Assembly: GCA_021776095.1 (NCBI GenBank)
Contig: JAJFGO010000021.1
Span: 186,001 to 250,000, forward strand
Direction of reading: 5' to 3'
Origin: Kiloniellaceae bacterium
GTDB taxonomy: Bacteria > Pseudomonadota > Alphaproteobacteria > Kiloniellales > J153
DNA: 64,000 bases
The notes below the pieces were generated by a model. It made no database searches and had not been told where the DNA came from. It worked only from the letters and a program-made list of their open reading frames with translations. Shown here piece by piece: positions 1 through 64,000 of the stretch. Every line of letters begins with the position of its first letter. The first letter of the stretch is position 1. The translations under genes and the position numbers were made by a program.

Positions 1-482
1 TATGTCTGGATGATCTGAAACAGAACGTAGAATCGCGCAAACTCTTTAGTCGTTCTAAAAATAACCAACTCGTTACTGTTAAAAAAATTGAAATTCAGTC
101 GCGCATAATGCTGTAACTCCTTTATCTTATGAGAATGCTGTAGAATATTATGTTCAATATACCATTGAAAAACCTGATTTAATAACCACATATACATGTG
201 CGGCAAATAATTTATGCTGAAATCAAATGCGTTATACATGCCCTTCTAAAGACTTTTCCTCGACACAGGGCGGACCGAGCAACACCGGCCCTGGTAACGA
301 CTCTAAAGATGCGCCGGCTTCCGCCGCACCCAAGTCGTAGCACTCGGATCTGAGGGAGCAGAGGCCTCCGCCGCCGTTCGTGAATTTGACAATGAGGCTA
401 CCAACTACTCGCGCGCGCCCTGACGGTTTCGGTCGACGGCGAACGCACAGCGGTACTCAGTACCCAGGAGAAGAGAAGCCCC
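1..482. other. AT-rich left edge with no confident gene
   Basis: The first ~250 bases are strikingly AT-rich compared with the rest of the window; composition returns to normal around 250. No open frame of convincing length is present. A short frame from an ATG at 227 to a TAG at 338-340 would encode 37 residues ending in a Gly/Ser/Ala-rich tail, and an AT-rich frame ends at a TGA near 218-220. Neither has a good ribosome binding site or a recognisable family. A perfect TTGACA lies at 386-391 without a clear -10 partner. Both short frames may be remnants. Confidence 0.5.
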
Positions 483-830
483 ATGAATGGACTGCGATCG
501 ATTGAAAGGTATGAAACCATGACGGACGAGCCGGTCGATCTTGACGAGCGCCGCGGCATGGCTGCTCAAAAGGCAACAGAATTTCGCCGTCAGCGCCTCC
601 ACGAGTTTCATGTTGACCAAGCAGCCCTGCAGCGCCGCCAGGAAGAGCTCGAGAGACTTCTCCTCGCTGCCCCGGCGGAGACCTGGCCGGAGGCGGCGGC
701 CAAGGCGCAGTATCTTATACAACTCTTCGCCGCCACGCCGGAAGCTCAGGACCCGCGCCGCAAGGAGTTGATTGCGCACGCGCTCGACGATCTCACCCGA
801 CTGTGCGAACTCGCGAAGGATGAGTCATGA
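483..830 (+). CDS. Small hypothetical helical protein
   Basis: A 115-residue protein rich in Glu, Ala, Arg and Leu and predicted by eye to be almost entirely helical; no family recognised. The ATG at 483 follows a purine-rich AGGAGAAGAGAAG stretch and is taken as the start. An alternative ATG at 519, preceded by AAAGG, would give 103 residues with a more typical acidic N-terminus. Its stop overlaps the ATG of the next gene (ATGA at 827-830), so the two are probably translationally coupled and co-transcribed. It opens a run of four short genes reading in the same direction. Confidence 0.6.
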   Translation: MNGLRSIERYETMTDEPVDLDERRGMAAQKATEFRRQRLHEFHVDQAALQRRQEELERLLLAAPAETWPEAAAKAQYLIQLFAATPEAQDPRRKELIAHALDDLTRLCELAKDES

Positions 831-1024
831 CCAAAACAGCAGTAGCAGTTGAGCCGAGCGATCAGTCGCCCTGTGATGTCGCCAAAGTTCGCCGGTGTCT
901 GAGATGCAGAACCACGTTTCCAAGCGAATGGTCCGGCGAGCGGGTTTGTTCTCGCTGTAAATCTTCGAACGCATGGCAGAACGGTGTGCCGCATAGATCC
1001 GGTCTTTCCAGCGATAGACGTTAG
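827..1024 (+). CDS. Small zinc-ribbon protein
   Basis: A 65-residue protein with two CxxC knuckles, C24/C27 and C41/C44, separated by a short loop containing SEWSGER. This is the layout of a single structural zinc ribbon. No other domain fits in the length. Such proteins usually bind nucleic acid or mediate protein contacts, but no specific role can be assigned. The start codon overlaps the preceding stop by four bases (ATGA), which fixes the start and argues for coupling. The last ~15 residues are Ser/Arg-rich and probably disordered. Confidence 0.65.
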   Translation: MTKTAVAVEPSDQSPCDVAKVRRCLRCRTTFPSEWSGERVCSRCKSSNAWQNGVPHRSGLSSDRR

Positions 1025-1076
1025 GTCCCTAGCGCCGGGCGGTCGAGCCCATGTACCAATTGAGGAACCCTAAGAA

Positions 1077-1262
1077 ATGAACACAACAAATCGTGGATTG
1101 AAATATGTCTGCCGGAAGTGTGAGAGGAAGTATTACGACATGGGCAAGCAGATCGTATCCTGTCCGATTTGCGGCGTTAAGCCGCTTCCGGAGAAAGCGC
1201 TGAAAGCGGCACCGCCGGCCAGAAAAACCGGCCGCTCGACATTCGGACGATACCCGTCGTAG
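1077..1262 (+). CDS. FYDLN-type zinc-ribbon protein
   Basis: A 61-residue protein with CxxC pairs at C12/C15 and C29/C32 and the intervening motif KYYDMGK (residues 18-24). This resembles the N-terminal zinc ribbon of the alphaproteobacterial FYDLN_acid (TIGR02300) family, in which CxxC-x-RFYDLxK-xxxxCPxC is the hallmark. The usual long acidic tail is missing; a short Lys/Ala/Pro/Arg-rich tail takes its place, so this is a truncated or basic variant. Function of the family is unknown. It lies between another zinc ribbon and a DUF1488 gene on the same strand. Confidence 0.65.
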   Translation: MNTTNRGLKYVCRKCERKYYDMGKQIVSCPICGVKPLPEKALKAAPPARKTGRSTFGRYPS

Positions 1263-1273
1263 GTGCTCAAGAT

Positions 1274-1537
1274 ATGCCGCTGAATTTCCCGAACGGCAGC
1301 CGCAGCTACGATGAGAGGCGGAACGTTATTCGGTTCTGGGGATACGACAGCGCGCTGGAGATTTCGTTTTTCGTGGAGGTGGGCGCCCTCTTCAAACTGT
1401 GCCCGCAAACGAAGAACGTGGAAGCCGGATACCTTGAGGCGTTCGATACCGCACGGGATCGGATACATGAAACCGCCCGCAAGGTCTATTCGAGAGCCCG
1501 CAAGGACGCCTACATCCTGGCAGCGGCGGATTTCTGA
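1274..1537 (+). CDS. DUF1488 family protein
   Basis: An 87-residue protein matching the DUF1488 pattern: N-terminal PLNFPNGSRSYD, then VIRFWGYDSALEISFFVE (residues 18-35), a Cys/Pro turn, a helix AFDTARDRIHETARKVY, and the typical end YILAAADF. The length is normal for the family. DUF1488 proteins are widespread in alphaproteobacteria and have no established function. It begins 11 bases after the preceding zinc-ribbon gene and may share its transcript. Confidence 0.8.
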   Translation: MPLNFPNGSRSYDERRNVIRFWGYDSALEISFFVEVGALFKLCPQTKNVEAGYLEAFDTARDRIHETARKVYSRARKDAYILAAADF

Positions 1538-1737
1538 AAATGCCCGGTCGTTCTCAGCTTCGTTCTGACCTTAGCTGGGAGGGAATCACCCAATTATCAA
1601 CATAGTCATTATATCGAGAATATTAGAATAAGTATTGTTATCAGAAGATTATATAGAGAAATATGAGATAATTTATTCTGGGAAATATTTAGATACCATT
1701 CATTTTTATTACCGACTATATTTAAAAATAATAATAG

Positions 1738-1758
1738 GGGGAGAAATAATTTCTCCCC
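1738..1758. repeat. Perfect 10-bp palindrome upstream of small membrane protein gene
   Basis: Arms GGGGAGAAAT (1738-1747) and ATTTCTCCCC (1749-1758) are exact reverse complements around a single A. It sits just before the ribosome binding site of the next gene, inside an AT-rich stretch (about 1580-1760). As DNA it looks like a repressor operator. As RNA it would form an 8-bp stem with a 5-nt loop immediately upstream of the Shine-Dalgarno sequence. Which of these is real cannot be told from sequence. Confidence 0.6.
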
Positions 1759-1775
1759 AAATGGAGGAGGCTCAC

Positions 1776-2126
1776 TTGAATACACCCGAATGGCTAAAAC
1801 CCGGACTCTATGGCGCCGCGGCCGGTGCCGCTGCGCTCGCGATCGTTGGCTTCTCATGGGGCGGATGGTTGACCGGCGGTACAGCCGACAAGATGGCGTC
1901 TGAACAGGCGCGGCTCGAAGTCGTTTCGGCCTTAGTGCCGATCTGCATGGAGCAATCCAGTCAGGATCCGCAAGTTGCCGCAACGCTTGCCCTGTTGAAG
2001 GACGCCAGCAGCTATCAGCGCAGCGACATGCTCATGAAAACCGGCTGGGCCACCATGCCGGGTTCAGAGGATCCCAATCGCAATGTCGCGAGGGCGTGCA
2101 TGGAGAAGCTGGCGGCCCAATTCTAG
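1776..2126 (+). CDS. Hypothetical single-pass membrane protein (TTG start)
   Basis: Starts at TTG 1776, chosen because a strong GGAGGAGG (1763-1770) lies five bases upstream; the in-frame ATG at 1761 overlaps that ribosome binding site. The 116-residue product has an N-terminal Gly/Ala-rich hydrophobic helix (about residues 9-33), then a soluble helical part with two Cys (in ICMEQ and ACMEK) and a SEDPN turn. Probably a membrane-anchored protein with its C-terminus in the periplasm. The family looks like a conserved Rhodospirillales hypothetical, but I do not know a function. A perfect palindrome precedes it. Confidence 0.6.
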   Translation: MNTPEWLKPGLYGAAAGAAALAIVGFSWGGWLTGGTADKMASEQARLEVVSALVPICMEQSSQDPQVAATLALLKDASSYQRSDMLMKTGWATMPGSEDPNRNVARACMEKLAAQF

Positions 2127-2210
2127 CCGGCTGATCGGCTTGGCGTGCCCTTGAGCACTGGCCCGGCTGTTTTCCTTTGACGTGACGATCCTGGAGGCCT
2201 AATCGCCTAT

Positions 2211-2238
2211 CCCGGTCGCCCATGATGCGGCGACCGGG
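2211..2238 (+). promoter_or_regulatory. 9-bp stem-loop in the dmdA-like leader
   Basis: Arms CCCGGTCGC (2211-2219) and GCGACCGGG (2230-2238) pair perfectly around a 10-nt loop, ending 24 bases before the start codon at 2263. No T-run follows, so it is more likely a leader element or mRNA stabiliser than an intrinsic terminator. No known riboswitch pattern was recognised. Confidence 0.4.
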
Positions 2239-2262
2239 TGCAACGAGTGGGAGTTCCCAGGC

Positions 2263-3369
2263 ATGGCTTTCGCCCTGTCGTTTGGGTCGCGCGTGCGCAA
2301 GTCGCCCTACTTCGAGGCGAGCGTCGCCGCCGGCGTCACGCAGTTCAGCGTCTATAACCACATGTACATGCCAACCTCCTACGGCGACGCGGAGGCCGAA
2401 TACCGCCGCCTGATCGAGGGCGTCAGCCAATGGGATGTCGCCGCCGAGCGGCAAGTCGAGATCGCCGGGCCCGACGCCGCCGCGCTGGCGCAATATCTTT
2501 CGCCGCGCGATGTGTCGCGATGCCGGGTCGGCCAGGGCAAGTATGTGCCCTTATGCGATCACACCGGGCGCCTGATCAATGACCCGGTCCTATTGAAGTT
2601 GTCGGAGGACCGCTTTTGGTTTTCCATCGCGGACAGCGACGTGCTGCTCTGGGCGCGTGCCATCGCCGCCGAGCGCGGATACGACGTGGAGGTTCGCGAG
2701 CCCGACGCCTCGCCCCTGGCGATCCAAGGTCCCAAGGCCGAAGCGGTGGCGTGCGACCTTTTTGGCGCCTGGCCGCGCGACCTCAAGTATTTCTGGTTCC
2801 GCGAGACGGAAATTGACGGCATTCCCTTGGTCCTGGCCCGCTCGGGCTGGAGCAAACAGGGCGGTTTCGAGCTCTACCTCACGGATGGCGCCCGCGGCAC
2901 CGATCTTTGGAACCTGGTCTGCGAGGCGGGGCGGCCCTATGGCATCGGACCGGGGGCGCCGAACTACATCGAGCGGATTGAGAGCGGCCTGCTCTCCTAC
3001 GGCGCCGATACCGACAACGACACCAATCCCTTCGAAGTCGGCTTGGGCAAATATCTGGAGCTGGAGATCGACGCCGACTTCGTCGGCAAAAGCGCCTTAC
3101 GCAAGATCGCCCGGAAAGGACCCAAGCGCCGACAGGTCGGGCTGTTCCTGGAGGGCGCGCGCATTGACGCGCCGGCCCATCCCTGGCCCATCGTCCTTGA
3201 GGGGCGAAACGTCGGCAAGGCTGCGGCTGCGGCCTATTCGCCGCGTTTGGAGCGCAACATCGCGATTGCGATGATCGACAGTCAGTTCGCCGAGTCGAGA
3301 ACCGAACTCACGGTAGAAACGATCGATGGCCCGCGATGTGCCGAGGTCACCGCCCTGCCGTTTTGTTGA
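2263..3369 (+). CDS. dmdA: DmdA-like dimethylsulfoniopropionate demethylase (GcvT fold)
   Basis: A 368-residue tetrahydrofolate-dependent aminomethyltransferase-type protein. It matches DmdA rather than glycine-cleavage GcvT: early YNHMYMPTSYG (31-41), WDVAAERQVEI (57-67), SIADSDVLLW (121-130), and ARSGWSKQGGFELY (192-205), followed by IERIESGLLSYG. DmdA moves a methyl group from DMSP to tetrahydrofolate, giving methylmercaptopropionate and 5-methyl-THF, in the cytoplasm. It stands alone: no dmdB, dmdC or dmdD lies nearby, so a related non-DMSP methyltransferase of the same subfamily is possible. A MetF-like reductase acting on the methyl-THF pool lies at 29453. GGGAG precedes the ATG. Confidence 0.65.
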   Translation: MAFALSFGSRVRKSPYFEASVAAGVTQFSVYNHMYMPTSYGDAEAEYRRLIEGVSQWDVAAERQVEIAGPDAAALAQYLSPRDVSRCRVGQGKYVPLCDHTGRLINDPVLLKLSEDRFWFSIADSDVLLWARAIAAERGYDVEVREPDASPLAIQGPKAEAVACDLFGAWPRDLKYFWFRETEIDGIPLVLARSGWSKQGGFELYLTDGARGTDLWNLVCEAGRPYGIGPGAPNYIERIESGLLSYGADTDNDTNPFEVGLGKYLELEIDADFVGKSALRKIARKGPKRRQVGLFLEGARIDAPAHPWPIVLEGRNVGKAAAAAYSPRLERNIAIAMIDSQFAESRTELTVETIDGPRCAEVTALPFC

Positions 3370-3371
3370 TA

Positions 3372-3389
3372 AAGCGCCGCTGCGCGCTT
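3372..3389. terminator. Possible bidirectional hairpin between convergent genes
   Basis: AAGCGC (3372-3377) and GCGCTT (3384-3389) can pair around six bases in the 33-base gap between the stops of the dmdA-like gene and the oppositely oriented protease gene. There is no proper U-tract on either strand, so termination here is a weak inference. Confidence 0.3.
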
Positions 3390-3402
3390 GAGATAGCTTC
3401 GA

Positions 3403-4752
3403 TTAGCCTGCGACTTGCGGACTGCAGTCGCGTGGATGCCGGATCAAGCCAAAGCCGAATTGCTCGTCGCGCCCGGGGGTGCCCAGATCGAGGAGCTGCG
3501 CCATGAGGCGCTTGCGCGCCGCGTCGGGGGTCTTGGTCCGCTGTTTGGCGACATTCAAGGCGACGATGACGCTGACATAGGGTGCTGCGAAGGAGGTGCC
3601 GCTTTGCGCCCGCCCGCCGCCGGGCACGGCGGTCCAGACATCGACGCCGGGCGCGGCGAAGTCCACATAGCGACCACGGTTAGCGTGCGCATAGAGGCTC
3701 TGGTTCACGTCCACCGCCGTGACCGCGATAACATAGTGGTAGGCGGCGGGATAGGCCGGCGGCGCCGCGGGCCCGCCGTTGCCGGCCGCCGCAACCAAAA
3801 TGTAGCCCATGCGGTGCGCCTTGATCAGCACCTTGTCGAGCACCTGATTGCTGGAGCCGGCGACGCTGAGGTTGATGACATGGACCTTCTGGCCGGCGAT
3901 CCAGTCGACGGCCTTCATCAGGCCGAAGACATTGGCCGACACCCTGCCGTTCTCGTTGACCTCGAAGATGTTGGCGTGCTTGAGCTCGGCCGCTGGTAAA
4001 AGCCCGCCCCAGGACGGTTTTCCGATCAGCATCGCAGCAATAGCGGTGCCGTGATCCATGGCGCCGGGCCGGCGGCTCGCGCCATGAAACGACCGGTACT
4101 CCAGGTTCCGCCCGTTCAGCGCCGGATGCTCGACATCGACCGCGCCATCGATCGCGCCAAGCCGGAGGCCGCGGCCGCAGGTCGCTGCGGTCTTGCCCCA
4201 ACCCATAACCGAACGAGCGAAGATCGCCGCCGTACGCTTGCCGGCCGAGGGATCGAGAAGATGGTTGGCATCGACCGAAAGCCCGGGGAACTGCCGGCGC
4301 AATCGGGTCACCGCGGCGGGCACGCTGGTGCCACGCGGCACCCGCATCCGGTAAACCTCCACCGAGAGAGTCCGCAGGGTAACCTTGTCGAGAACCGAGA
4401 AGCCAAGCTGCCGGGCGCGGGTTTCAAAGCCCTTGGGCGGGTCGGAGACGATGATCTGGCCGGCCTCGAACCGTAGGTTTGCCGGCAGGTTGGCCAAATC
4501 GCCACCGGCCCCGTTGGGCCCGGCACCCGACTTTCCGGTCGCCGGCGCGCTCCGGCCGCTGCGACCAGCCGGGGCATATTCCTGCCTGGTGCCGCCGGAT
4601 CTCTCGCCCTGCTTCTCGTTGCCTTCTATGCCGACTGCGCGGCCCTCACTGTCGTAATAAAGAATCTTCCAGTCCGCGCTCACCGGCTGGCCTGTCAGTA
4701 GAACCAGGACGGCCGGGGCTAGGCGCGCAAGAATTCGACGAAATCGAGGCAC
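3403..4752 (-). CDS. Secreted subtilisin-like (S8) serine protease
   Basis: A 449-residue protein with a Sec signal peptide (cleavage likely after VSA, residue ~26). A Gly/Ser-rich linker and a probable propeptide region follow, then an S8 catalytic domain from ~190. The triad is visible: Asp202 in AIDGAVD, His234 in DHGTAIA and Ser387 in SGTSFAAP; the oxyanion Asn is ~325 in AAGNGGP. Expected to act in the periplasm or outside the cell. It is divergent from the RTX protein gene across a 272-base AT-rich region, so shared regulation, or processing of the RTX protein, is possible but unproven. Two Cys (C192 and C443) could form a disulfide. Confidence 0.88.
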   Translation of the reverse strand: MPRFRRILARLAPAVLVLLTGQPVSADWKILYYDSEGRAVGIEGNEKQGERSGGTRQEYAPAGRSGRSAPATGKSGAGPNGAGGDLANLPANLRFEAGQIIVSDPPKGFETRARQLGFSVLDKVTLRTLSVEVYRMRVPRGTSVPAAVTRLRRQFPGLSVDANHLLDPSAGKRTAAIFARSVMGWGKTAATCGRGLRLGAIDGAVDVEHPALNGRNLEYRSFHGASRRPGAMDHGTAIAAMLIGKPSWGGLLPAAELKHANIFEVNENGRVSANVFGLMKAVDWIAGQKVHVINLSVAGSSNQVLDKVLIKAHRMGYILVAAAGNGGPAAPPAYPAAYHYVIAVTAVDVNQSLYAHANRGRYVDFAAPGVDVWTAVPGGGRAQSGTSFAAPYVSVIVALNVAKQRTKTPDAARKRLMAQLLDLGTPGRDEQFGFGLIRHPRDCSPQVAG

Positions 4753-4881
4753 GGCGCAAGGTCCTCTCGAAGGGGTATCGACATGATCGGCCGCCCGATA
4801 GCGGGCAATTTCATAGATGTATTTAGTAGCGCGTCGTCAATTTAAATTGGCTTAACCAAATAAAGATTGGTCACTGAATAT

Positions 4882-4910
4882 TTTAGATTAAAAGAACTTA
4901 ACTATATAAG
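4882..4910 (+). promoter_or_regulatory. Candidate promoter for the RTX gene
   Basis: TTTAGA (4882-4887) and TATAAG (4905-4910) are spaced by exactly 17 bases within the AT-rich divergent region (4753-5024), each matching four of six consensus positions. The resulting leader would be about 110 bases. In such AT-rich DNA several alternative hexamers exist, so this is only a best guess. Confidence 0.35.
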
Positions 4911-5024
4911 ACGCACCTTATTATAGTCCTCGATAATTTGATTTTTTGAGTTTGCTTAACCTCTCAATTCTATCATCGACGTCTGGATTTCTTTTCATAT
5001 CCGGTCACAAAAAAAGGTGCGGTG

Positions 5025-6842
5025 ATGGCGGAAACAATCGGGCCCTCAAGCGGCCAGCTCCACCAGGAGACAAACTTGGCGTCAGTCGACAACCTGCCGA
5101 ACGAGGCGGCCGACCAATCCGGGCCTCTGTTCCTGAGCGCGCCGGACGGCGCGGTCCGCAGTGTCCATCCGGTCGAACCCGACCAGGTCATCGGCGCGGA
5201 GTTTTCGCCGACCGCCGTGGAGGCCCTGCTCGAGGGCCCGGATTTGGTCCTGGAATTCGCCAACGGCGGCGCCATCGTCCTGGAAGGCTATATGGACGGT
5301 TTTTTAGAGAGCCGCCCGCCCCAACTGGTTTTCGACGATGGCGGGATCTACACGGTCGAGACCTCTCAAATGAGCAACGCCGCCATGGCTTACGACGCGC
5401 CTGATTTGGCCGTCGCGTCGGGGCTCGATGCCCAAGGTGTACAGCCCGAAACCCCGCTGGCGGGCGGCAGCCATGGCTACGACGAAGAGGGATCGGTCGC
5501 CTTGGGCGCCGGCGGTCTGAGTGTCACGGGTGAGTTGTTGACGACGCCGGTGCCGTTAAGCGCCACCGACGGCGAACGGCGCACGGCCGGTGGCGACCTG
5601 GCCAATAGCAATCTGACCGAACCCGGGGGGGACAGCGGCCCGGCTCAATCCGGAGGAGGAGGTCCGGCGGCCCCAACCTCCGCGGAGCAGCCCGTTCCGA
5701 CCCCGACCCCGCCTCCGGTGGACCCGAACACGCCGCCGGACAGCCTGACTTTGAGTGGCGGAACCGTCGACGAGTTGCGATTCGCCGGCACCTTCGTCGG
5801 CGCAGCCGCTGTCACCGACCCGGACCCGGGCGAAACCTTCACGTTCTCCTTGCTCGACAGCGCCGGGGGACGATTCGCGATCGACCCGGTTACCGGTCAG
5901 ATTTCGACCACCGGGCCCTTGGATTTCGAGACCGCGCCCAGCCACCCGATCATTGTGCAGGTGAGCGACACCGGCGGCGCGACCATCCAGGCCAACTTCA
6001 ACATCACGGTCAACGACATAAGCGAGATTCTCGGCGGCGCCGGAGCCGATGTGCTGAACGGCACACCGCTGCTCGACGTCATCGACGGCGGTGCCGGCGA
6101 CGATCAAATCTCCGGCGCGGCTGGCGATGACATCATCCTGGGCGGCATCGGACGCGACACCCTGAACGGCGGCGTGGGCAACGACGCCCTGTTCGGCGAG
6201 GCCCAGAACGACATCTTGGATGGCGGCGCCGGCGCGGACCAACTGTCCGGCGGCAGCGGCAACGACGTCTTGCGCATTGATGCCGACGACATCTTTGTCA
6301 GCGGCGGCACCGGCGTGGACACCGTCCAGGTCCAAGGCGCAGCCGGCGTGACCCTGAACATGACCGCCAGCAGCATCGAGCGCGCCTTCGGCGGCGCGGG
6401 CAACGACAGCTTCGACGCCAGCGGTTCGAGCGCCGGGACCCAGCAGGACGGTGGCGGCGGCAACGATACCTTGATCGGCGGCAACGCGGGCGACGGCCTG
6501 ACGGGTGGCGCGGGTGACGACACCCTGATCGGCAACGGGGGCAACGACACCCTGGACGGCGGCACGGGCAACGATACCTTGACTGGCGGCGCGGGCGCGG
6601 ACCTCTTCATCCTGCGCGCGACCGGCGACGTGCTCAGCCCCGGCGACATCCTGACCGATTTCGAGGACGGCGTTGATCAAATCGGGTTGGAAAGCAGCCT
6701 CAGCCTGGCCGATCTGACCAGCGTCAGCAACGGCGCCGGCGGCACGGAAATCTCGATCACCGCGACCGGCGAGGTTCTAGCGGTCTTGGACGGCATCACG
6801 CCGGGCCTGCTCGACAACACCGACTTCACGACCATCGTCTAA
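5025..6842 (+). CDS. RTX (hemolysin-type Ca2+-binding) protein with cadherin-like domain
   Basis: 605 residues from ATG 5025 (a GTG at 5022 is in frame). No N-terminal signal peptide, as expected for type I secretion. There is an acidic N-terminal region and a Pro/Thr linker near residues 215-235. A cadherin-like domain follows (about 240-330), ending in NFNITVND. Then come about ten GGxGxDxL-type nonapeptides (about 340-530) that would form Ca2+-binding beta-rolls. The end, with LTDFEDGVDQI, resembles a type I secretion target domain. Likely a cell-surface or secreted adhesin/matrix protein. No type I exporter genes lie in the window. A perfect 16-bp hairpin follows the stop. Confidence 0.88.
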   Translation: MAETIGPSSGQLHQETNLASVDNLPNEAADQSGPLFLSAPDGAVRSVHPVEPDQVIGAEFSPTAVEALLEGPDLVLEFANGGAIVLEGYMDGFLESRPPQLVFDDGGIYTVETSQMSNAAMAYDAPDLAVASGLDAQGVQPETPLAGGSHGYDEEGSVALGAGGLSVTGELLTTPVPLSATDGERRTAGGDLANSNLTEPGGDSGPAQSGGGGPAAPTSAEQPVPTPTPPPVDPNTPPDSLTLSGGTVDELRFAGTFVGAAAVTDPDPGETFTFSLLDSAGGRFAIDPVTGQISTTGPLDFETAPSHPIIVQVSDTGGATIQANFNITVNDISEILGGAGADVLNGTPLLDVIDGGAGDDQISGAAGDDIILGGIGRDTLNGGVGNDALFGEAQNDILDGGAGADQLSGGSGNDVLRIDADDIFVSGGTGVDTVQVQGAAGVTLNMTASSIERAFGGAGNDSFDASGSSAGTQQDGGGGNDTLIGGNAGDGLTGGAGDDTLIGNGGNDTLDGGTGNDTLTGGAGADLFILRATGDVLSPGDILTDFEDGVDQIGLESSLSLADLTSVSNGAGGTEISITATGEVLAVLDGITPGLLDNTDFTTIV

Positions 6843-6859
6843 GTCGCCATCCGTGCTAA

Positions 6860-6895
6860 GCTAACTGGAATGCGCTGCGGCGCATTCCAGTTAGC
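6860..6895 (+). terminator. Perfect 16-bp stem-loop between RTX and alcohol dehydrogenase genes
   Basis: GCTAACTGGAATGCGC (6860-6875) and GCGCATTCCAGTTAGC (6880-6895) are exact reverse complements around a TGCG tetraloop. The 3' arm ends directly against the GAGGA ribosome binding site (6896-6900) of the downstream gene. There is no U-tract, so it may be a Rho-assisted terminator, a 3'-end stabiliser of the RTX mRNA, or a structure controlling ribosome access downstream. Confidence 0.6.
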
Positions 6896-6904
6896 GAGGA
6901 CGGC

Positions 6905-8035
6905 ATGGCACTCATAAACTACCTCACCAAAATCCAATTCGATTTCGGCGCGCTCGCCCTCTTGCCCGACGAAATGTCGGCCCTGGGCATGGCGCACCCG
7001 CTCGTGGTCACCGACAAAGGCATTGGCGACAGCGGTCTGCTGCAGCGGCTGCTCGACGTCATGCCGGACGCGGCGCAAGCCACGGTGTTCGACGGCACGC
7101 CGGAAAACCCGACCGAGGCGTCTGTGCGCCTGGCCGCCGAGATCTATCGCGAGACCGGCCGCGACAGCGTGATCGCCCTGGGCGGCGGCTCCTCCATGGA
7201 TTTGGGCAAGGCGACCGCTTTGATGGTCAGCCACCCGGAACCCTTCACCCAGTACGCCATGATCGAAGGCGGCGTGGCGCGGATCGAACCCGTGCTGCCG
7301 CCCCTGATCGCGATCCCGACCACGGCGGGCACCGGCAGCGAGGTTGGACGCGGCGCGGTCGTCACCCTAGGGGACGGTCGCAAGCTGTCCTTCGTCAGCC
7401 CGCAGATGATTCCCAGGGTCGCGATCTGCGACCCGGAGCTGACCTTGGGCCTGCCGGCGCGCCTGACCGCGGCGACCGGCATGGACGCCATGACCCACTG
7501 CATCGAAAATTTCCTCTCGCCGGCGATCAACCCGCCGGCCGAGGCGATCGCAATGGACGGCCTGTACCGGGCCACACGCGCCATCGAGCGCGCGGTCGCC
7601 GACGGCGGCCACCGCCAGGCCCGCTGGGAGATGATGATGGCGGCCATGGAAGGCGCCATGTCGTTCCAGAAGGGCCTGGGCGCGGTCCACGCCATGTCCC
7701 ATCCCCTGGGCGCGGTGCAGCAGCCACGCCTGCACCATGGCACCTTGAACGCCGTGATCCTGCCCACGGTGTTGCGCTTCAACGCCGATTATGTCGGCGA
7801 CAAGTACGCCCGACTGCGCAAGGTCATGGGCCTGGCGAAGGACGCCGACCTGGCGGGCGAAATCGAGGCCTTGAACGCGCGCCTCGACCTGCCCAACGGC
7901 CTGCGTGCCATGGGCGTGGAGGAGACCTGGATTCCGGACCTCGCCATCGCCGCCACTAAGGACCACTGCACCGCAACGAACCCCCGCCAGGCGAACGCCG
8001 CCGACTACGAGGACTTGTTCAAGCAGGCGATGTGA
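6905..8035 (+). CDS. Iron-containing (group III) alcohol dehydrogenase
   Basis: A 376-residue cytosolic NAD(P)-dependent dehydrogenase of the Fe-ADH family, normal length. Seen in order: the nucleotide-binding GGGSSMDLGKA (about residues 96-106), TTAGTGSEV (about 139-147), the metal-site region DAMTHCIENFLSP (about 195-207) and the second metal region AMSHPLGAVQQPRLHHG (about 262-278). It would interconvert an alcohol and an aldehyde; the substrate cannot be read from sequence. GAGGA lies just before the ATG and immediately after a 16-bp hairpin. The gene converges on the cupin gene. Confidence 0.9.
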   Translation: MALINYLTKIQFDFGALALLPDEMSALGMAHPLVVTDKGIGDSGLLQRLLDVMPDAAQATVFDGTPENPTEASVRLAAEIYRETGRDSVIALGGGSSMDLGKATALMVSHPEPFTQYAMIEGGVARIEPVLPPLIAIPTTAGTGSEVGRGAVVTLGDGRKLSFVSPQMIPRVAICDPELTLGLPARLTAATGMDAMTHCIENFLSPAINPPAEAIAMDGLYRATRAIERAVADGGHRQARWEMMMAAMEGAMSFQKGLGAVHAMSHPLGAVQQPRLHHGTLNAVILPTVLRFNADYVGDKYARLRKVMGLAKDADLAGEIEALNARLDLPNGLRAMGVEETWIPDLAIAATKDHCTATNPRQANAADYEDLFKQAM

Positions 8036-8056
8036 TGAATTGGCAGCGAACCGACC

Positions 8057-8338
8057 CTACTTTATCTCGACTTCGACGAAGACGAATTCGTAGTCATTGG
8101 CGTTGATCACGTCGTGCTCGACGCCGGCCTGGCGAGTGTAGGAGATGCCGGCATTTAGCTCGGCGAAGGTTTCGACGCCGTCGGGACCGATCAGTTTCAA
8201 TGTGCCGCTGGTCATGGGCACCACCACGTAATCGTATTCGTGCCGGTGAAAGCCGGTCGCGGCGCCGGGCGCGAAGCGCCATTCGGTGACGCGGGCACGT
8301 TCGTTGTCGACTTGCTGGGTGGGGACGGCGGCGGTCAT
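8057..8338 (-). CDS. Small single-domain cupin protein
   Basis: A 93-residue protein with a compact cupin fold. The first cupin motif is visible as GAATGFHRHEYDYVV (about residues 25-39), including H31 and H33 as likely metal ligands. The second is around AGISYTRQAGVEHDVIN (about 63-79), with H75 as a further ligand. No other domain. Such small cupins bind a metal and a small carboxylated or sugar-like ligand; the reaction is unknown. It converges on the alcohol dehydrogenase gene, with 21 bases between the stops, and its start is 23 bases beyond the tRNA-Gly 3' end, so it may be read from the same transcript. Confidence 0.75.
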   Translation of the reverse strand: MTAAVPTQQVDNERARVTEWRFAPGAATGFHRHEYDYVVVPMTSGTLKLIGPDGVETFAELNAGISYTRQAGVEHDVINANDYEFVFVEVEIK

Positions 8339-8361
8339 GGGGCCTCGGGGGTGTCTGGGGT

Positions 8362-8435
8362 TGGAGCGGGCGAAGGGAATCGAACCCTCGTCGTAAGCTT
8401 GGGAAGCTTCTGCTCTGCCATTGAGCTACGCCCGC
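8362..8435 (-). tRNA. tRNA-Gly (anticodon CCC)
   Basis: On the minus strand the acceptor GCGGGCG pairs with CGCCCGC, the discriminator is T and CCA is encoded. The D arm, the anticodon loop TTCCCAA (anticodon CCC) and a T arm with GGTTCGATT are all present; total 74 bases. The anticodon stem has a mismatch at its outer pair, which also occurs in alphaproteobacterial glycine tRNAs as I recall them. A near-ideal sigma-70 promoter lies upstream. Confidence 0.95.
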
Positions 8436-8467
8436 ATTTGGGCCGGCACGAACCGGCCGATGGCGGA

Positions 8468-8496
8468 TTTATAGGCTGGGCGCCGGTCCCGTTCAA
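8468..8496 (-). promoter_or_regulatory. Promoter of tRNA-Gly
   Basis: On the minus strand TTGAAC (8496-8491), a 17-base spacer and TATAAA (8473-8468) give a strong housekeeping promoter; transcription would begin near 8461, about 25 bases before the tRNA. The short leader contains a 6-bp hairpin (8441-8446 with 8453-8458). Confidence 0.7.
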
Positions 8497-8625
8497 GCAG
8501 CCGAAGGGCGATCACCTCTACGCGAGGCCGACCTTGCGCCCTTGCCGAACACGGCTGACAGGACCATCTGCGCCCTGTAATCTGCCGGCCGCCAAGAAAA
8601 GTTCCCGGGGAGGGACCGATCCGCC

Positions 8626-9834
8626 ATGCGTATATCGCGTACGATTGCTTTGCTTTGCCTTCTGCTCGGATTCAGCAGCACGCCCGCCTCGGCCCAAACA
8701 CTGGATTGGGCTGCGGTCGCCGCCAAGGCGAAGGGTCAGACCGTCTATTGGAATGCCTGGGGCGGCGACGAGCGGATCAACGCCTACATCGCCTGGACCG
8801 GTGAGCGGATCGCGGCGGATTACGGGGTCACCCTGCGTCACGTGAAGCTGTCCGACACGGCGGAAGCGGTCTCGCGGGTCCTGGCCGAAAAGGCCGCCGG
8901 GCGCCATGACGACGGCTCCATCGATCTGATCTGGATTAACGGCGAGAACTTCGCGGCCATGAAGCGCGGCGGGCTGCTGTTCGGCCCCTTCGCCGAGGAT
9001 CTGCCCAATTTCAAGCAGGTCGATGTGGCCGGCAAGCCGACCACACGGATCGACTTCACGGTGCCGGTCGAGGGCTTGGAGGCACCCTGGGGCATGGCCA
9101 AGATCAATTTCGTCTACGACAGCGCCCGGGTTTCGGCCACGCCGGGCTCGATCCCGGCGTTCCTGGACTGGGCCAAGGCAAGCCCCGGCCGCTTTACCTA
9201 CCCGACACCGCCCGATTTCATCGGCTCGACCTTCCTCAAACAGGTCCTGATCGAGCTCACGCCCGATCCAGTGGCCCTGCAGCGCCCGGCGCCGGAAGGC
9301 TCGGCTTTCGACACGGCGACGGCCCCGCTCTGGCGTTATCTCGAGGCCCTGCACCCGAACCTCTGGCGCGGCGGTAAAATCTTTCCGGCCAGCGGTACGG
9401 CGCAAATGCAGATGCTCGACGATGGCGAAGTCGACATCGCGATCTCGTTCTATCCCTCCGATGCCGCCTCCCTGGCGGTCAATGGCCGCCTGCCCGAGAG
9501 CGCGCGGATTTTCGTGCTCGACGGCGGCACCATCGGCAACACCCATTTCGTGGCCATCCCCTACAACGCGCGGGCCAAAGAAGGCGCCATGGTGCTGGCC
9601 AACTTCCTGATGAGCCCGGAAGCCCAGGCGCGCAAGCAGGACACCGAGGTCTGGGGCGACCAGACCGTGCTCGACGTCGCCGGACTCTCGGCGGCGGATA
9701 AGAGATTGTTCGACGATCTGCCGGCGCACCCGGCGCTTCTGCCGCCCGAGGCCCTGGGGCCGACGCTCTTGGAGCCGCATCCGAGTTGGATGACCCGGAT
9801 CGAGGCCGAATGGCAGCGGCGATTCGGCAGCTAA
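8626..9834 (+). CDS. ynjB: ABC transporter substrate-binding protein, YnjB family
   Basis: A 402-residue periplasmic binding protein with a Sec signal peptide (cleavage after ASA, residue 23). The mature start carries YWNAWGGDERINAY (41-54), followed by DLIWINGENF and VEGLEAPWG, patterns of the YnjB/COG4134 group, distant relatives of thiamine- and iron-binding proteins. It delivers an unidentified ligand to the permease and ATPase encoded next. Its last 25 bases overlap the permease start at 9810, so the operon is tightly packed. GGGAGGGA lies upstream of the ATG. No TPP riboswitch was seen in the leader, which argues against a simple thiamine call. Confidence 0.85.
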   Translation: MRISRTIALLCLLLGFSSTPASAQTLDWAAVAAKAKGQTVYWNAWGGDERINAYIAWTGERIAADYGVTLRHVKLSDTAEAVSRVLAEKAAGRHDDGSIDLIWINGENFAAMKRGGLLFGPFAEDLPNFKQVDVAGKPTTRIDFTVPVEGLEAPWGMAKINFVYDSARVSATPGSIPAFLDWAKASPGRFTYPTPPDFIGSTFLKQVLIELTPDPVALQRPAPEGSAFDTATAPLWRYLEALHPNLWRGGKIFPASGTAQMQMLDDGEVDIAISFYPSDAASLAVNGRLPESARIFVLDGGTIGNTHFVAIPYNARAKEGAMVLANFLMSPEAQARKQDTEVWGDQTVLDVAGLSAADKRLFDDLPAHPALLPPEALGPTLLEPHPSWMTRIEAEWQRRFGS

Positions 9835-11555
9835 GCGACGGTACCGTGCAGGCCACCTGGCGCGACGCGGGCTTGTTGCGCCACGCGCCGAGCTTAACCC
9901 TGGCGCTGTTTCTGGTGCCGATCGGTGCGGGCCTCATCGGAACCTGGTTGCCGGCCTTCGGCTATTTGCCGGCCCTGGGCGGCACAGCCCTCAGCTTCGA
10001 GTCCTGGCGCGCCTTGCTCGACCATCCGAGCCTGCCCGGGGCCCTGCGCGTCACCCTGATCAGCGGCGTTCTGGCCAGCGCCGCATCCCTGGCCCTGGTC
10101 ATCGGCTTCGTCGCCGCCTGCCACGACACCCGGTTTTACGACCGCCTGCGCCGTGCCTTGGCGCCGGTGCTGGCGGTCCCCCATGTGGCGATCGCAATCG
10201 GCCTGGCCTTCCTGATCGCGCCGAGCGGTTGGCTGGCGCGTCTCATTTCGCCCTGGGCAACCGGCTGGACCACACCACCCGACGTGGCGGTGATCAACGA
10301 TCCTAACGGTCTGGCCCTGGCCTTCGGCCTGATCGTCAAGGAGGTTCCCTACCTGCTCCTGATGACCATGGCGGCGCTCGGCCAGGCCCAAGCGCGCGAG
10401 CGCATGGCGGTGGCCAGCTCGCTCGGCTACGGGCCGGTGGTCGGTTGGCTCAAGACCGTGTTGCCGGCGGTCTACGCCCAGATCCGCCTGCCGGTCTACG
10501 CAGTCGTCGCCTATTCCCTGTCGGTGGTCGACATGGCCTTGGTGCTGGGACCGGCAGCGCCCCCGCCGTTGGCGGTTCTGGTGCTGCGCTGGTTCAACGA
10601 TCCAGACCTGGCCATGCGCTTTCAGGCCGCCGCCGGGGCCTTGCTGCAGCTTTGCCTGGTGATTCTGGTCATTGCCTTATGGAACCTTCTGGAACGGGTG
10701 GTCATGCGCCTCGGCCGGCGCTGGATCGCCACGGGATCGCGCGGCGGCGGCGGCGGCCTGGCCAAACTCATCGCAGGCGGCGCCATGTGTCTGGTCTACG
10801 GCGCGGCGGGCCTGGGCGTGGCGGTTCTGGCCCTCTGGTCGCTGGCCGGGCGCTGGCGCTACCCCGCGGCGCTGCCGGCCGATTTCACCATCGAGACCTG
10901 GACCCGGCACGCTCAGGGGCTGCTTTGGGCGACCGGGACCACCCTAGGGGTCGGGATCGCGGCGGCGGGCGTGGCGATCGCCCTAGGGCTGGCGTGCCTG
11001 GAAAACGAGCAGCGCCACGGCCTGCGAACCACAAGCCGGGCCCTGTGGCTGCTCTACACGCCCCTTTTGGTGCCTCAAGTCGCCTTTCTGTTCGGTTTTC
11101 AAGTGGTCGCCGCACGGGCCGGCATCGACGGCACCTGGATTACCCTGGTCTGGAGTCATGTGCTCTTCGTGCTGCCCTATGTTTTTTTGTCCCTGGCCGA
11201 TCCCTATCGAGCGTTGGATCAGCGCTATGCCCGTGCCGCCCTGTGCCTGGGCGCCGGTCCCGGCCGGGTGTTCTGGCGGGTCAAGATGCCCATGCTGTTG
11301 CGCCCGGTAGCGATCGCCTTCGCCGTCGGCTTTGCGGTCAGCGTGGCGCAGTACCTGCCGACCCTCTTCGCCGGCGCCGGACGATTCGTCACCTTGACCA
11401 CCGAGGCGGTCGCCCTGAGCGGCGGTGGAGACCGCCGGGTCGTGGGGGTCCACGCCTTTCTTCAGGCCGCCCTGCCTCTGGTCGCCTTTGCGATCGCCTT
11501 TGCCGCGCCGGCCTGGGTCTACCGCCACCGCCTGGCCCTGCGGAGGGCGGCATGA
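9810..11555 (+). CDS. ynjC: ABC transporter permease, fused double BPD domains (YnjC family)
   Basis: A 581-residue inner-membrane protein with about twelve hydrophobic segments, formed by two fused binding-protein-dependent permease domains. The EAA-like cytoplasmic loops are visible as ARERMAVASSLGYGP in the first half and DQRYARAALCLGAGP in the second. The ATG at 9810 lies inside the 3' end of the upstream gene, and the stop overlaps the ATPase start (ATGA at 11552-11555), so all three genes are coupled. It forms the channel of an importer for an unknown small ligand. Confidence 0.85.
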   Translation: MAAAIRQLSDGTVQATWRDAGLLRHAPSLTLALFLVPIGAGLIGTWLPAFGYLPALGGTALSFESWRALLDHPSLPGALRVTLISGVLASAASLALVIGFVAACHDTRFYDRLRRALAPVLAVPHVAIAIGLAFLIAPSGWLARLISPWATGWTTPPDVAVINDPNGLALAFGLIVKEVPYLLLMTMAALGQAQARERMAVASSLGYGPVVGWLKTVLPAVYAQIRLPVYAVVAYSLSVVDMALVLGPAAPPPLAVLVLRWFNDPDLAMRFQAAAGALLQLCLVILVIALWNLLERVVMRLGRRWIATGSRGGGGGLAKLIAGGAMCLVYGAAGLGVAVLALWSLAGRWRYPAALPADFTIETWTRHAQGLLWATGTTLGVGIAAAGVAIALGLACLENEQRHGLRTTSRALWLLYTPLLVPQVAFLFGFQVVAARAGIDGTWITLVWSHVLFVLPYVFLSLADPYRALDQRYARAALCLGAGPGRVFWRVKMPMLLRPVAIAFAVGFAVSVAQYLPTLFAGAGRFVTLTTEAVALSGGGDRRVVGVHAFLQAALPLVAFAIAFAAPAWVYRHRLALRRAA

Positions 11556-12259
11556 GTGTGGCGCTGGAACTGCGCGGCGTCGAACTCTCGCTCGGGCACC
11601 GCCGCCTGATCGGCCCCCTCGACCTGACGGTGCCACCGGGCGAGGTGGTGACCCTGATGGGACCGAGCGGCTGCGGCAAATCGAGCCTTTTGGGATTTCT
11701 CTGCGGCACCCTGGACCCGGCGTTCACGGGCGCCGGACAGGTCATGCTGGGCGAAGACGAGATATCCACCCTGCCACCCGAGCGCCGGCGCGTCGGCATC
11801 CTGTTCCAGGACGATCTTCTGTTTCCCCACCTATCCGTGGCGGAAAACCTGGCCTTCGGCCTGCCGCCGGAGGTGCGCGGCCAAGCTGCCCGGCGGACCC
11901 GCATCCTGACGGCCCTGGCGGACGCCGACCTGGACGGCTTCGCCGACCGGGACCCGGCCACCCTTTCGGGCGGGCAGCGGGCCCGCATCGCCTTGCTGCG
12001 CACCTTGTTGGCGGCGCCGCGCGCCTTGCTGCTGGACGAGCCCTTTTCCAAGCTGGACGCCGGCCTACGCGACCGGGTGCGGCGCTTCGTCTTCGCGCAC
12101 GCCCGGAGCAACGCCCTGCCCAGCCTGCTGGTCACCCACGACCCGGCCGACGCCGAGGCCGCGGGCGGCCCGGTCTTCGAGATCGGCCCGGTTACGCCGC
12201 TGACCGTGGTGCGCGGCGCGGACAGCCCGATTGTCCGGCCGCTCCCGGCGAAGCGCTAG
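11552..12259 (+). CDS. ynjD: ABC transporter ATP-binding protein (YnjD family)
   Basis: A 235-residue ATPase with all nucleotide-binding motifs: Walker A GPSGCGKSS (37-45), Q-loop Gln86, signature LSGGQ (138-142), Walker B LLLDEP (159-164) and the switch His in THDPADAEA near 191. It powers the fused permease encoded upstream. The ATG overlaps the permease stop by four bases. Only the first half of the ATPase family's usual C-terminal extension is present, which fits the short YnjD-type subunits. Confidence 0.9.
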   Translation: MSVALELRGVELSLGHRRLIGPLDLTVPPGEVVTLMGPSGCGKSSLLGFLCGTLDPAFTGAGQVMLGEDEISTLPPERRRVGILFQDDLLFPHLSVAENLAFGLPPEVRGQAARRTRILTALADADLDGFADRDPATLSGGQRARIALLRTLLAAPRALLLDEPFSKLDAGLRDRVRRFVFAHARSNALPSLLVTHDPADAEAAGGPVFEIGPVTPLTVVRGADSPIVRPLPAKR

Positions 12260-12349
12260 CTTGGACAAGCCCCTCGGCACGGCGTAAAATGGCGCCGTTC
12301 GCGTGCCAGTCCGGGCGCGGCGGCCCAATGGGCAGGAGTCGAAGAAGCC

Positions 12350-12742
12350 ATGTATCACGAAACAACCGAATCGATCAGCGTCACCGTAAAACCGCTTTAT
12401 CTGGAAGATCAGTCCTCGCCGACCGAGGACCATTACGTCTGGGCCTACCAGGTGCTGATCGAGAACACCGGCGCGACAACCGTGCAGTTGCTCAATCGGT
12501 ATTGGCGGATCACCGATTCCATGGGCCGCCATCAAGAGGTGCGCGACGCCGGCGTGGTCGGAGAGCAGCCCACCCTGGCGCCGGGCGAGAGCTTTGAGTA
12601 CACCAGTGGCACGCCCTTGACGACGCCGTCCGGAATCATGGTCGGCACATACGAGATGGAAAGCGCCGATGGCCGGCGCTTCGATGTCGCGATCCCGGCT
12701 TTCTCACTGGACAGCCCCCACCAACCGATCCAATTAAACTGA
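12350..12742 (+). CDS. apaG: ApaG (Co2+/Mg2+ efflux-associated protein)
   Basis: A 130-residue single-domain protein with the ApaG immunoglobulin-like fold. Diagnostic are an N-terminal [16 protein letters not shown], the core [21 protein letters not shown] (47-57), and the [18 protein letters not shown] turn ending in MVGTYEM. Length is normal. ApaG proteins affect divalent-cation tolerance in enterobacteria and their biochemical role is unsettled. A purine-rich AGGAG lies ahead of the ATG. It lies between the YnjBCD operon and folE. Confidence 0.93.
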
Positions 12743-12833
12743 GGGGACCGGACAACCGGTACCTAGCCCCGTCCGGCCGCTCGCCCGCGCGCCGCCCAGA
12801 CCGATTGGATACAACGTGGAAGGTGGCAAGACC

Positions 12834-13487
12834 GTGACGCAAACCAAAAAGACGCCGCAGGACATTAAGGCCGCCACCGGCGTGGCCGCGACCGCACGCC
12901 CGAGCCGCGAATCCGCCATGGACGCGGTCAGAACCCTGTTGCTCTGGGCCGGCGACGACCCGGACCGCGAGGGCCTGCGCGGCACGCCGGACCGGGTCGT
13001 GCGCGCCTACGCGCAGTATTTCGGCGGTTACGAAATCGATCCGCAACAAGTCCTGGAACGCACCTTCGAGGAAGTCGAGGGTTACGACGAGATCGTCTTG
13101 CTGCGCGACATTCGTTTCGAATCCCATTGCGAACACCACGTCATGCCGATCATCGGCAGGGCGCACGTCGCCTATCTGCCGAGTAACCGGGTGGTCGGCA
13201 TCAGCAAGCTGGCACGGGTCGTCGATGCCTATGCCCGCCGTCTGCAAATCCAAGAAAAGATGACCGCGCAGATCGCCAACACCATAGCCGAGGTCTTGCA
13301 GCCACATGGCGTCGCGGTGATCATCGAAGCATCCCATCAATGCATGACCACGCGCGGCGTGCACAAACCGGGATCGACCATGATCACCAGCCGCATGTTG
13401 GGCCGCTTCCGAAGCGACCCGCGCTCGCGCCGGGAAGTTCTGTCCTTGATCGGAAACGCCGGGCCGGGACCACATGACTACGTTTAA
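12834..13487 (+). CDS. folE: GTP cyclohydrolase I
   Basis: Catalyses GTP to 7,8-dihydroneopterin triphosphate, the first step of tetrahydrofolate synthesis, in the cytoplasm as a decamer. With the GTG start at 12834 (GGAAGG about 10 bases upstream; an upstream in-frame GTG at 12816 is less likely) the protein has 217 residues. Zinc ligands are C99 and H102 in ESHCEHH and C170 in [15 protein letters not shown] (122-128) forms part of the active site. Its product feeds the folate pool used by the DmdA-like and MetF-like enzymes in this window. Confidence 0.95.
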
Positions 13488-13538
13488 ACGGCGCCGGCGA
13501 GTTTGCCGGTCGGGGCTCAATCGAATGTCCGCGCAAAA

Positions 13539-14984
13539 ATGATCGAGTTCCGACCCGTCGTCTTCATTCTGGGCATCCTGCTGTCGATCCTCGCGGTCGC
13601 CATGATTATTCCCGCCGTGGTCGACGCCATGATCGGGCACCCAGATTGGCAGGTCTTCACGGCGGCGGCGGGGACGACACTCTTCATCGGTGTTTCGATG
13701 ATCCTCACCGCGCGCACGGGCTGGGTCGGCTTTTCCCTGCGCGAGGCTTTTATCCTGACCAATCTGGCCTGGCTGGTGATCGCGATTTTCGGCTCCCTGC
13801 CCTTCGCGTATTCGGAACTGGGCCTCACCATCACCGACGCATTTTTCGAGTCCATGTCGGGCATCACAACGACCGGCGCGACGGTTATCGTCGGCCTCGA
13901 TAACGCGCCGCCGGGCATCTTGTTGTGGCGCGCCATTTTGCAGTGGCTGGGCGGTATCGGCATCATCGTCATGGCCATTTCGATCCTGCCGATCCTGCAG
14001 GTCGGCGGCATGCAGCTCTTCCGGGTCGAGGCCTTCGATACCGATAAGGTGCTGCCGCGCGCGGCGCAGATCGCCGGCGGTATCGCCATTGTCTACCTGG
14101 TCCTAACCATGATGGCCGCGATTATTCTTTGGGCGCTCGGCATGACCGGTTTCGAGGCTGTCGCGCACGCCATGACCTCGATCGCGACCGGCGGTTTTTC
14201 GACCTCGGACAATTCGCTCGCGCATTTCAACAGCGCGGCGATCGACTATTCGATTTCATTGTTCATGGTTCTGGGCAGCCTGCCGTTCGTTTTGTATCTG
14301 CGTCTGGTGCGCGGCAAGCCGGGGTTTTTTATGCGCGACAGTCAGGTCCGCTGGATGCTGATGATCATGGCGGCTGGGATTTTGGCGGTCGCCGCCTGGC
14401 TTTATTTTTCAGACCGCTTGCAGGCCGCCGACTCGCTTCGCTACGCCACCTTCAACGTGATCTCGATCATGACCGGCACAGGTTATGCGACCGCCAATTT
14501 CAGCGCCTGGGGCGGCTTCGTGATGGCGGTCATGTTCACGCTCATGTTCGTCGGTGGCTGCGCCGGATCGACCACCTGCGGCATCAAAATTTTCCGCTTC
14601 CAGGTTCTCGCCGCGACCGCCTTGGCCCAGATGAAACGCTTGCTGCAACCGCACGGGGTGTTTTTTCCCTACTACAACAAGCGGCCGATTCCCGAATCCG
14701 TCTCGGCCTCGGTCATGGCCTTCTTCTTTCTGTTCATCGGCAGCTTCGGCACCCTGGCCATGGGCCTGGGCATGTTTGGTTTGGATTTCGTAACCGCCGT
14801 CTCGGGCGCGGCCTCGGCGATCGCCAATGTTGGGCCGGGATTGGGCGATATCATCGGCCCGTCCGGCACCTACACAACCCTGCCGGACGGGGCGAAGTGG
14901 TTGCTGTCAGCCGGCATGCTGCTCGGCCGGCTAGAGCTTTTCACGATCCTGGTGCTCTTCATGCCCATGTTCTGGCGCGGCTGA
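13539..14984 (+). CDS. trkH: TrkH-type potassium uptake channel subunit
   Basis: 481 residues from ATG 13539 (an in-frame TTG at 13503 is weaker), with about ten or more membrane segments and the four P-loop/filter repeats of the Trk/Ktr superfamily. Recognisable filters include SGITTTGATV (first), TSIATGGFST (second), SIMTGTGYAT (third) and ASAIANVGPG (fourth). The selectivity glycine is present in each. It imports K+ together with a TrkA-type cytosolic regulator, which is not in this window. No strong ribosome binding site is visible before the start. It runs in the same direction as argE, 27 bases apart. Confidence 0.92.
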   Translation: MIEFRPVVFILGILLSILAVAMIIPAVVDAMIGHPDWQVFTAAAGTTLFIGVSMILTARTGWVGFSLREAFILTNLAWLVIAIFGSLPFAYSELGLTITDAFFESMSGITTTGATVIVGLDNAPPGILLWRAILQWLGGIGIIVMAISILPILQVGGMQLFRVEAFDTDKVLPRAAQIAGGIAIVYLVLTMMAAIILWALGMTGFEAVAHAMTSIATGGFSTSDNSLAHFNSAAIDYSISLFMVLGSLPFVLYLRLVRGKPGFFMRDSQVRWMLMIMAAGILAVAAWLYFSDRLQAADSLRYATFNVISIMTGTGYATANFSAWGGFVMAVMFTLMFVGGCAGSTTCGIKIFRFQVLAATALAQMKRLLQPHGVFFPYYNKRPIPESVSASVMAFFFLFIGSFGTLAMGLGMFGLDFVTAVSGAASAIANVGPGLGDIIGPSGTYTTLPDGAKWLLSAGMLLGRLELFTILVLFMPMFWRG

Positions 14985-15011
14985 GGCGACCCGGCGACGG
15001 CAGGAACCGAG

Positions 15012-16181
15012 ATGACCGGCACACGCTACAGCCCCGAGGACATGATCGCGCGCCTGGTCGCCTTCGACACTACGTCGTCGCGCTCGAACCTGCCCTTGAT
15101 CGATTTCGTGGAGGACTATCTGCACGGCCACGGTGTGATCTGCCGGCGCACCGGCGACGACCAGGGCACCAAGGCGAACCTGTTGGCCAGCCTAGGCCCA
15201 CCCGGGCCCGGGGGTATCGTCCTATCGGGCCATACCGACGTGGTGCCCGTGGCCGGCCAGGCCTGGGACAGCGACCCGTTTCAGGTGGTCGAGCGCGACG
15301 GCCGGCTTTACGGCCGCGGCACGGCGGACATGAAGAGCTTTCTGGCGATCGCCTTGGCCCTGGTCCCGGAGTTCCTGGCCGCCGGCCTGCGCCGGCCGCT
15401 GCACCTGGCGCTGAGCTATGACGAGGAAGTCGGGTGTTTCGGCGCGCCGCGCATGATCGCCGATTTGAAGGCCGCGCTGCCGGCGCCGGCCATGGTCATC
15501 GTCGGCGAGCCGACCTCCATGGAGATCGCGACCGCCCATAAGGGCTGCTATGTCTACCGCACCCGGATCACCGGCAAGGAAGCTCACTCCGCGCAGCCGC
15601 ATTTGGGCGGCAACGCGGTCTTGGCGGCCGCCGAGATGATTCATTTCATCGCCGGCCTGGCCGAGGAAGCACGCACCCAAGCCCCGGCCGACAGTCTCTT
15701 CGTACCGCCCTACACCACCTTCAACGTCGGCCATATCGAAGGCGGCACGGCGCACAACATCATCCCGCGCGATTGCGCCTTCGTCTGGCAAATCCGCCCC
15801 CTGCCCGGCGAGGACACGGCCGGCGCGCTCGTCCGCCTGGAGGCCTTCACCCAGGACCGGGTGCTGCCCAAGCTGCGTGAATTCGCCCCCCAGGCCACAA
15901 TCTCAACGGAAACCTTGGCCGGCGTGCCGGCGCTGGCCCCGGAGACCGACGGCGCGGCGGAGGCCCTGGTGCGTCACCTGAGCGGTGCCAACACCTCCGC
16001 CATTCTGTCCTTCGCCAGCGAAGGCGGGCAGTTCCAGGAAGCCGGGTTTTCAACCGTGGTCTGCGGGCCCGGCTCGATCGATCAGGCGCACCAGCCGAAC
16101 GAGTTCATCGCCCGGGACCAGGTTGAGGCCGGCGTCGCCTTCCTTCGGCGCCTGGGCCGCTGGGCCGCCGAAGAGGCCTAA
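15012..16181 (+). CDS. argE: Acetylornithine deacetylase
   Basis: An M20-family metallohydrolase of 389 residues that removes acetyl from N-acetylornithine to give ornithine. Visible are SGHTDVVP with H74 and D76, GRGTADMKSF with bridging D106, and the catalytic DEEVG with E138-E139. AHSAQPHLGGNA marks the dimerisation/active-site His region. AGGAA precedes the ATG. Its stop overlaps that of the convergent murI by four bases (16178-16181). Ornithine would go to ArgF, encoded in the facing operon with argD. Confidence 0.92.
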   Translation: MTGTRYSPEDMIARLVAFDTTSSRSNLPLIDFVEDYLHGHGVICRRTGDDQGTKANLLASLGPPGPGGIVLSGHTDVVPVAGQAWDSDPFQVVERDGRLYGRGTADMKSFLAIALALVPEFLAAGLRRPLHLALSYDEEVGCFGAPRMIADLKAALPAPAMVIVGEPTSMEIATAHKGCYVYRTRITGKEAHSAQPHLGGNAVLAAAEMIHFIAGLAEEARTQAPADSLFVPPYTTFNVGHIEGGTAHNIIPRDCAFVWQIRPLPGEDTAGALVRLEAFTQDRVLPKLREFAPQATISTETLAGVPALAPETDGAAEALVRHLSGANTSAILSFASEGGQFQEAGFSTVVCGPGSIDQAHQPNEFIARDQVEAGVAFLRRLGRWAAEEA

Positions 16182-17035
16182 AGCCCCGAAGACGCCAATC
16201 GCTCGAATTCGACGTCCTTGCCGAAGAAGCGTGAGGCCAAGGGGTCGATATGCGCGGGATCGCCAGTGGTGAAAAACCGGGGCGCCGGTTGAGCCGGGTC
16301 CGGCGTATCGAACTCAGGATGGCGGGCGAGATATTGCGCCAAGCTGTCTGCGACCACGTTAGGCTGATCCAGAATCTCCACCGCCGGCGGCAAGGCGGCG
16401 GCGAAATGCGTGGCCACCAGCGGATAGTGGGTGCAGCCCAGAATCGCCGTGTCGGGGCAACCCCCGTCCAGGCCGGCCAGAGATTCGGCAACGAAACCGC
16501 CGACCTGCCGGGCAAGTTCGGCCTCGGAGGCGTCGGCCTCGATCAGATCGACCAAGCCGGGACAGGCCTGCTGGACCACCGCGATGGCCGGCGCGCGTAG
16601 GCCGATCTCGTAGGGAAAGGATCCGCTTTCCACGGTGCGCCGGGTGGCGTAGACGGCGACCCGGCGGGTTTCGTGGACCCCGTCCCCGGGTGGCGATTTG
16701 ACATGCCAGGGCACCTTGGTGATAGCCTCGATGGTCGGCACGACGACGCCCAAGACACGGTTGCGGGGTGCGAAGTGCGGCAACCAGGTCTGTTGCAAGC
16801 GGCGCAACGCGACCGCGGAGGCCGTGTTGCAGGCGAGAAGCACCAGGCGGCACCCGATGGAAAACAGCCGCTCCACGTTTTCGCGGGTCAGTTCGTAGAT
16901 GGCCTCGACATCCCGCGCGCCATAGGGCGCGTGGGCGTGATCGCCTAGGTAAATGTAGCGATGCCCCGGCAGACGGGTGGTTAAGGCGCGCAGAACGGTT
17001 AGGCCACCGTGCCCGGAGTCGAAGACTCCGATCAT
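16178..17035 (-). CDS. murI: Glutamate racemase
   Basis: Interconverts L- and D-glutamate for peptidoglycan synthesis. 285 residues, typical length. Starts with IGVFDSGHGGLTVL (D6, S7); the first catalytic Cys is C69 in LACNTASA and the second is in LGCTHYPL near residue 190. It is the last gene of the operon argD-argF-hslO-lipoprotein-murI and starts three bases after the lipoprotein stop. It converges on argE with overlapping stop codons. Insertions before ETRRV look unremarkable. Confidence 0.95.
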   Translation of the reverse strand: MIGVFDSGHGGLTVLRALTTRLPGHRYIYLGDHAHAPYGARDVEAIYELTRENVERLFSIGCRLVLLACNTASAVALRRLQQTWLPHFAPRNRVLGVVVPTIEAITKVPWHVKSPPGDGVHETRRVAVYATRRTVESGSFPYEIGLRAPAIAVVQQACPGLVDLIEADASEAELARQVGGFVAESLAGLDGGCPDTAILGCTHYPLVATHFAAALPPAVEILDQPNVVADSLAQYLARHPEFDTPDPAQPAPRFFTTGDPAHIDPLASRFFGKDVEFERLASSGL

Positions 17036-17038
17036 GCT

Positions 17039-17653
17039 TTACGGCACGAGATAGGGTGCCAAGGACGTCCGGACGGTTTGCTCAAGCTGGCGGTCCAACT
17101 CGCGCATGATGTCCTTGGTCATTTCGTACCAAACCTGGTCGCGCTCGTTCAGGGTGATATCCTCCCGGACCGAGCGGGAGCGCACCGCCTCCGCCCGCGC
17201 CGTGGCCACCGCCCGGCCGCCGGCATCGACGATCCGCAGTTCGACCGCCATGCGCGCGTCGTATCTCTCCGCTTGGTCTTTGGTGACTAGGCCGGTCAGG
17301 CCGGTCGATTTTTTCAAGGGCACGGCGACCACGGAGGCGTCGCGCACAACATACTCGGCGCGCAAGCGCGGCCCGGCGGCAACCAAGCGATCCTCGGCCC
17401 ATTGGCGCGCGGCCTCGGCCGGGCGGACCGCAAAGAGGTGCTCCACATTGGGCGGCTTGGCCGGCACCTGATAGGTCACGTCCACCACGACATCGTTCAC
17501 ATCGAGGCGGAGCGGCGCCTGTTCCTGAAAGCGGATCGGCGGATATTCAGGGCGCGGCGGCGCGGCCGCGCAAGCCCCAAGCACGGGGAGCACGAACGCC
17601 AGAGCCACGAGGAGGACTCTTCTGTGAATTGCTCTTCCTTGAATTCGAGGCAT
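17039..17653 (-). CDS. Lipoprotein of unknown function
   Basis: A 204-residue protein from ATG 17653, with a basic N-terminus, a hydrophobic helix and the lipobox LGAC (about residue 28), so it is probably lipidated in the inner or outer membrane. The rest is a soluble alpha/beta domain with the segments VVDVTYQVPAKPPNVEHL and KDIMRELDRQLE near the end. Family not recognised. It lies between hslO and murI in a co-directional cluster and starts 75 bases after the hslO stop. Its neighbour murI suggests, but does not prove, a cell-envelope role. Confidence 0.7.
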   Translation of the reverse strand: MPRIQGRAIHRRVLLVALAFVLPVLGACAAAPPRPEYPPIRFQEQAPLRLDVNDVVVDVTYQVPAKPPNVEHLFAVRPAEAARQWAEDRLVAAGPRLRAEYVVRDASVVAVPLKKSTGLTGLVTKDQAERYDARMAVELRIVDAGGRAVATARAEAVRSRSVREDITLNERDQVWYEMTKDIMRELDRQLEQTVRTSLAPYLVP

Positions 17654-17727
17654 CTTGACCACCGTTTCTATGGCTGCCGCGCGGCAGCTCTGAACGCCCC
17701 GATCCTTACGCGCCGAATCGGGCAACA

Positions 17728-18741
17728 TCAAGACGCATAGATCCGATCCAAGGCGGCCGCATCGAAACGGTATTCCTGGTTGCAGAATTGGCAGGACATG
17801 ACGATTTCGTTGCCGTCCTTATAATCCTCGACCTCGGCGCGCGGCAGGGAGCGCAGGGTCTCCTCCAGGCGCGTCCGCGAACAGCGGCAGCGCGCGGTCA
17901 AAGGCCGGCGCCGAAAAACCCGCACGCCTTCCTCGTGGAACAGGCGGAACAGAAGGTCATTGATCGGCAGGTTCCAGTCCAGCAGTTCACCCGGTGTGCA
18001 ACTGGCCTGAAGGATCATGGACCTGTGCCAATCCTCGGCCTCGTCGACTTCTTCCCGGGGCGCGCCGCTCAAGTCCTCGTGGGACTTGCGGGCCGCCCCG
18101 CCCTGGTCCGGCACCCGTTGCAAGATCAAGCCGCCGGCACGCCAAGCGCCGTCGATCTGTGCCGCGGCGACGATTAGGCCGCAGCGAATCTGTTCCGATT
18201 GCTTGAAATAGTGCTGCAGACAATCGGACAGCGACTGCCCGGTCAACTCGACGATGCCCTGATAGCGTTCCGTGTGCGCGCCCTGATCGACCGTGAAGGC
18301 CAAATAGCCCTTGCCCAGGATATCCGCGATGGCGAAAGGCGCGGCCTGGTCCGCGCCGCCCCGGCCGGCCAGCGCCGCCGCCAGCGTATCGGCCTCGAAA
18401 CCGGCGTAACCGCGCAAATGCCCCTCGGAGGTCACATCGGTGACCATCATCTTGACCGGGCCGTCGCCCTTGGTCTGCAAGGTGAAGACGCCGTCGTACT
18501 TCATCAGGTTAGACTGCATGGCGGTGAGCGCCAGCATCTCGCCAATCAGGGCCGCCAAGGGCACCGGGTAGGCGTGACGCGAGACGATTTCATCGAACGC
18601 ATCGCCCAAGCGCACGAGGTTTCCTCGAATACCGGAAGATTCCAAGGTGAAGGTCTGCGCCGCGTCGTATTCGCGCGACTCCAAGTCCGGCGCCGCAATA
18701 TCGGCCGGCGCGGAATCGCCGCCCAAAAACCCAGGCGTCAC
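17728..18741 (-). CDS. hslO: Redox-regulated chaperone Hsp33
   Basis: Cytosolic holdase activated by oxidative unfolding. About 337 residues if translation begins at GTG 18741, whose last two bases belong to the argF stop (GTGA overlap); GTG 18750 is an alternative. The N-terminal domain carries [21 protein letters not shown] and HLRGYAGF. The C-terminal zinc redox switch shows [12 protein letters not shown] and, later, [11 protein letters not shown], the four Cys expected. In this genome it is coupled to argF and upstream of a lipoprotein and murI, an arrangement also seen in other alphaproteobacteria as far as I recall. Confidence 0.93.
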
Positions 18742-19655
18742 GTCATGCACCAGTGCAAAATGCCCTTTTGCGCGTGCAGCCGGTTTTCCGCCTCGTCCCA
18801 AACGACGGACTGCGGCCCGTCGATCACGCCGGCCGTAACCTCATCGCCGCGGTGCGCCGGCAGGCAATGCATGAAGATGGCGTCCGGTTTGGCCAGGGCC
18901 ATGAGTCGTTCGTCGACCCGGTAGGGCCGCAGCAGGTTGTGGCGGCTCGGGCTTTCCTTCTCGTCGCCCATGGACACCCAGGTGTCGGTGACCAGGCAAT
19001 CGGCACCTTCGACCGCCTTTTCCACGTCCGGCGTGACCACGATCTTGCCGCCCTGGGACGCCGCCCAGTCGAGCATCTCGGTCGGCGGCATCAAGAACTC
19101 GGGACAGGCCAGGCGCAATTCGAAGCGAAAGCGCACGGCGGCCTGAATCCAGGAGGTCGCCATGTTGTTGCCGTCGCCGGACCAGACCACCACCTTGCCC
19201 TCGATCGGCCCGCTGTGCTCCTCGAAGGTCATGACGTCGGCCATCAATTGACAAGGATGGGTTCGGTCGGTCAGCCCATTGATCACCGGTACGCTGGCGT
19301 GCTCGGCCATGTCCAGCAGGATCGCCTCGCTGGTGGTGCGGATCATGATCGCATCCACATAGCGCGACAGGACCCGGGCCGTATCGGCGACAGTCTCGCC
19401 CCGGCCAAGCTGGCTGCCGTCGCGCTCCATCACCACCGCCTCGCCGCCCAGCTGGCGAATCCCTAGCTCAAACGACACGCGGGTGCGGGTCGAGGGCTTC
19501 TCGAAAATCATCGCCAGCGCCTTGCCGGCCAGCGGCCGGTCCGCCGCCTCGCCACGTTTGAAGGCCGTGCCGCGCGCCAGCATGTCGCGCAGGGTCTCGG
19601 TATCGAAGCGATCCAGATCCAGGAAATGTTTCGCGTGAGATGGTGCCTCCGGCAT
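18738..19655 (-). CDS. argF: Ornithine carbamoyltransferase
   Basis: Makes citrulline from ornithine and carbamoyl phosphate. 305 residues from ATG 19655, which lies one base beyond the argD stop. The carbamoyl-phosphate loop [11 protein letters not shown], the HPCQ motif after LTDRT, and the ornithine-binding HCLPAHRG near the C-terminus are all present, as is DTWVSMGDE. Normal length for the anabolic enzyme. Part of the argD-argF-hslO operon. Confidence 0.95.
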
Positions 19656-19656
19656 C

Positions 19657-20835
19657 TCAGGCCGCCTCGGCCCAGCGGGCGCAAGCGCCCTCCAGGATCC
19701 CAACCGCCTCGTCGACTTGCCCGTCCTCGACCACCAGGGGTGGCAGAATACGAATCACGTTCTCCGCCGCCGGAACCACCAGAAGGCCGGCGTCGCGCAA
19801 GCGCGCAGTCATCTCGGCATTGGGCACCACGCACTTGAGCCCAAGCATCAGGCCTTGGCCACGCACCTCCTCCAGGACCGCCGGGAAGCGCACCACCAGG
19901 CCGTCGAGCCTCTTGCGCAAACGGGCCGCCTTACGCACCACCTCATCGAGAAATCCGTCTTGCAGCAGAATATCGAGCACCGCGTTGCCGACCGTCGTGC
20001 CGAGCGGGTTGCCACCATAGGTGCTGCCATGGGTGCCGGCGGTCATGCCGGCTGCCGCCGCCTCGCTGGCCACAAAAGCACCGATCGGAAAACCACCGCC
20101 CAGGCCCTTCGCTAAGGCCATAGCATCGGGCGCGATCCCGGCCCATTCATAGGCGAAAAGCTTGCCGGTCCGGCCCATGCCGCACTGAATTTCGTCGAAC
20201 AACAACAACAGGCCGAATTCGTCGCAGACCGCGCGCAGGCCGCGCAGGAAGTCGGGATCGGCGGCGCGGATGCCGCCCTCGCCCTGAACCGGCTCAACCA
20301 AGATCGCCGCCGTCTCGTCGCTGATCGCGGCACGCAGCTCGTTCAAGTTGCCGAAAGCGACCTGATCGAAGCCGCCGGAGACCGGGCCGAAACCCTCTAG
20401 ATGCTTGGGGTTGTTGGCCGCGGAAAGCGCAGTCCAGGAGCGGCCGTGAAAGGCACCGCTAAAGGTGATGATGCGGGTGCGCTCCGGGCGGCCGTTATGG
20501 TGCTGGTACTTGCGCGCCAGCTTCATGATCCCTTCGACCGCCTCGGTCCCGGAATTGCAGAAGAAAACCCGGTCGGCGAAACTGTGCGCGCACAAACGCT
20601 CGGCCAGGCGCTTGGCCTCCGGAATCTCATAGAGATTTGAGACATGCCACAGCTTTTGCGCCTGCGCGGTCAGCGCGGAGACCACGTGCGGATGGGCATG
20701 GCCCAGGGCATTGACCGCGATCCCGGCCGCGAAATCCAAAAATCGTCGCCCGTCGGTCGCGTAGAGGTAGGCACCTTCGCCCCGCTCGAAAGCGAGAGGG
20801 GCACGCGCGTAGGTCGGCATCAGGGCGTCGGTCAC
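19657..20835 (-). CDS. argD: Acetylornithine aminotransferase
   Basis: PLP-dependent class III aminotransferase that forms N-acetylornithine; it may also serve in lysine synthesis. 392 residues if GTG 20835 is the start, supported by GGAGAAG just upstream; ATG 20820 is the alternative. Motifs include [15 protein letters not shown], the cofactor-binding [25 protein letters not shown] and the Schiff-base Lys in [13 protein letters not shown]. It is the first gene of the argD-argF-hslO operon and has a good promoter at 20909-20937 on the same strand. Confidence 0.94.
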
Positions 20836-20908
20836 GGGACTTCTCCGAAAAGGACGAAAACCGGCCCGCCGGCGCGCAACCGCGCAGCCCGGCAGGCGAA
20901 GGGGCGAG

Positions 20909-20937
20909 ACTATTCTCGCAATCGAAACCCGTGTCAA
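20909..20937 (-). promoter_or_regulatory. Promoter of the argD-argF-hslO operon
   Basis: On the minus strand a perfect TTGACA (20937-20932), a 17-base spacer and AATAGT (20914-20909, four of six) form a good housekeeping promoter with a start expected near 20902, giving a leader of about 67 bases before GTG 20835. Confidence 0.6.
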
Positions 20938-20972
20938 TCAAGGGCGGCCGGAAAACCGGTGGCCGGGTGGCC

Positions 20973-21926
20973 TCAATATACCCGTTCGACCGCGTGGCCG
21001 CGCTGGGTCAAGAGACTCAGGATGCCGCTGTCACCCGGAAGATGCAGGGCGCCGACCGCAATAAAGGCGCCGCCCTGGCGCAAACGCCCGGCCATGCGCG
21101 TAACCATGGTCAAGTTACGCTCGTCATTGAATCGGCGCAGGAACAGTTCCATCAACTCGGGCTGGGCTTCGCGCTGGGCGGCCATACGGCCATAGATGGC
21201 CCCGGTATCGCGGGCCAGGTAATTGACGGTCATTTCCTCGAACATGGTCTCGATGCTGGCGTTCTGTTCGATCGCGGAGGTCAGCATGGCGATTTGGCTG
21301 GCCTCGGGCATGTCGTTGAACAGCGCGATCTGCTCTTGCGCCGTCTCCAGGGCATGAAGCGGCTTGTCCTGGGCCCCGGCCCTGGCCTGCAAGGCCTGAT
21401 CGAGCGGCAAGTCCCCACCCGCGGCACGGGCCAGCTCCGCCTGCGGAATGCTCAAGATGGTAGCCAGCGCCCAGGGCTTGAAAAACCGCAGTTGCTCCGG
21501 ACCGAAGCCATAGCGGCGGCCGGCCTCCGCGACCTGCGCGAAGCTATCCGGCCCGAGGATGGTGTCCAGGGTGCGTCCGTCGGTCAGCACCATGGCCTGG
21601 CCCATCTTGGCCCGGACCTGATCGTCCATGACGACCTCGAACGTGGCGCTTTGGGCCGAATCGAAGGCCGCGCGGACCGGCTCGGGCAGGGTCAAAACCC
21701 GTTCATCGGTCACATGCATGGTCCCGAACAGGTAGTTGGGCGCGGCCCCGGCGGGCGCCCCAGGTGCCTCGATACGCCACAGTAGGCCCTCGCCAAATGG
21801 GATTTCGGCGGCCCCGGCGGCGGTCCGGCCCCAGAGCAGGAGCGAGGGCGCCAACAGCGCCAAGGCCAAGGGTACGGCTACGGCCAGGGCGGCCCAGCGG
21901 CGCAGAATCGGCGGAAAAGACATCAT
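20973..21926 (-). CDS. TraB/GumN family protein
   Basis: About 317 residues from ATG 21926 (a second ATG follows at 21923). An N-terminal hydrophobic helix may be a signal peptide or membrane anchor. The TraB/GumN hallmark is seen as LFGTMHVTDERV near residue 70, together with FEVVMDD, FFKPWAL and a C-terminal FIAVGALHLPGDSGILSLL with the paired GxLH. These proteins are thought to be membrane-associated metalloprotease-like enzymes of the Tiki type; the bacterial role is unclear. It is transcribed away from the ABC-2 permeases on the same strand. Confidence 0.83.
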   Translation of the reverse strand: MMSFPPILRRWAALAVAVPLALALLAPSLLLWGRTAAGAAEIPFGEGLLWRIEAPGAPAGAAPNYLFGTMHVTDERVLTLPEPVRAAFDSAQSATFEVVMDDQVRAKMGQAMVLTDGRTLDTILGPDSFAQVAEAGRRYGFGPEQLRFFKPWALATILSIPQAELARAAGGDLPLDQALQARAGAQDKPLHALETAQEQIALFNDMPEASQIAMLTSAIEQNASIETMFEEMTVNYLARDTGAIYGRMAAQREAQPELMELFLRRFNDERNLTMVTRMAGRLRQGGAFIAVGALHLPGDSGILSLLTQRGHAVERVY

Positions 21927-22030
21927 GGTTTGGCCTGCGGTACGATCCAAGAAGGCGGGCGCGGCGGCCCTGGCCCAGTCTAGCCATGCAAGGGTTGCCG
22001 GGTGGTTAGGGCTCACATTCAAATGTGGGC

Positions 22031-22861
22031 TCAGGGCTTGAGTTTGTAGCCCCTATCGAAGAGCCGCCACGCCACCGCCCCTAGAACCGCGATCATGGGC
22101 AGCAGAAACGCCGCCGCCACGGCCGGCGATTCATGGGACTGGCCGGTGAAGCCATAACGGAACCCCTCCAGGGCGTGGAACACCGGATTGGCCCGAAATA
22201 GCCATTGCACCTCCCCCGGCAGATTGGCGACCGGAAAAAAAGCGCCCGAAAGCAAGGCGACCGGAAAGACCAAAAAAGCCTCGGCGGCGCTGAAATGATC
22301 CCAGCGTTCGGCACAGATGCCGACAATAACCCCGGCCAGGGCGAACAAAAGAGCCGCCGCCAGGGCAAAGCCGACAATGGCCAAAACGTTGTGTACCGGC
22401 AGATCGACAAACAGGGCCATGAGCGCCAGGATCACCGATCCGGTGATCAGCGCGTTGCTGGCGGCCGAGACGGTGAAGGCGCCAATGACCTCCAAAGCCG
22501 TCATGGGCGCGCCCAGAATGTCGCCGATCATGCCTTCGATCTTGTCGTGAAAGATCGGAACTGCCGCCCCTTCGAAGGCACTGTGGGTCAAGCTGAACAT
22601 GATGATGCCCGGGGCCATGAACTGGGCCAGGGTCACGCCGGGAATCGGATCGACGCCGCCGCCCAGGGCAACTTGAAAGACCGCCAGGAACATAAGGCTG
22701 GACATGGCCGGCCCGGCGATCGATTCCCCGGCATAGCGCAGAAAGCGTAGCTGTTCGCGCCGGTACAGGCTCCACACACCGCGCCAATTGAACGCGCCGA
22801 AACGCCGCACGCGCGGCGCCTGAGGGGAATTCGCGCGTTCGAGCGATCGCGCCAAATTCAA
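22031..22861 (-). CDS. ABC-2 type transporter permease (second of pair)
   Basis: 276 residues with six hydrophobic segments and an ABC-2 layout: N-terminal WSLYRREQLRFLR, then LGGGVDPIPGVTLAQFMAPGI, a TALEVIGAF segment, and a C-terminal GAFFPVANLP followed by NPVFHALEGFRYGF. The start is taken as TTG 22861, whose last two bases lie in the upstream TGA (TTGA overlap), since no ATG or GTG gives a sensible N-terminus. It probably forms a heterodimeric exporter with the related permease encoded directly upstream. No ATPase gene is adjacent. Confidence 0.8.
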   Translation of the reverse strand: MNLARSLERANSPQAPRVRRFGAFNWRGVWSLYRREQLRFLRYAGESIAGPAMSSLMFLAVFQVALGGGVDPIPGVTLAQFMAPGIIMFSLTHSAFEGAAVPIFHDKIEGMIGDILGAPMTALEVIGAFTVSAASNALITGSVILALMALFVDLPVHNVLAIVGFALAAALLFALAGVIVGICAERWDHFSAAEAFLVFPVALLSGAFFPVANLPGEVQWLFRANPVFHALEGFRYGFTGQSHESPAVAAAFLLPMIAVLGAVAWRLFDRGYKLKP

Positions 22862-23685
22862 TCTTTCAAACGGTAGCCGGTGGCGAACATCCGGTGGACT
22901 ACGGCCCAAAGCGCCACATTGACCCCCAAGACAACCGCGTAGCCAACCAGCACCGAGCCGTCGGCGCGGCCGATAAAGCCGTAACGGAAGCCGTCGATCA
23001 AATAGAAGAAGGGATTGAAATGGGCGATAAACTGCCAGTCCGCCGGCAGGCGCTCGATAGAATAGAAGGTGCCGGAGAGGAACGAGAACGGGGTGATCAC
23101 GAAGTTCGTGACCGCCGCGATATGATCGAACTTCTCGGCCCAAATGCCCCCGATCAGGCCGAGTAGCGACAACATGAGCGCGCCATTGACCGCATGGTAG
23201 GCCAGGGTCAAGGGATCGTGGATCCGAATGGGTAGAAAGATCGACATGGCCAGGCCGGCGACACACCCGACCAGAACGCCCCGAGTCACGCCGCCGCCGG
23301 CGATACCCAAGGTCAGCTCGCCGGCGGACAAGGGTGGCATGAGCACATCGACGATGTTGCCCTGCACCTTGGCGATAACGATCGACGAGGAGGTATTGGC
23401 GAAAGAGTTCTGCATCAAGGTCATCATGATCAGGCCGGGCGCCAGAAATAGGGTGTAAGGCACGCCGTCCACCTCGCGCCCAGCACCGCCCAGGGCCAGG
23501 GCGAAAATCGCCAAGAACAACAGCGTCGTCACCATGGGCGCCAAAAGGGTCTGGGTGAAGACGTTGAGGAAGCGGCGCACCTCCTTCATGTAAAGGGTCC
23601 AAAGGCCGCGCCAGTTGACCGCGCCGATCGCGCGCGGCCCCCGGCCGCCGCCGGAAAGACTATGTGCATCCATGGGCCATGACAT
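22858..23685 (-). CDS. ABC-2 type transporter permease (first of pair)
   Basis: About 275 residues from ATG 23685 (ATG 23673 also possible). It is similar in layout to the downstream permease: WTLYMKEVRRFLN near the N-terminus, GGAGREVDGVPYTLFLAPGL, a six-segment membrane core, SGTFYSIERLPADW and NPFFYLIDGFRYGFIG. The family exports polysaccharides, lipids or drugs when paired with an ATPase. The ATP-binding subunit is absent from this operon, and the upstream gene recX is divergent, so the ATPase must be encoded elsewhere. The stop is embedded in the next gene's start. Confidence 0.82.
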   Translation of the reverse strand: MSWPMDAHSLSGGGRGPRAIGAVNWRGLWTLYMKEVRRFLNVFTQTLLAPMVTTLLFLAIFALALGGAGREVDGVPYTLFLAPGLIMMTLMQNSFANTSSSIVIAKVQGNIVDVLMPPLSAGELTLGIAGGGVTRGVLVGCVAGLAMSIFLPIRIHDPLTLAYHAVNGALMLSLLGLIGGIWAEKFDHIAAVTNFVITPFSFLSGTFYSIERLPADWQFIAHFNPFFYLIDGFRYGFIGRADGSVLVGYAVVLGVNVALWAVVHRMFATGYRLKD

Positions 23686-23785
23686 AAGCCGGGCAGCGAT
23701 TTCAGGCAAGCGGCACCCAGGACAGGGCCCGCCGGCCGGTGCTACCCTGGGCCCGCCCAATGACGGCGATCTAGGAGGGAACCCG

Positions 23786-24391
23786 GTGCCGGCCCAGTTC
23801 GATAGCCCGCCTGCGAAGGCGCGGCGCCCGCGCCGCGGCCCGCGCAAGGCGACCGCCGATTACCTGCGCAATTCCGCCCTGCACTACTTGGAGCGCTATG
23901 CCACTTCCAGCGCTCATTTGCGCCGCCTCTTGATGGTCAAGGTGGCCCGTTCCGCCGCCGCGCACGAAACCGACGCCGAGGCCGGCGCAGCCGAGGTCGA
24001 GGCGCTGATCCGCCGCCTCGAAGGCCAGGGCTTGCTCGACGACGAGCAATTCGCCCAAGCCAGGGCCAGAACCCTACATCGGCGCGGCAATTCGGCCCGG
24101 GCGATCCGTGGGGCCCTGGCGGAAAAAGGCGTGGGGAGCGAAGCCATCGAGGCCGCGTTGCAGGCCTTGGCGGAGGAGATCGGCGAGCCCGACCTGGCCG
24201 CCGCTCTGCGCTATGCCCGCCGGCGGAGCCTGGGTCCCTACCGTGCGGCCCCGGCGCGTGCCGAGATGCGCGAAAAGGACCTGGCGGCCCTGGGGCGCCG
24301 CGGATTCGGCTACGACCTGGCCCGCCGCGTCATCGACGCCCAGGACGCGGAGGAAATGGAGGCGTCAGACGGGGCCGGCAGAGTGAGATAG
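23786..24391 (+). CDS. recX: RecX family regulatory protein
   Basis: 201 residues from GTG 23786, chosen for the GGAGG at 23774-23778. Three-helix RecX modules are visible: LHYLERYATSSAHLRRLL, IRRLEGQGLLDDEQFAQARA and AIRGALAEKGVGSEAIEAAL, and then a final repeat with FGYDLARRVID. RecX modulates RecA filaments. The N-terminal ~30 residues are basic and low-complexity. There is no recA in the window. It is divergent from the ABC-2 permease pair. Confidence 0.85.
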   Translation: MPAQFDSPPAKARRPRRGPRKATADYLRNSALHYLERYATSSAHLRRLLMVKVARSAAAHETDAEAGAAEVEALIRRLEGQGLLDDEQFAQARARTLHRRGNSARAIRGALAEKGVGSEAIEAALQALAEEIGEPDLAAALRYARRRSLGPYRAAPARAEMREKDLAALGRRGFGYDLARRVIDAQDAEEMEASDGAGRVR

Positions 24392-24502
24392 GCTTAGCAT
24401 CCCGTAGCGATTTCACTTGCAGGCTAAATTGGCTTTCGGTTTCTCCGCAACAGCACGGGCGTCAAGTAACGCACCGAAATCTTTGGCCGTAACGTGCCCT
24501 GC

Positions 24503-25239
24503 TCATAGCGCCGCACATTGCGGTTCGCTCTCTTCTGCCTCATCGCTCGTGCCATAGGCGCCCTGCGAGGTCGCAGGACTCTTCGCCTTCTTTATCATTT
24601 GGCCGTACTTGTCGCTAGCGAGCGGAACCTCGACCGCGGTGATCTCAGCACCGTCCGGATCAACGAATTTCACCCGGATCGTGGCGCTCTTGATGTCGCA
24701 GATCGATAGCTGCGGAACAAAGAACACGACCCCTCATTGCGTTCACCCTTGGCAAGGTTCCGCTCTGTAAAGGCCATATTGTCGTAATCGACCGTCCGCG
24801 CAACCTTGGCCTTATTCCGAGAATTTCGCGCCATCATCACGCCGATGAAACCAAACGCGATCCCCGCACCAACAACGCTGCCGGTTTCTCCGACGTGGCT
24901 GACCGCCGAGGCAGTGCTTACGGGCGCAAAAGACCGGCCCCCTGACAGAACCAGTTCCATTTTCGACAATGGTGTCAAAGTGGCGAGATCACCACGGTTT
25001 TCGACCGCGATATGAACCGCTAAAACGTTCGCCCCAGTCAGATCGGCGTCAAATTGACTTTTCTGCCGAGCAGCGTCTAGATAGGGGTCAACGGCGACGG
25101 CCAAATCCTTGGTGATCTGCCATTCGTAAGGCTTGGTCTGCACAACCGCGGTTGGCGTCGGCTTATAGGAAGAGCAGGCCGAAAGAGTGGCCGCCAATGC
25201 GAGCGCGGCGGACCAGTTACGTGCGCGGCAAATACTCAT
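24503..25239 (-). pseudogene. Lipoprotein gene disrupted by a frameshift
   Basis: The 5' part (from ATG 25239) encodes a signal peptide with lipobox LSACSS and a soluble domain with a Gly-rich hydrophobic stretch (GETGSVVGAGIAFGF). After the codons for NEG at about 24730-24735 the reading frame moves: the natural continuation, beginning VFFVPQLSICDIKSA, lies in another frame from 24727 to the stop at 24503. Two bases separate the blocks, so one base is missing (or two are extra) next to a run of G. The unshifted frame ends at 24670 with an unrelated tail. Either a real inactivation or a sequencing error. Confidence 0.7.
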
Positions 25240-25385
25240 CGCTTTTCCTACACCAAATCCATACCAGGAATGCTAAGGATACCCGCTGGGTTAAGCCTAT
25301 AAAAACCCCATTTGGCCTTGAAAAGAAACAAAGTTTGCTGAAAATTGCCGTGATTGAACCTGGGTGCCGGTCACGCCACCTTGAA

Positions 25386-25415
25386 TTGACCTGAGAGGGA
25401 TTTAATACATATAGA
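25386..25415 (+). promoter_or_regulatory. Promoter of the TPR protein gene
   Basis: TTGACC (25386-25391, five of six) and TATAGA (25410-25415, four of six) with an 18-base spacer, in the intergenic region between two divergent genes; start expected near 25422, about 32 bases before the ATG. Confidence 0.5.
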
Positions 25416-25453
25416 GTCCCTGCGAAGGGTTCGTTCTGACGGAGGAATTTCAC

Positions 25454-25927
25454 ATGGTCGCGCTTACCCGATCCATCTTGGCCGCGATGCTGTGCCTGGG
25501 GGTCTTCACTGGCGGAGCGTTGGCCGCCGGCGGCGGCGACAGTACGCCCGCCAAGAAGCAAGATTCCTACTACACCGAAGCGAAAAAAATGATCGACGCG
25601 GGCAATTACAAGATGGCGATTATGATGCTGCGCCAATCGCTCGACGAAAACCCGACCAATGCCGATGCGCACAACTATTTGGGCTACAGCCTGCGCAAGT
25701 CGGGCAACAAGGAAGACGCGCTGGCCAGCTACCGGAATGCGCTGGCCATTGATCCGGAGCACAAGGGCGCCAACGAGTATTTGGGCGAGCTCTACCTGGA
25801 GATGGGCCAGCTCGACAAAGCGACGGAGCGCCTGGACGTGCTCGACAAGGCGTGCTTTTTCGGCTGCGACGAATACCGCGAGTTGAAGGCCGCGATCGAG
25901 AAATACCGCACCAAGAGCAGCAGCTAA
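25454..25927 (+). CDS. Periplasmic TPR-repeat protein
   Basis: A 157-residue protein with a Sec signal peptide (hydrophobic helix then AGGGD, residues ~1-25) and three tetratricopeptide repeats (about residues 38-140), clearest in NADAHNYLGYSLRKSGNKEDALASY and KGANEYLGELYLEMGQLDKA. Two Cys near the C-terminus (CFFGC) may form a CxxxC disulfide. Likely a periplasmic scaffold. GGAGGAA lies six bases before the ATG and a good promoter lies upstream. The stop overlaps that of the convergent cyclase gene by four bases (25924-25927). Confidence 0.85.
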   Translation: MVALTRSILAAMLCLGVFTGGALAAGGGDSTPAKKQDSYYTEAKKMIDAGNYKMAIMMLRQSLDENPTNADAHNYLGYSLRKSGNKEDALASYRNALAIDPEHKGANEYLGELYLEMGQLDKATERLDVLDKACFFGCDEYRELKAAIEKYRTKSSS

Positions 25928-27618
25928 CCAGCCGGTTTCGCGTGGCCCCTGGCCGAGGGCGCATCGGCGGCGACGGGCAAGGTCTGCGCGTTCTTGATGA
26001 TTCGCACGGCTAGGGCGCTGGCCCGGCCGCGCAATTCGATCTCCTGGTGAGGAAAACCGGACAGGTCCAGCCCGGCGTGACGAACCACCGGCTCGGACAC
26101 GACCAATTGGGCGCGCAGGTCCTTGGTCAAGGCCTCCAGGCGGCTCGCGGTGTTGACCGTGTCCCCGATCGCGGTCTCGGAAGTCGCGCGGCCGTAACCC
26201 ATCTTGCCGACGATCACCGATCCGCTGTGAATGCCGATGCCGATGCGCAGGGGACGGTCCAATTCGTGCGCCAGGGCGCTGTTGACCTCGACCAGACGCT
26301 CGGCCATGCGCCGGGCCGCCAGGATCGCATTGCCGCAGCCGGCCTCAACACCGGTCTCGAGCCCGAACACGGCCATGATGCCGTCGCCGATGAACTTGTC
26401 CACCCGCCCGCCGGCTTCCTCCACCGCCGTCCCCATGGCCGCGAAATAACGGTTGAGGATGAAGACCACGTCATACGGCAAGCGGTTTTCGGCCATGGTG
26501 GTGAAATCGCGCATGTCGGCGAACAGGACGGCGACCTCGCGCTCCTCGCCATAGATATGACGCGCGCTGGCGTCCTGCGGTGAGGCGGCCGGCGGTAAGA
26601 GAGGCGTGACCTCCAAATCCGCCGAGGGCCGGATCTGGCACGCCAGGCGAACGTTGGGCGCCGCGCGGATGCGTTTGAGCACCTTGGCCTCTTCGTCGCT
26701 CGGCGGGGCCAGGGTCTCGGCCCCGGCGCCGACCCGCACCCGGCAGGTCGAACAGCGTCCACGCCCGCCACATACGGACGCATGGGGGATACCGGCCCCT
26801 CGGCTGGCCTCCAGAACCGTCGCGCCAGCGACGATGGAAACCCGGCGTTGTTCGGGGTAGACCAGTTGCACCAGGCCCCGCGCCCGGTTGCGCAGGCCGT
26901 GCAGCCAGCGCGCCACCAAGCTAAGCGCAAGCAGGGCGCCAAGCATCGCCAGAATCGCAGTCTCGAGATTTCCAATGGCCGCGACGGCGGCCGGGTCGGC
27001 GAAGTGGATCTCGGCCCTGGCCGTGGCCATCCAGGCCGGATCGCCGGCTAGGCGGGCGACTTCTCGCCCGGCGAAGTAAAATCCGGCGATGGCAAAGGCC
27101 GGGATCAGAATGGCGGCGGCATAGAGGCCGGGTATCGCCGCGCGGTACCATGGCCTGAGGCGCAGCCAGAAGTGCAGCCCGACACAAGCGTGGGTCCAGA
27201 CTACTAGAAGCGCGGCGATCTGGCGCAGCGCCAAGGCCGGCTTAAAAACAAAGAACACCAGCAGGATGTAATCGTAATTGTCGTTGACCCCGTAGACTTC
27301 ATGGGCGAAACGGGTGCCCAGCACATGTAGGGTGATCAGCGGCGGGATGGACAGACCGAACAAGATCTGCACCGCCTCCCAAGGCGGCATAACCAAACGC
27401 CGCCGACGAAATATCGACCAAAGGGCCGAGCCGATATGCACCAGAATGGCGCCGTAGAGCGCGGTCGACATGACCGGATTGCGCCAAATGAGGTTGAACA
27501 CCCGCCGGCCGCTTTCCAGCGCGTCGAGCGATATCAGGCCCAAGGCGTGATTGATGAGATGGGTCAGAACATAGGTGAAAAGGATCAGGCCGGTAATCAG
27601 ATGCAGGCGACGACGCAT
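25924..27618 (-). CDS. Membrane adenylate cyclase with [2Fe-2S] ferredoxin domain
   Basis: 564 residues from ATG 27618. Order: a six-helix membrane domain (about 1-240) with His at 20, 24, 61, 98, 143 and 149, like b-heme-binding succinate dehydrogenase anchors. Next comes a plant-type [2Fe-2S] ferredoxin domain with C283, C289, C292 and C327. A class III cyclase domain follows from ~360. The cyclase has metal Asp368 and Asp412, substrate Lys408, Thr482 in the class IIIb position, and transition-state Asn489 and Arg493, so it should be active and make cAMP. It probably senses electron-transport redox state. S. meliloti CyaC is a related heme-anchored cyclase from memory. Convergent with the TPR gene. 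Confidence 0.88.
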   Translation of the reverse strand: MRRRLHLITGLILFTYVLTHLINHALGLISLDALESGRRVFNLIWRNPVMSTALYGAILVHIGSALWSIFRRRRLVMPPWEAVQILFGLSIPPLITLHVLGTRFAHEVYGVNDNYDYILLVFFVFKPALALRQIAALLVVWTHACVGLHFWLRLRPWYRAAIPGLYAAAILIPAFAIAGFYFAGREVARLAGDPAWMATARAEIHFADPAAVAAIGNLETAILAMLGALLALSLVARWLHGLRNRARGLVQLVYPEQRRVSIVAGATVLEASRGAGIPHASVCGGRGRCSTCRVRVGAGAETLAPPSDEEAKVLKRIRAAPNVRLACQIRPSADLEVTPLLPPAASPQDASARHIYGEEREVAVLFADMRDFTTMAENRLPYDVVFILNRYFAAMGTAVEEAGGRVDKFIGDGIMAVFGLETGVEAGCGNAILAARRMAERLVEVNSALAHELDRPLRIGIGIHSGSVIVGKMGYGRATSETAIGDTVNTASRLEALTKDLRAQLVVSEPVVRHAGLDLSGFPHQEIELRGRASALAVRIIKNAQTLPVAADAPSARGHAKPAG

Positions 27619-27749
27619 GTTTCGGCCCGTCAGATGGACGCCGCGCGGCGCGCGGCGGATCGCCGCAATGATAGGGGGCCCGGGCCTGATCGCAAGGTGG
27701 AGTTCGCCGGTGGCGTCGCCGCCCGACGCTTGGTCCGCGAAGCGCCGTT

Positions 27750-28010
27750 TTGAGTACATCGCCGCAGGACCGGGCGGACCTTCGCGCACAACGGCGGGCT
27801 CGGCGGCGGGCCACTCTGGGCACCCAAATCGACACCACGATCCCCTCGCCCTGCATCAGCGTTTGTCAAATCGATAGCGCGACCGGCGAGTGTCTGGGAT
27901 GCCGGCGCACGGTCGAGGAGATCCGCGACTGGATCATCATGACCGCGACTGAGAAAATCGCCGTTCTCGATAAAATCGCGAACCAGCGGACCAAGCCCGG
28001 CCATGAGTGA
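27750..28010 (+). CDS. DUF1289 small Cys-rich protein
   Basis: 86 residues. The conserved core is PSPCISVCQID (about 33-43) followed by CLGCRRTVEEIRDWIIM (48-64), giving four Cys in CxxxC-x9-CxxC form, as in DUF1289 proteins thought to hold an Fe-S cluster or zinc. The only sensible start is TTG 27750, with a weak ribosome binding site. The stop overlaps the next gene's start (ATGAGTGA at 28003-28010). Function unknown. Confidence 0.75.
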   Translation: MSTSPQDRADLRAQRRARRRATLGTQIDTTIPSPCISVCQIDSATGECLGCRRTVEEIRDWIIMTATEKIAVLDKIANQRTKPGHE

Positions 28011-28953
28011 AGATCCCAACGCCGCCCTGGTCACCCCCAAGCCGAAAGCCGCGGCCGAGAGCCTGCCGCGAACCGGCTTTATCCTGCTTGGCATGCTTAG
28101 TTTTCTATGGGGCATGAATTGGCCGGTCATGAAGATCGCCCTGAGTGAGATCGACGTCTGGTTCTTTCGCAGCTTGTGCATGATTTTCGGCGGTCTGGTT
28201 CTGCTGGGCATCACCGCCGCCGGAGGACGGTCCCTGCGGGTTTCGAGCACGGAAATCAAGCCACTGATGCTGTGTACCTTGTTCAACATCGTCGGTTGGC
28301 ATCTGTTATCGGCGTATGGCGTATCGTTGATGGCGGCCGGCCGCGCCTCGATCATCGCCTTTACCATGCCGGTTTGGGCGGCCTTGCTGGGCAGCCTGAT
28401 CCTGCGCGAGCATACCACTTGGCGGCACTGGCTCGGCCTCGCACTTGGCATGGCGGGGCTCGCGGTCTTGATCGGGCCGGATCTCATCACCCTTGGCCAG
28501 GCGCCATTGGGCGCCGTGTTCATGCTCTGCGCGGCCATGTCCTGGGGCCTGGGAACCGTTCTGGTGAAACGCTACCGCTGGACTATGCCGACGGCTGCCT
28601 TGGTCGGCTGGCAATTCCTCCTGGGCAGCATTCCGATTACCTTGGGTGCGGTGTGGATCGGCGAGGTCCCGGATTACGAGAGCTTGAGCTCGGCGGCGCT
28701 GCTGGCGACCGCCTATGTCCTCCTGGTCCCGATCGGCTTTTGCCACTGGGCCTGGTTCAAGGTGGTCAGCCTGTTTCCCGCCGCTCTGGCGGCGATCGGC
28801 ACCCTTGCCATCCCCGTCATCGGCGTGCTGGCCAGCGGGTTCCTGCTGGGCGAGTCAATCGGTTTCCGGGAGATCCTCGCGCTTGCCCTGGTTTGCGCGG
28901 CCTTGGTCGTGGTTTTGGTCCTGCCCGCCCTACGCCGCCGGGGTCGGCCGTGA
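28003..28953 (+). CDS. EamA/DMT-family transporter
   Basis: A 316-residue inner-membrane protein with ten hydrophobic helices, built from two EamA repeats. Signature parts are GMNWPVMKIALSEI in helix 1-2, AAGRASIIAFTMPVW (about 107-121) in the first repeat and FPAALAAIGTLAIPVIGV in the second. The family exports metabolites such as amino acids, purine nucleosides or drugs; the substrate is unknown here. Its start overlaps the DUF1289 stop by eight bases. Confidence 0.85.
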   Translation: MSEDPNAALVTPKPKAAAESLPRTGFILLGMLSFLWGMNWPVMKIALSEIDVWFFRSLCMIFGGLVLLGITAAGGRSLRVSSTEIKPLMLCTLFNIVGWHLLSAYGVSLMAAGRASIIAFTMPVWAALLGSLILREHTTWRHWLGLALGMAGLAVLIGPDLITLGQAPLGAVFMLCAAMSWGLGTVLVKRYRWTMPTAALVGWQFLLGSIPITLGAVWIGEVPDYESLSSAALLATAYVLLVPIGFCHWAWFKVVSLFPAALAAIGTLAIPVIGVLASGFLLGESIGFREILALALVCAALVVVLVLPALRRRGRP

Positions 28954-29028
28954 CCAAGAGCCTCGTGCGCGGCGCCGGAATACTGGCTAAACTGACGCGT
29001 TGAGATCGAAGCTGGAGGGAACCAAGGT

Positions 29029-29445
29029 ATGTCGGACTCCGACAATACAGCCGCCGAGGTGGACGCCGAGGCACAGGCGGAGGCCCTGGCCAAGGCGAAA
29101 GCGGACGAGGCCGATTGGAACAAGCAATGGCTGCTATTCCCAAGCGTCAGTCAGGACGACGAGGGTGGCTGGCACTATTGGGACGTGCCGGCCGACACCG
29201 GGGTTTACAGCAGTGACTGGGAGACCGGCGAAGACCTAGCGCGCAAGACCGTGGTGCAAATGCAGGCCTTCAACGCCGGCAGTTCGGTTCTGCGCCGCAT
29301 CATGCGCGAAATCGATTTCGATTCGACGGTCGCCCAGGGGTTCTTGACCCGGATTGAGGATATGCTGACCAAACCGGCGCTTTACCTGGACTCGCTCGAG
29401 CCTGGGGCGGTCCGGGCGAAAATCAACGCCAAGACGACAGTGTAA
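29029..29445 (+). CDS. Hypothetical acidic protein
   Basis: A 138-residue soluble protein with an acidic, Ala-rich N-terminal helix (about 1-32) and a compact C-terminal region containing GGWHYWDVPADTG and MREIDFDSTVAQGF. No family recognised. GGAGGGA sits 10 bases before the ATG, a good site. It lies in a run of co-directional genes with the EamA transporter upstream and the MetF-like gene starting eight bases after its stop, so it may be co-translated with the latter. Confidence 0.6.
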   Translation: MSDSDNTAAEVDAEAQAEALAKAKADEADWNKQWLLFPSVSQDDEGGWHYWDVPADTGVYSSDWETGEDLARKTVVQMQAFNAGSSVLRRIMREIDFDSTVAQGFLTRIEDMLTKPALYLDSLEPGAVRAKINAKTTV

Positions 29446-29452
29446 GCGCGCC

Positions 29453-30382
29453 GTGCCAGACGCCAGCAATATAGCACCAAATTCCGCGCCAAGCCTGGGA
29501 ACGCGCCTGACCGAGGGTGCCTTTACGATCACGGCTGAGATCGCGCCGACCCTGTCGGCCGACCCGGGGTCTTTGTTGGCTCAGGCGGCGCCCCTACGCG
29601 GCCGGGCCCACGCGATCAATGTGACCGACGCGGCCGGCGCACGAACCGCCATATCCAGCCTGGCCGCGGCGGCGATCCTACGCGGCGCCGGGTACGAACC
29701 GATCCTGCAAATGACATGCCGCGACCGGAACCGCATTGCCTTGGCCGGCGACCTCTTGGGCGCGGCCGCCTTGGGCATCGCGAACCTCCTGATCCTGCAC
29801 GGCGACGACCCAAGCCAAGGCGACGCACCGGAGGCGAAGCCGGTCTACGATCTGGACAGCCGGGCGGTCATGAGCCTGGCGCGCACCATGCGCGACCAGG
29901 GCGTTCTGCCGTCCGGGCGAAAGATCGCCCAGGCGCCGCACTACCTCATCGGCGCCGCCGATTCGCCGCACGACCCGGCAGCGGATTGGCGACCCGACGG
30001 CCTGATCGCCAAGCGGGACGCAGGCGCCCAGTTCGTGCAAACCCAATTCTGTTTCAACGCCGAAATCATGCACCGCTATATGGCGCGCCTGAGCGACTTC
30101 GGACTGTGCGAGGACTTACGGTTTTTGGTCGGCGTGGGGCCGCTGGCGTCCGCCGACGCGGCGCGCTGGATGAACCAAAACCTGTTCGGCGTCGAGGTGC
30201 CCGATGCGATAATCGCGCGGCTGGAGGACGCCGGCGACCAGGCGGCGGAAGGCCGGCGGATTTGCGTCGAGCTGATTCAGGATCTGCGTGGAATCGAAGG
30301 CGTCGCCGGGGTGCACATCATGGCGCCGCGCCAAGGCACAGCAGCCATCGCGGCGGTCGTGGACGCCTTGCCGGCCGACTAG
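29453..30382 (+). CDS. metF: MetF-like methylenetetrahydrofolate reductase family protein
   Basis: 309 residues from GTG 29453, an FAD-linked TIM barrel of the MTHFR family. Seen are TAEIAPT at the start, HAINVTD (54-60), EPILQMTCRDRNR (82-94), ANLLILHGDDPSQG (109-122) and AGAQFVQTQFCFN near 190. This group reduces 5,10-methylene-THF to 5-methyl-THF or catalyses the reverse. The protein is shorter and more diverged than a standard MetF, so it may be a paralogue working with a methyltransferase such as the DmdA-like protein at 2263. Confidence 0.75.
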   Translation: MPDASNIAPNSAPSLGTRLTEGAFTITAEIAPTLSADPGSLLAQAAPLRGRAHAINVTDAAGARTAISSLAAAAILRGAGYEPILQMTCRDRNRIALAGDLLGAAALGIANLLILHGDDPSQGDAPEAKPVYDLDSRAVMSLARTMRDQGVLPSGRKIAQAPHYLIGAADSPHDPAADWRPDGLIAKRDAGAQFVQTQFCFNAEIMHRYMARLSDFGLCEDLRFLVGVGPLASADAARWMNQNLFGVEVPDAIIARLEDAGDQAAEGRRICVELIQDLRGIEGVAGVHIMAPRQGTAAIAAVVDALPAD

Positions 30383-30401
30383 CCGTGTTGCGGCGGAGCC
30401 T

Positions 30402-30692
30402 TTAGTCCGGGACTGATCGGTATTGGCGGCTGTCCAACAACACCGCCGCGGACAGCGTCTTGGGATCCAGGTCCCGGCGGTTGCTGGCCAGGACGGCGTG
30501 CTCCAGGCCCTGACCGTCCTGATAAACGCGCACCACCCGCCAGACCACGTAGGTTAGACCGACCCGATAGAAACGCTGTCCGACCTCGAGGCGAAGCGAC
30601 GTCGATTCACCGACAACTCCGATTTGACGGGCCAAGATGACGGACGTCGTCCGCCAAGAGGGCGACTCCATGATCGTTCCGAACTTGATCAT
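30402..30692 (-). CDS. Hypothetical small protein
   Basis: A 96-residue protein with a beta-rich middle (LRLEVGQRFYRVGLTYVVWRVVRVYQ) and a helical C-terminus. No family recognised. Its ATG (30692) lies eight bases after the stop of the small membrane protein gene, so the two form a coupled pair. The ribosome binding site is weak, in keeping with translational coupling. Confidence 0.5.
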   Translation of the reverse strand: MIKFGTIMESPSWRTTSVILARQIGVVGESTSLRLEVGQRFYRVGLTYVVWRVVRVYQDGQGLEHAVLASNRRDLDPKTLSAAVLLDSRQYRSVPD

Positions 30693-30700
30693 GACGCGCC

Positions 30701-30835
30701 CTAGAGGCTCAACCAGCCGAGCGCATAGAACACACCCACGAAAATTGCGAGGCCGAGCAAGACTCCCTCGAAGCGATAGAGAATTCGGCGCTTGTCCTGG
30801 CGCGCCGGCCTACTCTCCGTCACGGATCTATACAT
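30701..30835 (-). CDS. 44-residue single-pass membrane protein
   Basis: Starts at ATG 30835 with a strong GGGAGGG four to five bases upstream. The N-terminal half is basic and polar (about residues 1-22) and the C-terminal half is one hydrophobic helix ending GWLSL. It is a typical small membrane protein with cytoplasmic basic end; no family known. Coupled to the downstream hypothetical gene (30692), eight bases apart. Confidence 0.55.
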   Translation of the reverse strand: MYRSVTESRPARQDKRRILYRFEGVLLGLAIFVGVFYALGWLSL

Positions 30836-31242
30836 ATGTCCCTCCCATCCGCCGGCCTTAGGGCCAGTCTGTCTTGAGGTGGAGGATAGCACATCCGGGC
30901 GTCGAGTCGCCCCCAAAGCATTGGCGGGGAAAAACCATCTCAACTACAATGGCTTACCAGCGCGGTCGGTGCTCGCAGTAGGTCGCGATACCGGCCGCCA
31001 TCCATGGACTCGCCGAAAAGGGTTCGGCTGCCGGCGAACGCTGCGCGTTCGAACAGCGTGTCGAGGATTATTTCAAGTCGTACCTAGTTCTGAGCGCTTG
31101 CCCTTGCCGGTCGCGAAGTCTTTATACCTGCTTGTATTGACACTGATTTGCGTCGCGCATTAGGCTGAAGCCATTCGAAGTGTCTTCGTGTGGGATATTC
31201 ATAACGAAGATACTCAATACAAATAAAATTTGGGAGGAGTCG
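30836..31242. other. Intergenic region before the quinoprotein gene
   Basis: A 407-base stretch without a convincing gene. It separates the leftward small-protein pair from the rightward PQQ locus and must carry promoters for both. Short open frames here have no ribosome binding site or family. Only the TTGACA described at 31137 stands out. Confidence 0.5.
31137..31166 (+). promoter_or_regulatory. Candidate promoter for the quinoprotein gene
   Basis: A perfect TTGACA (31137-31142) with an 18-base spacer to TAGGCT (31161-31166; three of six). The start would be about 70 bases before ATG 31243. The weak -10 suggests an activator or a different start site. Confidence 0.35.
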
Positions 31243-32520
31243 ATGATGAAGGGCGGACTGTTCTTATCGACCGCGGGCCTGGTGTCGCTGCTATTCGCGA
31301 GCCCCGGCTTTGCGGCCGGCGACGATGCAAACCTATCCAAACTAGGCGCCTTCAAGCGAACCGATACCGGTGCCATGGAGCGGGTGCCGCAAGGCGGCAA
31401 GTACGCAGATAACCTGAGCAAGGTTCTGCAGCAAATCAAAATGCCGGACGGCTTCAAGATCGAGCTTTTCGCGATCGTGCCCGATGCCAGAAACATGGCG
31501 GTCAGCCGGAACAAGGCCACCGTCTGGGTCGGCACGCGGAAGACCGCAGTTTGGTCCGTAACCGATCGGGACATGGACAATGTCGCCGATACGGTTGAAG
31601 CCTTCAGCCCGAGCGTCAAGTTCGATATTCCGAACGGCGTCTGCTATTCGCCGGACGGTTTCCTTTTCGTCGCCGAGCGGAACCGCGTGATGATGTTCCC
31701 AGCGGCGGAATACTTCATGGAGGGTTCGGATACGGTTGCAATCCCGATCGTGAATCAGGGCAAGCTGATTCCCGAGGAGGAAGAGTCCTACAACCACACC
31801 GCACGCGTCTGCGCGATCGGCCCGGACAACAAGCTTTACGTCAGCTTGGGCCAGCCCTTCAACGTAACGCCGGTAGAGAAAATGGACCTTTACGCCAAGG
31901 TCGGGATCGGCGGCATGATCCGCATGAACCGGGACGGCACGGATCGCGAAGTGGTGGCCACCGGGATTCGTAACTCGGTCGGTCATGCCTTCAATCCGCA
32001 GGATGGCACCCTCTGGTTCACCGACAATCAGGTCGACGGCATGGGCGACGAGATTCCGCCGGGCGAGCTGAACAAGATGCCCGACATGGGTAAGTGGTAC
32101 GGCCACCCCTACTATGGCGGCGGAGCCGTGCGGACCAACGAGTACATGGACAAGCCGATTCCCGACGACCTGGCGGCCAAGTACGTGCCGCCTCAGGTTG
32201 AAATGATCGCCCACGCCGCAGACCTGGGTATGATGTTCTACACCGGCAAGATGTTCCCCAAGAAATACCACAACGCGATCTTCAGCGCCCAACACGGGTC
32301 CTGGAACGCGGTAAACCCGAGAGGCGCCAGGGTCATGGTCACCTTCCTGGATGCCGACGGGAACGCCGCGAGCACGGAACCCTTCGCCGAAGGTTGGATG
32401 AACGAGAACGGTGTCTACCTCGGCCGGCCGGTTGACGTGCAGCAGTACGTCGATGGCTCGATCTTGGTTTCCGACGACAAGGCCGGTGCGATTTATCGCA
32501 TCTCCTACAGCGGCAACTAA
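31243..32520 (+). CDS. PQQ-dependent sorbosone-dehydrogenase-like sugar dehydrogenase
   Basis: 425 residues from ATG 31243, selected for GGGAGGAG at 31232-31239. A Sec signal peptide ends near FAAG (residue ~25). The mature protein is a six-bladed beta-propeller of the soluble PQQ dehydrogenase type, with repeating blades: VWVGTRKTAVW, PNGVCYSPDGFLFVAERNRV, YNHTARVCAIGPDNKLYVS, GIRNSVGHAFNPQDGTLWFTDN and IFSAQHGSWNAVNPRGARV. It should oxidise an aldose or sorbosone in the periplasm. Electrons can pass to the cytochrome c encoded next, and the cofactor is made by the nearby pqq genes. The exact substrate is unknown. Confidence 0.85.
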   Translation: MMKGGLFLSTAGLVSLLFASPGFAAGDDANLSKLGAFKRTDTGAMERVPQGGKYADNLSKVLQQIKMPDGFKIELFAIVPDARNMAVSRNKATVWVGTRKTAVWSVTDRDMDNVADTVEAFSPSVKFDIPNGVCYSPDGFLFVAERNRVMMFPAAEYFMEGSDTVAIPIVNQGKLIPEEEESYNHTARVCAIGPDNKLYVSLGQPFNVTPVEKMDLYAKVGIGGMIRMNRDGTDREVVATGIRNSVGHAFNPQDGTLWFTDNQVDGMGDEIPPGELNKMPDMGKWYGHPYYGGGAVRTNEYMDKPIPDDLAAKYVPPQVEMIAHAADLGMMFYTGKMFPKKYHNAIFSAQHGSWNAVNPRGARVMVTFLDADGNAASTEPFAEGWMNENGVYLGRPVDVQQYVDGSILVSDDKAGAIYRISYSGN

Positions 32521-32546
32521 CCCCTAGGCGAACAGATAACGTTAGG

Positions 32547-32576
32547 ATTCGGACCGGGTGAAAACCCGGTCCGAAT
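32547..32576 (+). terminator. 13-bp hairpin between quinoprotein and cytochrome genes
   Basis: ATTCGGACCGGGT (32547-32559) and ACCCGGTCCGAAT (32564-32576) pair perfectly around a GAAA tetraloop. It is followed by GCCTTTGAT, so there is little U-tract. It probably works as an mRNA 3'-end stabiliser or partial terminator that makes the dehydrogenase message more abundant than the cytochrome message. Confidence 0.65.
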
Positions 32577-32594
32577 GCCTTTGATCGGGTAAAT

Positions 32595-32939
32595 ATGACT
32601 GTGACGAGAATGCTGCCTAGCCTTGCCTTCGCGCTGATTGCCGCGGCCGGATTGGCCGGCGGTCAGGCATTCGCCGGGGATTTGGCGGCCGGAAAATCGA
32701 AGGCCGAGGCCGTATGCCAGGTGTGTCATGGATTGGATGGCCAGGCCACCATGGCCATGGCCGCAAACCTAAGCGGCCAGCAGAAGGAATACATCGTCGC
32801 CCAACTCGAAGCCTATCGCCAAGGCAAGCGCCGACACGAGCAAATGAACATCATCGCGAAAATGCTGAATGACGACGATATAGAGAACTTGGCGGAGTGG
32901 TATTCCAGCATCAAGATAACCATCGAGATGCCGAATTGA
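32595..32939 (+). CDS. Class I cytochrome c
   Basis: A 114-residue periplasmic c-type cytochrome with a Sec signal peptide ending near AFAG (residue ~28). There is a single CxxCH heme site, CQVCH (about 41-45). A distal Met is plausible in MAMAANLSG or near KMLNDDD; the C-terminal helix is DIENLAEWYSSI. It follows the PQQ dehydrogenase by 74 bases and is the likely electron acceptor. Length and layout are normal for a small class I cytochrome. Confidence 0.9.
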   Translation: MTVTRMLPSLAFALIAAAGLAGGQAFAGDLAAGKSKAEAVCQVCHGLDGQATMAMAANLSGQQKEYIVAQLEAYRQGKRRHEQMNIIAKMLNDDDIENLAEWYSSIKITIEMPN

Positions 32940-33034
32940 GAGTCCGGCGCAAAACGACGTGGATCGATTGACGGCTTGGACCCGGCAATCGCCGATCGGA
33001 AACTGCGGAAAGACCTTGCTTGGAGCGAAAAGTT

Positions 33035-33090
33035 GTTGCGAAGATAACCAGAGTGCGAACGGCATTCGCACCGAGACAGACAATCGCAAC
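33035..33090 (+). promoter_or_regulatory. Nested stem-loops in the pqqA leader
   Basis: Outer stem GTTGCGA (33035-33041) with TCGCAAC (33084-33090), enclosing a perfect hairpin GTGCGAA (33053-33059) / TTCGCAC (33065-33071) with a five-base loop. The structure ends 33 bases before the pqqA start, leaving GGAAGGA free. It could stabilise or regulate the pqqA message; no known riboswitch class matches. Confidence 0.4.
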
Positions 33091-33123
33091 GTTTGCACTA
33101 CAACCTAAAGGAAGGACCTGAAC

Positions 33124-33207
33124 ATGGCATGGAAGACCCCGAAAATCGTCGAGATAGCGGTCGGCATGGAAATCAACGCCTACGCCTGCGCGGAACTGAG
33201 AAAGTAA
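33124..33207 (+). CDS. pqqA: PQQ precursor peptide PqqA
   Basis: Only 27 residues, starting MAWKTPKIVEIAVGMEI and continuing with NAYACAELRK. The Glu16 and Tyr20 that are cross-linked to build PQQ are present in the strict E-x-x-x-Y spacing, in the conserved context. GGAAGGA lies seven to nine bases upstream. It precedes pqqB by 47 bases and is the substrate of the PqqE radical-SAM enzyme. A hairpin leader lies ahead of it. Confidence 0.95.
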   Translation: MAWKTPKIVEIAVGMEINAYACAELRK

Positions 33208-33254
33208 CGCGTCCAGGCACGGTCAGCTTGCCGTACGCCGAGGCCCCGTGATCC

Positions 33255-34184
33255 ATGCGAATCCTCGTCCTCGGTTCAGCCGCCGGCGGCGGCTTTCCAC
33301 AATGGAACTGTAACTGCGAGGTTTGCCGCGCGGCCCGCGCGGATGACGGGCGGGCGGTGGCGCGTACGCAATCTTCGATTGCGGTCAGCGCCGACGGCGA
33401 ACGTTGGGCGCTGTTCAACGCCTCGCCGGACATGCGCCAGCAAATCAACGACAACCCGGCCCTGCACCCGAGAGTCGGGGCGCGTCACAGCCCGATCTCT
33501 TCGGTTGTCCTGACCAACGCGGATGTCGATCATGTGGCTGGGCTGTTGACCCTGCGCGAGCGCCAGCCGCTAGCGCTCTACGCCAGCGCGCGCGTGCACG
33601 GCGCCCTGGACGCCAACCCCATCTTCAAGGTGCTCAACCCGGACTTTGTCGAGCGCCGCCCCCTGCCGGTCGAGTGCGCCCAAGAATTATGCGACCGCGA
33701 CGGAATGGGGATCGGGTTGAGCGTCGAGGCCTTTGCGGTGCCCGGCAAGGTCGCCCTTTACCTGGAGAACCCCGAGGCCGGCGCGAACTTCGGCACGGCC
33801 GAGGGCGACACCATCGGCCTATGCGTGCGCCAGACCGGCAGCGACAACGCGTTTTTCTACATCCCCGGCTGCGCCGCGCTCGACCCGCCCCTGACTGCGC
33901 GGTTGAAGGGCGCGGATCTGGTCTTGTTCGACGGCACCCTGTACCGGGACCAGGAAATGGTGAGCGGCGGCCTCAGCCCCAAGACTGGCCAGCGCATGGG
34001 CCACATCAGCATGTCCGGGCCGGGCGGTTCGATTTCCGCCTTTAGCGGCCTCTTAGTCGACCGCCGCGTGTTCATTCACATCAACAACTCCAACCCGGTC
34101 CTTCTGGAACATTCGCCGGAGCGCCAAGAGGTCGAGCGTGCCGGCTGGGAAATCGCCGTGGATGGTCAGGAGATAGAGATATGA
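33255..34184 (+). CDS. pqqB: PqqB, metallo-beta-lactamase-fold PQQ biosynthesis protein
   Basis: 309 residues, normal for PqqB, with the hallmark start MRILVLGSAAGGGFPQWNC and CNCEVC, the TNADVDHVAGLL metal-site motif (about residues 94-105), the HISMSGP segment and the final FIHINNSNP near the C-terminus. PqqB is thought to hydroxylate the diamino-acid intermediate. The four-base overlap with pqqC (ATGA at 34181) indicates coupling. Confidence 0.95.
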   Translation: MRILVLGSAAGGGFPQWNCNCEVCRAARADDGRAVARTQSSIAVSADGERWALFNASPDMRQQINDNPALHPRVGARHSPISSVVLTNADVDHVAGLLTLRERQPLALYASARVHGALDANPIFKVLNPDFVERRPLPVECAQELCDRDGMGIGLSVEAFAVPGKVALYLENPEAGANFGTAEGDTIGLCVRQTGSDNAFFYIPGCAALDPPLTARLKGADLVLFDGTLYRDQEMVSGGLSPKTGQRMGHISMSGPGGSISAFSGLLVDRRVFIHINNSNPVLLEHSPERQEVERAGWEIAVDGQEIEI

Positions 34185-34921
34185 CCGCGCTGCTGAGCCC
34201 GGAAGCCTTGGAAGCCTGCCTACGCGAGATCGGCGCGGCGCGCTATCACAACAATCATCCGTTCCATAAATTGCTGCACGGCGGCGCGTTAACCAAGGGC
34301 CAGGTCCAGGCCTGGGCGCTGAACCGCTATTGCTATCAGACCGCGATCCCGCGCAAGGACGCGGCCCTCATGGCGCGCCTGGAAGACCCCGACACCCGGC
34401 GCCTATGGCGCCAGCGTATCGTCGATCACGACGGTGAGCGCCCGGGTGAGGGCGGCATCGCCCGCTGGCTCGCGTTGACCGAGGGTCTGGGGCTGGAGCG
34501 CGACTATGTGATCTCCACACGCGGCGCCCTGCCGGCCACCAAGTTCGCGGTCGAGGCCTATATCCATTTCGTCGCCGAACGGCCGATGCTGGAAGCCATC
34601 GCCTCCTCCCTGACCGAGATGTTCTCGCCCAAGATCATCGCCGAACGGGTTGCCGGCATGCTGGCGAATTACGATTTCGTGGACGAAAAGACCCTGGCTT
34701 ATTTCAACGCCCGCCTGAGTCAGGCGCCGCGCGACGCCGACCACGCCCTCGACTACGTCAAATCCCACGCGCGCACGCCGGAGCAACAACAGGCCGTGCT
34801 GGATGCCCTAACCTTCAAGTGCAGCGTCCTTTGGGCCCAACTCGACGCGCTCTATTTCGCTTATGTCGAGCCGAAGTTGCCGCCGCCCGACGCCTTTATC
34901 CCGGAGGACATGAGGGGATGA
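34181..34921 (+). CDS. pqqC: Pyrroloquinoline-quinone synthase PqqC
   Basis: A 246-residue cofactorless oxidase that performs the final eight-electron oxidation to PQQ. Characteristic segments are YHNNHPFHKLLHGG, LNRYCYQTAIPRKDA, RIVDHDGERPGEGGI and EMFSPKIIAER, with the pocket His and Arg residues preserved. It is a single-domain protein, not the PqqCD fusion found in some methylotrophs. It overlaps pqqB at the 5' end and pqqE at the 3' end by four bases each. Confidence 0.95.
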   Translation: MTALLSPEALEACLREIGAARYHNNHPFHKLLHGGALTKGQVQAWALNRYCYQTAIPRKDAALMARLEDPDTRRLWRQRIVDHDGERPGEGGIARWLALTEGLGLERDYVISTRGALPATKFAVEAYIHFVAERPMLEAIASSLTEMFSPKIIAERVAGMLANYDFVDEKTLAYFNARLSQAPRDADHALDYVKSHARTPEQQQAVLDALTFKCSVLWAQLDALYFAYVEPKLPPPDAFIPEDMRG

Positions 34922-36039
34922 GCGAGGCGATGCCCGAGGTCCGCCGCGACGCCGGACCGGCGCCACCGCTGGCGGTGCTCTTCGAACTCTCGCACCGTTG
35001 CCCGCTGCAGTGCCCCTATTGTTCCAATCCCCTGGCCCTCGAACGCGCCCAGGGCGAACTCGATACCGCGACTTGGCTGCGCGTCTTGGACGAGGCCGAG
35101 GACCTCGGCATCTTGCAGGTTCACTTCTCCGGCGGCGAGCCGACGGTCCGCAAGGACCTGGAGGACCTAGTTGCCCACGCCGCCCAGCTTGGGCTTTATT
35201 CCAACCTCATCACGTCCGGCGTTCTGATCGACCGCGACCGCCTCCTGCATTTGGCCGAGCTTGGCCTCGACCACCTGCAACTCAGCATCCAGGACAGCGA
35301 TCCGGAAAACGCCGACCGCATCGGCGGTTACCGGGGCGGCCACGCCAAGAAGTTGGCCCTGGCCGGCTGGGTCCGCGAGGCCGGCCTGCCCCTGACCGTC
35401 AACGCCCCCGTGCATCGGCAGAACCTGGAGCACCTGGAAGACACGATCGAGCTGGCGGTGGCCCTGGGCGCCAGACGGCTCGAGGTCGCGCATGTGCAGT
35501 ACTATGGCTGGGGCCTGAAGAACCGCGCGGCGCTCATGCCGACGCGAGCGCAGCTCGAGCGCGCGACAGAGGTGGTCGAGGCGGCCCGAAAGCGCCTCAA
35601 AGGCGTCCTGGTCTTCGACTATGTGGTGCCGGATTACTACGCGCGCCGGCCCAAGGCCTGCATGGGCGGCTGGGCCCGCCAGTTCCTGAACATCGCGCCC
35701 GGCGGCAAGGTCCTGCCCTGCCACGCCGCCGAATCCATCCCGGGGCTGGAATTCGACAACGTCAAGGACCGCCCCTTAAGCGAAATATGGCGCAGTTCGC
35801 AGGCTTTCCAGCGCTTTCGCGGCACCGACTGGATGCCCGAGCCCTGCCGAAGCTGCGAGCAACGCGAGATCGACTGGGGCGGCTGCCGCTGCCAAGCCTT
35901 CGCCATCACCGGAAACGCGGCCGCCACCGACCCGGCCTGTGCCCTATCGCCCGATCACGGGGCCCTGGTCGCCCTTGCCGAGGCCGAATCGCACCGCGAG
36001 GCCCCCGCCTTCACCTACCGCCGGATCGGCGGCAGCTGA
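34918..36039 (+). CDS. pqqE: PqqE, radical-SAM PqqA peptide cyclase
   Basis: 373 residues from ATG 34918, which overlaps the pqqC stop. The radical-SAM cluster is CPLQCPYC (CxxxCxxC), in LFELSHRCPLQCPYCSNPL. The C-terminal SPASM region carries the further Cys set CMGGWARQF, LPCHAAE and CRSCEQREIDWGGCRCQ, as expected for auxiliary Fe-S clusters. It cross-links Glu and Tyr of PqqA. The usual pqqD gene between pqqC and pqqE is absent. Confidence 0.93.
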   Translation: MSEAMPEVRRDAGPAPPLAVLFELSHRCPLQCPYCSNPLALERAQGELDTATWLRVLDEAEDLGILQVHFSGGEPTVRKDLEDLVAHAAQLGLYSNLITSGVLIDRDRLLHLAELGLDHLQLSIQDSDPENADRIGGYRGGHAKKLALAGWVREAGLPLTVNAPVHRQNLEHLEDTIELAVALGARRLEVAHVQYYGWGLKNRAALMPTRAQLERATEVVEAARKRLKGVLVFDYVVPDYYARRPKACMGGWARQFLNIAPGGKVLPCHAAESIPGLEFDNVKDRPLSEIWRSSQAFQRFRGTDWMPEPCRSCEQREIDWGGCRCQAFAITGNAAATDPACALSPDHGALVALAEAESHREAPAFTYRRIGGS

Positions 36040-36203
36040 ACGCCGGCGCGCCGCCGGGCATCTCCAGTATTAACCGGGCCTTCACCTAAGTCCGTGTAAA
36101 CCATAAGGACTGGAACCTCCGCTCCGGCGGTCGGGTCCGGAACGGAAATACAGGCCTCAAGGTGCGTCAGGCCGCGCCCCACGGCAGTGACACGAGGCAA
36201 TAA

Positions 36204-36232
36204 CGCGTCCAACTCCCGGTGAGTCGGACGCG
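36204..36232 (-). terminator. Hairpin downstream of tRNA-Arg
   Basis: CGCGTCC (36204-36210) pairs with GGACGCG (36226-36232). Inside it, after one mismatch, ACTC (36212-36215) pairs with GAGT (36221-36224) around a five-base loop. It lies 35 bases past the tRNA 3' end on the tRNA strand, where a weak TTATTG tail follows, so it may terminate the tRNA transcript. Confidence 0.4.
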
Positions 36233-36266
36233 GTAACTAGAGAAACCAATAAGCGATTGAAATGAT

Positions 36267-36343
36267 TGGCGCGCCCGGGAAGACTCGAACTCCCAACCTC
36301 CTGATCCGTAGTCAGACGCTCTATCCAATTGAGCTACGGGCGC
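36267..36343 (-). tRNA. tRNA-Arg (anticodon ACG)
   Basis: On the minus strand the acceptor GCGCCCG pairs with CGGGCGC, the discriminator is G and CCA is encoded (77 bases). The anticodon stem TCTGA/TCAGG closes the loop CTACGGA, giving anticodon ACG; the T loop contains TTCGAGT. A34 of this tRNA is the target of TadA, whose gene lies at 40904-41362. Confidence 0.96.
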
Positions 36344-36438
36344 GGCGCGCGGGCGAATCGGCGGTAAATACCTCCACCGGATCGCAAAGCGCGCGGACAT
36401 TACGCGAGGCCGCCGTCAGGCGCAAGGGCTTCGCAAGC

Positions 36439-36462
36439 GGCTGGAATCATAGGATTCCAGCC
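36439..36462. repeat. Perfect 10-bp hairpin between tRNA-Arg and lipoprotein gene
   Basis: GGCTGGAATC (36439-36448) and GATTCCAGCC (36453-36462) around ATAG. There is no U-tract on either strand. It lies in the divergent region between tRNA-Arg and the OmpA-like lipoprotein and could be an operator or leader structure. Confidence 0.45.
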
Positions 36463-36599
36463 AATAGAGCCGGGGAAATGTGACTTGTACGCCCAGAATC
36501 GATCCAGTACTATCGCCGCGCGCTTCGGGGGGACGAGAACAAGCGGCTCTTGCTTATTTGAGGGCTTCATTGTTCGCGGAATATTCGGTGGGAATCTCC

Positions 36600-37787
36600 A
36601 TGTATAAAAGAGAAACCTCTCTGGTCCGACGGGTCGCACCCGTCGCGGCGGCGACATTATTCTTGAGCGCCTGCGCCTTTGCCGACGAGGCCTTGCTTCC
36701 CTCCCTGACCGGCGAACCCGCGCCCAGCACCCAAACCAGCGCCACGGCACAGCCCGCCTCCCAAGCCGGGACGCAGACGGCGCAGACCCAGGCGGCGCAA
36801 TCGCAACCGACCGGCGGCGCACCCTCGCTGTTCGGAAGCTCGAACTTCGAGGCACCGGGAGTCACCACCGGACAACCGAGCGGCACCCACGTCGGCCAAA
36901 AGATCGAGGAACTGCGCGGCGATCTGGCGCGGCTTCAGTCGCGCATGTCGGACCACAACAGCCAACTCCAGGCCCAGCGCGCCGCCGCCCGGCAGAGCGC
37001 GAACGCCTATCACAGCCAAGTGGGCGACGTGAATTCGCGCCTGCAAATCGGCACCACCCCGGGCAATCCGGAGTTGGTCGCCCAGTGGAACCAGGCCCAA
37101 GTCGAGTTGAACAACGTCGGCGCCAGCATCTCGGTTCTCAACACCCTGGCCAGCGAGGCCGCCTCCACGTCGGCCCTGGCGGCCTTCCTGCTGGAATCGA
37201 CCCGCGCGACCTTCGAGCTGCGCGGCGCGGTCGAGGAAGACCATCGCCAGTTGGCGGTGCTGGAAGACGAGGTCAACAAGACCGTGGTGGTCGTCGACCG
37301 CCTGCTCAACGAGCTTTCCGAAGACGTGGCGCGGACCCAGAATTACTTTACCGCAGAGCGCTCGAACCTGACCGCCATGCAGGTCGCGATCGACAACGGC
37401 GAATACATCGGCGGCAGTCTGGCCAGTAGAGCCTACGGCGTGCCCACGCCGCCGCCGTCAGGTGGCGGCGCCGCGCTGGTCGGCCAGCGTCAGCCCCTGG
37501 TGGTGATTCGCTTCGCCGACCCCAACGTCGAATACGAACAGGCCCTGTTCACGGTCGTGAGCCGCGCCTTGCAGCGCAAGCCGAACGCCGGGTTCGATCT
37601 GGTCGCGATCGCGCCCAACACTGGAAGTCCGGCTCAGGTCTCCCTGGCCACCAGCAAGTCGCGGCGCAACGCGGAAAATGTCTTGCGCTCCCTGACCAGC
37701 ATGGGCCTTCCGGCCGACCGGATCACGCTTTCCGCGACCAGCAGCGGCCAGGCCCAGTCCAACGAGGTGCACGTCTACGTGCGTTGA
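36600..37787 (+). CDS. OmpA-like lipoprotein with coiled coil
   Basis: 395 residues from ATG 36600. The signal peptide ends in lipobox LSAC (residue ~21), so it is lipidated. A Thr/Gln/Ala-rich linker is followed by helical, coiled-coil-prone segments with LRGDLARLQSRMSDHNSQLQ and VEEDHRQLAVLEDEVNK. The C-terminal ~90 residues, with SKSRRNAENVLRSLTSMG and ITLSATSSG, resemble a diverged OmpA-like periplasmic domain that may bind peptidoglycan. It converges on the ParA/SPOR pair, separated by a candidate structured RNA. Role probably in envelope integrity. Confidence 0.65.
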   Translation: MYKRETSLVRRVAPVAAATLFLSACAFADEALLPSLTGEPAPSTQTSATAQPASQAGTQTAQTQAAQSQPTGGAPSLFGSSNFEAPGVTTGQPSGTHVGQKIEELRGDLARLQSRMSDHNSQLQAQRAAARQSANAYHSQVGDVNSRLQIGTTPGNPELVAQWNQAQVELNNVGASISVLNTLASEAASTSALAAFLLESTRATFELRGAVEEDHRQLAVLEDEVNKTVVVVDRLLNELSEDVARTQNYFTAERSNLTAMQVAIDNGEYIGGSLASRAYGVPTPPPSGGGAALVGQRQPLVVIRFADPNVEYEQALFTVVSRALQRKPNAGFDLVAIAPNTGSPAQVSLATSKSRRNAENVLRSLTSMGLPADRITLSATSSGQAQSNEVHVYVR

Positions 37788-37889
37788 ACCCGGCGGCTCT
37801 CGCCTGCCTTAACAAGCTCCCCGACGAACCCGATCAGGCCCCTACCCCCAAGATGTGGAGTGGATCTGTGCGACAGCTACAAAATTTGG

Positions 37890-38012
37890 TTGACGCAACG
37901 CGACAGCGCTTGATATCAGGGCGGCATAGGTGCATGGACGCGGGCCCATGAATAACCCTGACGACTCGGCCCGGTTTGGCGTCGCCGCTCAGGCGGTGCG
38001 CCGGACCGGGCC
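37890..38012 (+). ncRNA. Candidate structured RNA or long hairpin element
   Basis: A 334-base gap (37788-38121) between convergent genes holds a TTGACG (37890-37895) 16 bases before GATATC (37912-37917). Next come CATGG (37933-37937) pairing with CCATG (37946-37950), and CAGGG (37917-37921) with CCCTG (37956-37960). The last element is a 14-bp stem, 37968-37981 with 37999-38012, with two G-U pairs on the plus strand and an inner 4-bp hairpin. There is no U-tract on either strand. This could be a small RNA, or a complex 3' structure of the lipoprotein mRNA. Confidence 0.4.
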
Positions 38013-38121
38013 GTTGTCATTGCGGCCCCATCGATAGGGTTCCGTTTCTTGGCGTGCGACATCGCCGGAAAAGCGGAAACCGCCTCTCCAGATTAGATTT
38101 CGGCCGGATTGGACTGGGAAA

Positions 38122-39969
38122 CTAGTTCCCGGCTCTGGTCCGCACGACCAGGCACTCTTGCTGGGCGGCGGCCCGGAACCGCGCGCAGAAACGCACGGCG
38201 TCGCCTTGTGCTTGAAAATGGCCCGTGCGAATCCGGATCACCGTACCGCGCTGCGACAGCTTGGTCTCGTGCAGGTTCAGGGCCATGCCGCCGAGAACCT
38301 CGGGGAATCGCGATTGAAGCTTTTGCCATTCGCGGTGTGCCCCGTCGCGAGTCTTGACCGAGGCCAATTGCACTTCGAAATCGGCGCTCGCGGCGCCGCC
38401 GGCGGCAGATTCGGCAGCCCCGGCATCGGCCAAGACCGGCTTGCGTTCGGGGATCGGTGCCGCCTGACCGCCTGAGCCAGGCAAGCTCGATGGCTTGCGT
38501 GGCGGGACCGGGGCCAAAACGCCGCTCTCCTTCAAAGGTACTTGCGCGCCGCCCTCCGTTTCCGGTGCGGCGGCCTCCGGCGAGGCCGGATCCAACGGCG
38601 TTGAGTCCTTAGGCGCGGCGTCCAGAGGCGCTGGAACCGCCGTGTTGCCCTGAGCAGGCAGTTCGCTTGCAGGCAGCGTGTCGCTCGAACTTGGCGCGGC
38701 GCCCACCGGTCGCGCTTCAGCGGGCACGCTGACCTTGCCCTGGACCGATTTGAGGACCAGGCCAACTTCATGCCCACCCTGGGTCAGCGGCACCTCGGGA
38801 ATGAAGACCCATTCGCCGAAGGCGTCCGCCTGAACGGTGCCGATCGGGTTTCCGTTATCCAAGACGATCAGTTCGCTGTGAGGCGCGGCACGGCCGGCGA
38901 TCACGGCATCGCCATTGGCCTCGATTCGCACCAGGTCGACCGAGGGCGCCTGTGGCGCCGCCCCTGAGGCCTCAGAGGCCCCGGAGTCGGGCACCGCGGA
39001 TTTCTGGGCCGGGGATGGCGTGCTCTCCACGGTCTCGGCGGCTGTGTCTGAAACGGCGGTGTCTCCGGCAGTCGACTCCGTACTCTGCGCCGCCGCTGGA
39101 GAGTCGGGTGCGGCTCGGGTTTCGGTTGCATCCTGCGGTTCGGGCGCCTGCGACTGGAAGGACCACCAGGCCAGGCCGCCGATCAAGAGGCACACTGCGG
39201 CGCCGATGCCCAGCCAACGTCCCATCTCCGTGCGCCGGGTTTCCTGAAGGGAATCGACTCCGATCCGCCAGGATGGCTCCGCGACCGGGGCTTGAGCGGC
39301 CTCGGTGCTGGCCGCTTCGGCACCGGCGGTTTCCGCGCCGGCGGTCTCGGTGTCGGCGCTGTTGTCTTCGGCGGGCAGCAGCACGGTCCAGGCTTCGGTC
39401 GGCGACTTCGGGGCCGTCGTTTGCGGGTCCGCCGGCTCGCCGCTTTGCCGCGCCGGTCCGCACGGCATGTCTGGAGCGTGGATCGGCACCGCGTCGGGAA
39501 TCCGGATCGTCAATCGGGAGGGCTGGATCCTCAGCGCGCCAGAGTCGTCAGGGAACAGCAGCTTGCTTGCCGGTTGTGCGCCAATTGCCGGTTTTGGCGG
39601 CGGTGCCTCCGAGTCCTCAAGTGCCGCTGTTGCCTTTGCTGAGTCGGCCGCTTGGTCCACCCGCACCAAGAGGTCCGGCGTAACCAGTTCCCACACCTCG
39701 CCGTCGGCGGGCCGGGGCCGATGCAGCGCGAAGGGCAGCAGGCTGGCCGGCGGTGGCGGTTCCCCCAGGGAATCGGAGGGGGTTTCGGCCTCGGACCCCG
39801 CGACCAGAGCCAGTTGAACCGGCTCGCGGATACTGGCGCGGCCCTCGCCGGCCTCCAGGGTAGGTTCGGGGTCTAAATCTTTAGCCGCCGCCTTGCGTAA
39901 CCCGAGCGGCGTGGCGGTGCCCTTGCGGACCAGAAGCCCGCCGGTCGAGGGAAGCTTATGCAGCGTCAT
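38122..39969 (-). CDS. Membrane-anchored SPOR-domain protein
   Basis: 615 residues. A cytoplasmic Pro/Ala/Glu-rich, largely disordered region (1-250) is followed by one transmembrane helix, WLGIGAAVCLLIGGLAWW. Next comes a low-complexity linker and a bacterial Ig-like module with VIAGRAAPHSELIVLDNG. A C-terminal SPOR domain (about 530-610) with DFEVQLASVKTRDGAHREW should bind denuded septal peptidoglycan. Its start overlaps the ParA stop by four bases (39966-39969), so the two are made together. A role in division, septal remodelling or pole marking is inferred. Confidence 0.75.
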   Translation of the reverse strand: MTLHKLPSTGGLLVRKGTATPLGLRKAAAKDLDPEPTLEAGEGRASIREPVQLALVAGSEAETPSDSLGEPPPPASLLPFALHRPRPADGEVWELVTPDLLVRVDQAADSAKATAALEDSEAPPPKPAIGAQPASKLLFPDDSGALRIQPSRLTIRIPDAVPIHAPDMPCGPARQSGEPADPQTTAPKSPTEAWTVLLPAEDNSADTETAGAETAGAEAASTEAAQAPVAEPSWRIGVDSLQETRRTEMGRWLGIGAAVCLLIGGLAWWSFQSQAPEPQDATETRAAPDSPAAAQSTESTAGDTAVSDTAAETVESTPSPAQKSAVPDSGASEASGAAPQAPSVDLVRIEANGDAVIAGRAAPHSELIVLDNGNPIGTVQADAFGEWVFIPEVPLTQGGHEVGLVLKSVQGKVSVPAEARPVGAAPSSSDTLPASELPAQGNTAVPAPLDAAPKDSTPLDPASPEAAAPETEGGAQVPLKESGVLAPVPPRKPSSLPGSGGQAAPIPERKPVLADAGAAESAAGGAASADFEVQLASVKTRDGAHREWQKLQSRFPEVLGGMALNLHETKLSQRGTVIRIRTGHFQAQGDAVRFCARFRAAAQQECLVVRTRAGN

Positions 39970-40679
39970 GAAACCTCAGGCCGCACGGCAGTGCCAGAGT
40001 TCGAGAACTTTTGTGTGGACGGCATGGGCGGCAGGGTCGGCAAGTTGAGCGGACGCGCGGCCCCGGCCAGGCGGTTGCGCAAGTAACTCCATAATTGGCC
40101 AATTTCTTCCGTCGAGCGGGACTTACCTGGCAGTTCCATGACCGTGCGCCCATCGATCATGCTGGCGGCGAAATCGACCCGCTGATGAACGATGGTCGGC
40201 GCCAGCATGCCGTACTGCGACAGGATGGCGATGGCTTCGTTGGTGATCCGCGCGCGCGGGGCGGCGCCGTTCAATACGAAGACCAGGGGCCGCCCTAAAT
40301 GTTCGACCAACTCTACGGTGGCCCCGACCGAACGCAGATCGTGCGGGCTGGGCCGGCTTGGAATAACCACCAGATCGGACAAGCGAATGACGTCCGCTAT
40401 CGTCGAGCTGAGCGCGGGTGGCGTATCGATCACCAGCAACCCTATGCCCAGATCGCGTAAACGCTCGATGTCCTTGGGCAGATCGGGGACCGAGGTATGG
40501 ACGAAGACCGGCGTCTGCGCGGCTCGCCTATTCCACCAGTCCGCCAGGCTGCCTTGAGGATCGGCATCCACCAATGCAACCGGCCCCGAACCGGCCAACT
40601 CCGCCTGGACCGCGAGATGACCAGCTAACGTCGTTTTCCCGGAGCCTCCCTTGCGCGAGGCGACCACGATTACTTTCAT
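39966..40679 (-). CDS. ParA-family ATPase
   Basis: A 237-residue P-loop ATPase with the deviant Walker A KGGSGKTTLAGHL (11-23), the Asp in DADPQGSLADWW, and the switch II VIDTPP near residue 84. It is short, without an N-terminal DNA-binding extension, and its C-terminus is a Pro-rich tail (about 207-237). Such orphan ParA/MinD-like proteins position cellular cargo or the division site on nucleoid or membrane. The overlapping partner encodes a SPOR membrane protein, which is the most likely cargo. No parB gene is adjacent. Confidence 0.82.
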   Translation of the reverse strand: MKVIVVASRKGGSGKTTLAGHLAVQAELAGSGPVALVDADPQGSLADWWNRRAAQTPVFVHTSVPDLPKDIERLRDLGIGLLVIDTPPALSSTIADVIRLSDLVVIPSRPSPHDLRSVGATVELVEHLGRPLVFVLNGAAPRARITNEAIAILSQYGMLAPTIVHQRVDFAASMIDGRTVMELPGKSRSTEEIGQLWSYLRNRLAGAARPLNLPTLPPMPSTQKFSNSGTAVRPEVS

Positions 40680-40903
40680 CAGACTTTGACCCGCCCATTA
40701 TCGCCGGATCGAACAACAGCGCGGATTACCTGGCGCCGCATCTCATGACCAGCTTCTGTGACCACTATATATGCCGTTCCTGTCTCTCACTTCTACAATA
40801 TATCGTCAGGACAGGAAAGCCTTGAAGACCTCGATTCCATTGTTTTCTTTATCCAGCAGCGCGCGATGACCTAAGTCAAAGCGGCCCTTTCGTCAAACAG
40901 GTT

Positions 40904-41362
40904 TCACCGGCGCGACAAGAAAAACGTCTTGAGCAAAGCGGCGCTTTGGCTTTCTTCAATGCCGCCGAAAACCTCCGGCCGATGATGGCATGTGGTTTGC
41001 TCGAAAATGCGCGCGCCGTGATCCACGCCGCCACCCTTTGGATCGTAGGCACCGAAGTAGAGTCGACGTATGTGTGCTAACGAAATTGCCGCCGCGCACA
41101 TGGCGCAAGGCTCCAGCGTGACATAGAGATCGGCCTGGATAAGCCGCTTGGCGCCGAGTCGCTCCGCCGCGGCACGAAGGACAAGCATTTCCGCGTGCGC
41201 GGTCGGATCGTGTTGGGTTTCAACGCGGTTGTGAGCCCGCGCCAGCAAATCGCCCGTGGCGCCATCGATCAGGACCGCACCGACCGGCACTTCGCCCAGC
41301 TCGGCGCCGGCCCGCGCCTCGTGCAGAGCCAAGTTCATGGGCGAGGAGCGGGTCGCGGCCAT
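40904..41362 (-). CDS. tadA: tRNA-specific adenosine deaminase
   Basis: A 152-residue zinc deaminase that converts A34 to inosine in tRNA-Arg(ACG), allowing CGU, CGC and CGA to be read. The zinc site is H56 and E58 in AHAEM plus C86 and C89 in EPCAMC; the AEVPVGAVL-type start appears as GEVPVGAVL (23-31). Normal length. Its substrate tRNA-Arg(ACG) is encoded at 36267-36343. No other genes overlap; the 224 bases to parA hold nothing recognisable. Confidence 0.94.
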   Translation of the reverse strand: MAATRSSPMNLALHEARAGAELGEVPVGAVLIDGATGDLLARAHNRVETQHDPTAHAEMLVLRAAAERLGAKRLIQADLYVTLEPCAMCAAAISLAHIRRLYFGAYDPKGGGVDHGARIFEQTTCHHRPEVFGGIEESQSAALLKTFFLSRR

Positions 41363-41501
41363 GAGCGCAAGGTGCCGCCGGTGCGCGATCCGGTCAAGCG
41401 TCGCCGTGCCGGCATGCTTGCCTTAGATCAATTCCGAACCGCTGCCATCCAGCTAGGATAGGCAGAGATGTAACGTGCAATCCCGACCATGAGGCGCCGC
41501 C

Positions 41502-41909
41502 ATGTTGGAAGTAGATCCTGAGTCCGTGTACTTCTTGGTCCTGAAAGCGCGCGAATTCGATGAAAAGGATCTGCCGGGCGAAAGCGCCGATTCAGAAGCC
41601 GGCCCGGCGGATGAGCAGATAGACCGCAACATGGACTACTTCGATGGCGATCCGGTCGCTCAGGAAATCAAGGACGCGATCGACGGCATGAACGACGACC
41701 ATCAGGCCGAGTTGGTCGCCCTGACCTGGCTGGGGCGGGGCGACTTCACCGCCACCGATTGGCACGAAGCGGTCCAAACCGCGCGCGAACGCCGTACCAA
41801 TCCAACGTCGGAATACCTCCTGGGCACGCCTATGCTGGGCGACTACTTGGAGGAGGGTTTGACGATCCTCGGCTACACCGTCGAAGACCTGGAGCCGAGC
41901 GGGGCCTAG
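41502..41909 (+). CDS. DUF3775 family protein
   Basis: A 135-residue acidic protein with the DUF3775 pattern: an early YFLVLKAREFDEKD segment, VAQEIKDAIDGMNDDHQAELVALTWLGRGDF in the middle and PTSEYLLGTPMLGDYLEEGLTILG at the end. Common in alphaproteobacteria, no known function. It is divergent from tadA and convergent with the Lrp-type regulator. Highly acidic composition suggests a cytosolic, possibly regulatory, small protein. Confidence 0.8.
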   Translation: MLEVDPESVYFLVLKAREFDEKDLPGESADSEAGPADEQIDRNMDYFDGDPVAQEIKDAIDGMNDDHQAELVALTWLGRGDFTATDWHEAVQTARERRTNPTSEYLLGTPMLGDYLEEGLTILGYTVEDLEPSGA

Positions 41910-41953
41910 GCCAGCGTCAAGACAGGCCCGCTCCAGCGCGAAACGGCCAGGCG

Positions 41954-42472
41954 TTAATCCATGCCGCCGTTGTCGGCCTGCGGATCGGCGCCGAGCGGCC
42001 GGTTGGGTTCGATCGGAACGCCGGGCGTGGACTTGGACGTTTGGATCACCTGAATAGTCTGGACCGTTACGACGTGCGCTTGGCCCGTCAGGTCGGTCGT
42101 CAGCTGGTTTTCGTGCGCGGTGTTGCGCGCAACCATCTTCAGGACGAAGTCATGCGGGCCGCGGGCCATATGGCATTCGCGAACTTCCGGCCATTCGGCC
42201 ATGGCGCGCTCGAAACCGCTGAGCACGCCCTCCGATTGGCTATCCAGGCCGACCAGGGCAAAAAAGGAGACATCGAACCCCAGGGACTCGCCGCTTAGCT
42301 CCGCGTGATAACCCTTGATGAACCCGGCTTCCTCCAACGCCCGAACCCGGCGCAGGCAGGGCGGCGCCGAAATTCCGGCACGGCGCGCTAGATCGACATT
42401 GGTTATGCGCCCGTCGTCTTGCAGGTCCATCAGGATATGCAGATCGATCCGGTCCAACTTGACCCGGCGCAT
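41954..42472 (-). CDS. Lrp/AsnC-family transcriptional regulator
   Basis: A 172-residue DNA-binding protein. The N-terminal winged HTH is seen as DLQDDGRITNVDLARRAGIS (15-34) followed by PPCLRRVRALEEAGFIKGY, and the C-terminal ACT-like RAM domain (about 70-150) contains HDFVLKMVARN. A leucine, alanine or other amino acid is the probable effector. The C-terminus is about 15 residues longer than the usual 155. It is divergent from the ELM1-like gene; the region between could carry its operator. Confidence 0.9.
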   Translation of the reverse strand: MRRVKLDRIDLHILMDLQDDGRITNVDLARRAGISAPPCLRRVRALEEAGFIKGYHAELSGESLGFDVSFFALVGLDSQSEGVLSGFERAMAEWPEVRECHMARGPHDFVLKMVARNTAHENQLTTDLTGQAHVVTVQTIQVIQTSKSTPGVPIEPNRPLGADPQADNGGMD

Positions 42473-42628
42473 ATGAGACTCCCCGAAAAACGTACTGTCG
42501 TTCGATACCGATATCGCGCAAGGATATTACCGACCGCCATGGGATTCGCCAAGCCTGAGCGAATGTTTTGGCGGTCCCGTGATGCGGCGACTTGCCAGTC
42601 CTGCCGGGGAACGCAATAGTCCGGCCGC

Positions 42629-43636
42629 ATGAACCAATACACCTCTTCACCGGCCGAAGTTTGCTGGGTGGTCAGCGACGGCAAGGCCGGCATGGAGTCG
42701 CAAGGCGTCGGGCTGGCCGAGGCGCTGGGCTTCGATCCGGTGGTGAAACGGATTCAGGTCCGCCGGCCCTGGCGCTGGCTGCCGCCGCTTTGGGTGCCCG
42801 ACCCGGTCGGCAGCCTCGGGCCGAAGAAGGACAAGCTGGCGCCGCCTTGGCCCGAAGTCCTGATTGCCAGCGGGCGGCAATCGGTCGGCGTTTCGATCGC
42901 GATCCGCCGGGCCGCGGCGGGCCGCACCTTCACCATCCAGATCCAGAACCCGGCGGTCGATCCGGCCCGCTTCGATGCCATCGTGACGCCCCGCCACGAC
43001 CGCCTGCGCGCGCCCAACGTGATCGAGACCATCGGCGGCATGAACCGCGTGACCGCGCCGCGCCTGGCCGAGGCGGCGGCGCAATTCGGGCCGCAGTGGT
43101 CCGATCTGCCGCGGCCGCTGGTTGCGGTCATGCTGGGCGGCGACAACAAAGTCTACCGCATGCCCACGCGAATCGGCGAAGCGCTCGGCCGGCAGCTGGC
43201 CGACATGGCCCGGCGCGAGGGCGCGGGGCTATTGGTCACCCCATCCAGGCGCACTGTGCCGGGGGTGCTCACGGCGATCCAACGGGCATTGGACGGCGTA
43301 CCGGCGCGGTTCTGGGACGGTTCCGGCGACAACCCCTACATGGCCTACTTGGCCCTGGCCGACGCCGTGGTGGTGACCGCCGATTCGGTCAACATGATCT
43401 CCGAGGCGGCGACCACCGGTAAGCCGGTCTATGTGGTGGGCCTGGAGGGGGGCTCGCGCAAGTTCAGCGCCTTTCACGCGGAGCTGCGCGAGGCCGGTAT
43501 CGCGCGGCCGTTCGAGGGCCGCCTGGAAACTTGGCGATACACCGCCCTGCGCGAGACCGAACGCGCCGCCGCGGAGATTCGGAGCCGCCTCGCCGCGCGT
43601 GACGACATGGAGACCCGCTCGGCGGCGGTCAATTGA
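42629..43636 (+). CDS. ELM1/DUF1022-family putative glycosyltransferase
   Basis: A 335-residue cytosolic protein of the mitochondrial-fission ELM1-like family. Diagnostic segments are CWVVSDGKAGMESQGVGLAEALG (12-34 in parts), the PEVLIASGRQSV motif, VTPRHDRL, and the C-terminal GDNPYMAYLALADAVVVTADSVNMISEA, which has the GT-B-like sugar-nucleotide binding layout. The bacterial homologues are presumed glycosyltransferases, often near lipopolysaccharide genes. It starts a co-directional set with a 2OG oxygenase and a large unknown protein. Confidence 0.85.
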   Translation: MNQYTSSPAEVCWVVSDGKAGMESQGVGLAEALGFDPVVKRIQVRRPWRWLPPLWVPDPVGSLGPKKDKLAPPWPEVLIASGRQSVGVSIAIRRAAAGRTFTIQIQNPAVDPARFDAIVTPRHDRLRAPNVIETIGGMNRVTAPRLAEAAAQFGPQWSDLPRPLVAVMLGGDNKVYRMPTRIGEALGRQLADMARREGAGLLVTPSRRTVPGVLTAIQRALDGVPARFWDGSGDNPYMAYLALADAVVVTADSVNMISEAATTGKPVYVVGLEGGSRKFSAFHAELREAGIARPFEGRLETWRYTALRETERAAAEIRSRLAARDDMETRSAAVN

Positions 43637-43707
43637 TCTTTATCGGATCAAGCGATAAGTAGGGCCGGTTCGCCGTACATCCGCGTCGCGCCCCCGGAGA
43701 GCCCGTC

Positions 43708-44355
43708 TTGAACCTGACCGCCACATCGTGCCTCGACCTCGAGCGCTTTGCCGCCACGCCCCTGGCGCGCGATCCCTTCGACCATGTGATTGTGCCCGGC
43801 TTCGTGCACGAGGCGGCCTGCGCCAGGATCGACGCAGACTTCCCCAAGATCGAAAAAGGCGGCAGCTACCCGGCGGATACCCTGGACCGCCGCCCCGATT
43901 TCGATGCGTTTCTGGCGGAATTGCAAAACGACCCCTTGCGCGCGGCGGTGGAGGCCAAGTTCGATATCGATCTGACCGACCGGCCGACCATGGTCACCTT
44001 GCGCGGCCAATCGCGCGCCAAGGACGGCCGAATTCACACAGATTCAGAAAGCAAGTTGATCACCGCCCTGATCTACATGAATTCGGCCTGGGAGGCCGAG
44101 GGCGGACGCCTGCGGCTGCTGCGCGGCCAAAACGATATCGAGGACTATGCCGCCGAGGTACCGCCGGCGCGCGGCACCCTCTTGATGTTCCGCTGCTCCC
44201 CACAGGCCTACCACGGGCACAAGCCGTTCGTCGGCGCGCGGCGCTCGATCCAGCTCAACTGGGTCACCAGCGCGGCCGTCCTGAAACGCGAACTGACCCG
44301 CCACGGGCTGTCGGCCTGGACCAAGCGGCTGTTCGGCGCCGGCGCGGCAGGTTAG
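43708..44355 (+). CDS. 2-oxoglutarate/Fe(II)-dependent oxygenase
   Basis: 215 residues from TTG 43708 (GGAGAG upstream). A double-stranded beta-helix oxygenase with the Fe(II) triad H110, D112 and H169 in IHTDSE and YHGH, and the 2OG-binding Arg178 or Arg179 in GARRSIQ. Similar prolyl-4-hydroxylase-like proteins are found with envelope or glycan genes. It lies 71 bases after the ELM1-like gene and nine before the start of the next gene, so all three are probably one unit. The substrate is unknown. Confidence 0.8.
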   Translation: MNLTATSCLDLERFAATPLARDPFDHVIVPGFVHEAACARIDADFPKIEKGGSYPADTLDRRPDFDAFLAELQNDPLRAAVEAKFDIDLTDRPTMVTLRGQSRAKDGRIHTDSESKLITALIYMNSAWEAEGGRLRLLRGQNDIEDYAAEVPPARGTLLMFRCSPQAYHGHKPFVGARRSIQLNWVTSAAVLKRELTRHGLSAWTKRLFGAGAAG

Positions 44356-44364
44356 GACTGAAAC

Positions 44365-46275
44365 ATGGCTTTGCGGATCGAGACCTTTTCCAACCTTCGC
44401 GGCGGCAACGCCTTTTTTAAGGCGGTCGGCCACCCCCTGGCGGCGCGGCAGATGCCGGCGTTGCTCGAGCGCTTGAGCCCCGGCCCGATCGCGATCTACG
44501 ATCCCTTGGGCCTAGCCCAGACTTTGGCCGAAATGTACGACCTCTCCCAGCTCGACATCGCCGGGGTTTTCGTTCAGGACCTGGCCGATATCGGCCGATC
44601 CCTGCTGGGGCACGCGGCGCAACCGGTGACCGATCTGAAGGCCTGCGGCGCGCGCGACGTATTGGTCGTGGCCTTCGATCGGGCGCGCCTGATCGATCAT
44701 ATCCGCCACCTGGTGCCCGAGGGCGCGGCGCTGCACGATTTGAGCCTGGCACGCCTGCCGGACGACATGCTGACCGTGCCGCGCGACTATTTGAGCGGGC
44801 TGAATTTCGCCACCAACTACGTTCTGTTTCGTGATTCCGGCGGCCAGCATACCCGTCTCGTGAGCGCCAACTATTGGTCCGGCTATGGCGCCAAGGAGCC
44901 GGAGATCTGGTGCTGCCTGATGGACCGGGACGGCGCCGCGCTGGCCGAATGGCGCGAGCCCCTGCCGGGCGCCGGGGCGACCATCACTATCGACAGCGCG
45001 GAGGTCCGCCGGCGCTTTGACCTGGGCGACTTCACCGGTCAATTATTTATCCACGTCCTGCGGGTCGCCGGGCACGACATCGTCAAGTACGCACTGGATA
45101 CCTATGGCGACGATCCGAACGATCTGTCGTGCACCCATGACGCCAATTCCTGGCCGGCCGAGCGTTACGCCGGCCTGCCCGCGCCGCGGGAGGACGAGCG
45201 GGTCGTGCTGTGGATTCAGAACAGCCACCCCTCGCCGATCCCGGCCGGGGCGGTCGGCCTCAACGTCATGGGTCGGGACGAGGTGTCCTGGCTCGACCGG
45301 GCGGTGCCCGGTTACGGCCTGCTGGCCCTAGACACGCGCGAACTTCTGCCCGAGGCGCGCTGGCCGCAACAGATCGAGGTCCGCGCCGGCAAGCACTTTG
45401 TGCGCCCCCGTTACGAGGTCTTCGATGGCGCCGGGCACAGCCGGATTGCCCATGCCAATGTGGAGCGCAGCGACTTGAAGCCGGACCCGGGCGTTCGGGA
45501 GATCGCCAACCTCTTGGGCAAAGGCTACCTCCTGCCCGCGCCGATTTTGCCGCCGGGACGTTTCAGCTCGCTGGTCCTGCCAACTCCCATGGCGACCGGG
45601 CAGGACACCTTGCCGGTCCGGGTCGCGGTCTACGACGCCGAGGGCGCTGAAGTCGCCTCGCAATCCCTCGGCTGCCTGCCGCGCGACCACGCCACCGCTC
45701 TGGAGACCGGCGCGCTTCTGGCCGAAGGGCTGGGCAAGGCCAACGGCGCCTGGGGTCACATGGAGCTGATCTACGACTTCGCCGAGGGCGGCGAGGCCGA
45801 TGGCTGGCTGCACGGCCTGTTCCGCTATGAGGATAAGCACTCCGGCCACGTCGCGGAAACCAGCTTCGGCGCCCACGTTTTCAATACGGTGCTGACCTAC
45901 AAAGGCGAGCCGCAGTCCTACGCCGGGCGGCCGCCGGGCCTGAGCACCCGGCTGTTCCTGCGCCTGGGCGACGCGCCCCTGGAGACCCTGTGCCATCTGA
46001 TCTATCCGGCCTCGACTCCTTGGCACGGGGCCAGCCAGACGGCGCTGGTCCTGCACGACGCGGCCGGCCGCGAGGTTGCCAGCCGCGAGGTCGCGATCGC
46101 CTGCGGCGGCTCGCTGCTGTGGCGCGCCTCGGAGATGTTCGAAAGCAAGGACCTGGCGACGGCCAACACCGGCGGCTACGTGTTGATCCGCGACACGACC
46201 TGCCGCCTGTTCGGCTATCACGGCCTGATCCGTGGCGAGACCGCCTTCAGCCTGGACCATATGTTCGGGTTCTAG
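44365..46275 (+). CDS. Large hypothetical protein, two-part architecture
   Basis: 636 residues, no recognised family. The N-terminal ~130 residues look Rossmann-like, with GPIAIYDPLG, ARDVLVVAFDRARL and VPEGAALHDL. The remaining ~500 residues are rich in beta strands, with repeated VLRVAGHDIV, GAVGLNVMGRD and LVLHDAAGREVAS elements and paired His residues, suggesting two or three beta-sandwich modules. No signal peptide, no membrane segment. The gene follows the 2OG oxygenase by nine bases and is likely co-expressed; a role in glycan or cofactor metabolism is only a guess. Confidence 0.6.
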   Translation: MALRIETFSNLRGGNAFFKAVGHPLAARQMPALLERLSPGPIAIYDPLGLAQTLAEMYDLSQLDIAGVFVQDLADIGRSLLGHAAQPVTDLKACGARDVLVVAFDRARLIDHIRHLVPEGAALHDLSLARLPDDMLTVPRDYLSGLNFATNYVLFRDSGGQHTRLVSANYWSGYGAKEPEIWCCLMDRDGAALAEWREPLPGAGATITIDSAEVRRRFDLGDFTGQLFIHVLRVAGHDIVKYALDTYGDDPNDLSCTHDANSWPAERYAGLPAPREDERVVLWIQNSHPSPIPAGAVGLNVMGRDEVSWLDRAVPGYGLLALDTRELLPEARWPQQIEVRAGKHFVRPRYEVFDGAGHSRIAHANVERSDLKPDPGVREIANLLGKGYLLPAPILPPGRFSSLVLPTPMATGQDTLPVRVAVYDAEGAEVASQSLGCLPRDHATALETGALLAEGLGKANGAWGHMELIYDFAEGGEADGWLHGLFRYEDKHSGHVAETSFGAHVFNTVLTYKGEPQSYAGRPPGLSTRLFLRLGDAPLETLCHLIYPASTPWHGASQTALVLHDAAGREVASREVAIACGGSLLWRASEMFESKDLATANTGGYVLIRDTTCRLFGYHGLIRGETAFSLDHMFGF

Positions 46276-46391
46276 GCACGCCGGCGGGACTGCGGGCAGA
46301 CAAGGCTTCCTAAAAAGTGTAGTTTAGCCCCCGAGCACAATGGAAAGTTCCGGTGCGCTAACCCGCAAGCTTTGGGAGAGGGGGGGTTAGG

Positions 46392-48029
46392 ATGCTCATC
46401 GTCGGCGCTGTTTTTGGCGCGGTTCTCGCTTTCTTTTTTGTGGCCGGGCCACTTACCATTGCTATGGCGATAGCCTTGGGTTTATCGCCGGTGTTACCGA
46501 TTATCGGCGCCTTGACCCAGTGGCAGTTTCCGGTTGGTACGGTCGGTGCCACGATCAGTCACATACTCTTCTCTCTCATCGCCTATGTTATGGCGGCGAT
46601 CGCCACACCCGTGCCTACCGCAGGTCCCGTCACAGTGACCCCGGCCGGGGGCGGCTTTCCGATGCCTTGGGAATTCTTCGAAAGATTCGCCCGCGGCTGG
46701 CTGATCGGCATGAACGCGGTCGTGACGCTCACCCTGCCCTTCGCCCTGCCCTGGGTATTTTCCGGCCTACCGGCCGTTTCCCTATTGCTCGTGGCGGCAT
46801 CGCCACTCCTGGCGATCGCCGCGACATTCATAGCCGTGGTCATCGTGATCCCGGCATTTGCGCCTGGAGTGGCCGCGAACAGTGTCTATGCCGGCATTCT
46901 TGGCTGGACCGCCTGGATCTCACCGCCCACCTGGCCGGCGACCGGGCTGGGCTTGTTGGTTTGTATCGTCAATTCCATCACCGCCTTGTTCGGCGCGCCG
47001 GTGCGCTGGGTTCCTGAATTCTGGACCGGGTCCCTCATGACCCACGGCGGCATTCTCTATCCCTTCTGGCGCGCGCCCGCGGGTTACAATCTTGGCAACT
47101 TCTATTTTCTCGATCCGCGTATTGGCGCCACCACGCCGGAGTTCATACCACCCGCCGGCGGCATGGCCGGCGGCTTCATAGGGCTAACCGCCGACGGCGC
47201 CACGCTGCATGAAACCGGTCATACCTTGAACGCTGCCGCCTTCGGGAGCTGGTTTAACTACGTCGGCTGGGCCCATCAGAATTTCTTTCCACCCGGGTTG
47301 AACGGTGGGCCGCGCGCCTACGCGGAGGTCTTGGCGGAAGCACACCTGCGCGATTCCACACAGCCTTGGTTTCCATTCTGGGCGCCACCGGTTGGCCTAA
47401 CCGCTTTGACGCCGAACGCGCCACCGACCTTCGGTACCACAACCGTCGACGGGCTCCCCCCCGGTGCCTTCCTCAACTACAGTGCCGGGGCTAGTCTCAC
47501 GCTCAGCGGCGCCAGCGCCGACGCCGACAGCTATCCGGCGGCCACCCTGATACCTGGATCGCCGGCCACCGGCGTGCGCTGGGTCTTTACAACGCAACCC
47601 GCGGGCGCCGGTGCGGCCATTGCCGGCGCCACAACAGCGGCGACCACGGCGACGGTGCCGCGCGGCGGCGACTACACCCTGGCCTTCGTCGCGACGGACG
47701 GCGCCCAGTTACCCACTGCGGGCGCGCTAGTATTCACGCCAAAGGTGGTTGAGGCGGTTGTGTCTGTGCCTATCGTGGCCGTTGTCGACCAGCCATTTAC
47801 CGCCGATGGCTCCATGAGCACCGCCGGCGCCGATCTGGCGGGCGCAGCCTTGCCGCTGACCTTCGCCTGGTCCGTCGCGCCGCCCAGCGCGGTCATCGCC
47901 GACCCCACGCTGCCGATCATATCGGTTACGCCCAGCGAAACGGCGCCGCATGTTGTCACCTTGACGGTCACGGCTGCGGGCGCGGCCGGAACCAGTCATA
48001 CGGCCAGTAGCGCGGTTCCGGTGAGCTAA
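46392..48029 (+). CDS. Membrane protein with HExxH motif and Ig/PKD-like tail
   Basis: 545 residues with a ribosome binding site GGGAGAGGGG upstream. The N-terminal third has about five or six hydrophobic helices (about residues 1-200). The middle has H273-E274-T-G-H277, an HExxH zinc-protease signature, followed by AAFGSWFNYVGWAHQNFF, with E312 or E316 in YAEVLAE as a possible third ligand. The C-terminal half (from ~340) is two beta-sandwich domains with PKD-like FAWSVAPPSA and VTLTVTAAGA. I recall HETGH-x-AAFGS proteins in other bacteria but not a function. Paired with the next gene. Confidence 0.6.
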   Translation: MLIVGAVFGAVLAFFFVAGPLTIAMAIALGLSPVLPIIGALTQWQFPVGTVGATISHILFSLIAYVMAAIATPVPTAGPVTVTPAGGGFPMPWEFFERFARGWLIGMNAVVTLTLPFALPWVFSGLPAVSLLLVAASPLLAIAATFIAVVIVIPAFAPGVAANSVYAGILGWTAWISPPTWPATGLGLLVCIVNSITALFGAPVRWVPEFWTGSLMTHGGILYPFWRAPAGYNLGNFYFLDPRIGATTPEFIPPAGGMAGGFIGLTADGATLHETGHTLNAAAFGSWFNYVGWAHQNFFPPGLNGGPRAYAEVLAEAHLRDSTQPWFPFWAPPVGLTALTPNAPPTFGTTTVDGLPPGAFLNYSAGASLTLSGASADADSYPAATLIPGSPATGVRWVFTTQPAGAGAAIAGATTAATTATVPRGGDYTLAFVATDGAQLPTAGALVFTPKVVEAVVSVPIVAVVDQPFTADGSMSTAGADLAGAALPLTFAWSVAPPSAVIADPTLPIISVTPSETAPHVVTLTVTAAGAAGTSHTASSAVPVS

Positions 48030-48041
48030 GGGGGACTGATC

Positions 48042-48797
48042 ATGGCATGTACCCTTCAGATCGGCGGGATCAATGGCGAAGCGGTGACCGGCGGCAGCTT
48101 GCCGACACAGCTACGGGTTTACGTTCGCCGTCAGGGCAACTGCGATCAGGTCGAAATCACCGTCCGCGTGACCCAGAACGGGCCCGCCATGTTCACGGCC
48201 GTGGCGGCGCCGGACAACAACGGCACGGCGACCGCCGGATTCATCGTCGAGCCACCGATATTCGCCTGTGGCTCGCCGCTTTGGGTCGAGGCGCGCTGCG
48301 CCGCCGGGGACGAATGCAGCGCGACCGCCCAGGTCTCCATAGACTGCAAGGCCCCCTCCGATGGGGGTCCAGGTGGGCCTAACAACGGCAATTGGCCCTG
48401 GCCGTTTCCGCCGCAGTTGTTTTGTCCCCTGATCGGCCGGGGCTTCACCCTGGCGCTATTTACCGGGATCGTCACCTTCCTTACCGGCGTTGCCATGGCG
48501 CTGCCGCCGGTGATCGGCGCCGGTGTCGCGATCGTGGTCGCCGCCTTCGGTATCCTCGCGGTCTGGCGGCACTGGTGCGCCATACCCTATTGCTATTTCT
48601 GGGGGGCGATCCTCTGGGTCTTGAAACGATGCCTGCTGGCCGGCGCGGTCCTGACCCTGTTCTTTGTCAGCGTCGCCACCTTGTTGTGCACCCTGGCCAT
48701 AGGCTTTGCCGCGGGCGTGGTCACAAACCGGCTCCGGAAAGCCCATTGCCATCTGCCCAGCATGACCACGCCGCTAACCCAATTGCCGTTGTGGTGA
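48042..48797 (+). CDS. Cys-rich Ig-like/four-TM membrane protein
   Basis: 251 residues. An N-terminal beta-sandwich (1-100) carries paired Cys (NCDQVEI, FACGSPL, ARCAAGDECSA). It is followed by a Pro/Gly linker with NGNWPWPFPPQLF. Then comes a membrane domain with about four helices (FTLALFTGIVTFLTGVAM and others), with many additional Cys (WCAIPYCYFW) and basic C-terminal residues. Starts 12 bases after the preceding gene, so probably co-expressed. No family recognised; likely the partner of the HExxH protein in an envelope complex. Confidence 0.55.
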   Translation: MACTLQIGGINGEAVTGGSLPTQLRVYVRRQGNCDQVEITVRVTQNGPAMFTAVAAPDNNGTATAGFIVEPPIFACGSPLWVEARCAAGDECSATAQVSIDCKAPSDGGPGGPNNGNWPWPFPPQLFCPLIGRGFTLALFTGIVTFLTGVAMALPPVIGAGVAIVVAAFGILAVWRHWCAIPYCYFWGAILWVLKRCLLAGAVLTLFFVSVATLLCTLAIGFAAGVVTNRLRKAHCHLPSMTTPLTQLPLW

Positions 48798-48818
48798 CGG
48801 TGCCAAGGCGCACGCTAA

Positions 48819-49901
<1,083 letters not shown>

Positions 49902-49951
49902 GCCGGTCCCCTGCCCTCCCGCGCAGCCAGCCGAAAGGCAAGGACTGAAAA

Positions 49952-50893
49952 ATGCCCGACACGCAAGTTCCGCCGCCACGCACCGGTTTGGCCACGAACA
50001 TCATGGACTGGGACAAGCTGCGCGTGTTTCACGCCGTCGCCGAGGCCGGTAGCTTCACCCATGCCGGGGAAATGCTGAACCTCAGCCAGTCCGCCGTCAG
50101 CCGGCAAATCAGCACCCTGGAAGCCAGCCTTAAGGTGCCGCTGTTCCACCGCCACGCCCGGGGTCTCATCCTGACCGAGCAGGGCGAGCTTTTGTATCGA
50201 ACCGCGCACGAGGTTTTCGGCAAGCTGGCCATGACCGCAGCGCGCCTGAGCGAAAGCAAGGACCGGCCCAAGGGTCTGCTGAAGATCACTGCCACGGTCG
50301 CCTTCGGATCGACCTGGCTGGCCCCGCGCATGCGCGAATTCATCGAAGTCTACCCGGAAATCCAGGTCAGCCTGCTGCTGACCGACGGCGAGCTCAATCT
50401 GTCCATGCGCGAGGCCGATGTGGCTGTGCGCCTGTCGCCGCCCAAGCAGGGCGACCTGATTCAGCGTCACCTCTTGACCGTGCACATGAACGCCTACGCC
50501 TCGCCAAGCTATATTAAGAAACACGGCGCGCCGAAAAGTCCGGCGGACCTGGACAATCATCACATCGTCGTCTACGGCGAGGACATCCGGCCCCCGGTTC
50601 CCGATGTGAACTGGCTGCTCAAGGTGAACCGCGATTCAGGGAGCCTGCGCCGGCCGGTTATGACCGTGAACAACGTCTACGGCATCATGCGGGCCCTGCA
50701 ATCGGGCGCTGGGATCGGTGGCCTGCCGGAATTCATGACCGAGGGTTTAAACGACTTGGTCCAAGTCCTGCCGGAGCTGGAGGGCCCCCAATTCGACGCT
50801 TTCTTCGTCTATCCGGAGGAAATGCGGGCCTCGGCGCGGATCCAGGTGTTCAGAGATTTCCTGCTGAGAAAAGTGTCGGAGGCCAAATTTTGA
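49952..50893 (+). CDS. LysR-family transcriptional regulator
   Basis: 313 residues. The N-terminal HTH (about 18-77) shows KLRVFHAVAEAGSFTHAGEML and LSQSAVSRQISTLEASL, followed by the LysR substrate-binding domain (about 105-305) with AVRLSPPKQGDLIQR and GAGIGGLPEFM. It is 51 bases downstream of trxB, co-directional, so it may control or share its transcript. Effector unknown. The 748-base region after it (50894-51641) carries a candidate small RNA and a gene remnant. Confidence 0.88.
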   Translation: MPDTQVPPPRTGLATNIMDWDKLRVFHAVAEAGSFTHAGEMLNLSQSAVSRQISTLEASLKVPLFHRHARGLILTEQGELLYRTAHEVFGKLAMTAARLSESKDRPKGLLKITATVAFGSTWLAPRMREFIEVYPEIQVSLLLTDGELNLSMREADVAVRLSPPKQGDLIQRHLLTVHMNAYASPSYIKKHGAPKSPADLDNHHIVVYGEDIRPPVPDVNWLLKVNRDSGSLRRPVMTVNNVYGIMRALQSGAGIGGLPEFMTEGLNDLVQVLPELEGPQFDAFFVYPEEMRASARIQVFRDFLLRKVSEAKF

Positions 50894-51059
50894 GGCCTTA
50901 GCCCCTTAGCTGGAGCGCTGTCGAACCTGGGTAACCTCAGGTAAGACGCTGAAATTTTTCGTGTTTTCGCAGGACTGTGGCTGCTTTGCCGCACTTCGGG
51001 CAAATAGCCATGCGCTCAACGCATAGCTTAGTTGACAAAATTACCCCTAGCGATTCGGC

Positions 51060-51208
51060 TGCGACGGGTTATGTCTTAGGTGTGCTGCATCGCAGCATAC
51101 ACGGTCCCGCCTGGGACATCTGTTCTAGGCCCGGACCGCACGTCTCCCAGACGTGAAGCCTCCCTGTTAAACTTGCCGGGAAATCTACGATTTCCCGGCT
51201 TTTTCTTT
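51060..51208 (+). ncRNA. Candidate small RNA with intrinsic terminator
   Basis: Downstream of the LysR gene a series of hairpins is laid out on the plus strand. TGCTGC and GCAGCA pair around 51082-51096. GTCCC pairs with GGGAC around 51111-51124. CACGTCT (51139-51145) pairs with AGACGTG (51149-51155) around a CCC loop, and an unpaired CCTCCC follows at 51159-51164. The end is a strong terminator at 51175-51208. CU-rich (CTCCC) single-stranded stretches are characteristic of alphaproteobacterial sRNAs that bind Shine-Dalgarno sites. A TTGACA at 51032-51037 lies upstream without a clear -10. Start is therefore uncertain. Confidence 0.5.
51175..51208 (+). terminator. Intrinsic terminator
   Basis: GCCGGGAAATC (51175-51185) and GATTTCCCGGC (51189-51199) form a perfect 11-bp stem around TAC, followed by TTTTTCTTT (51200-51208). 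A textbook Rho-independent terminator. It lies 280 bases after the LysR stop, too far to be its own terminator, which supports an independent transcript here. Confidence 0.9.
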
Positions 51209-51489
51209 GTCTGGGCCCTAAACGCCAAGCTTGGCGGCCAGGGCCCGGGGCCAATCCCGTGGTCAAAGGGTGATGTGGCCGGCCGGCCGCAATCACGGAT
51301 GCCGAGCTCTAATTTCGCACCACCTCAGGTTGAGTTAGGGCATTTTTAATCCGGACTCAATTATATGCAGGCTAATTAAAATCCGTCGCGCGGGATATCC
51401 ACCGCCATCATGACGGCCACGCACCCTCATAGGTCGTCTGATATGGCAATCCAGATCAAGGGGCGGCGAGACACCAAAAGGGCAGCGGG

Positions 51490-51585
51490 GGCACTTTCGC
51501 TGTCGAGTTCGAAGTCGGAAAGGGCACAACCGTTATTGTTCGCTTGCCGATCAAGGATTCACACAAGGCGGACGTTGCCGCCTAA
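51490..51585 (+). pseudogene. Orphan C-terminal fragment of a sensor histidine kinase
   Basis: The frame beginning at 51490 reads GTFAVEFEVGKGTTVIVRLP and ends with a TAA at 51583-51585, the classic end of a HATPase_c domain (the G2 box Gly and GTTxxVxLP strand). The frame is closed by a TGA about 50 bases upstream and nothing else of a kinase is left, so it is a remnant about 31 codons long. It ends 57 bases before the convergent msrP stop. Reading is from motif alone; a chance match is possible but the pattern is specific. Confidence 0.6.
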
Positions 51586-51641
51586 TCGGGTCACGTCATG
51601 CCGGGCTCTGACGATGTGTCGGACGCGGCGCGATCGCGCCG

Positions 51642-52643
51642 CTACATAAACAGCTTTTCGGACTCCATGCCCGCATAGAGATCAGCAACGAATTCGCCGT
51701 AACCGTTGTAAAGCTGGGTCGGCACGCGCTCGTCGGTGCCGATCACCCGCTCGCTGGCCTGGCTCCAGCGCGGGTGGGATACCTCCGGGTTCACATTGGC
51801 CCAGAAGCCGTATTCGCTGGCCTGGATCTCCTCCCAAAAGGACACCGGCCGCTGGTCGGTGAATTCGAAGCGCACGATCCCTTTGATCGACTTGAAGCCG
51901 TATTTCCACGGCACCGCCAGGCGCAAGGGGGTGCCGTTCTGTTTCGGCATGGCCTTGCCGTAAAGGCCGGTGGCGATGAAGGCCAGATCGTTGGTCGCCT
52001 CGGCCAGGGTCAGGCCCTCCACGTAAGGCCAGGGATACCAGGACGCCTTTTGGCCGCTGGCCACCTGTGGATTCTCGAAGGTCGCCATCTTGAGGTACTT
52101 GGCGCCGCCCAGGGGGCGGGCGAGATCGACCAGGGCCTTGAGGGGAAAACCGCTCCATGGCACGGCCATGGACCAGGCCTCGACGCAGCGATGCCGATAT
52201 AGCCGCTCCTCCAGGGGCATCTTGGCCAGGAGGTCGTCGATGTCGATCTCCATGGGCTTTTCGACCATGCCGGCGATGCTGACGGTCCAGGGGCGAATTG
52301 GCAGGGCTTGCGCCTTTTGCCAGATGTTCTTGGAAGAGCCGAACTCGTAATAATTGTTGTAGGTGGTGGCCACGTCCTCGGCGGTCAGTTCGCGGTCCAG
52401 GCCATAGCGCAGATTGCGTTGAACCGGGTAGAGCTTGGCACTGGGATCCGGTGCCAAGTCTCCGGCGGCCAATTGGGTCGCCTGGGCCGGGGCGTCGTCG
52501 CAGCCCGCCAGGAGCGCCCCTCCGCTCAACAGAATGGGCCCGGCCACCGCCATCTTCAGCAAACGCCGCCGGTCCTCATAGACCGCCTCGGGCGTGGCCG
52601 CGGATTCACGAATTTCCCAACCCCGTTTGATCTTGAGCAACAT
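51642..52643 (-). CDS. msrP: Methionine sulfoxide reductase catalytic subunit MsrP
   Basis: A 333-residue periplasmic molybdoenzyme exported by the Tat pathway, with DRRRLLKMAVAG as a twin-arginine-type signal (about 24-35) and a long hydrophobic stretch. The molybdopterin site includes YRHRCVEAWSMAVPWSG, whose Cys binds Mo, and GTPLRLAVPWKYGFKS. MsrP repairs oxidised methionines on envelope proteins, with electrons from the membrane heme protein MsrQ. No msrQ gene follows; a decayed histidine kinase fragment lies downstream. Its promoter should be in 52644-52846. Confidence 0.9.
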   Translation of the reverse strand: MLLKIKRGWEIRESAATPEAVYEDRRRLLKMAVAGPILLSGGALLAGCDDAPAQATQLAAGDLAPDPSAKLYPVQRNLRYGLDRELTAEDVATTYNNYYEFGSSKNIWQKAQALPIRPWTVSIAGMVEKPMEIDIDDLLAKMPLEERLYRHRCVEAWSMAVPWSGFPLKALVDLARPLGGAKYLKMATFENPQVASGQKASWYPWPYVEGLTLAEATNDLAFIATGLYGKAMPKQNGTPLRLAVPWKYGFKSIKGIVRFEFTDQRPVSFWEEIQASEYGFWANVNPEVSHPRWSQASERVIGTDERVPTQLYNGYGEFVADLYAGMESEKLFM

Positions 52644-52846
52644 GCGCGCGCGTCCTTCCGTTCACCTATCCGGCAGAGATGGGTCCTAGGGCCGGCCCGG
52701 CAAATCAAGTATTCGAGAGCCTGCCGCCCGGCCGAAATCGGCCCAAGGGCCCGCGAAATGCCGACTTTCCCAGGACTTCAGGCTGGGATCATAGGTCGCA
52801 AATATCACGTCGGTATCACGAGCGGCGAGCCCCCGCGGTCGGAGCC

Positions 52847-53140
52847 TCAGTCGTCGTGACCGGCGATTTCGCCTTTGCGGTACAGGAATTCGTCGACCAT
52901 GGCCTCGAAATCCTTGTTGTTGCGGCGCATCCATTCCAGGACCATGCAGGCATGTTCCATTTCCTCGCGCATGTTGTGCAAGAGGATCTCCTTAAGCGCC
53001 TTGTCTTCGCAATCGTCGGCCCGCTGGCGATACCAATCGACCGCTTCCATCTCTTCCATCAGCGAGACGATGGCGTGATGCATGTTCAGGGTCTCTTGGC
53101 TCAGCCGCTCGCGCGGCGCGTGCAAACCTTCACTCGACAT
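52847..53140 (-). CDS. Encapsulated-ferritin-like (EncFtn) protein, no encapsulin nearby
   Basis: A 97-residue two-helix ferritin-like protein. E29, E30, E32, W36, Y37, E60 and H63 match the ferroxidase and di-iron positions of R. rubrum EncFtn (E31, E32, E34, W38, Y39, E62 and H65) at a constant offset of two, from memory. EncFtn oxidises Fe2+ and is normally loaded into encapsulin shells. Here no encapsulin gene is adjacent and the protein stops soon after the second helix, without the C-terminal targeting peptide. It probably works as a free open decamer, or with a shell encoded elsewhere. The gene is single, between msrP and a hydratase, on the same strand. Confidence 0.8.
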   Translation of the reverse strand: MSSEGLHAPRERLSQETLNMHHAIVSLMEEMEAVDWYRQRADDCEDKALKEILLHNMREEMEHACMVLEWMRRNNKDFEAMVDEFLYRKGEIAGHDD

Positions 53141-53213
53141 AGCTTCATCTCTCCCTTCGGGTAAATACGGGTCGTGCGTTCTCGTGCGGCGCCAAGCCCT
53201 ATCGTAGCCGAGG

Positions 53214-54005
53214 TTAGGGCACGATCTGGAGCCGGACCTCCCCCAGGGGGCCGAAATCCGCGCTCAGGTCGTCGCCGGCCGCGACATAGATGAAGGGGGT
53301 GACCACGCCCGTGGTCACGATATCGCCCGCCTTCAGGCCGCGCCCCTCAGCCGCACCCTGCCCGGCCAGCCAGGCCAAGGCGTCGAGCGGATGGCCCAGC
53401 GCGTTGGCCCCCGTCCCTCGGCCTTCCTCCCGCCCGTTGCGGGTGAGGACCACGGCCTGCGCCCCTAGGTCGAGGTCGCGCCAAGCGGTCCGTTCCGGCC
53501 CCAAAACCAGGCAGCCGTGCACGCCGTTGTCGGCAATCAAGTGAGGCGCCCCAACGGTCCGCCATGCCTCGCCGTAAGCGCTGGTGACAACCTCGATGGC
53601 CGGATAAACGCCGGCCACAGCCTCGGCCACATCGGCGCGCCGGTAACCGCCATCGCGCGGCGCCAGATCACGATCCAGGCGCACGGCGAACTCCGGCTCG
53701 ATCAGGCAGAAGTTGAGACCGGCCCTGGATATCCGGGCCGGGCTGGACAAGATCCCGTTGTCCGGCATGCAGCCAACGAAGGGTTCATCGAGGCCCAGAA
53801 ACGTCTGTGCGGCCTGGCTGGTGGCGCCGATCTTGAAACCGGCGATCCGGGCACCCGCACCCTCCGCCACCACGGCCGCCTGAATTCGGTAGGCGTCCGC
53901 GAGGTTCGCGGGCGCGCAGTCCTCAGGCAGTCTCGCGATCGGGCGGCACGCGCGCCGCGCCAAAAGTAGCAAATTCGCGGCGCGCTGCGCGGCCTCAGGC
54001 GTCAT
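53214..54005 (-). CDS. 2-keto-4-pentenoate hydratase-type (FAH superfamily) protein
   Basis: 263 residues, the size of MhpD/DmpE-like hydratases. Recognisable are GFKIGATS (57-64) and CLIEPEFAVRL with its metal-binding Glu-x-Glu. Further along are AIEVVTSAY and the final GLKAGDIVTTGVVTPF before AAGDDLSADFG. The family hydrates 2-oxopent-4-enoate or decarboxylates related oxo-acids in aromatic-compound breakdown, but no other meta-cleavage gene is nearby, so the substrate is open. The EF-G-like gene lies immediately upstream on the same strand (13 bases), so the two may be co-transcribed. Confidence 0.82.
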   Translation of the reverse strand: MTPEAAQRAANLLLLARRACRPIARLPEDCAPANLADAYRIQAAVVAEGAGARIAGFKIGATSQAAQTFLGLDEPFVGCMPDNGILSSPARISRAGLNFCLIEPEFAVRLDRDLAPRDGGYRRADVAEAVAGVYPAIEVVTSAYGEAWRTVGAPHLIADNGVHGCLVLGPERTAWRDLDLGAQAVVLTRNGREEGRGTGANALGHPLDALAWLAGQGAAEGRGLKAGDIVTTGVVTPFIYVAAGDDLSADFGPLGEVRLQIVP

Positions 54006-54017
54006 GGGCGATCCGCT

Positions 54018-56054
54018 CTAACGCGCATCGTCGGAGCGCCGCTCCTCGATTACCTTTTCGGCCGGGCGCCCGGTCAATTCCTGAAGATGATCGAAGCTCC
54101 ACTCGAAGCTGCCGACCCCGAAGGTCAGGGAGCGCAATTCGACGATCAAGTCCTGCAATTCGGCCTGGGGCAAATTGCACTTCAATTCGTCCCAACCGTC
54201 CCAGTCCGCTTTGGTTTCGAAGCCTAGGATCTGTCCGCGCCGGCCGCTGACCAGACCGTGGATCTTGGAAGTGAACTCGTTCGGCACCGAGATCGTTACA
54301 CTGTAGATCGGCTCCAGGAGAACCGGCTGGCAGTTGGGCATGCCCTCCGACATGGCCAAGCGCCCAGCGGTCTTGAACGCCATGTCGGAACTGTCGACCG
54401 AGTGATACTGGCCGTCGAACAGGGTGACCCCCACATCGACCACCGGAAAGCCAAGCGGGCCGCGCTGCAGATATTCTCGGGCGCCGGTTTCGACCGCCGG
54501 GATGTATTGTCGCGGAACCGAGCCGCCGACGATTTTGTCGACGAATTCAAAACCCTTGCCACGCGGCAGGGGCTGGATCTCGACATGCACGTCGCCGAAC
54601 TGCCCGTGCCCGCCGCTCTGCCGCTTGAAACGGGAATGCTGCGTGGTGCCGCGCCGGATGGTCTCCTTGTAGGCAGTCTGCGGCCGTTCGGTTTCGACCT
54701 CCACATGGTACTTGCTGTTCAGGCGATCGACCGCAAGCCGCAGGTGAATCTCGCCCTGGCCCCACAGCACCATCTGATGGGTGTCGGCGATGTGCTCCAG
54801 AACCAGGGAGCAATCCTCCTCGATCAGCTTGCCGATGCTGCCGGTCAGCTTCACTTCGTCTTGCCGGTTTTTCGGCGTGACCGCCACGCCGAAGACCGGT
54901 TTGGGCGCCGCCGGCCAGGCCATACCGGACTCCTCGACTCGTTCGCCGTCTCGCATGAGATCGCCGGCTTGCGGGTGTTCCATGCGGCCCAGGGCAACCA
55001 GTTCGCCCTCACCCGCCTCGGCAATCTTTTGGTTGTCCGGGCCCATCATGCGATAGAGGCCCGACACGCGTTCTCCGCCCAGGGTCATGCCGTCCTTGGC
55101 GACGCCATTCCAGACCCGCGCCAGGGTGACTTTTCCGGTATGGGCCTGATGATAGATCCGGATAACCGAGGCCGTGAATTCCTCGCCCAGCGGCACGCCC
55201 AGCCGTTCCGCCGTCTTGGCGGCCGCTGGGGTTTCGTGGCGCAAGGCCTTCCACAGGCGGGTAATGCCGTGGCTGGCCTCGGCCGAGCCGAACAACACCG
55301 GAACAATCAAATCTTCCTGCAGGTCCTTGGTCAGTTGCCCGTAGATTTCCTCCGTCGCGGGAATCTTGTCTTCGAGCAACTGCTCGAGCAGCGTGTCGTC
55401 GTAATCGGCCAGGGATTCGAGCATATCCTGGCGCGCTTCGTCCTCGCGGTCCTTAACTGCCTCGGGCATGGCAACGAGATCTGAGGCCGCGCCTTCCTTG
55501 TAGCGATAGGCCCGTTCGCTCACCAGATCGACGAAACCCTCGAGCTGCTCGCCGTTGCGTATGGGCACTTGGCGCAGCACCAGGGGTTTGGAGGACACCG
55601 CCTGCAGCGATTCCAGAAGGTCGCGCACGCGCACCTCGGTCTTGTCCATCTTGTTGACGAACAGGATGTGCGGAATCTTGTAGTCGTCTAAGATCTTGAA
55701 AATCGGCGCCAGGGTCAGAGCCCGGCTCGGCTCCGGCTCGGCCACAATGATCGCCACGTCGGCGGCCATGAGCGCCGCGTTACGTTCCTGACTCAATTCG
55801 ACGGAGCCCGGGCAATCGATAAAAGACCAGCTGTCGCCCAAATAGTCGCAACGCGCGACGTTGGGCTCGACTGTCATCTGACGTTCGCGCGCCTCGGGCG
55901 AGGCGTCGCCCAGGGTGTTGCCCTGGGGCACGCTGCCCTTGCGCTGGGTCGCCTCGGCCGCGAATAAAAGGGCCTCCAGGAGGGTCGTCTTGCCGCTGGT
56001 ATAAGGCCCCACGAGTACGGCGCAGCGCGCCGTCTTGGTCTCCCGTCCGGTCAT
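54018..56054 (-). CDS. EF-G-like translational GTPase (EF-G paralogue)
   Basis: 678 residues from ATG 56054 (GGGAG six bases upstream; a TTG at 56060 is less likely). GTPase motifs: G1 GPYTSGKTTLLEAL, G3 DCPGSVEL and G4 NKMDK. Domains II-V follow, with a domain IV segment SGGHGQFGDVHVE and VSGRRGQILGFETKADWDG near the end. The P-loop GPYTSGKT differs from the AHIDAGKT of EF-G, so it is the EF-G II-like paralogue family whose function is uncertain. The hydratase gene follows 13 bases downstream. Confidence 0.88.
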   Translation of the reverse strand: MTGRETKTARCAVLVGPYTSGKTTLLEALLFAAEATQRKGSVPQGNTLGDASPEARERQMTVEPNVARCDYLGDSWSFIDCPGSVELSQERNAALMAADVAIIVAEPEPSRALTLAPIFKILDDYKIPHILFVNKMDKTEVRVRDLLESLQAVSSKPLVLRQVPIRNGEQLEGFVDLVSERAYRYKEGAASDLVAMPEAVKDREDEARQDMLESLADYDDTLLEQLLEDKIPATEEIYGQLTKDLQEDLIVPVLFGSAEASHGITRLWKALRHETPAAAKTAERLGVPLGEEFTASVIRIYHQAHTGKVTLARVWNGVAKDGMTLGGERVSGLYRMMGPDNQKIAEAGEGELVALGRMEHPQAGDLMRDGERVEESGMAWPAAPKPVFGVAVTPKNRQDEVKLTGSIGKLIEEDCSLVLEHIADTHQMVLWGQGEIHLRLAVDRLNSKYHVEVETERPQTAYKETIRRGTTQHSRFKRQSGGHGQFGDVHVEIQPLPRGKGFEFVDKIVGGSVPRQYIPAVETGAREYLQRGPLGFPVVDVGVTLFDGQYHSVDSSDMAFKTAGRLAMSEGMPNCQPVLLEPIYSVTISVPNEFTSKIHGLVSGRRGQILGFETKADWDGWDELKCNLPQAELQDLIVELRSLTFGVGSFEWSFDHLQELTGRPAEKVIEERRSDDAR

Positions 56055-56211
56055 GTCCAACTCCCTGTGTTTATTTTCCTAGTCCCGGCTTGCGGCCCCT
56101 CCCACCACAAGCGGTTTCAGACATGTTTTCAAACTGAGGCGAAGGCGGCAACAGAAAACGCCCACAGATCCGATTCCGCAGCCCCCGGGGCTCACATTGC
56201 AGAAAAATTAA

Positions 56212-56220
56212 TGTTAATAT
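56212..56220 (+). promoter_or_regulatory. Possible extended -10 promoter for the RHH gene
   Basis: TGTTAATAT (56212-56220) resembles an extended -10 element (TGnTATAAT) in the 265-base gap upstream of the ribbon-helix-helix gene. No good -35 is spaced 17 bases away. The leader would be about 92 bases. Confidence 0.3.
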
Positions 56221-56319
56221 GACCGCGAAACGGGAGCCCGGGACGATAAGAACAGCCCGTGCCGTTAAGGTCAGCCCCGGCGACGGCCGGAGGTGGGCTC
56301 CGTGTAGGGAGGACACACA

Positions 56320-56640
56320 ATGTGCCAGCTTTTCGCCGGACAGGACCCGGCTACCTATGCCTATGTCGCCCGCTCGGTCCGCCTGGCGGGACATGCGACC
56401 AGCATCCGCCTGGAGGCGGCCTTCTGGGATATCCTGGACGAGATCGCCCAGCGCCAGGATCTGACCACGCCGCGCTTTCTTTCGATGCTCTACGACGAAG
56501 TTATTGAGCTGCACGGCAAAGTCTCGAATTTTTCCTCGCTACTGCGCGTCGCCTGCGTGCTTTACCTACGCCAGCCGGCGCTTATGGCCGACCTGCCCAA
56601 GGTCGCGCTCGAAGCCGCGCCCATGGCCGCTGCGGAGTAA
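56320..56640 (+). CDS. Ribbon-helix-helix domain protein
   Basis: A 106-residue protein with GGGAGGA upstream. The core SVRLAGHATSIRLEAAFWDILDEIAQRQ (about 19-46) fits an RHH-4 DNA-binding fold, with the strand ATSIRLE and two helices. Similar proteins are annotated as aryl-sulfate sulfotransferase-like RHH proteins. A hydrophobic C-terminal helix LLRVACVLYLRQPAL follows. Likely a dimeric regulator. It starts the right end of the normal-GC region before the AT-richer genes. Confidence 0.75.
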   Translation: MCQLFAGQDPATYAYVARSVRLAGHATSIRLEAAFWDILDEIAQRQDLTTPRFLSMLYDEVIELHGKVSNFSSLLRVACVLYLRQPALMADLPKVALEAAPMAAAE

Positions 56641-56749
56641 TCCGGCCGGGGTGGGAATCGGATTCGAGAACCTCTGCATCCGGCACGAAGCGGCCCAGCG
56701 GTTTCGTGAACGGCTTTGTTCGCCTTAGGCCAGGTTCGAACACTTAGCT

Positions 56750-57343
56750 TTACCGCCGGGACGCGCTCGCGGTTCTGTAAATGCTCATCACCACGCCATT
56801 CGAGGTCGGTTGCGTTTTCACCAGCGACAAATTTGTCGGTATGGAGCCCTGACTAAACAAGCGTTTTCCTGAGCCAAGCACGAGAGGAAAGGTCCACAAC
56901 CGGAACTCATCGATAAGATTGTGGGAAAGGAGGGTCTGAATCAGTTGCCAGCTGCCGTGAACTTGCAGCAAGGGGCCGTCTTGTGCCTTGAGTCTAGCGA
57001 CCTCTGCCGCGATGTCCCCGGTGATGGGCAAGGAGTTCTTCCACTCAAGTTTGCTCAAGGTGGATGTTGCAACGTACTTGGTCGCGTTGTTGAGTTTGTC
57101 GGCATGTGGGTTGTCGCTGACATTTGGCCAATGGGACGCAAAACTTTCGTAGGTTTTTCGGCCGAAAAGAAGATCAAATGGTGCAGCCATCGCCTCTTTG
57201 TCGACCTGAGCCATCACGTCGCCCCAGTATTCGACGGCCCAGCCGCCGTGCGTGAAGCCACCTGACGTGTCTTCCTCCGGCTGGGCGGGCGCTTGCATGA
57301 CCCCGTCCAGGGTCAAGAATGTCAAGACAGCGAGATCTCTCAT
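56750..57343 (-). CDS. Dihydrofolate-reductase-like (RibD C-terminal) protein
   Basis: A 197-residue NADPH-binding protein of the RibD-C/DHFR superfamily. Seen are LDGVMQAPAQPEED, LLFGRKTYESFASHWP (58-73), KYVATSTL and GSWQLIQTLLSHNLIDEFRLW, then PLVLGSGKRLF. Probably a flavin or pterin reductase, not the folate enzyme DfrA. Sampled GC is about 52-55%, lower than genes to the left, suggesting transfer or weak selection. It converges on the RHH gene. Confidence 0.8.
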   Translation of the reverse strand: MRDLAVLTFLTLDGVMQAPAQPEEDTSGGFTHGGWAVEYWGDVMAQVDKEAMAAPFDLLFGRKTYESFASHWPNVSDNPHADKLNNATKYVATSTLSKLEWKNSLPITGDIAAEVARLKAQDGPLLQVHGSWQLIQTLLSHNLIDEFRLWTFPLVLGSGKRLFSQGSIPTNLSLVKTQPTSNGVVMSIYRTASASRR

Positions 57344-57544
57344 CGGGGGCTGGCCATTTTCATGTGGGGATGCGTATCTCTTACCGTGTCATTGCGGAAT
57401 TAAGGACGCAATCCGGCCTCTAAACTAGCTGTCGCAGCACTGAATGCTGCCGCCCGTGCGACGCGACTCATTTTGGGCGGGGCGGGGTATTCCAGCCTGG
57501 CCGCGACACCCGCTTACTACTGCACAGGCGGAAAACGGCAAGAA

Positions 57545-58624
57545 TCAGTCTTCCCATTCCTCATCAAAGTCAATCGGGTCAATTGGTGGCTGACCATAGA
57601 ACGCTTGCCGGTATAGGTGGATATTTACCCTCGCAGCGACGTTCTTCTGAGGCGTATCAATGCCTAACTCTTCATTGATCGCCGTGCTTTGGATCATTTC
57701 TTCACCCCAGATTCCGAGATTGCCGTCCCATTCAACGCTGTTCACAATGGCACGCGCCGCATCCCGGAAACCCCATTCGTCCTCCTTGTTCCGCCCGATA
57801 TGCCAAGCCCGTTCGGTTGGGTAATCTACACGATCAAGTGGGCGGTTCGCGAAGCCGCCGATTTCACGCGGGCGCGTACTGCCCCAGTCTCCATAGATGA
57901 TCCGCGCACGGTTCGAGTTCCTCGCAACTTGTTCCAAGAGTTGCCGATTACTAAAGGGAACCGCCGTGGGTGCGTCCGCACTAAATGAGGTGAACATTTT
58001 CGGGATCGAAGTGCAGGAAAGGACGATTGGCACGGTAGCGTCAATCGCTTGAAGACTATTCGCAACGACACCGTCAAACCACACTGCAAGGCTCAGCGGA
58101 TCGCGTGTCCAACCGCCTTCCAAGATGATCGCGAAATCCGCCGCCCCACCAGCGGCAAATGCATCCACGATCTCTTCAATGTTCTCCGGGAAGCGGTCCC
58201 GGACTATCCGCATGCAATATACGCGCCCTTGGGCTTGGAACGCTTCGATCTGCATTCTGATTTCCGCCTCAGATTGCCCGCGCGACTGAATGCACGGCCA
58301 AACACGCTCATGTTCTCTGACGAATGCAACCCAATTCCCAAAGCAGTCTGCAGGATCCATAAGCTGCACCAATTCGCGCTGCGGCTCACTTTCAAGGTTG
58401 GTGAACTGATAATTCCGGTCAATATCCAGAAAGTAAGGGCGGTTGGGAAACGCTCTTTGAACCCTTGTGATTGTGCGTTCGAGAGAGTTCGAGTTGGCCC
58501 ACGGGGCGAGCAAGAAACAAGGTGTCATCTTGTCCTTCGTCGCACCCGGCAAGAACTCAAGCCCATTCATTTCACTGGCGCGCACCGCCAGCGTCGGAAC
58601 AAAGGACTTGTTCTCAAGGACCAC
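57545..58624 (-). CDS. Beta-family protein
   Basis: 359 residues, starting at GTG 58624. The start SFVPTLAVRASEMNGLEFLP and the following DKMTPCFLLAPW resemble the Beta_protein family (PF14350, named from phage T4), in which YVPLLKxxxxE-x-ALxxL and KxxxxPLxE open the domain. Later YFLDIDRN, FAIILEGGWT and IIYGDWGST fit the conserved parts, and an acidic tail ends the protein. Function unknown; such genes occur in mobile and defence-associated contexts. It is the third gene of a lower-GC operon, nine bases after the ImmA/IrrE gene. Confidence 0.65.
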   Translation of the reverse strand: MVLENKSFVPTLAVRASEMNGLEFLPGATKDKMTPCFLLAPWANSNSLERTITRVQRAFPNRPYFLDIDRNYQFTNLESEPQRELVQLMDPADCFGNWVAFVREHERVWPCIQSRGQSEAEIRMQIEAFQAQGRVYCMRIVRDRFPENIEEIVDAFAAGGAADFAIILEGGWTRDPLSLAVWFDGVVANSLQAIDATVPIVLSCTSIPKMFTSFSADAPTAVPFSNRQLLEQVARNSNRARIIYGDWGSTRPREIGGFANRPLDRVDYPTERAWHIGRNKEDEWGFRDAARAIVNSVEWDGNLGIWGEEMIQSTAINEELGIDTPQKNVAARVNIHLYRQAFYGQPPIDPIDFDEEWED

Positions 58625-58633
58625 GCTCTTTCT

Positions 58634-59152
58634 CTATGCCTCTGCGAATGTGGACAGACGAATCTCCATTGCAGCTTTCGACACTTCGAAGCTTGCCGCA
58701 AGGCTTTCAATTGTGGCCTCAGTCACCACCCCATCAAAATCCTTGCTCAACTTTTTCTCAATTAGCTCCATCGGCATCACCAAATCAGCGGCAAGCCGGT
58801 TGGCCTCATACTCGATTCTTTCAGGCGCACCCGAGCGATAAAGTACGTTGTCAATAATCCCGCCCGGTGAGCTGTCAATCACATGTCGGTGCAGCAGGTA
58901 ATGCGCCAGCTCATGCGCAATGGTGAAGCGCTGCCGTTCTCGCGCCTCATTCCGGTTCACACGGATGATATAATGACCATTCTCATTCGTGATTTGCCCA
59001 GAAACACCAGTGCGCATACTGGAAACTTTGATACCACCTACACCGATTTCCCGCGCCAAGCTCCCTAGCTTCACTGGATATTCAGACAGATATTTGTCCA
59101 GAGATTCTTTGTGCTCTGGATTGACTTTCCGCAGCTCCCTCGAAGGCATCAT
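58634..59152 (-). CDS. ImmA/IrrE-type metalloprotease
   Basis: 172 residues from ATG 59152 with AGGAGA upstream. The gluzincin motif is H80-E81-L-A-H84 in FTIAHELAHYLLHRH, with a downstream Glu (E116) in EYEANRLAADLVMP as third zinc ligand. There is no HTH domain. Members cleave repressors (as in ImmA of ICEBs1) or regulate stress genes (IrrE). It sits between a two-TM protein and a Beta-family protein, with short gaps of 17 and 9 bases. GC is low (about 50% in sampled lines). Confidence 0.85.
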   Translation of the reverse strand: MMPSRELRKVNPEHKESLDKYLSEYPVKLGSLAREIGVGGIKVSSMRTGVSGQITNENGHYIIRVNRNEARERQRFTIAHELAHYLLHRHVIDSSPGGIIDNVLYRSGAPERIEYEANRLAADLVMPMELIEKKLSKDFDGVVTEATIESLAASFEVSKAAMEIRLSTFAEA

Positions 59153-59169
59153 TTTCTCCTATCTCTCGC

Positions 59170-59556
59170 CTATATCTGTGGGATCAAAACCCTCTTCCAG
59201 TTCATCCATTGTAGGGGCCTTTTGCTCCTGAACGCGATTTCGTCAATGCGGGCTTTGATCACATCATCTGAAAGTGCCTCATCTGCTCGCTTTTGGGCGG
59301 CCGTCTCTGCCTTTTCACTCAATTCTCGGAAAGTGAACGCCGCCACGATACCAATGAAGATGGCAACCGCCGCCAGTACCACGGTCACCGCAGTCATCAT
59401 GACACTGACAAAGCTCAAGTATGTCGGAAGGCTCAGCGCCGGTTCTTCCTGCGTCCAGGGGATACCATCCAACTTGTCCACTACGCCGAGGGACAATAGC
59501 AAGTAGCAGACGATCACCCCCCCGATGAACGCGGCAACATATCCTGCCACCTTCAT
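59170..59556 (-). CDS. Two-TM membrane protein of the island
   Basis: 128 residues. Two hydrophobic helices: GYVAAFIGGVIVCYLLLSLG (about 5-24) and SFVSVMMTAVTVVLAAVAIF (about 48-67), extended by GIVAAFTFREL. A Lys/Glu-rich helical tail with AETAAQKRADEALSDD follows and probably lies in the cytoplasm. GAGGGTG precedes the ATG. First gene of the operon with ImmA/IrrE and Beta-family genes. Such short TM proteins are common effector or sensor partners in defence operons; this is inference from context. Confidence 0.6.
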   Translation of the reverse strand: MKVAGYVAAFIGGVIVCYLLLSLGVVDKLDGIPWTQEEPALSLPTYLSFVSVMMTAVTVVLAAVAIFIGIVAAFTFRELSEKAETAAQKRADEALSDDVIKARIDEIAFRSKRPLQWMNWKRVLIPQI

Positions 59557-59599
59557 TGCTGCACCCTCGTCAATGCCACGCTTGTCATATCAACTGATG

Positions 59600-59638
59600 T
59601 TCCTGTTATGTTCTTATCAGGAATATCTGACTTGTCAA
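59600..59638 (-). promoter_or_regulatory. Promoter/operator region of the three-gene operon
   Basis: On the minus strand a perfect TTGACA (59638-59633) lies ahead of a dyad TTCCTG (59600-59605) / CAGGAA (59618-59623) with 12 bases between arms and further TA/TA symmetry just inside. The dyad would cover the -10 region, whose best hexamers are weak. This is the layout of a promoter blocked by a dimeric repressor, the usual substrate of an ImmA-type protease. No repressor gene is next to it. Confidence 0.45.
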
Positions 59639-59797
59639 CACGAGAACTACAACAAACTTGAACGAGGGCCAATCACTGTCGGAGTTGGCCGCGGACACGA
59701 CCCTTTGCAACGCTCAGATGCTTCCGCTTTTCTTTCTTTGGCCGCAAAGCAAGCAGTGCGGCGCGATATCTTGACGCGCCCACGCCCGACGCGGGCT

Positions 59798-60079
59798 CTA
59801 TGTCCTTGATGCGCGGCGCGGCTTCTTGCCAAAAATGTTGTCCCAATTCTTGCGATAGTCATCGGTCACCAATTTCTGGTTCTCGCCGCGGCTGTATCCC
59901 TGGGACGCGTCCGAGGTCGAACTTCCGGGCTCCTGGCCGGGTTCCGCGTCGCTTGCCGTCGCGTCCTTGGCTTCGGCCTTCGCTGGTGTTTTTGCCTCGC
60001 TTGAGGGCTTGTCCTTGGCGCTAGCCTTAGCTTGCGTTTTCGCCTCGGATTTCGCCGCAGTCCCCGTCTCATTCGCCAT
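59798..60079 (-). CDS. Small Ala/Lys-rich hypothetical protein
   Basis: 93 residues from ATG 60079. The first ~55 residues are an Ala/Lys/Glu repeat of the SEAKTQAKASAKDK type, followed by a Ser/Gly/Gln-rich link and a C-terminal block, YSRGENQKLVTDDYRKNW, ending in a basic GKKPRRASRT. No family recognised; the tail could bind nucleic acid. Its ribosome binding site is modest. It lies between the low-GC island and the glyoxalase-like gene and is divergent from the latter. Confidence 0.5.
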   Translation of the reverse strand: MANETGTAAKSEAKTQAKASAKDKPSSEAKTPAKAEAKDATASDAEPGQEPGSSTSDASQGYSRGENQKLVTDDYRKNWDNIFGKKPRRASRT

Positions 60080-60298
60080 GATTCGCCCTATCTTCGGTCT
60101 TTGCCGCATCGATGGTGATATATGGATCAAGATGCCCAGCCTATCAAGCTGGCAGGTCCCCCCAGGCCAGCCTCCGGGCGCCGGTCGATAAATGCCGTAT
60201 CCGGCGATGTAGTAGCGGGCTACCACCACGGGCCGGCTTTCAGGGGCTAGGCTTGCTGCCTTGAGGGAACGCGCGCGGCGGGAGGCAAGGCAGGTTCC

Positions 60299-60694
60299 AT
60301 GGCGAAAGCGATTCATACCATGATCCGGGTTCTGAACCTGGACCGATCGATCAGCTTCTACAATCAGGCCTTTGGCCTGGAGGTCGCCGATCACTTCGAT
60401 TTCGACGGCTTTGCGCTGGTTTACCTGCGCAACGGCGAGAACGACTTCGAGATCGAGCTGACCCTGAACAAGGACCATAGCGAGCCCTACACCCACGGCG
60501 ACGGCTATGGCCATGTCGCGGTTTGCGTCGACGACGTCAAGGCGGAGCACGCCCGCTTCCAGGCCTTAGGCCTGAACCCGAATGACGTGAAGGAATTTCA
60601 CCGCAACGGCGCCTTGATGGCGCGCTTCTTCTTCGTTCAGGACCCGGACGGTTACAAGATCGAGGTTCTGGAACGGCACGGCCGCTATCAATAA
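60299..60694 (+). CDS. Glyoxalase/VOC-family protein (lactoylglutathione-lyase-like)
   Basis: 131 residues, a two-module VOC fold typical of glyoxalase I. Metal ligands H6, E53, H72 and E122 sit in IHTMIRV, EIELTLN, GYGHVAV and YKIEVLE, as in GloA. MIRVLNLDRSISFYNQAFGL is the standard N-terminal segment. It probably detoxifies methylglyoxal with glutathione, though a related dioxygenase-like activity cannot be excluded. It is followed by the Tat-exported subunit gene 35 bases later. Confidence 0.88.
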   Translation: MAKAIHTMIRVLNLDRSISFYNQAFGLEVADHFDFDGFALVYLRNGENDFEIELTLNKDHSEPYTHGDGYGHVAVCVDDVKAEHARFQALGLNPNDVKEFHRNGALMARFFFVQDPDGYKIEVLERHGRYQ

Positions 60695-60729
60695 CAAAAA
60701 CCATAACGCCTCAAACAGGAGAGACGACC

Positions 60730-61287
60730 ATGAAAAAGACCACCGGTATGAACCGGCGCCAATTCCTGCACACCGGCGGACTGGCGGCGGCAGGCGTTGC
60801 CGCCGTCGCCTCCGGCACGGTTCTGGTGGCGCCGGACGGGGCCTGGGCGCTTCAGCTCCAAACCTTGGACGAACACACGGCGAAGACGTTGCTGGGCATG
60901 TCGCGCCAGATCTACCCCCACGACACCTTGGCCGACATGTACTACGCCGGGGTCGTGGAGGCCTTGGACGGCGCGGCCCAGTCGGATAAGGACCTGGCCA
61001 CCATGCTGCGCGAGGGCGTCAGTGCCCTGGACCAGGCCATGGGCGTCAAATGGCTGGACCTCTCGGAAGGCAACCAGCTCGCCACCTTGACCGCGATTCA
61101 AGACGGCGCCTTCTTCCAGAAGGTGCGCGGCACCATCGTGGTCGCGCTCTACAACAATCCCCTGGTGTGGCGCCACTTCGGCTACGAAGGCCCGTCCTAT
61201 GAGTACGGCGGCTATATCAACCGCGGCTTCAACGACCTCGCTTGGCTCGATGAGCCGTCCGAGGACGCCAGCCCCAAGGCCAGCTAG
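60730..61287 (+). CDS. Tat-exported small subunit of a GMC dehydrogenase (gluconate 2-dehydrogenase subunit 3-like)
   Basis: 185 residues. The Tat signal is MNRRQFLHTGG (about 7-17), followed by a hydrophobic stretch to AWAL (about residue 41). The mature part is a helical domain with RQIYPHDTLADMYYAGVV and VALYNNPLVWRHFGYEGPSYEYGGY, resembling the small subunit 3 of membrane-bound gluconate 2-dehydrogenases. It is 18 bases ahead of the GMC oxidoreductase, which it probably carries to the periplasm as a Tat-bound complex. The stop codon is TAG. Confidence 0.8.
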   Translation: MKKTTGMNRRQFLHTGGLAAAGVAAVASGTVLVAPDGAWALQLQTLDEHTAKTLLGMSRQIYPHDTLADMYYAGVVEALDGAAQSDKDLATMLREGVSALDQAMGVKWLDLSEGNQLATLTAIQDGAFFQKVRGTIVVALYNNPLVWRHFGYEGPSYEYGGYINRGFNDLAWLDEPSEDASPKAS

Positions 61288-61305
61288 GACGAGGAGAAAC
61301 ACATC

Positions 61306-62874
61306 ATGGCTATGATCGACAAAAGCGATTCCTCGGCCGTTGTCGTTATCGGCTCCGGCGCAGGCGGCGGTACTCTGGCTAACGAGTTGTGCCAGAAGGG
61401 GATCAAGGTTGTCTTGTTGGAAGCCGGCAAGCGCGAAACCACGGACAGCTTCTAGAACGACGAATGGGGCTCCTTCGGCCAGATCTCCTGGCTCGACAAG
61501 CGCACGACCTCCGGGACTTGGCGGGTCGCCAAGGATTTCGCCGGCCTGCCGGCCTGGATTTGCAAGACCGTCGGCGGCTCGACCACCCACTGGGCCGGCG
61601 CCTCGCTACGCCTCCAAGACCACGAATTCAAGGTCAAGTCGACTTACGGCGGGGTCGCCGGCGCCAATCTGCTCGATTGGCCGGTGACCTTGCAGGACCT
61701 CGAGCCGTACTACGCCAAGGCCGAGGACAAGATGGGCACGACCCGCACCAACGGCATTCCCGGCCTGCCCGGCAACAACAACTTCAAGGTCATGTACGCC
61801 GGGGCCAAGCGGCTCGGCTATAAGGGCGTCCACACCGGGCGCATGTCGATCAACAGCCAACCGCGCCACGGCCGCGATGCCTGTTGGCAAATGGGGTTCT
61901 GCTTCCAGGGCTGCAAGTCGGGCGCCAAGTGGTCGACGCTCTACACCGAGATTCCGGCCGCCGAGGCAACCGGCAATCTGGATCTGCGTAGTCAGGCTCA
62001 GGTCCTGCAAGTTCAGGCTGGCGCCGACGGTAAGGTCGCCGGCGTGCTCTATGCCGACAAAGACGGCAACCAACAGGTCCAGAAGGCGCGCGCGGTTTGC
62101 GTCGCCGGTAACTCGATCGAGACGCCGCGCCTGCTGCTCAACTCGGCCAATGCGCAGCATCCCGACGGCCTGGCCAATTCCTCGGGCCAGGTCGGCAAGA
62201 ACTACATGCGCCACATGACCGGATCGGTTTACGCGACCTTCGACCGGCCGGTGAATATGTACCGCGGCACCACCATGGCCGGCATCGTCACCGACGAATC
62301 AATCAACGATCCCTCGCGCGGCTTCGTGGGCGGCTACGAGATGGAGACTCTTGCGCTCGGTCTGCCGTTCATGGCCGCGTTCCTAGACCCGGGTGCCTGG
62401 GGCCGGGGCTTCGCCGCCGCCATGGACATGTACGATCACATGGCCGGCATGTGGTTGGTCGGCGAGGACATGCCCCAGGAAACGAATGCGATCACCCTGC
62501 ACGGTAGCGAAAAGGACCAATTCGGCCTGCCAGTGCCGAACGTGCACTTCGACGACCACGCCAACGATATCGCCATGCGCAATCATGCCTTCAAGCAAGG
62601 CTCGGCGATCTACGAGGCGGCCGGCGCCCTCACGACCATCGAGACGCCGCCCTATCCCTCGACCCACAACCTCGGCACCTGCCGGATGAGCGAGAAGGCA
62701 AGCGACGGCGTGTGCAACGGCTTCGGCCAAACCCACGACATCGGCAATCTCTTCATCTCCGACGGCAGCCAGTTCACCACCGGCGGCGCGGAGAACCCGA
62801 CCCTGACCATCGTGACATTGGCGATCCGCCAGGCCGACTACATGGCCGAGCAGATGTCTAAGGGCGCCATCTGA
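61306..62874 (+). pseudogene. GMC oxidoreductase interrupted by an in-frame TAG
   Basis: From ATG 61306 the frame encodes an FAD-binding GSGAGGGTLANEL motif. It hits a TAG at 61453-61455 (codon 50, between F49 and N51). It then continues without interruption for 472 codons to TGA 62874, keeping every domain: NDEWGS, WICKTVGGSTTHWAG, GFCFQGCKSGAKWS, NLGTCRMS and GGAENPTLTIVTLAIRQADY. This is a full-length gluconate-dehydrogenase-like large subunit with one nonsense codon. TAG is used as a real stop elsewhere here (for example 61285-61287), so read-through is unlikely. Either a point mutation or a sequencing error. Confidence 0.85.
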
Positions 62875-62927
62875 GCGAAACCCGGAGCCTCGGCTCAATC
62901 TTTCCCTGTCAACTACCGAAACCTTGG

Positions 62928-62954
62928 CCCCGGGGCATCGCCTCGGGGTTTTTT
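62928..62954 (+). terminator. Intrinsic terminator after the GMC gene
   Basis: CCCCGGGGC (62928-62936) pairs with GCCTCGGGG (62940-62948) with one G-U pair and a three-base loop, followed by six T (62949-62954). A convincing Rho-independent terminator closing the glyoxalase/GMC operon. Confidence 0.9.
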
Positions 62955-63031
62955 ATCGGCCGCGAACATGAGCCCAACCCACTTGCCCAGTGAGGACAGA
63001 GAAACCATGTTAGGGGGTGGAGGAGATCGGC

Positions 63032-64000
63032 ATGACGAGACAGAACAGTGGCCTGAGCCGGCGCGGTTTTTTGGGTGTCTCCGCGGGAGCGGGGCTGTAC
63101 ACGGCCCTGCCGCAGACGGTCCGCGCCGAGGCCGGCGTGGTCGAGTACCGTCTTACGGCCGTGCCCGGGCGCGCGCGCCTCATCAGCCCGGAATTTCCCG
63201 AGACCGATCTGTGGACGTTCTCGGGAATCGTACCGGGCCCGCTCTTACGCCTGAAGCAGGGGGCGCGCCTGCGGGTTCTTATCGAGAACCGCCTGTCCGA
63301 GGCAACGACCGTGCACTGGCACGGCATCCGCCTGCCCAACAACATGGACGGCGTGCCGCACCTCACCCAGGCGCCGATCGAGCCGGGACAGCGCTTCACC
63401 TATGAATTCGATGTCCCGGACGCCGGCACCTATTGGTACCACCCGCATCTGCGCAGCTTCGAGCAAGTGGATCGCGGCCTCGCGGGCCCGCTCATTGTCG
63501 ATGAGCGCGAGCCGATCCGGGTCGACCGCGATATCGTCTGGACCCTCGACGATTGGCGCCTGAACAAACAGGCGCAGATCACGAACGACTTTGGCCATCC
63601 GCACGACATGAGCCATGCCGGGCGGATCGGCAACACGGTGACGATCAACGGCGTGGTGCCGGAGACCTTTGCCGTGCGCGCCGGCGAGCGGATCAGGCTG
63701 CGCCTCATCAATGTCGCCAATGCGCGCGCCTTCAGCCTGAAGTTCGAGGGCCACAAGCCGACCATCGTCGCGCTGGACGGGCAGCCGGTGACGCCGCATC
63801 CGGCGCCGGGCGGCCGGGTCACTCTGGGCGCCGCCATGCGCGCCGATATCGTGCTCGACGCCGAAGGCAAGCCGGGCGAAAGCTTTCAAATCGTCGATGA
63901 CTATTACAGCGAGGGCGCGTATCGCCTGGTCCGCCTGAATTATTCCGACGAGCGCCCGTTACGCGAAAGCCCGTTGGACGCACCGCTGGCGCTCGCGCCC
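63032..64000 (+). CDS. Tat-exported multicopper oxidase (partial, runs off the right edge)
   Basis: 323 codons are visible, with no stop before the end. GGAGGAG lies ahead of ATG 63032. An SRRGFLG Tat motif (9-15) and a hydrophobic stretch are followed by cupredoxin domain 1 with HWHG (95-98) and YHPH (136-139), the first two copper motifs. The second domain begins near 160 and includes IGNTVTINGV. The third-domain copper motifs lie outside the window. The protein oxidises phenolics, Mn or Cu in the periplasm; it belongs to the CumA/CopA/SufI-like group, exact function unknown. It lies after the GMC gene's terminator, in its own transcription unit. Confidence 0.85.
   Translation, partial: MTRQNSGLSRRGFLGVSAGAGLYTALPQTVRAEAGVVEYRLTAVPGRARLISPEFPETDLWTFSGIVPGPLLRLKQGARLRVLIENRLSEATTVHWHGIRLPNNMDGVPHLTQAPIEPGQRFTYEFDVPDAGTYWYHPHLRSFEQVDRGLAGPLIVDEREPIRVDRDIVWTLDDWRLNKQAQITNDFGHPHDMSHAGRIGNTVTINGVVPETFAVRAGERIRLRLINVANARAFSLKFEGHKPTIVALDGQPVTPHPAPGGRVTLGAAMRADIVLDAEGKPGESFQIVDDYYSEGAYRLVRLNYSDERPLRESPLDAPLALAP

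Follow-up and report, generated by a model that had tools for sequence, protein, structure and literature searches.

A short cassette on the forward strand of a 64,000-nucleotide stretch of Kiloniellaceae DNA (the window) encodes two membrane proteins, one of which carries an HExxH motif. Is this protein a metalloenzyme and, if so, what does it do and with which partner? The features that bear on the question are as follows.

46392-48029, +: P0001 gene, an open reading frame for a 545-aa multi-pass membrane protein with an HExxH core and a candidate PKD-like tail
46392-47012, +: N-terminal membrane region of P0001 (aa 1-207), with about five hydrophobic helices by hydropathy
47208-47222, +: HETGH (H273-H277), two putative zinc-binding His and a putative catalytic Glu; H, E and H invariant in four proteins
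47325-47339, +: ExxAE (E312-E316), candidate for the third zinc ligand and a supporting acid; both Glu invariant
47427-48026, +: C-terminal tail of P0001 (aa 346-545), two candidate PKD-like domains (weak PF22352 match, shuffle tests)
48042-48797, +: P0002 gene, an open reading frame for a 251-aa protein, Cys-rich in its N-terminal domain and with about four membrane helices

A two-gene cassette at a variable site

The start of P0002 lies 12 bases after the stop of P0001, and the coordinates, frames and spacing given for the pair proved exact. A purine-rich run resembling a ribosome-binding site precedes both starts, and the two genes are probably co-transcribed. A second species of the same genus (G001; the window genome is G000) carries both genes in the same order and at the same site. 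Its P0001 orthologue is 85% identical, with a dN/dS of 0.157 (0.109 for the core alone, i.e., purifying selection), and its P0002 orthologue is 94% identical, with a dN/dS of 0.090; both ratios lie within the range of neighbouring genes. P0001 and P0002 are real genes, both under purifying selection. Both have a lower GC3 (0.745 and 0.809, respectively) than the neighbours (0.81-0.89) and a lower dS (0.54 and 0.34, against 0.73-1.13), a pattern that would be in keeping with an insertion that is younger or was exchanged.

The cassette is flanked on its upstream side by genes for an ELM1-like protein, a 2OG-Fe(II) oxygenase-like protein and P0003 (636 aa, of no known family), and on its downstream side by trxB and a LysR regulator. 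Among the family members examined, the content of the ELM1-trxB interval differs. Three of them (G003, G004 and G006) lack both P0003 and the cassette at this site, G005 has the 2OG gene and P0003 and no cassette, and G008 has the 2OG gene and P0003 along with some 0.9 kb in which there may be a further open reading frame; the cassette was found only in G000 and G001. It is an accessory insertion at a variable site between the ELM1-like gene and trxB, not part of a conserved operon, and P0001 and P0002 are so far known together in only two related species.

The 2OG-Fe(II) oxygenase-like gene and P0003 (43708-46275, +) form a second unit that is present or absent at the ELM1-trxB site, P0003 being 71-84% identical in relatives. 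Elsewhere in the window, an EncFtn-like (encapsulated ferritin) gene (52850-53140, -; PF22277, E 5.8e-36) adjoins a molybdopterin oxidoreductase gene (51642-52643). The next large open reading frames upstream of it (53214-54005 and 54018-56060, -) we take, by eye, to encode a hydratase-type protein and an EF-G-like GTPase; neither has the look of an encapsulin shell, again judged by eye.

Distant homologues and a putative zinc site

Both proteins had been described as unfamiliar, and they proved to be so, neither having a match beyond chance in Pfam, PHROGs, NCBIfam, PADLOC or the PDB. The NCBIfam matches were at chance level or confined to the PKD region, and the PADLOC anti-phage defence models matched neither P0001, P0002 nor the homologues described below. 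We found no paper describing the P0001 family in the open-licence literature. Searched with profiles of the HETGH region, 398 genomes of the phylum, 385 of the class and 195 of another phylum yielded no convincing match. Two weak alphaproteobacterial matches, by eye a phosphate-transport-like permease (L029) and a polysaccharide-export-like protein (L048), were judged on reading to be due to chance. No relative of the family was found in viral contigs (profile and protein scans) or in plasmids and phages (tblastn), and a DNA pattern for the HExxH region matched only unrelated proteins in the viral contigs. In 246 Actinomycetota genomes, the profile returned two real matches (E 1.7e-9 and 3.4e-7). 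About 1,700 genome searches were made in all, and any rarity of the family refers to the groups sampled.

The two actinobacterial homologues, each with the coordinates of its own locus, are:

L051, 946-1830: unannotated actinobacterial protein
L052, 1474-2337, -: unannotated actinobacterial protein

These proteins (294 and 287 aa) are related to P0001 along their full length, which spans its membrane part and core, with 28-32% identity, BLASTP E values of 1e-18 to 1e-25 and shuffle z scores of 15-19. The membrane region of P0001 by itself is more similar to the homologues than are shuffled sequences, and a segment within it, LGWxxWxxPxxW (aa 170-181), is conserved as invariant columns. The homologues, of about 290 aa, share the membrane part and the five-residue site considered below; they lack the PKD-like tail, have different neighbours and are not accompanied by P0002.

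The initial annotation had described several membrane helices in P0001, followed by HETGH and an AAFGS...YAEVLAE stretch. All of these are present: about five helices by hydropathy within aa 1-207, HETGH at aa 273-277, AAFGS shortly after it and YAEVLAE at aa 310-316. It had also tied its reading to conservation of the motif, and HExxH is kept in the distant homologues. When the four proteins were aligned (two phyla, two of the four being close orthologues), 41 columns were invariant, and the only titratable residues (D/E/K/R/H) among them were H273, E274, H277, E312 and E316. That exactly these five should be conserved is striking, because P0001 is charge-poor, with only 31 charged residues (10 K/R and 21 D/E) in 545. 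An HExxH motif arose in 37 of 20,000 shuffles of P0001, so that its presence alone is uncommon; the conservation is the real evidence. Seen in an alignment of just four proteins, of which two are close, the retention of these five residues is the strongest evidence that we have, and it favours a real zinc site.

Gluzincin-type HExxH metallopeptidases, e.g., M48 and M78, take a further ligand from a downstream Glu that lies within ExxA(D/E/N). P0001 likewise combines HExxH with an invariant ExxAE, the first Glu lying 39 residues past H273 and helices being predicted at both motifs; this is the set expected for a putative gluzincin-type zinc site. The likeness is putative, and P0001 differs in matching none of the Pfam or NCBIfam profiles of these families and in placing its site after a bundle of about five helices. 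AlphaFold2 models were of low confidence, with a pLDDT of 31 for P0001 (two alignment rows) and 41 for the L052 homologue (four rows). They contained membrane helices, strands ahead of HExxH, a helix following it and another at ExxAE, a modelled secondary structure that is compatible with a zincin but no proof of one.

We are inclined to place P0001 in an uncharacterised family of zinc metalloenzymes anchored in the membrane, and to see in it most likely a gluzincin-type peptidase. A bundle of about five membrane helices would lead into a core whose zinc ligands are H273, H277 and either E312 or E316 and whose general base is E274; we infer both zinc binding and peptidase activity from the conserved residues. 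In the window species, the tail of two PKD-like domains would plausibly bind a substrate or a surface. P0002 would be a second multi-pass membrane protein that forms a complex with P0001, or is its substrate or regulator, and the pair may have a role in conflict or regulated processing. Supporting this reading are the full-length homology, the five residues kept, the purifying selection and the retention of the pair in two species. We also count in its favour that, in one of the two actinobacterial genomes (G1133), a gene for a 261-aa multi-pass membrane protein, read from an internal ATG, starts 22 bases past the stop of the homologue. Against it, no known peptidase family or solved structure matches, and the alignment holds four sequences that include a pair of close orthologues.

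Homologue neighbourhoods and alternative readings

The homologue in G1133 lies beside a contractile injection system (CIS) cluster that includes CIS_tube (PF19266), a TIGR02243 baseplate protein, a VgrG-related protein, a Tail_P2_I/TIGR02242-like tail protein and a PASTA protein. It also adjoins genes for a CHAT protein (PF12770, E 7e-21) and a caspase (PF00656, E 2e-22). This cluster (L054, 9917-16341) contains an HEAGHT membrane protein, a CHAT protein with an N-terminal membrane part, a caspase and an HERLH membrane open reading frame, next to the CIS genes. The last of these, a second HExxH membrane frame (HERLHVFQNRAFG; L054 15133-16341, +), looks similar to the family by eye; its hhalign E value was 0.18, and the kinship is unproven.

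This neighbourhood raises the possibility, which we put forward tentatively, that the family is an accessory of CIS or CHAT/caspase conflict modules, persisting as a stand-alone cassette in the window species. A membrane zinc protease might then process or receive an effector, or execute regulated cell death, a proposal that we regard as equally tentative. The position of the G1133 homologue among CIS genes and next to CHAT and caspase genes speaks for it, but this is only one of three loci. The CIS_tube marker was absent from G000, G001 and G1211 (draft genomes, one marker), and because it was found in G1133 only, the CIS link is a single case. Also against it, the neighbours of the G1211 homologue are a DUF1028-like and a polysaccharide-deacetylase-like open reading frame (named by eye), and those in the window are housekeeping-type genes. 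An HExxH protein associated with eCIS has been described, i.e., DUF4157 (PMC8213781). It has in common with our family the HExxH motif and, in one homologue, an eCIS neighbourhood, but its profile was not matched by P0001, L051 or L052, P0001 is a multi-pass membrane protein, and the window genome is negative for CIS_tube.

A related and similarly speculative idea is that of an undescribed gluzincin family, multi-pass in the membrane and sparsely distributed, working as a two-gene module with a membrane partner and serving conflict or contact-dependent processing. Its members might be deployed beside CIS and CHAT/caspase genes in actinobacteria and, equally conjecturally, as a stand-alone unit with PKD-like recognition domains in alphaproteobacteria.

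Somewhat less likely is that HExxH and ExxAE form the metal site of a membrane enzyme other than a peptidase, e.g., a lipid or envelope-polymer hydrolase, or a structural site. Such a pattern marks a metal site better than it marks a reaction, and both a peptidase family match and evidence of a substrate are absent. Nevertheless, the putative catalytic Glu, E274, is invariant, and HExxH with a downstream Glu is most often the signature of a metallopeptidase.

Peptidase_M56 proteins (BlaR1/MecR1) are organised as membrane helices, an HExxH motif and a C-terminal extra domain, a plan that P0001 shares. A sensor-protease of this kind, in which a ligand bound by the tail would switch on the membrane zinc protease to cut a regulator, is nonetheless an improbable model for P0001. 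No match to the Pfam Peptidase_M56 profile was found for P0001 up to an E value of 10, or for L051 and L052 up to 1. In P0001, unlike BlaR1, no membrane helix separates HExxH from the tail (hydropathy revealed no hydrophobic segment in aa 278-442), the homologues have no tail, and no regulator gene lies directly next to the cassette. That the two frames are chance or decaying sequence with a fortuitous motif is scarcely credible: the very narrow distribution and the lack of family matches could be read in that way, but the dN/dS values of both genes contradict it, as do the ribosome-binding-like runs before both starts and the distant full-length homologues of P0001.

If the site of the proposed gluzincin-type enzyme is active, P0001 would represent a membrane metalloprotease family that is missing from the copies of Pfam, NCBIfam, PHROGs and PADLOC searched, that occurs in at least two phyla, and that has one member near contractile-injection, CHAT and caspase genes. 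Such an enzyme would be defined and testable, with five residues to mutate, and a first profile of it could help to annotate proteins at present listed as hypothetical. Should the cassette prove no more than an orphan accessory, it would be of modest importance.

P0002, topology and the PKD-like tail

The N-terminal 125 residues of P0002 are rich in Cys, with six in the first 103 aa, and hydropathy shows about four hydrophobic segments in the protein. The Cys-rich character and the four helices in the initial annotation are thereby borne out, but not its Ig-like domain, family matches being at chance level in Pfam, PHROGs, NCBIfam, PADLOC and the PDB. No convincing homologue was found outside the genus in the genomes searched. 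Comparison with the Ig/TM parts of the CHAT and PASTA proteins of G1133 gave no support for a relationship, and there was no similarity to the membrane gene that follows the G1133 homologue. With P0002 having no detectable relative beyond the genus, it is its adjacency to P0001 that suggests a partnership.

PKD-like tails are normally located outside the cytoplasm. The active site of P0001 probably lies there too, and its tail may be exposed at the surface. The positive-inside rule gives an ambiguous topology: P0001 has few charges, and the actinobacterial members have arginines after the last helix, which would fit a cytoplasmic core.

The tail matched PF22352 (K319L-like PKD) with an E value of 0.012 and 16 bits, under the Pfam cut-off of 27. 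When its halves were compared with genuine PKD repeat proteins, the score of the first was reached by 0 of 1000 shuffles with both targets, and that of the second by 0 of 1000 with one target and 8 of 1000 with the other. The tail may be distantly related to PKD repeats, and the Ig/PKD-like domains originally proposed for P0001 narrow to a weak PKD likeness.

Two other frames with PKD-like repeats came to light. In one (L003; G029:C312), seven such repeats are joined directly to an amidohydrolase domain in a single open frame, either an unusual fusion or an assembly artefact. The other, in the window genome (G000:C80; L009, 32557-33105 of the contig), is a 2051-aa open frame with PKD repeats and a Laminin_G_3 domain, and has distant similarity to the P0001 tail.
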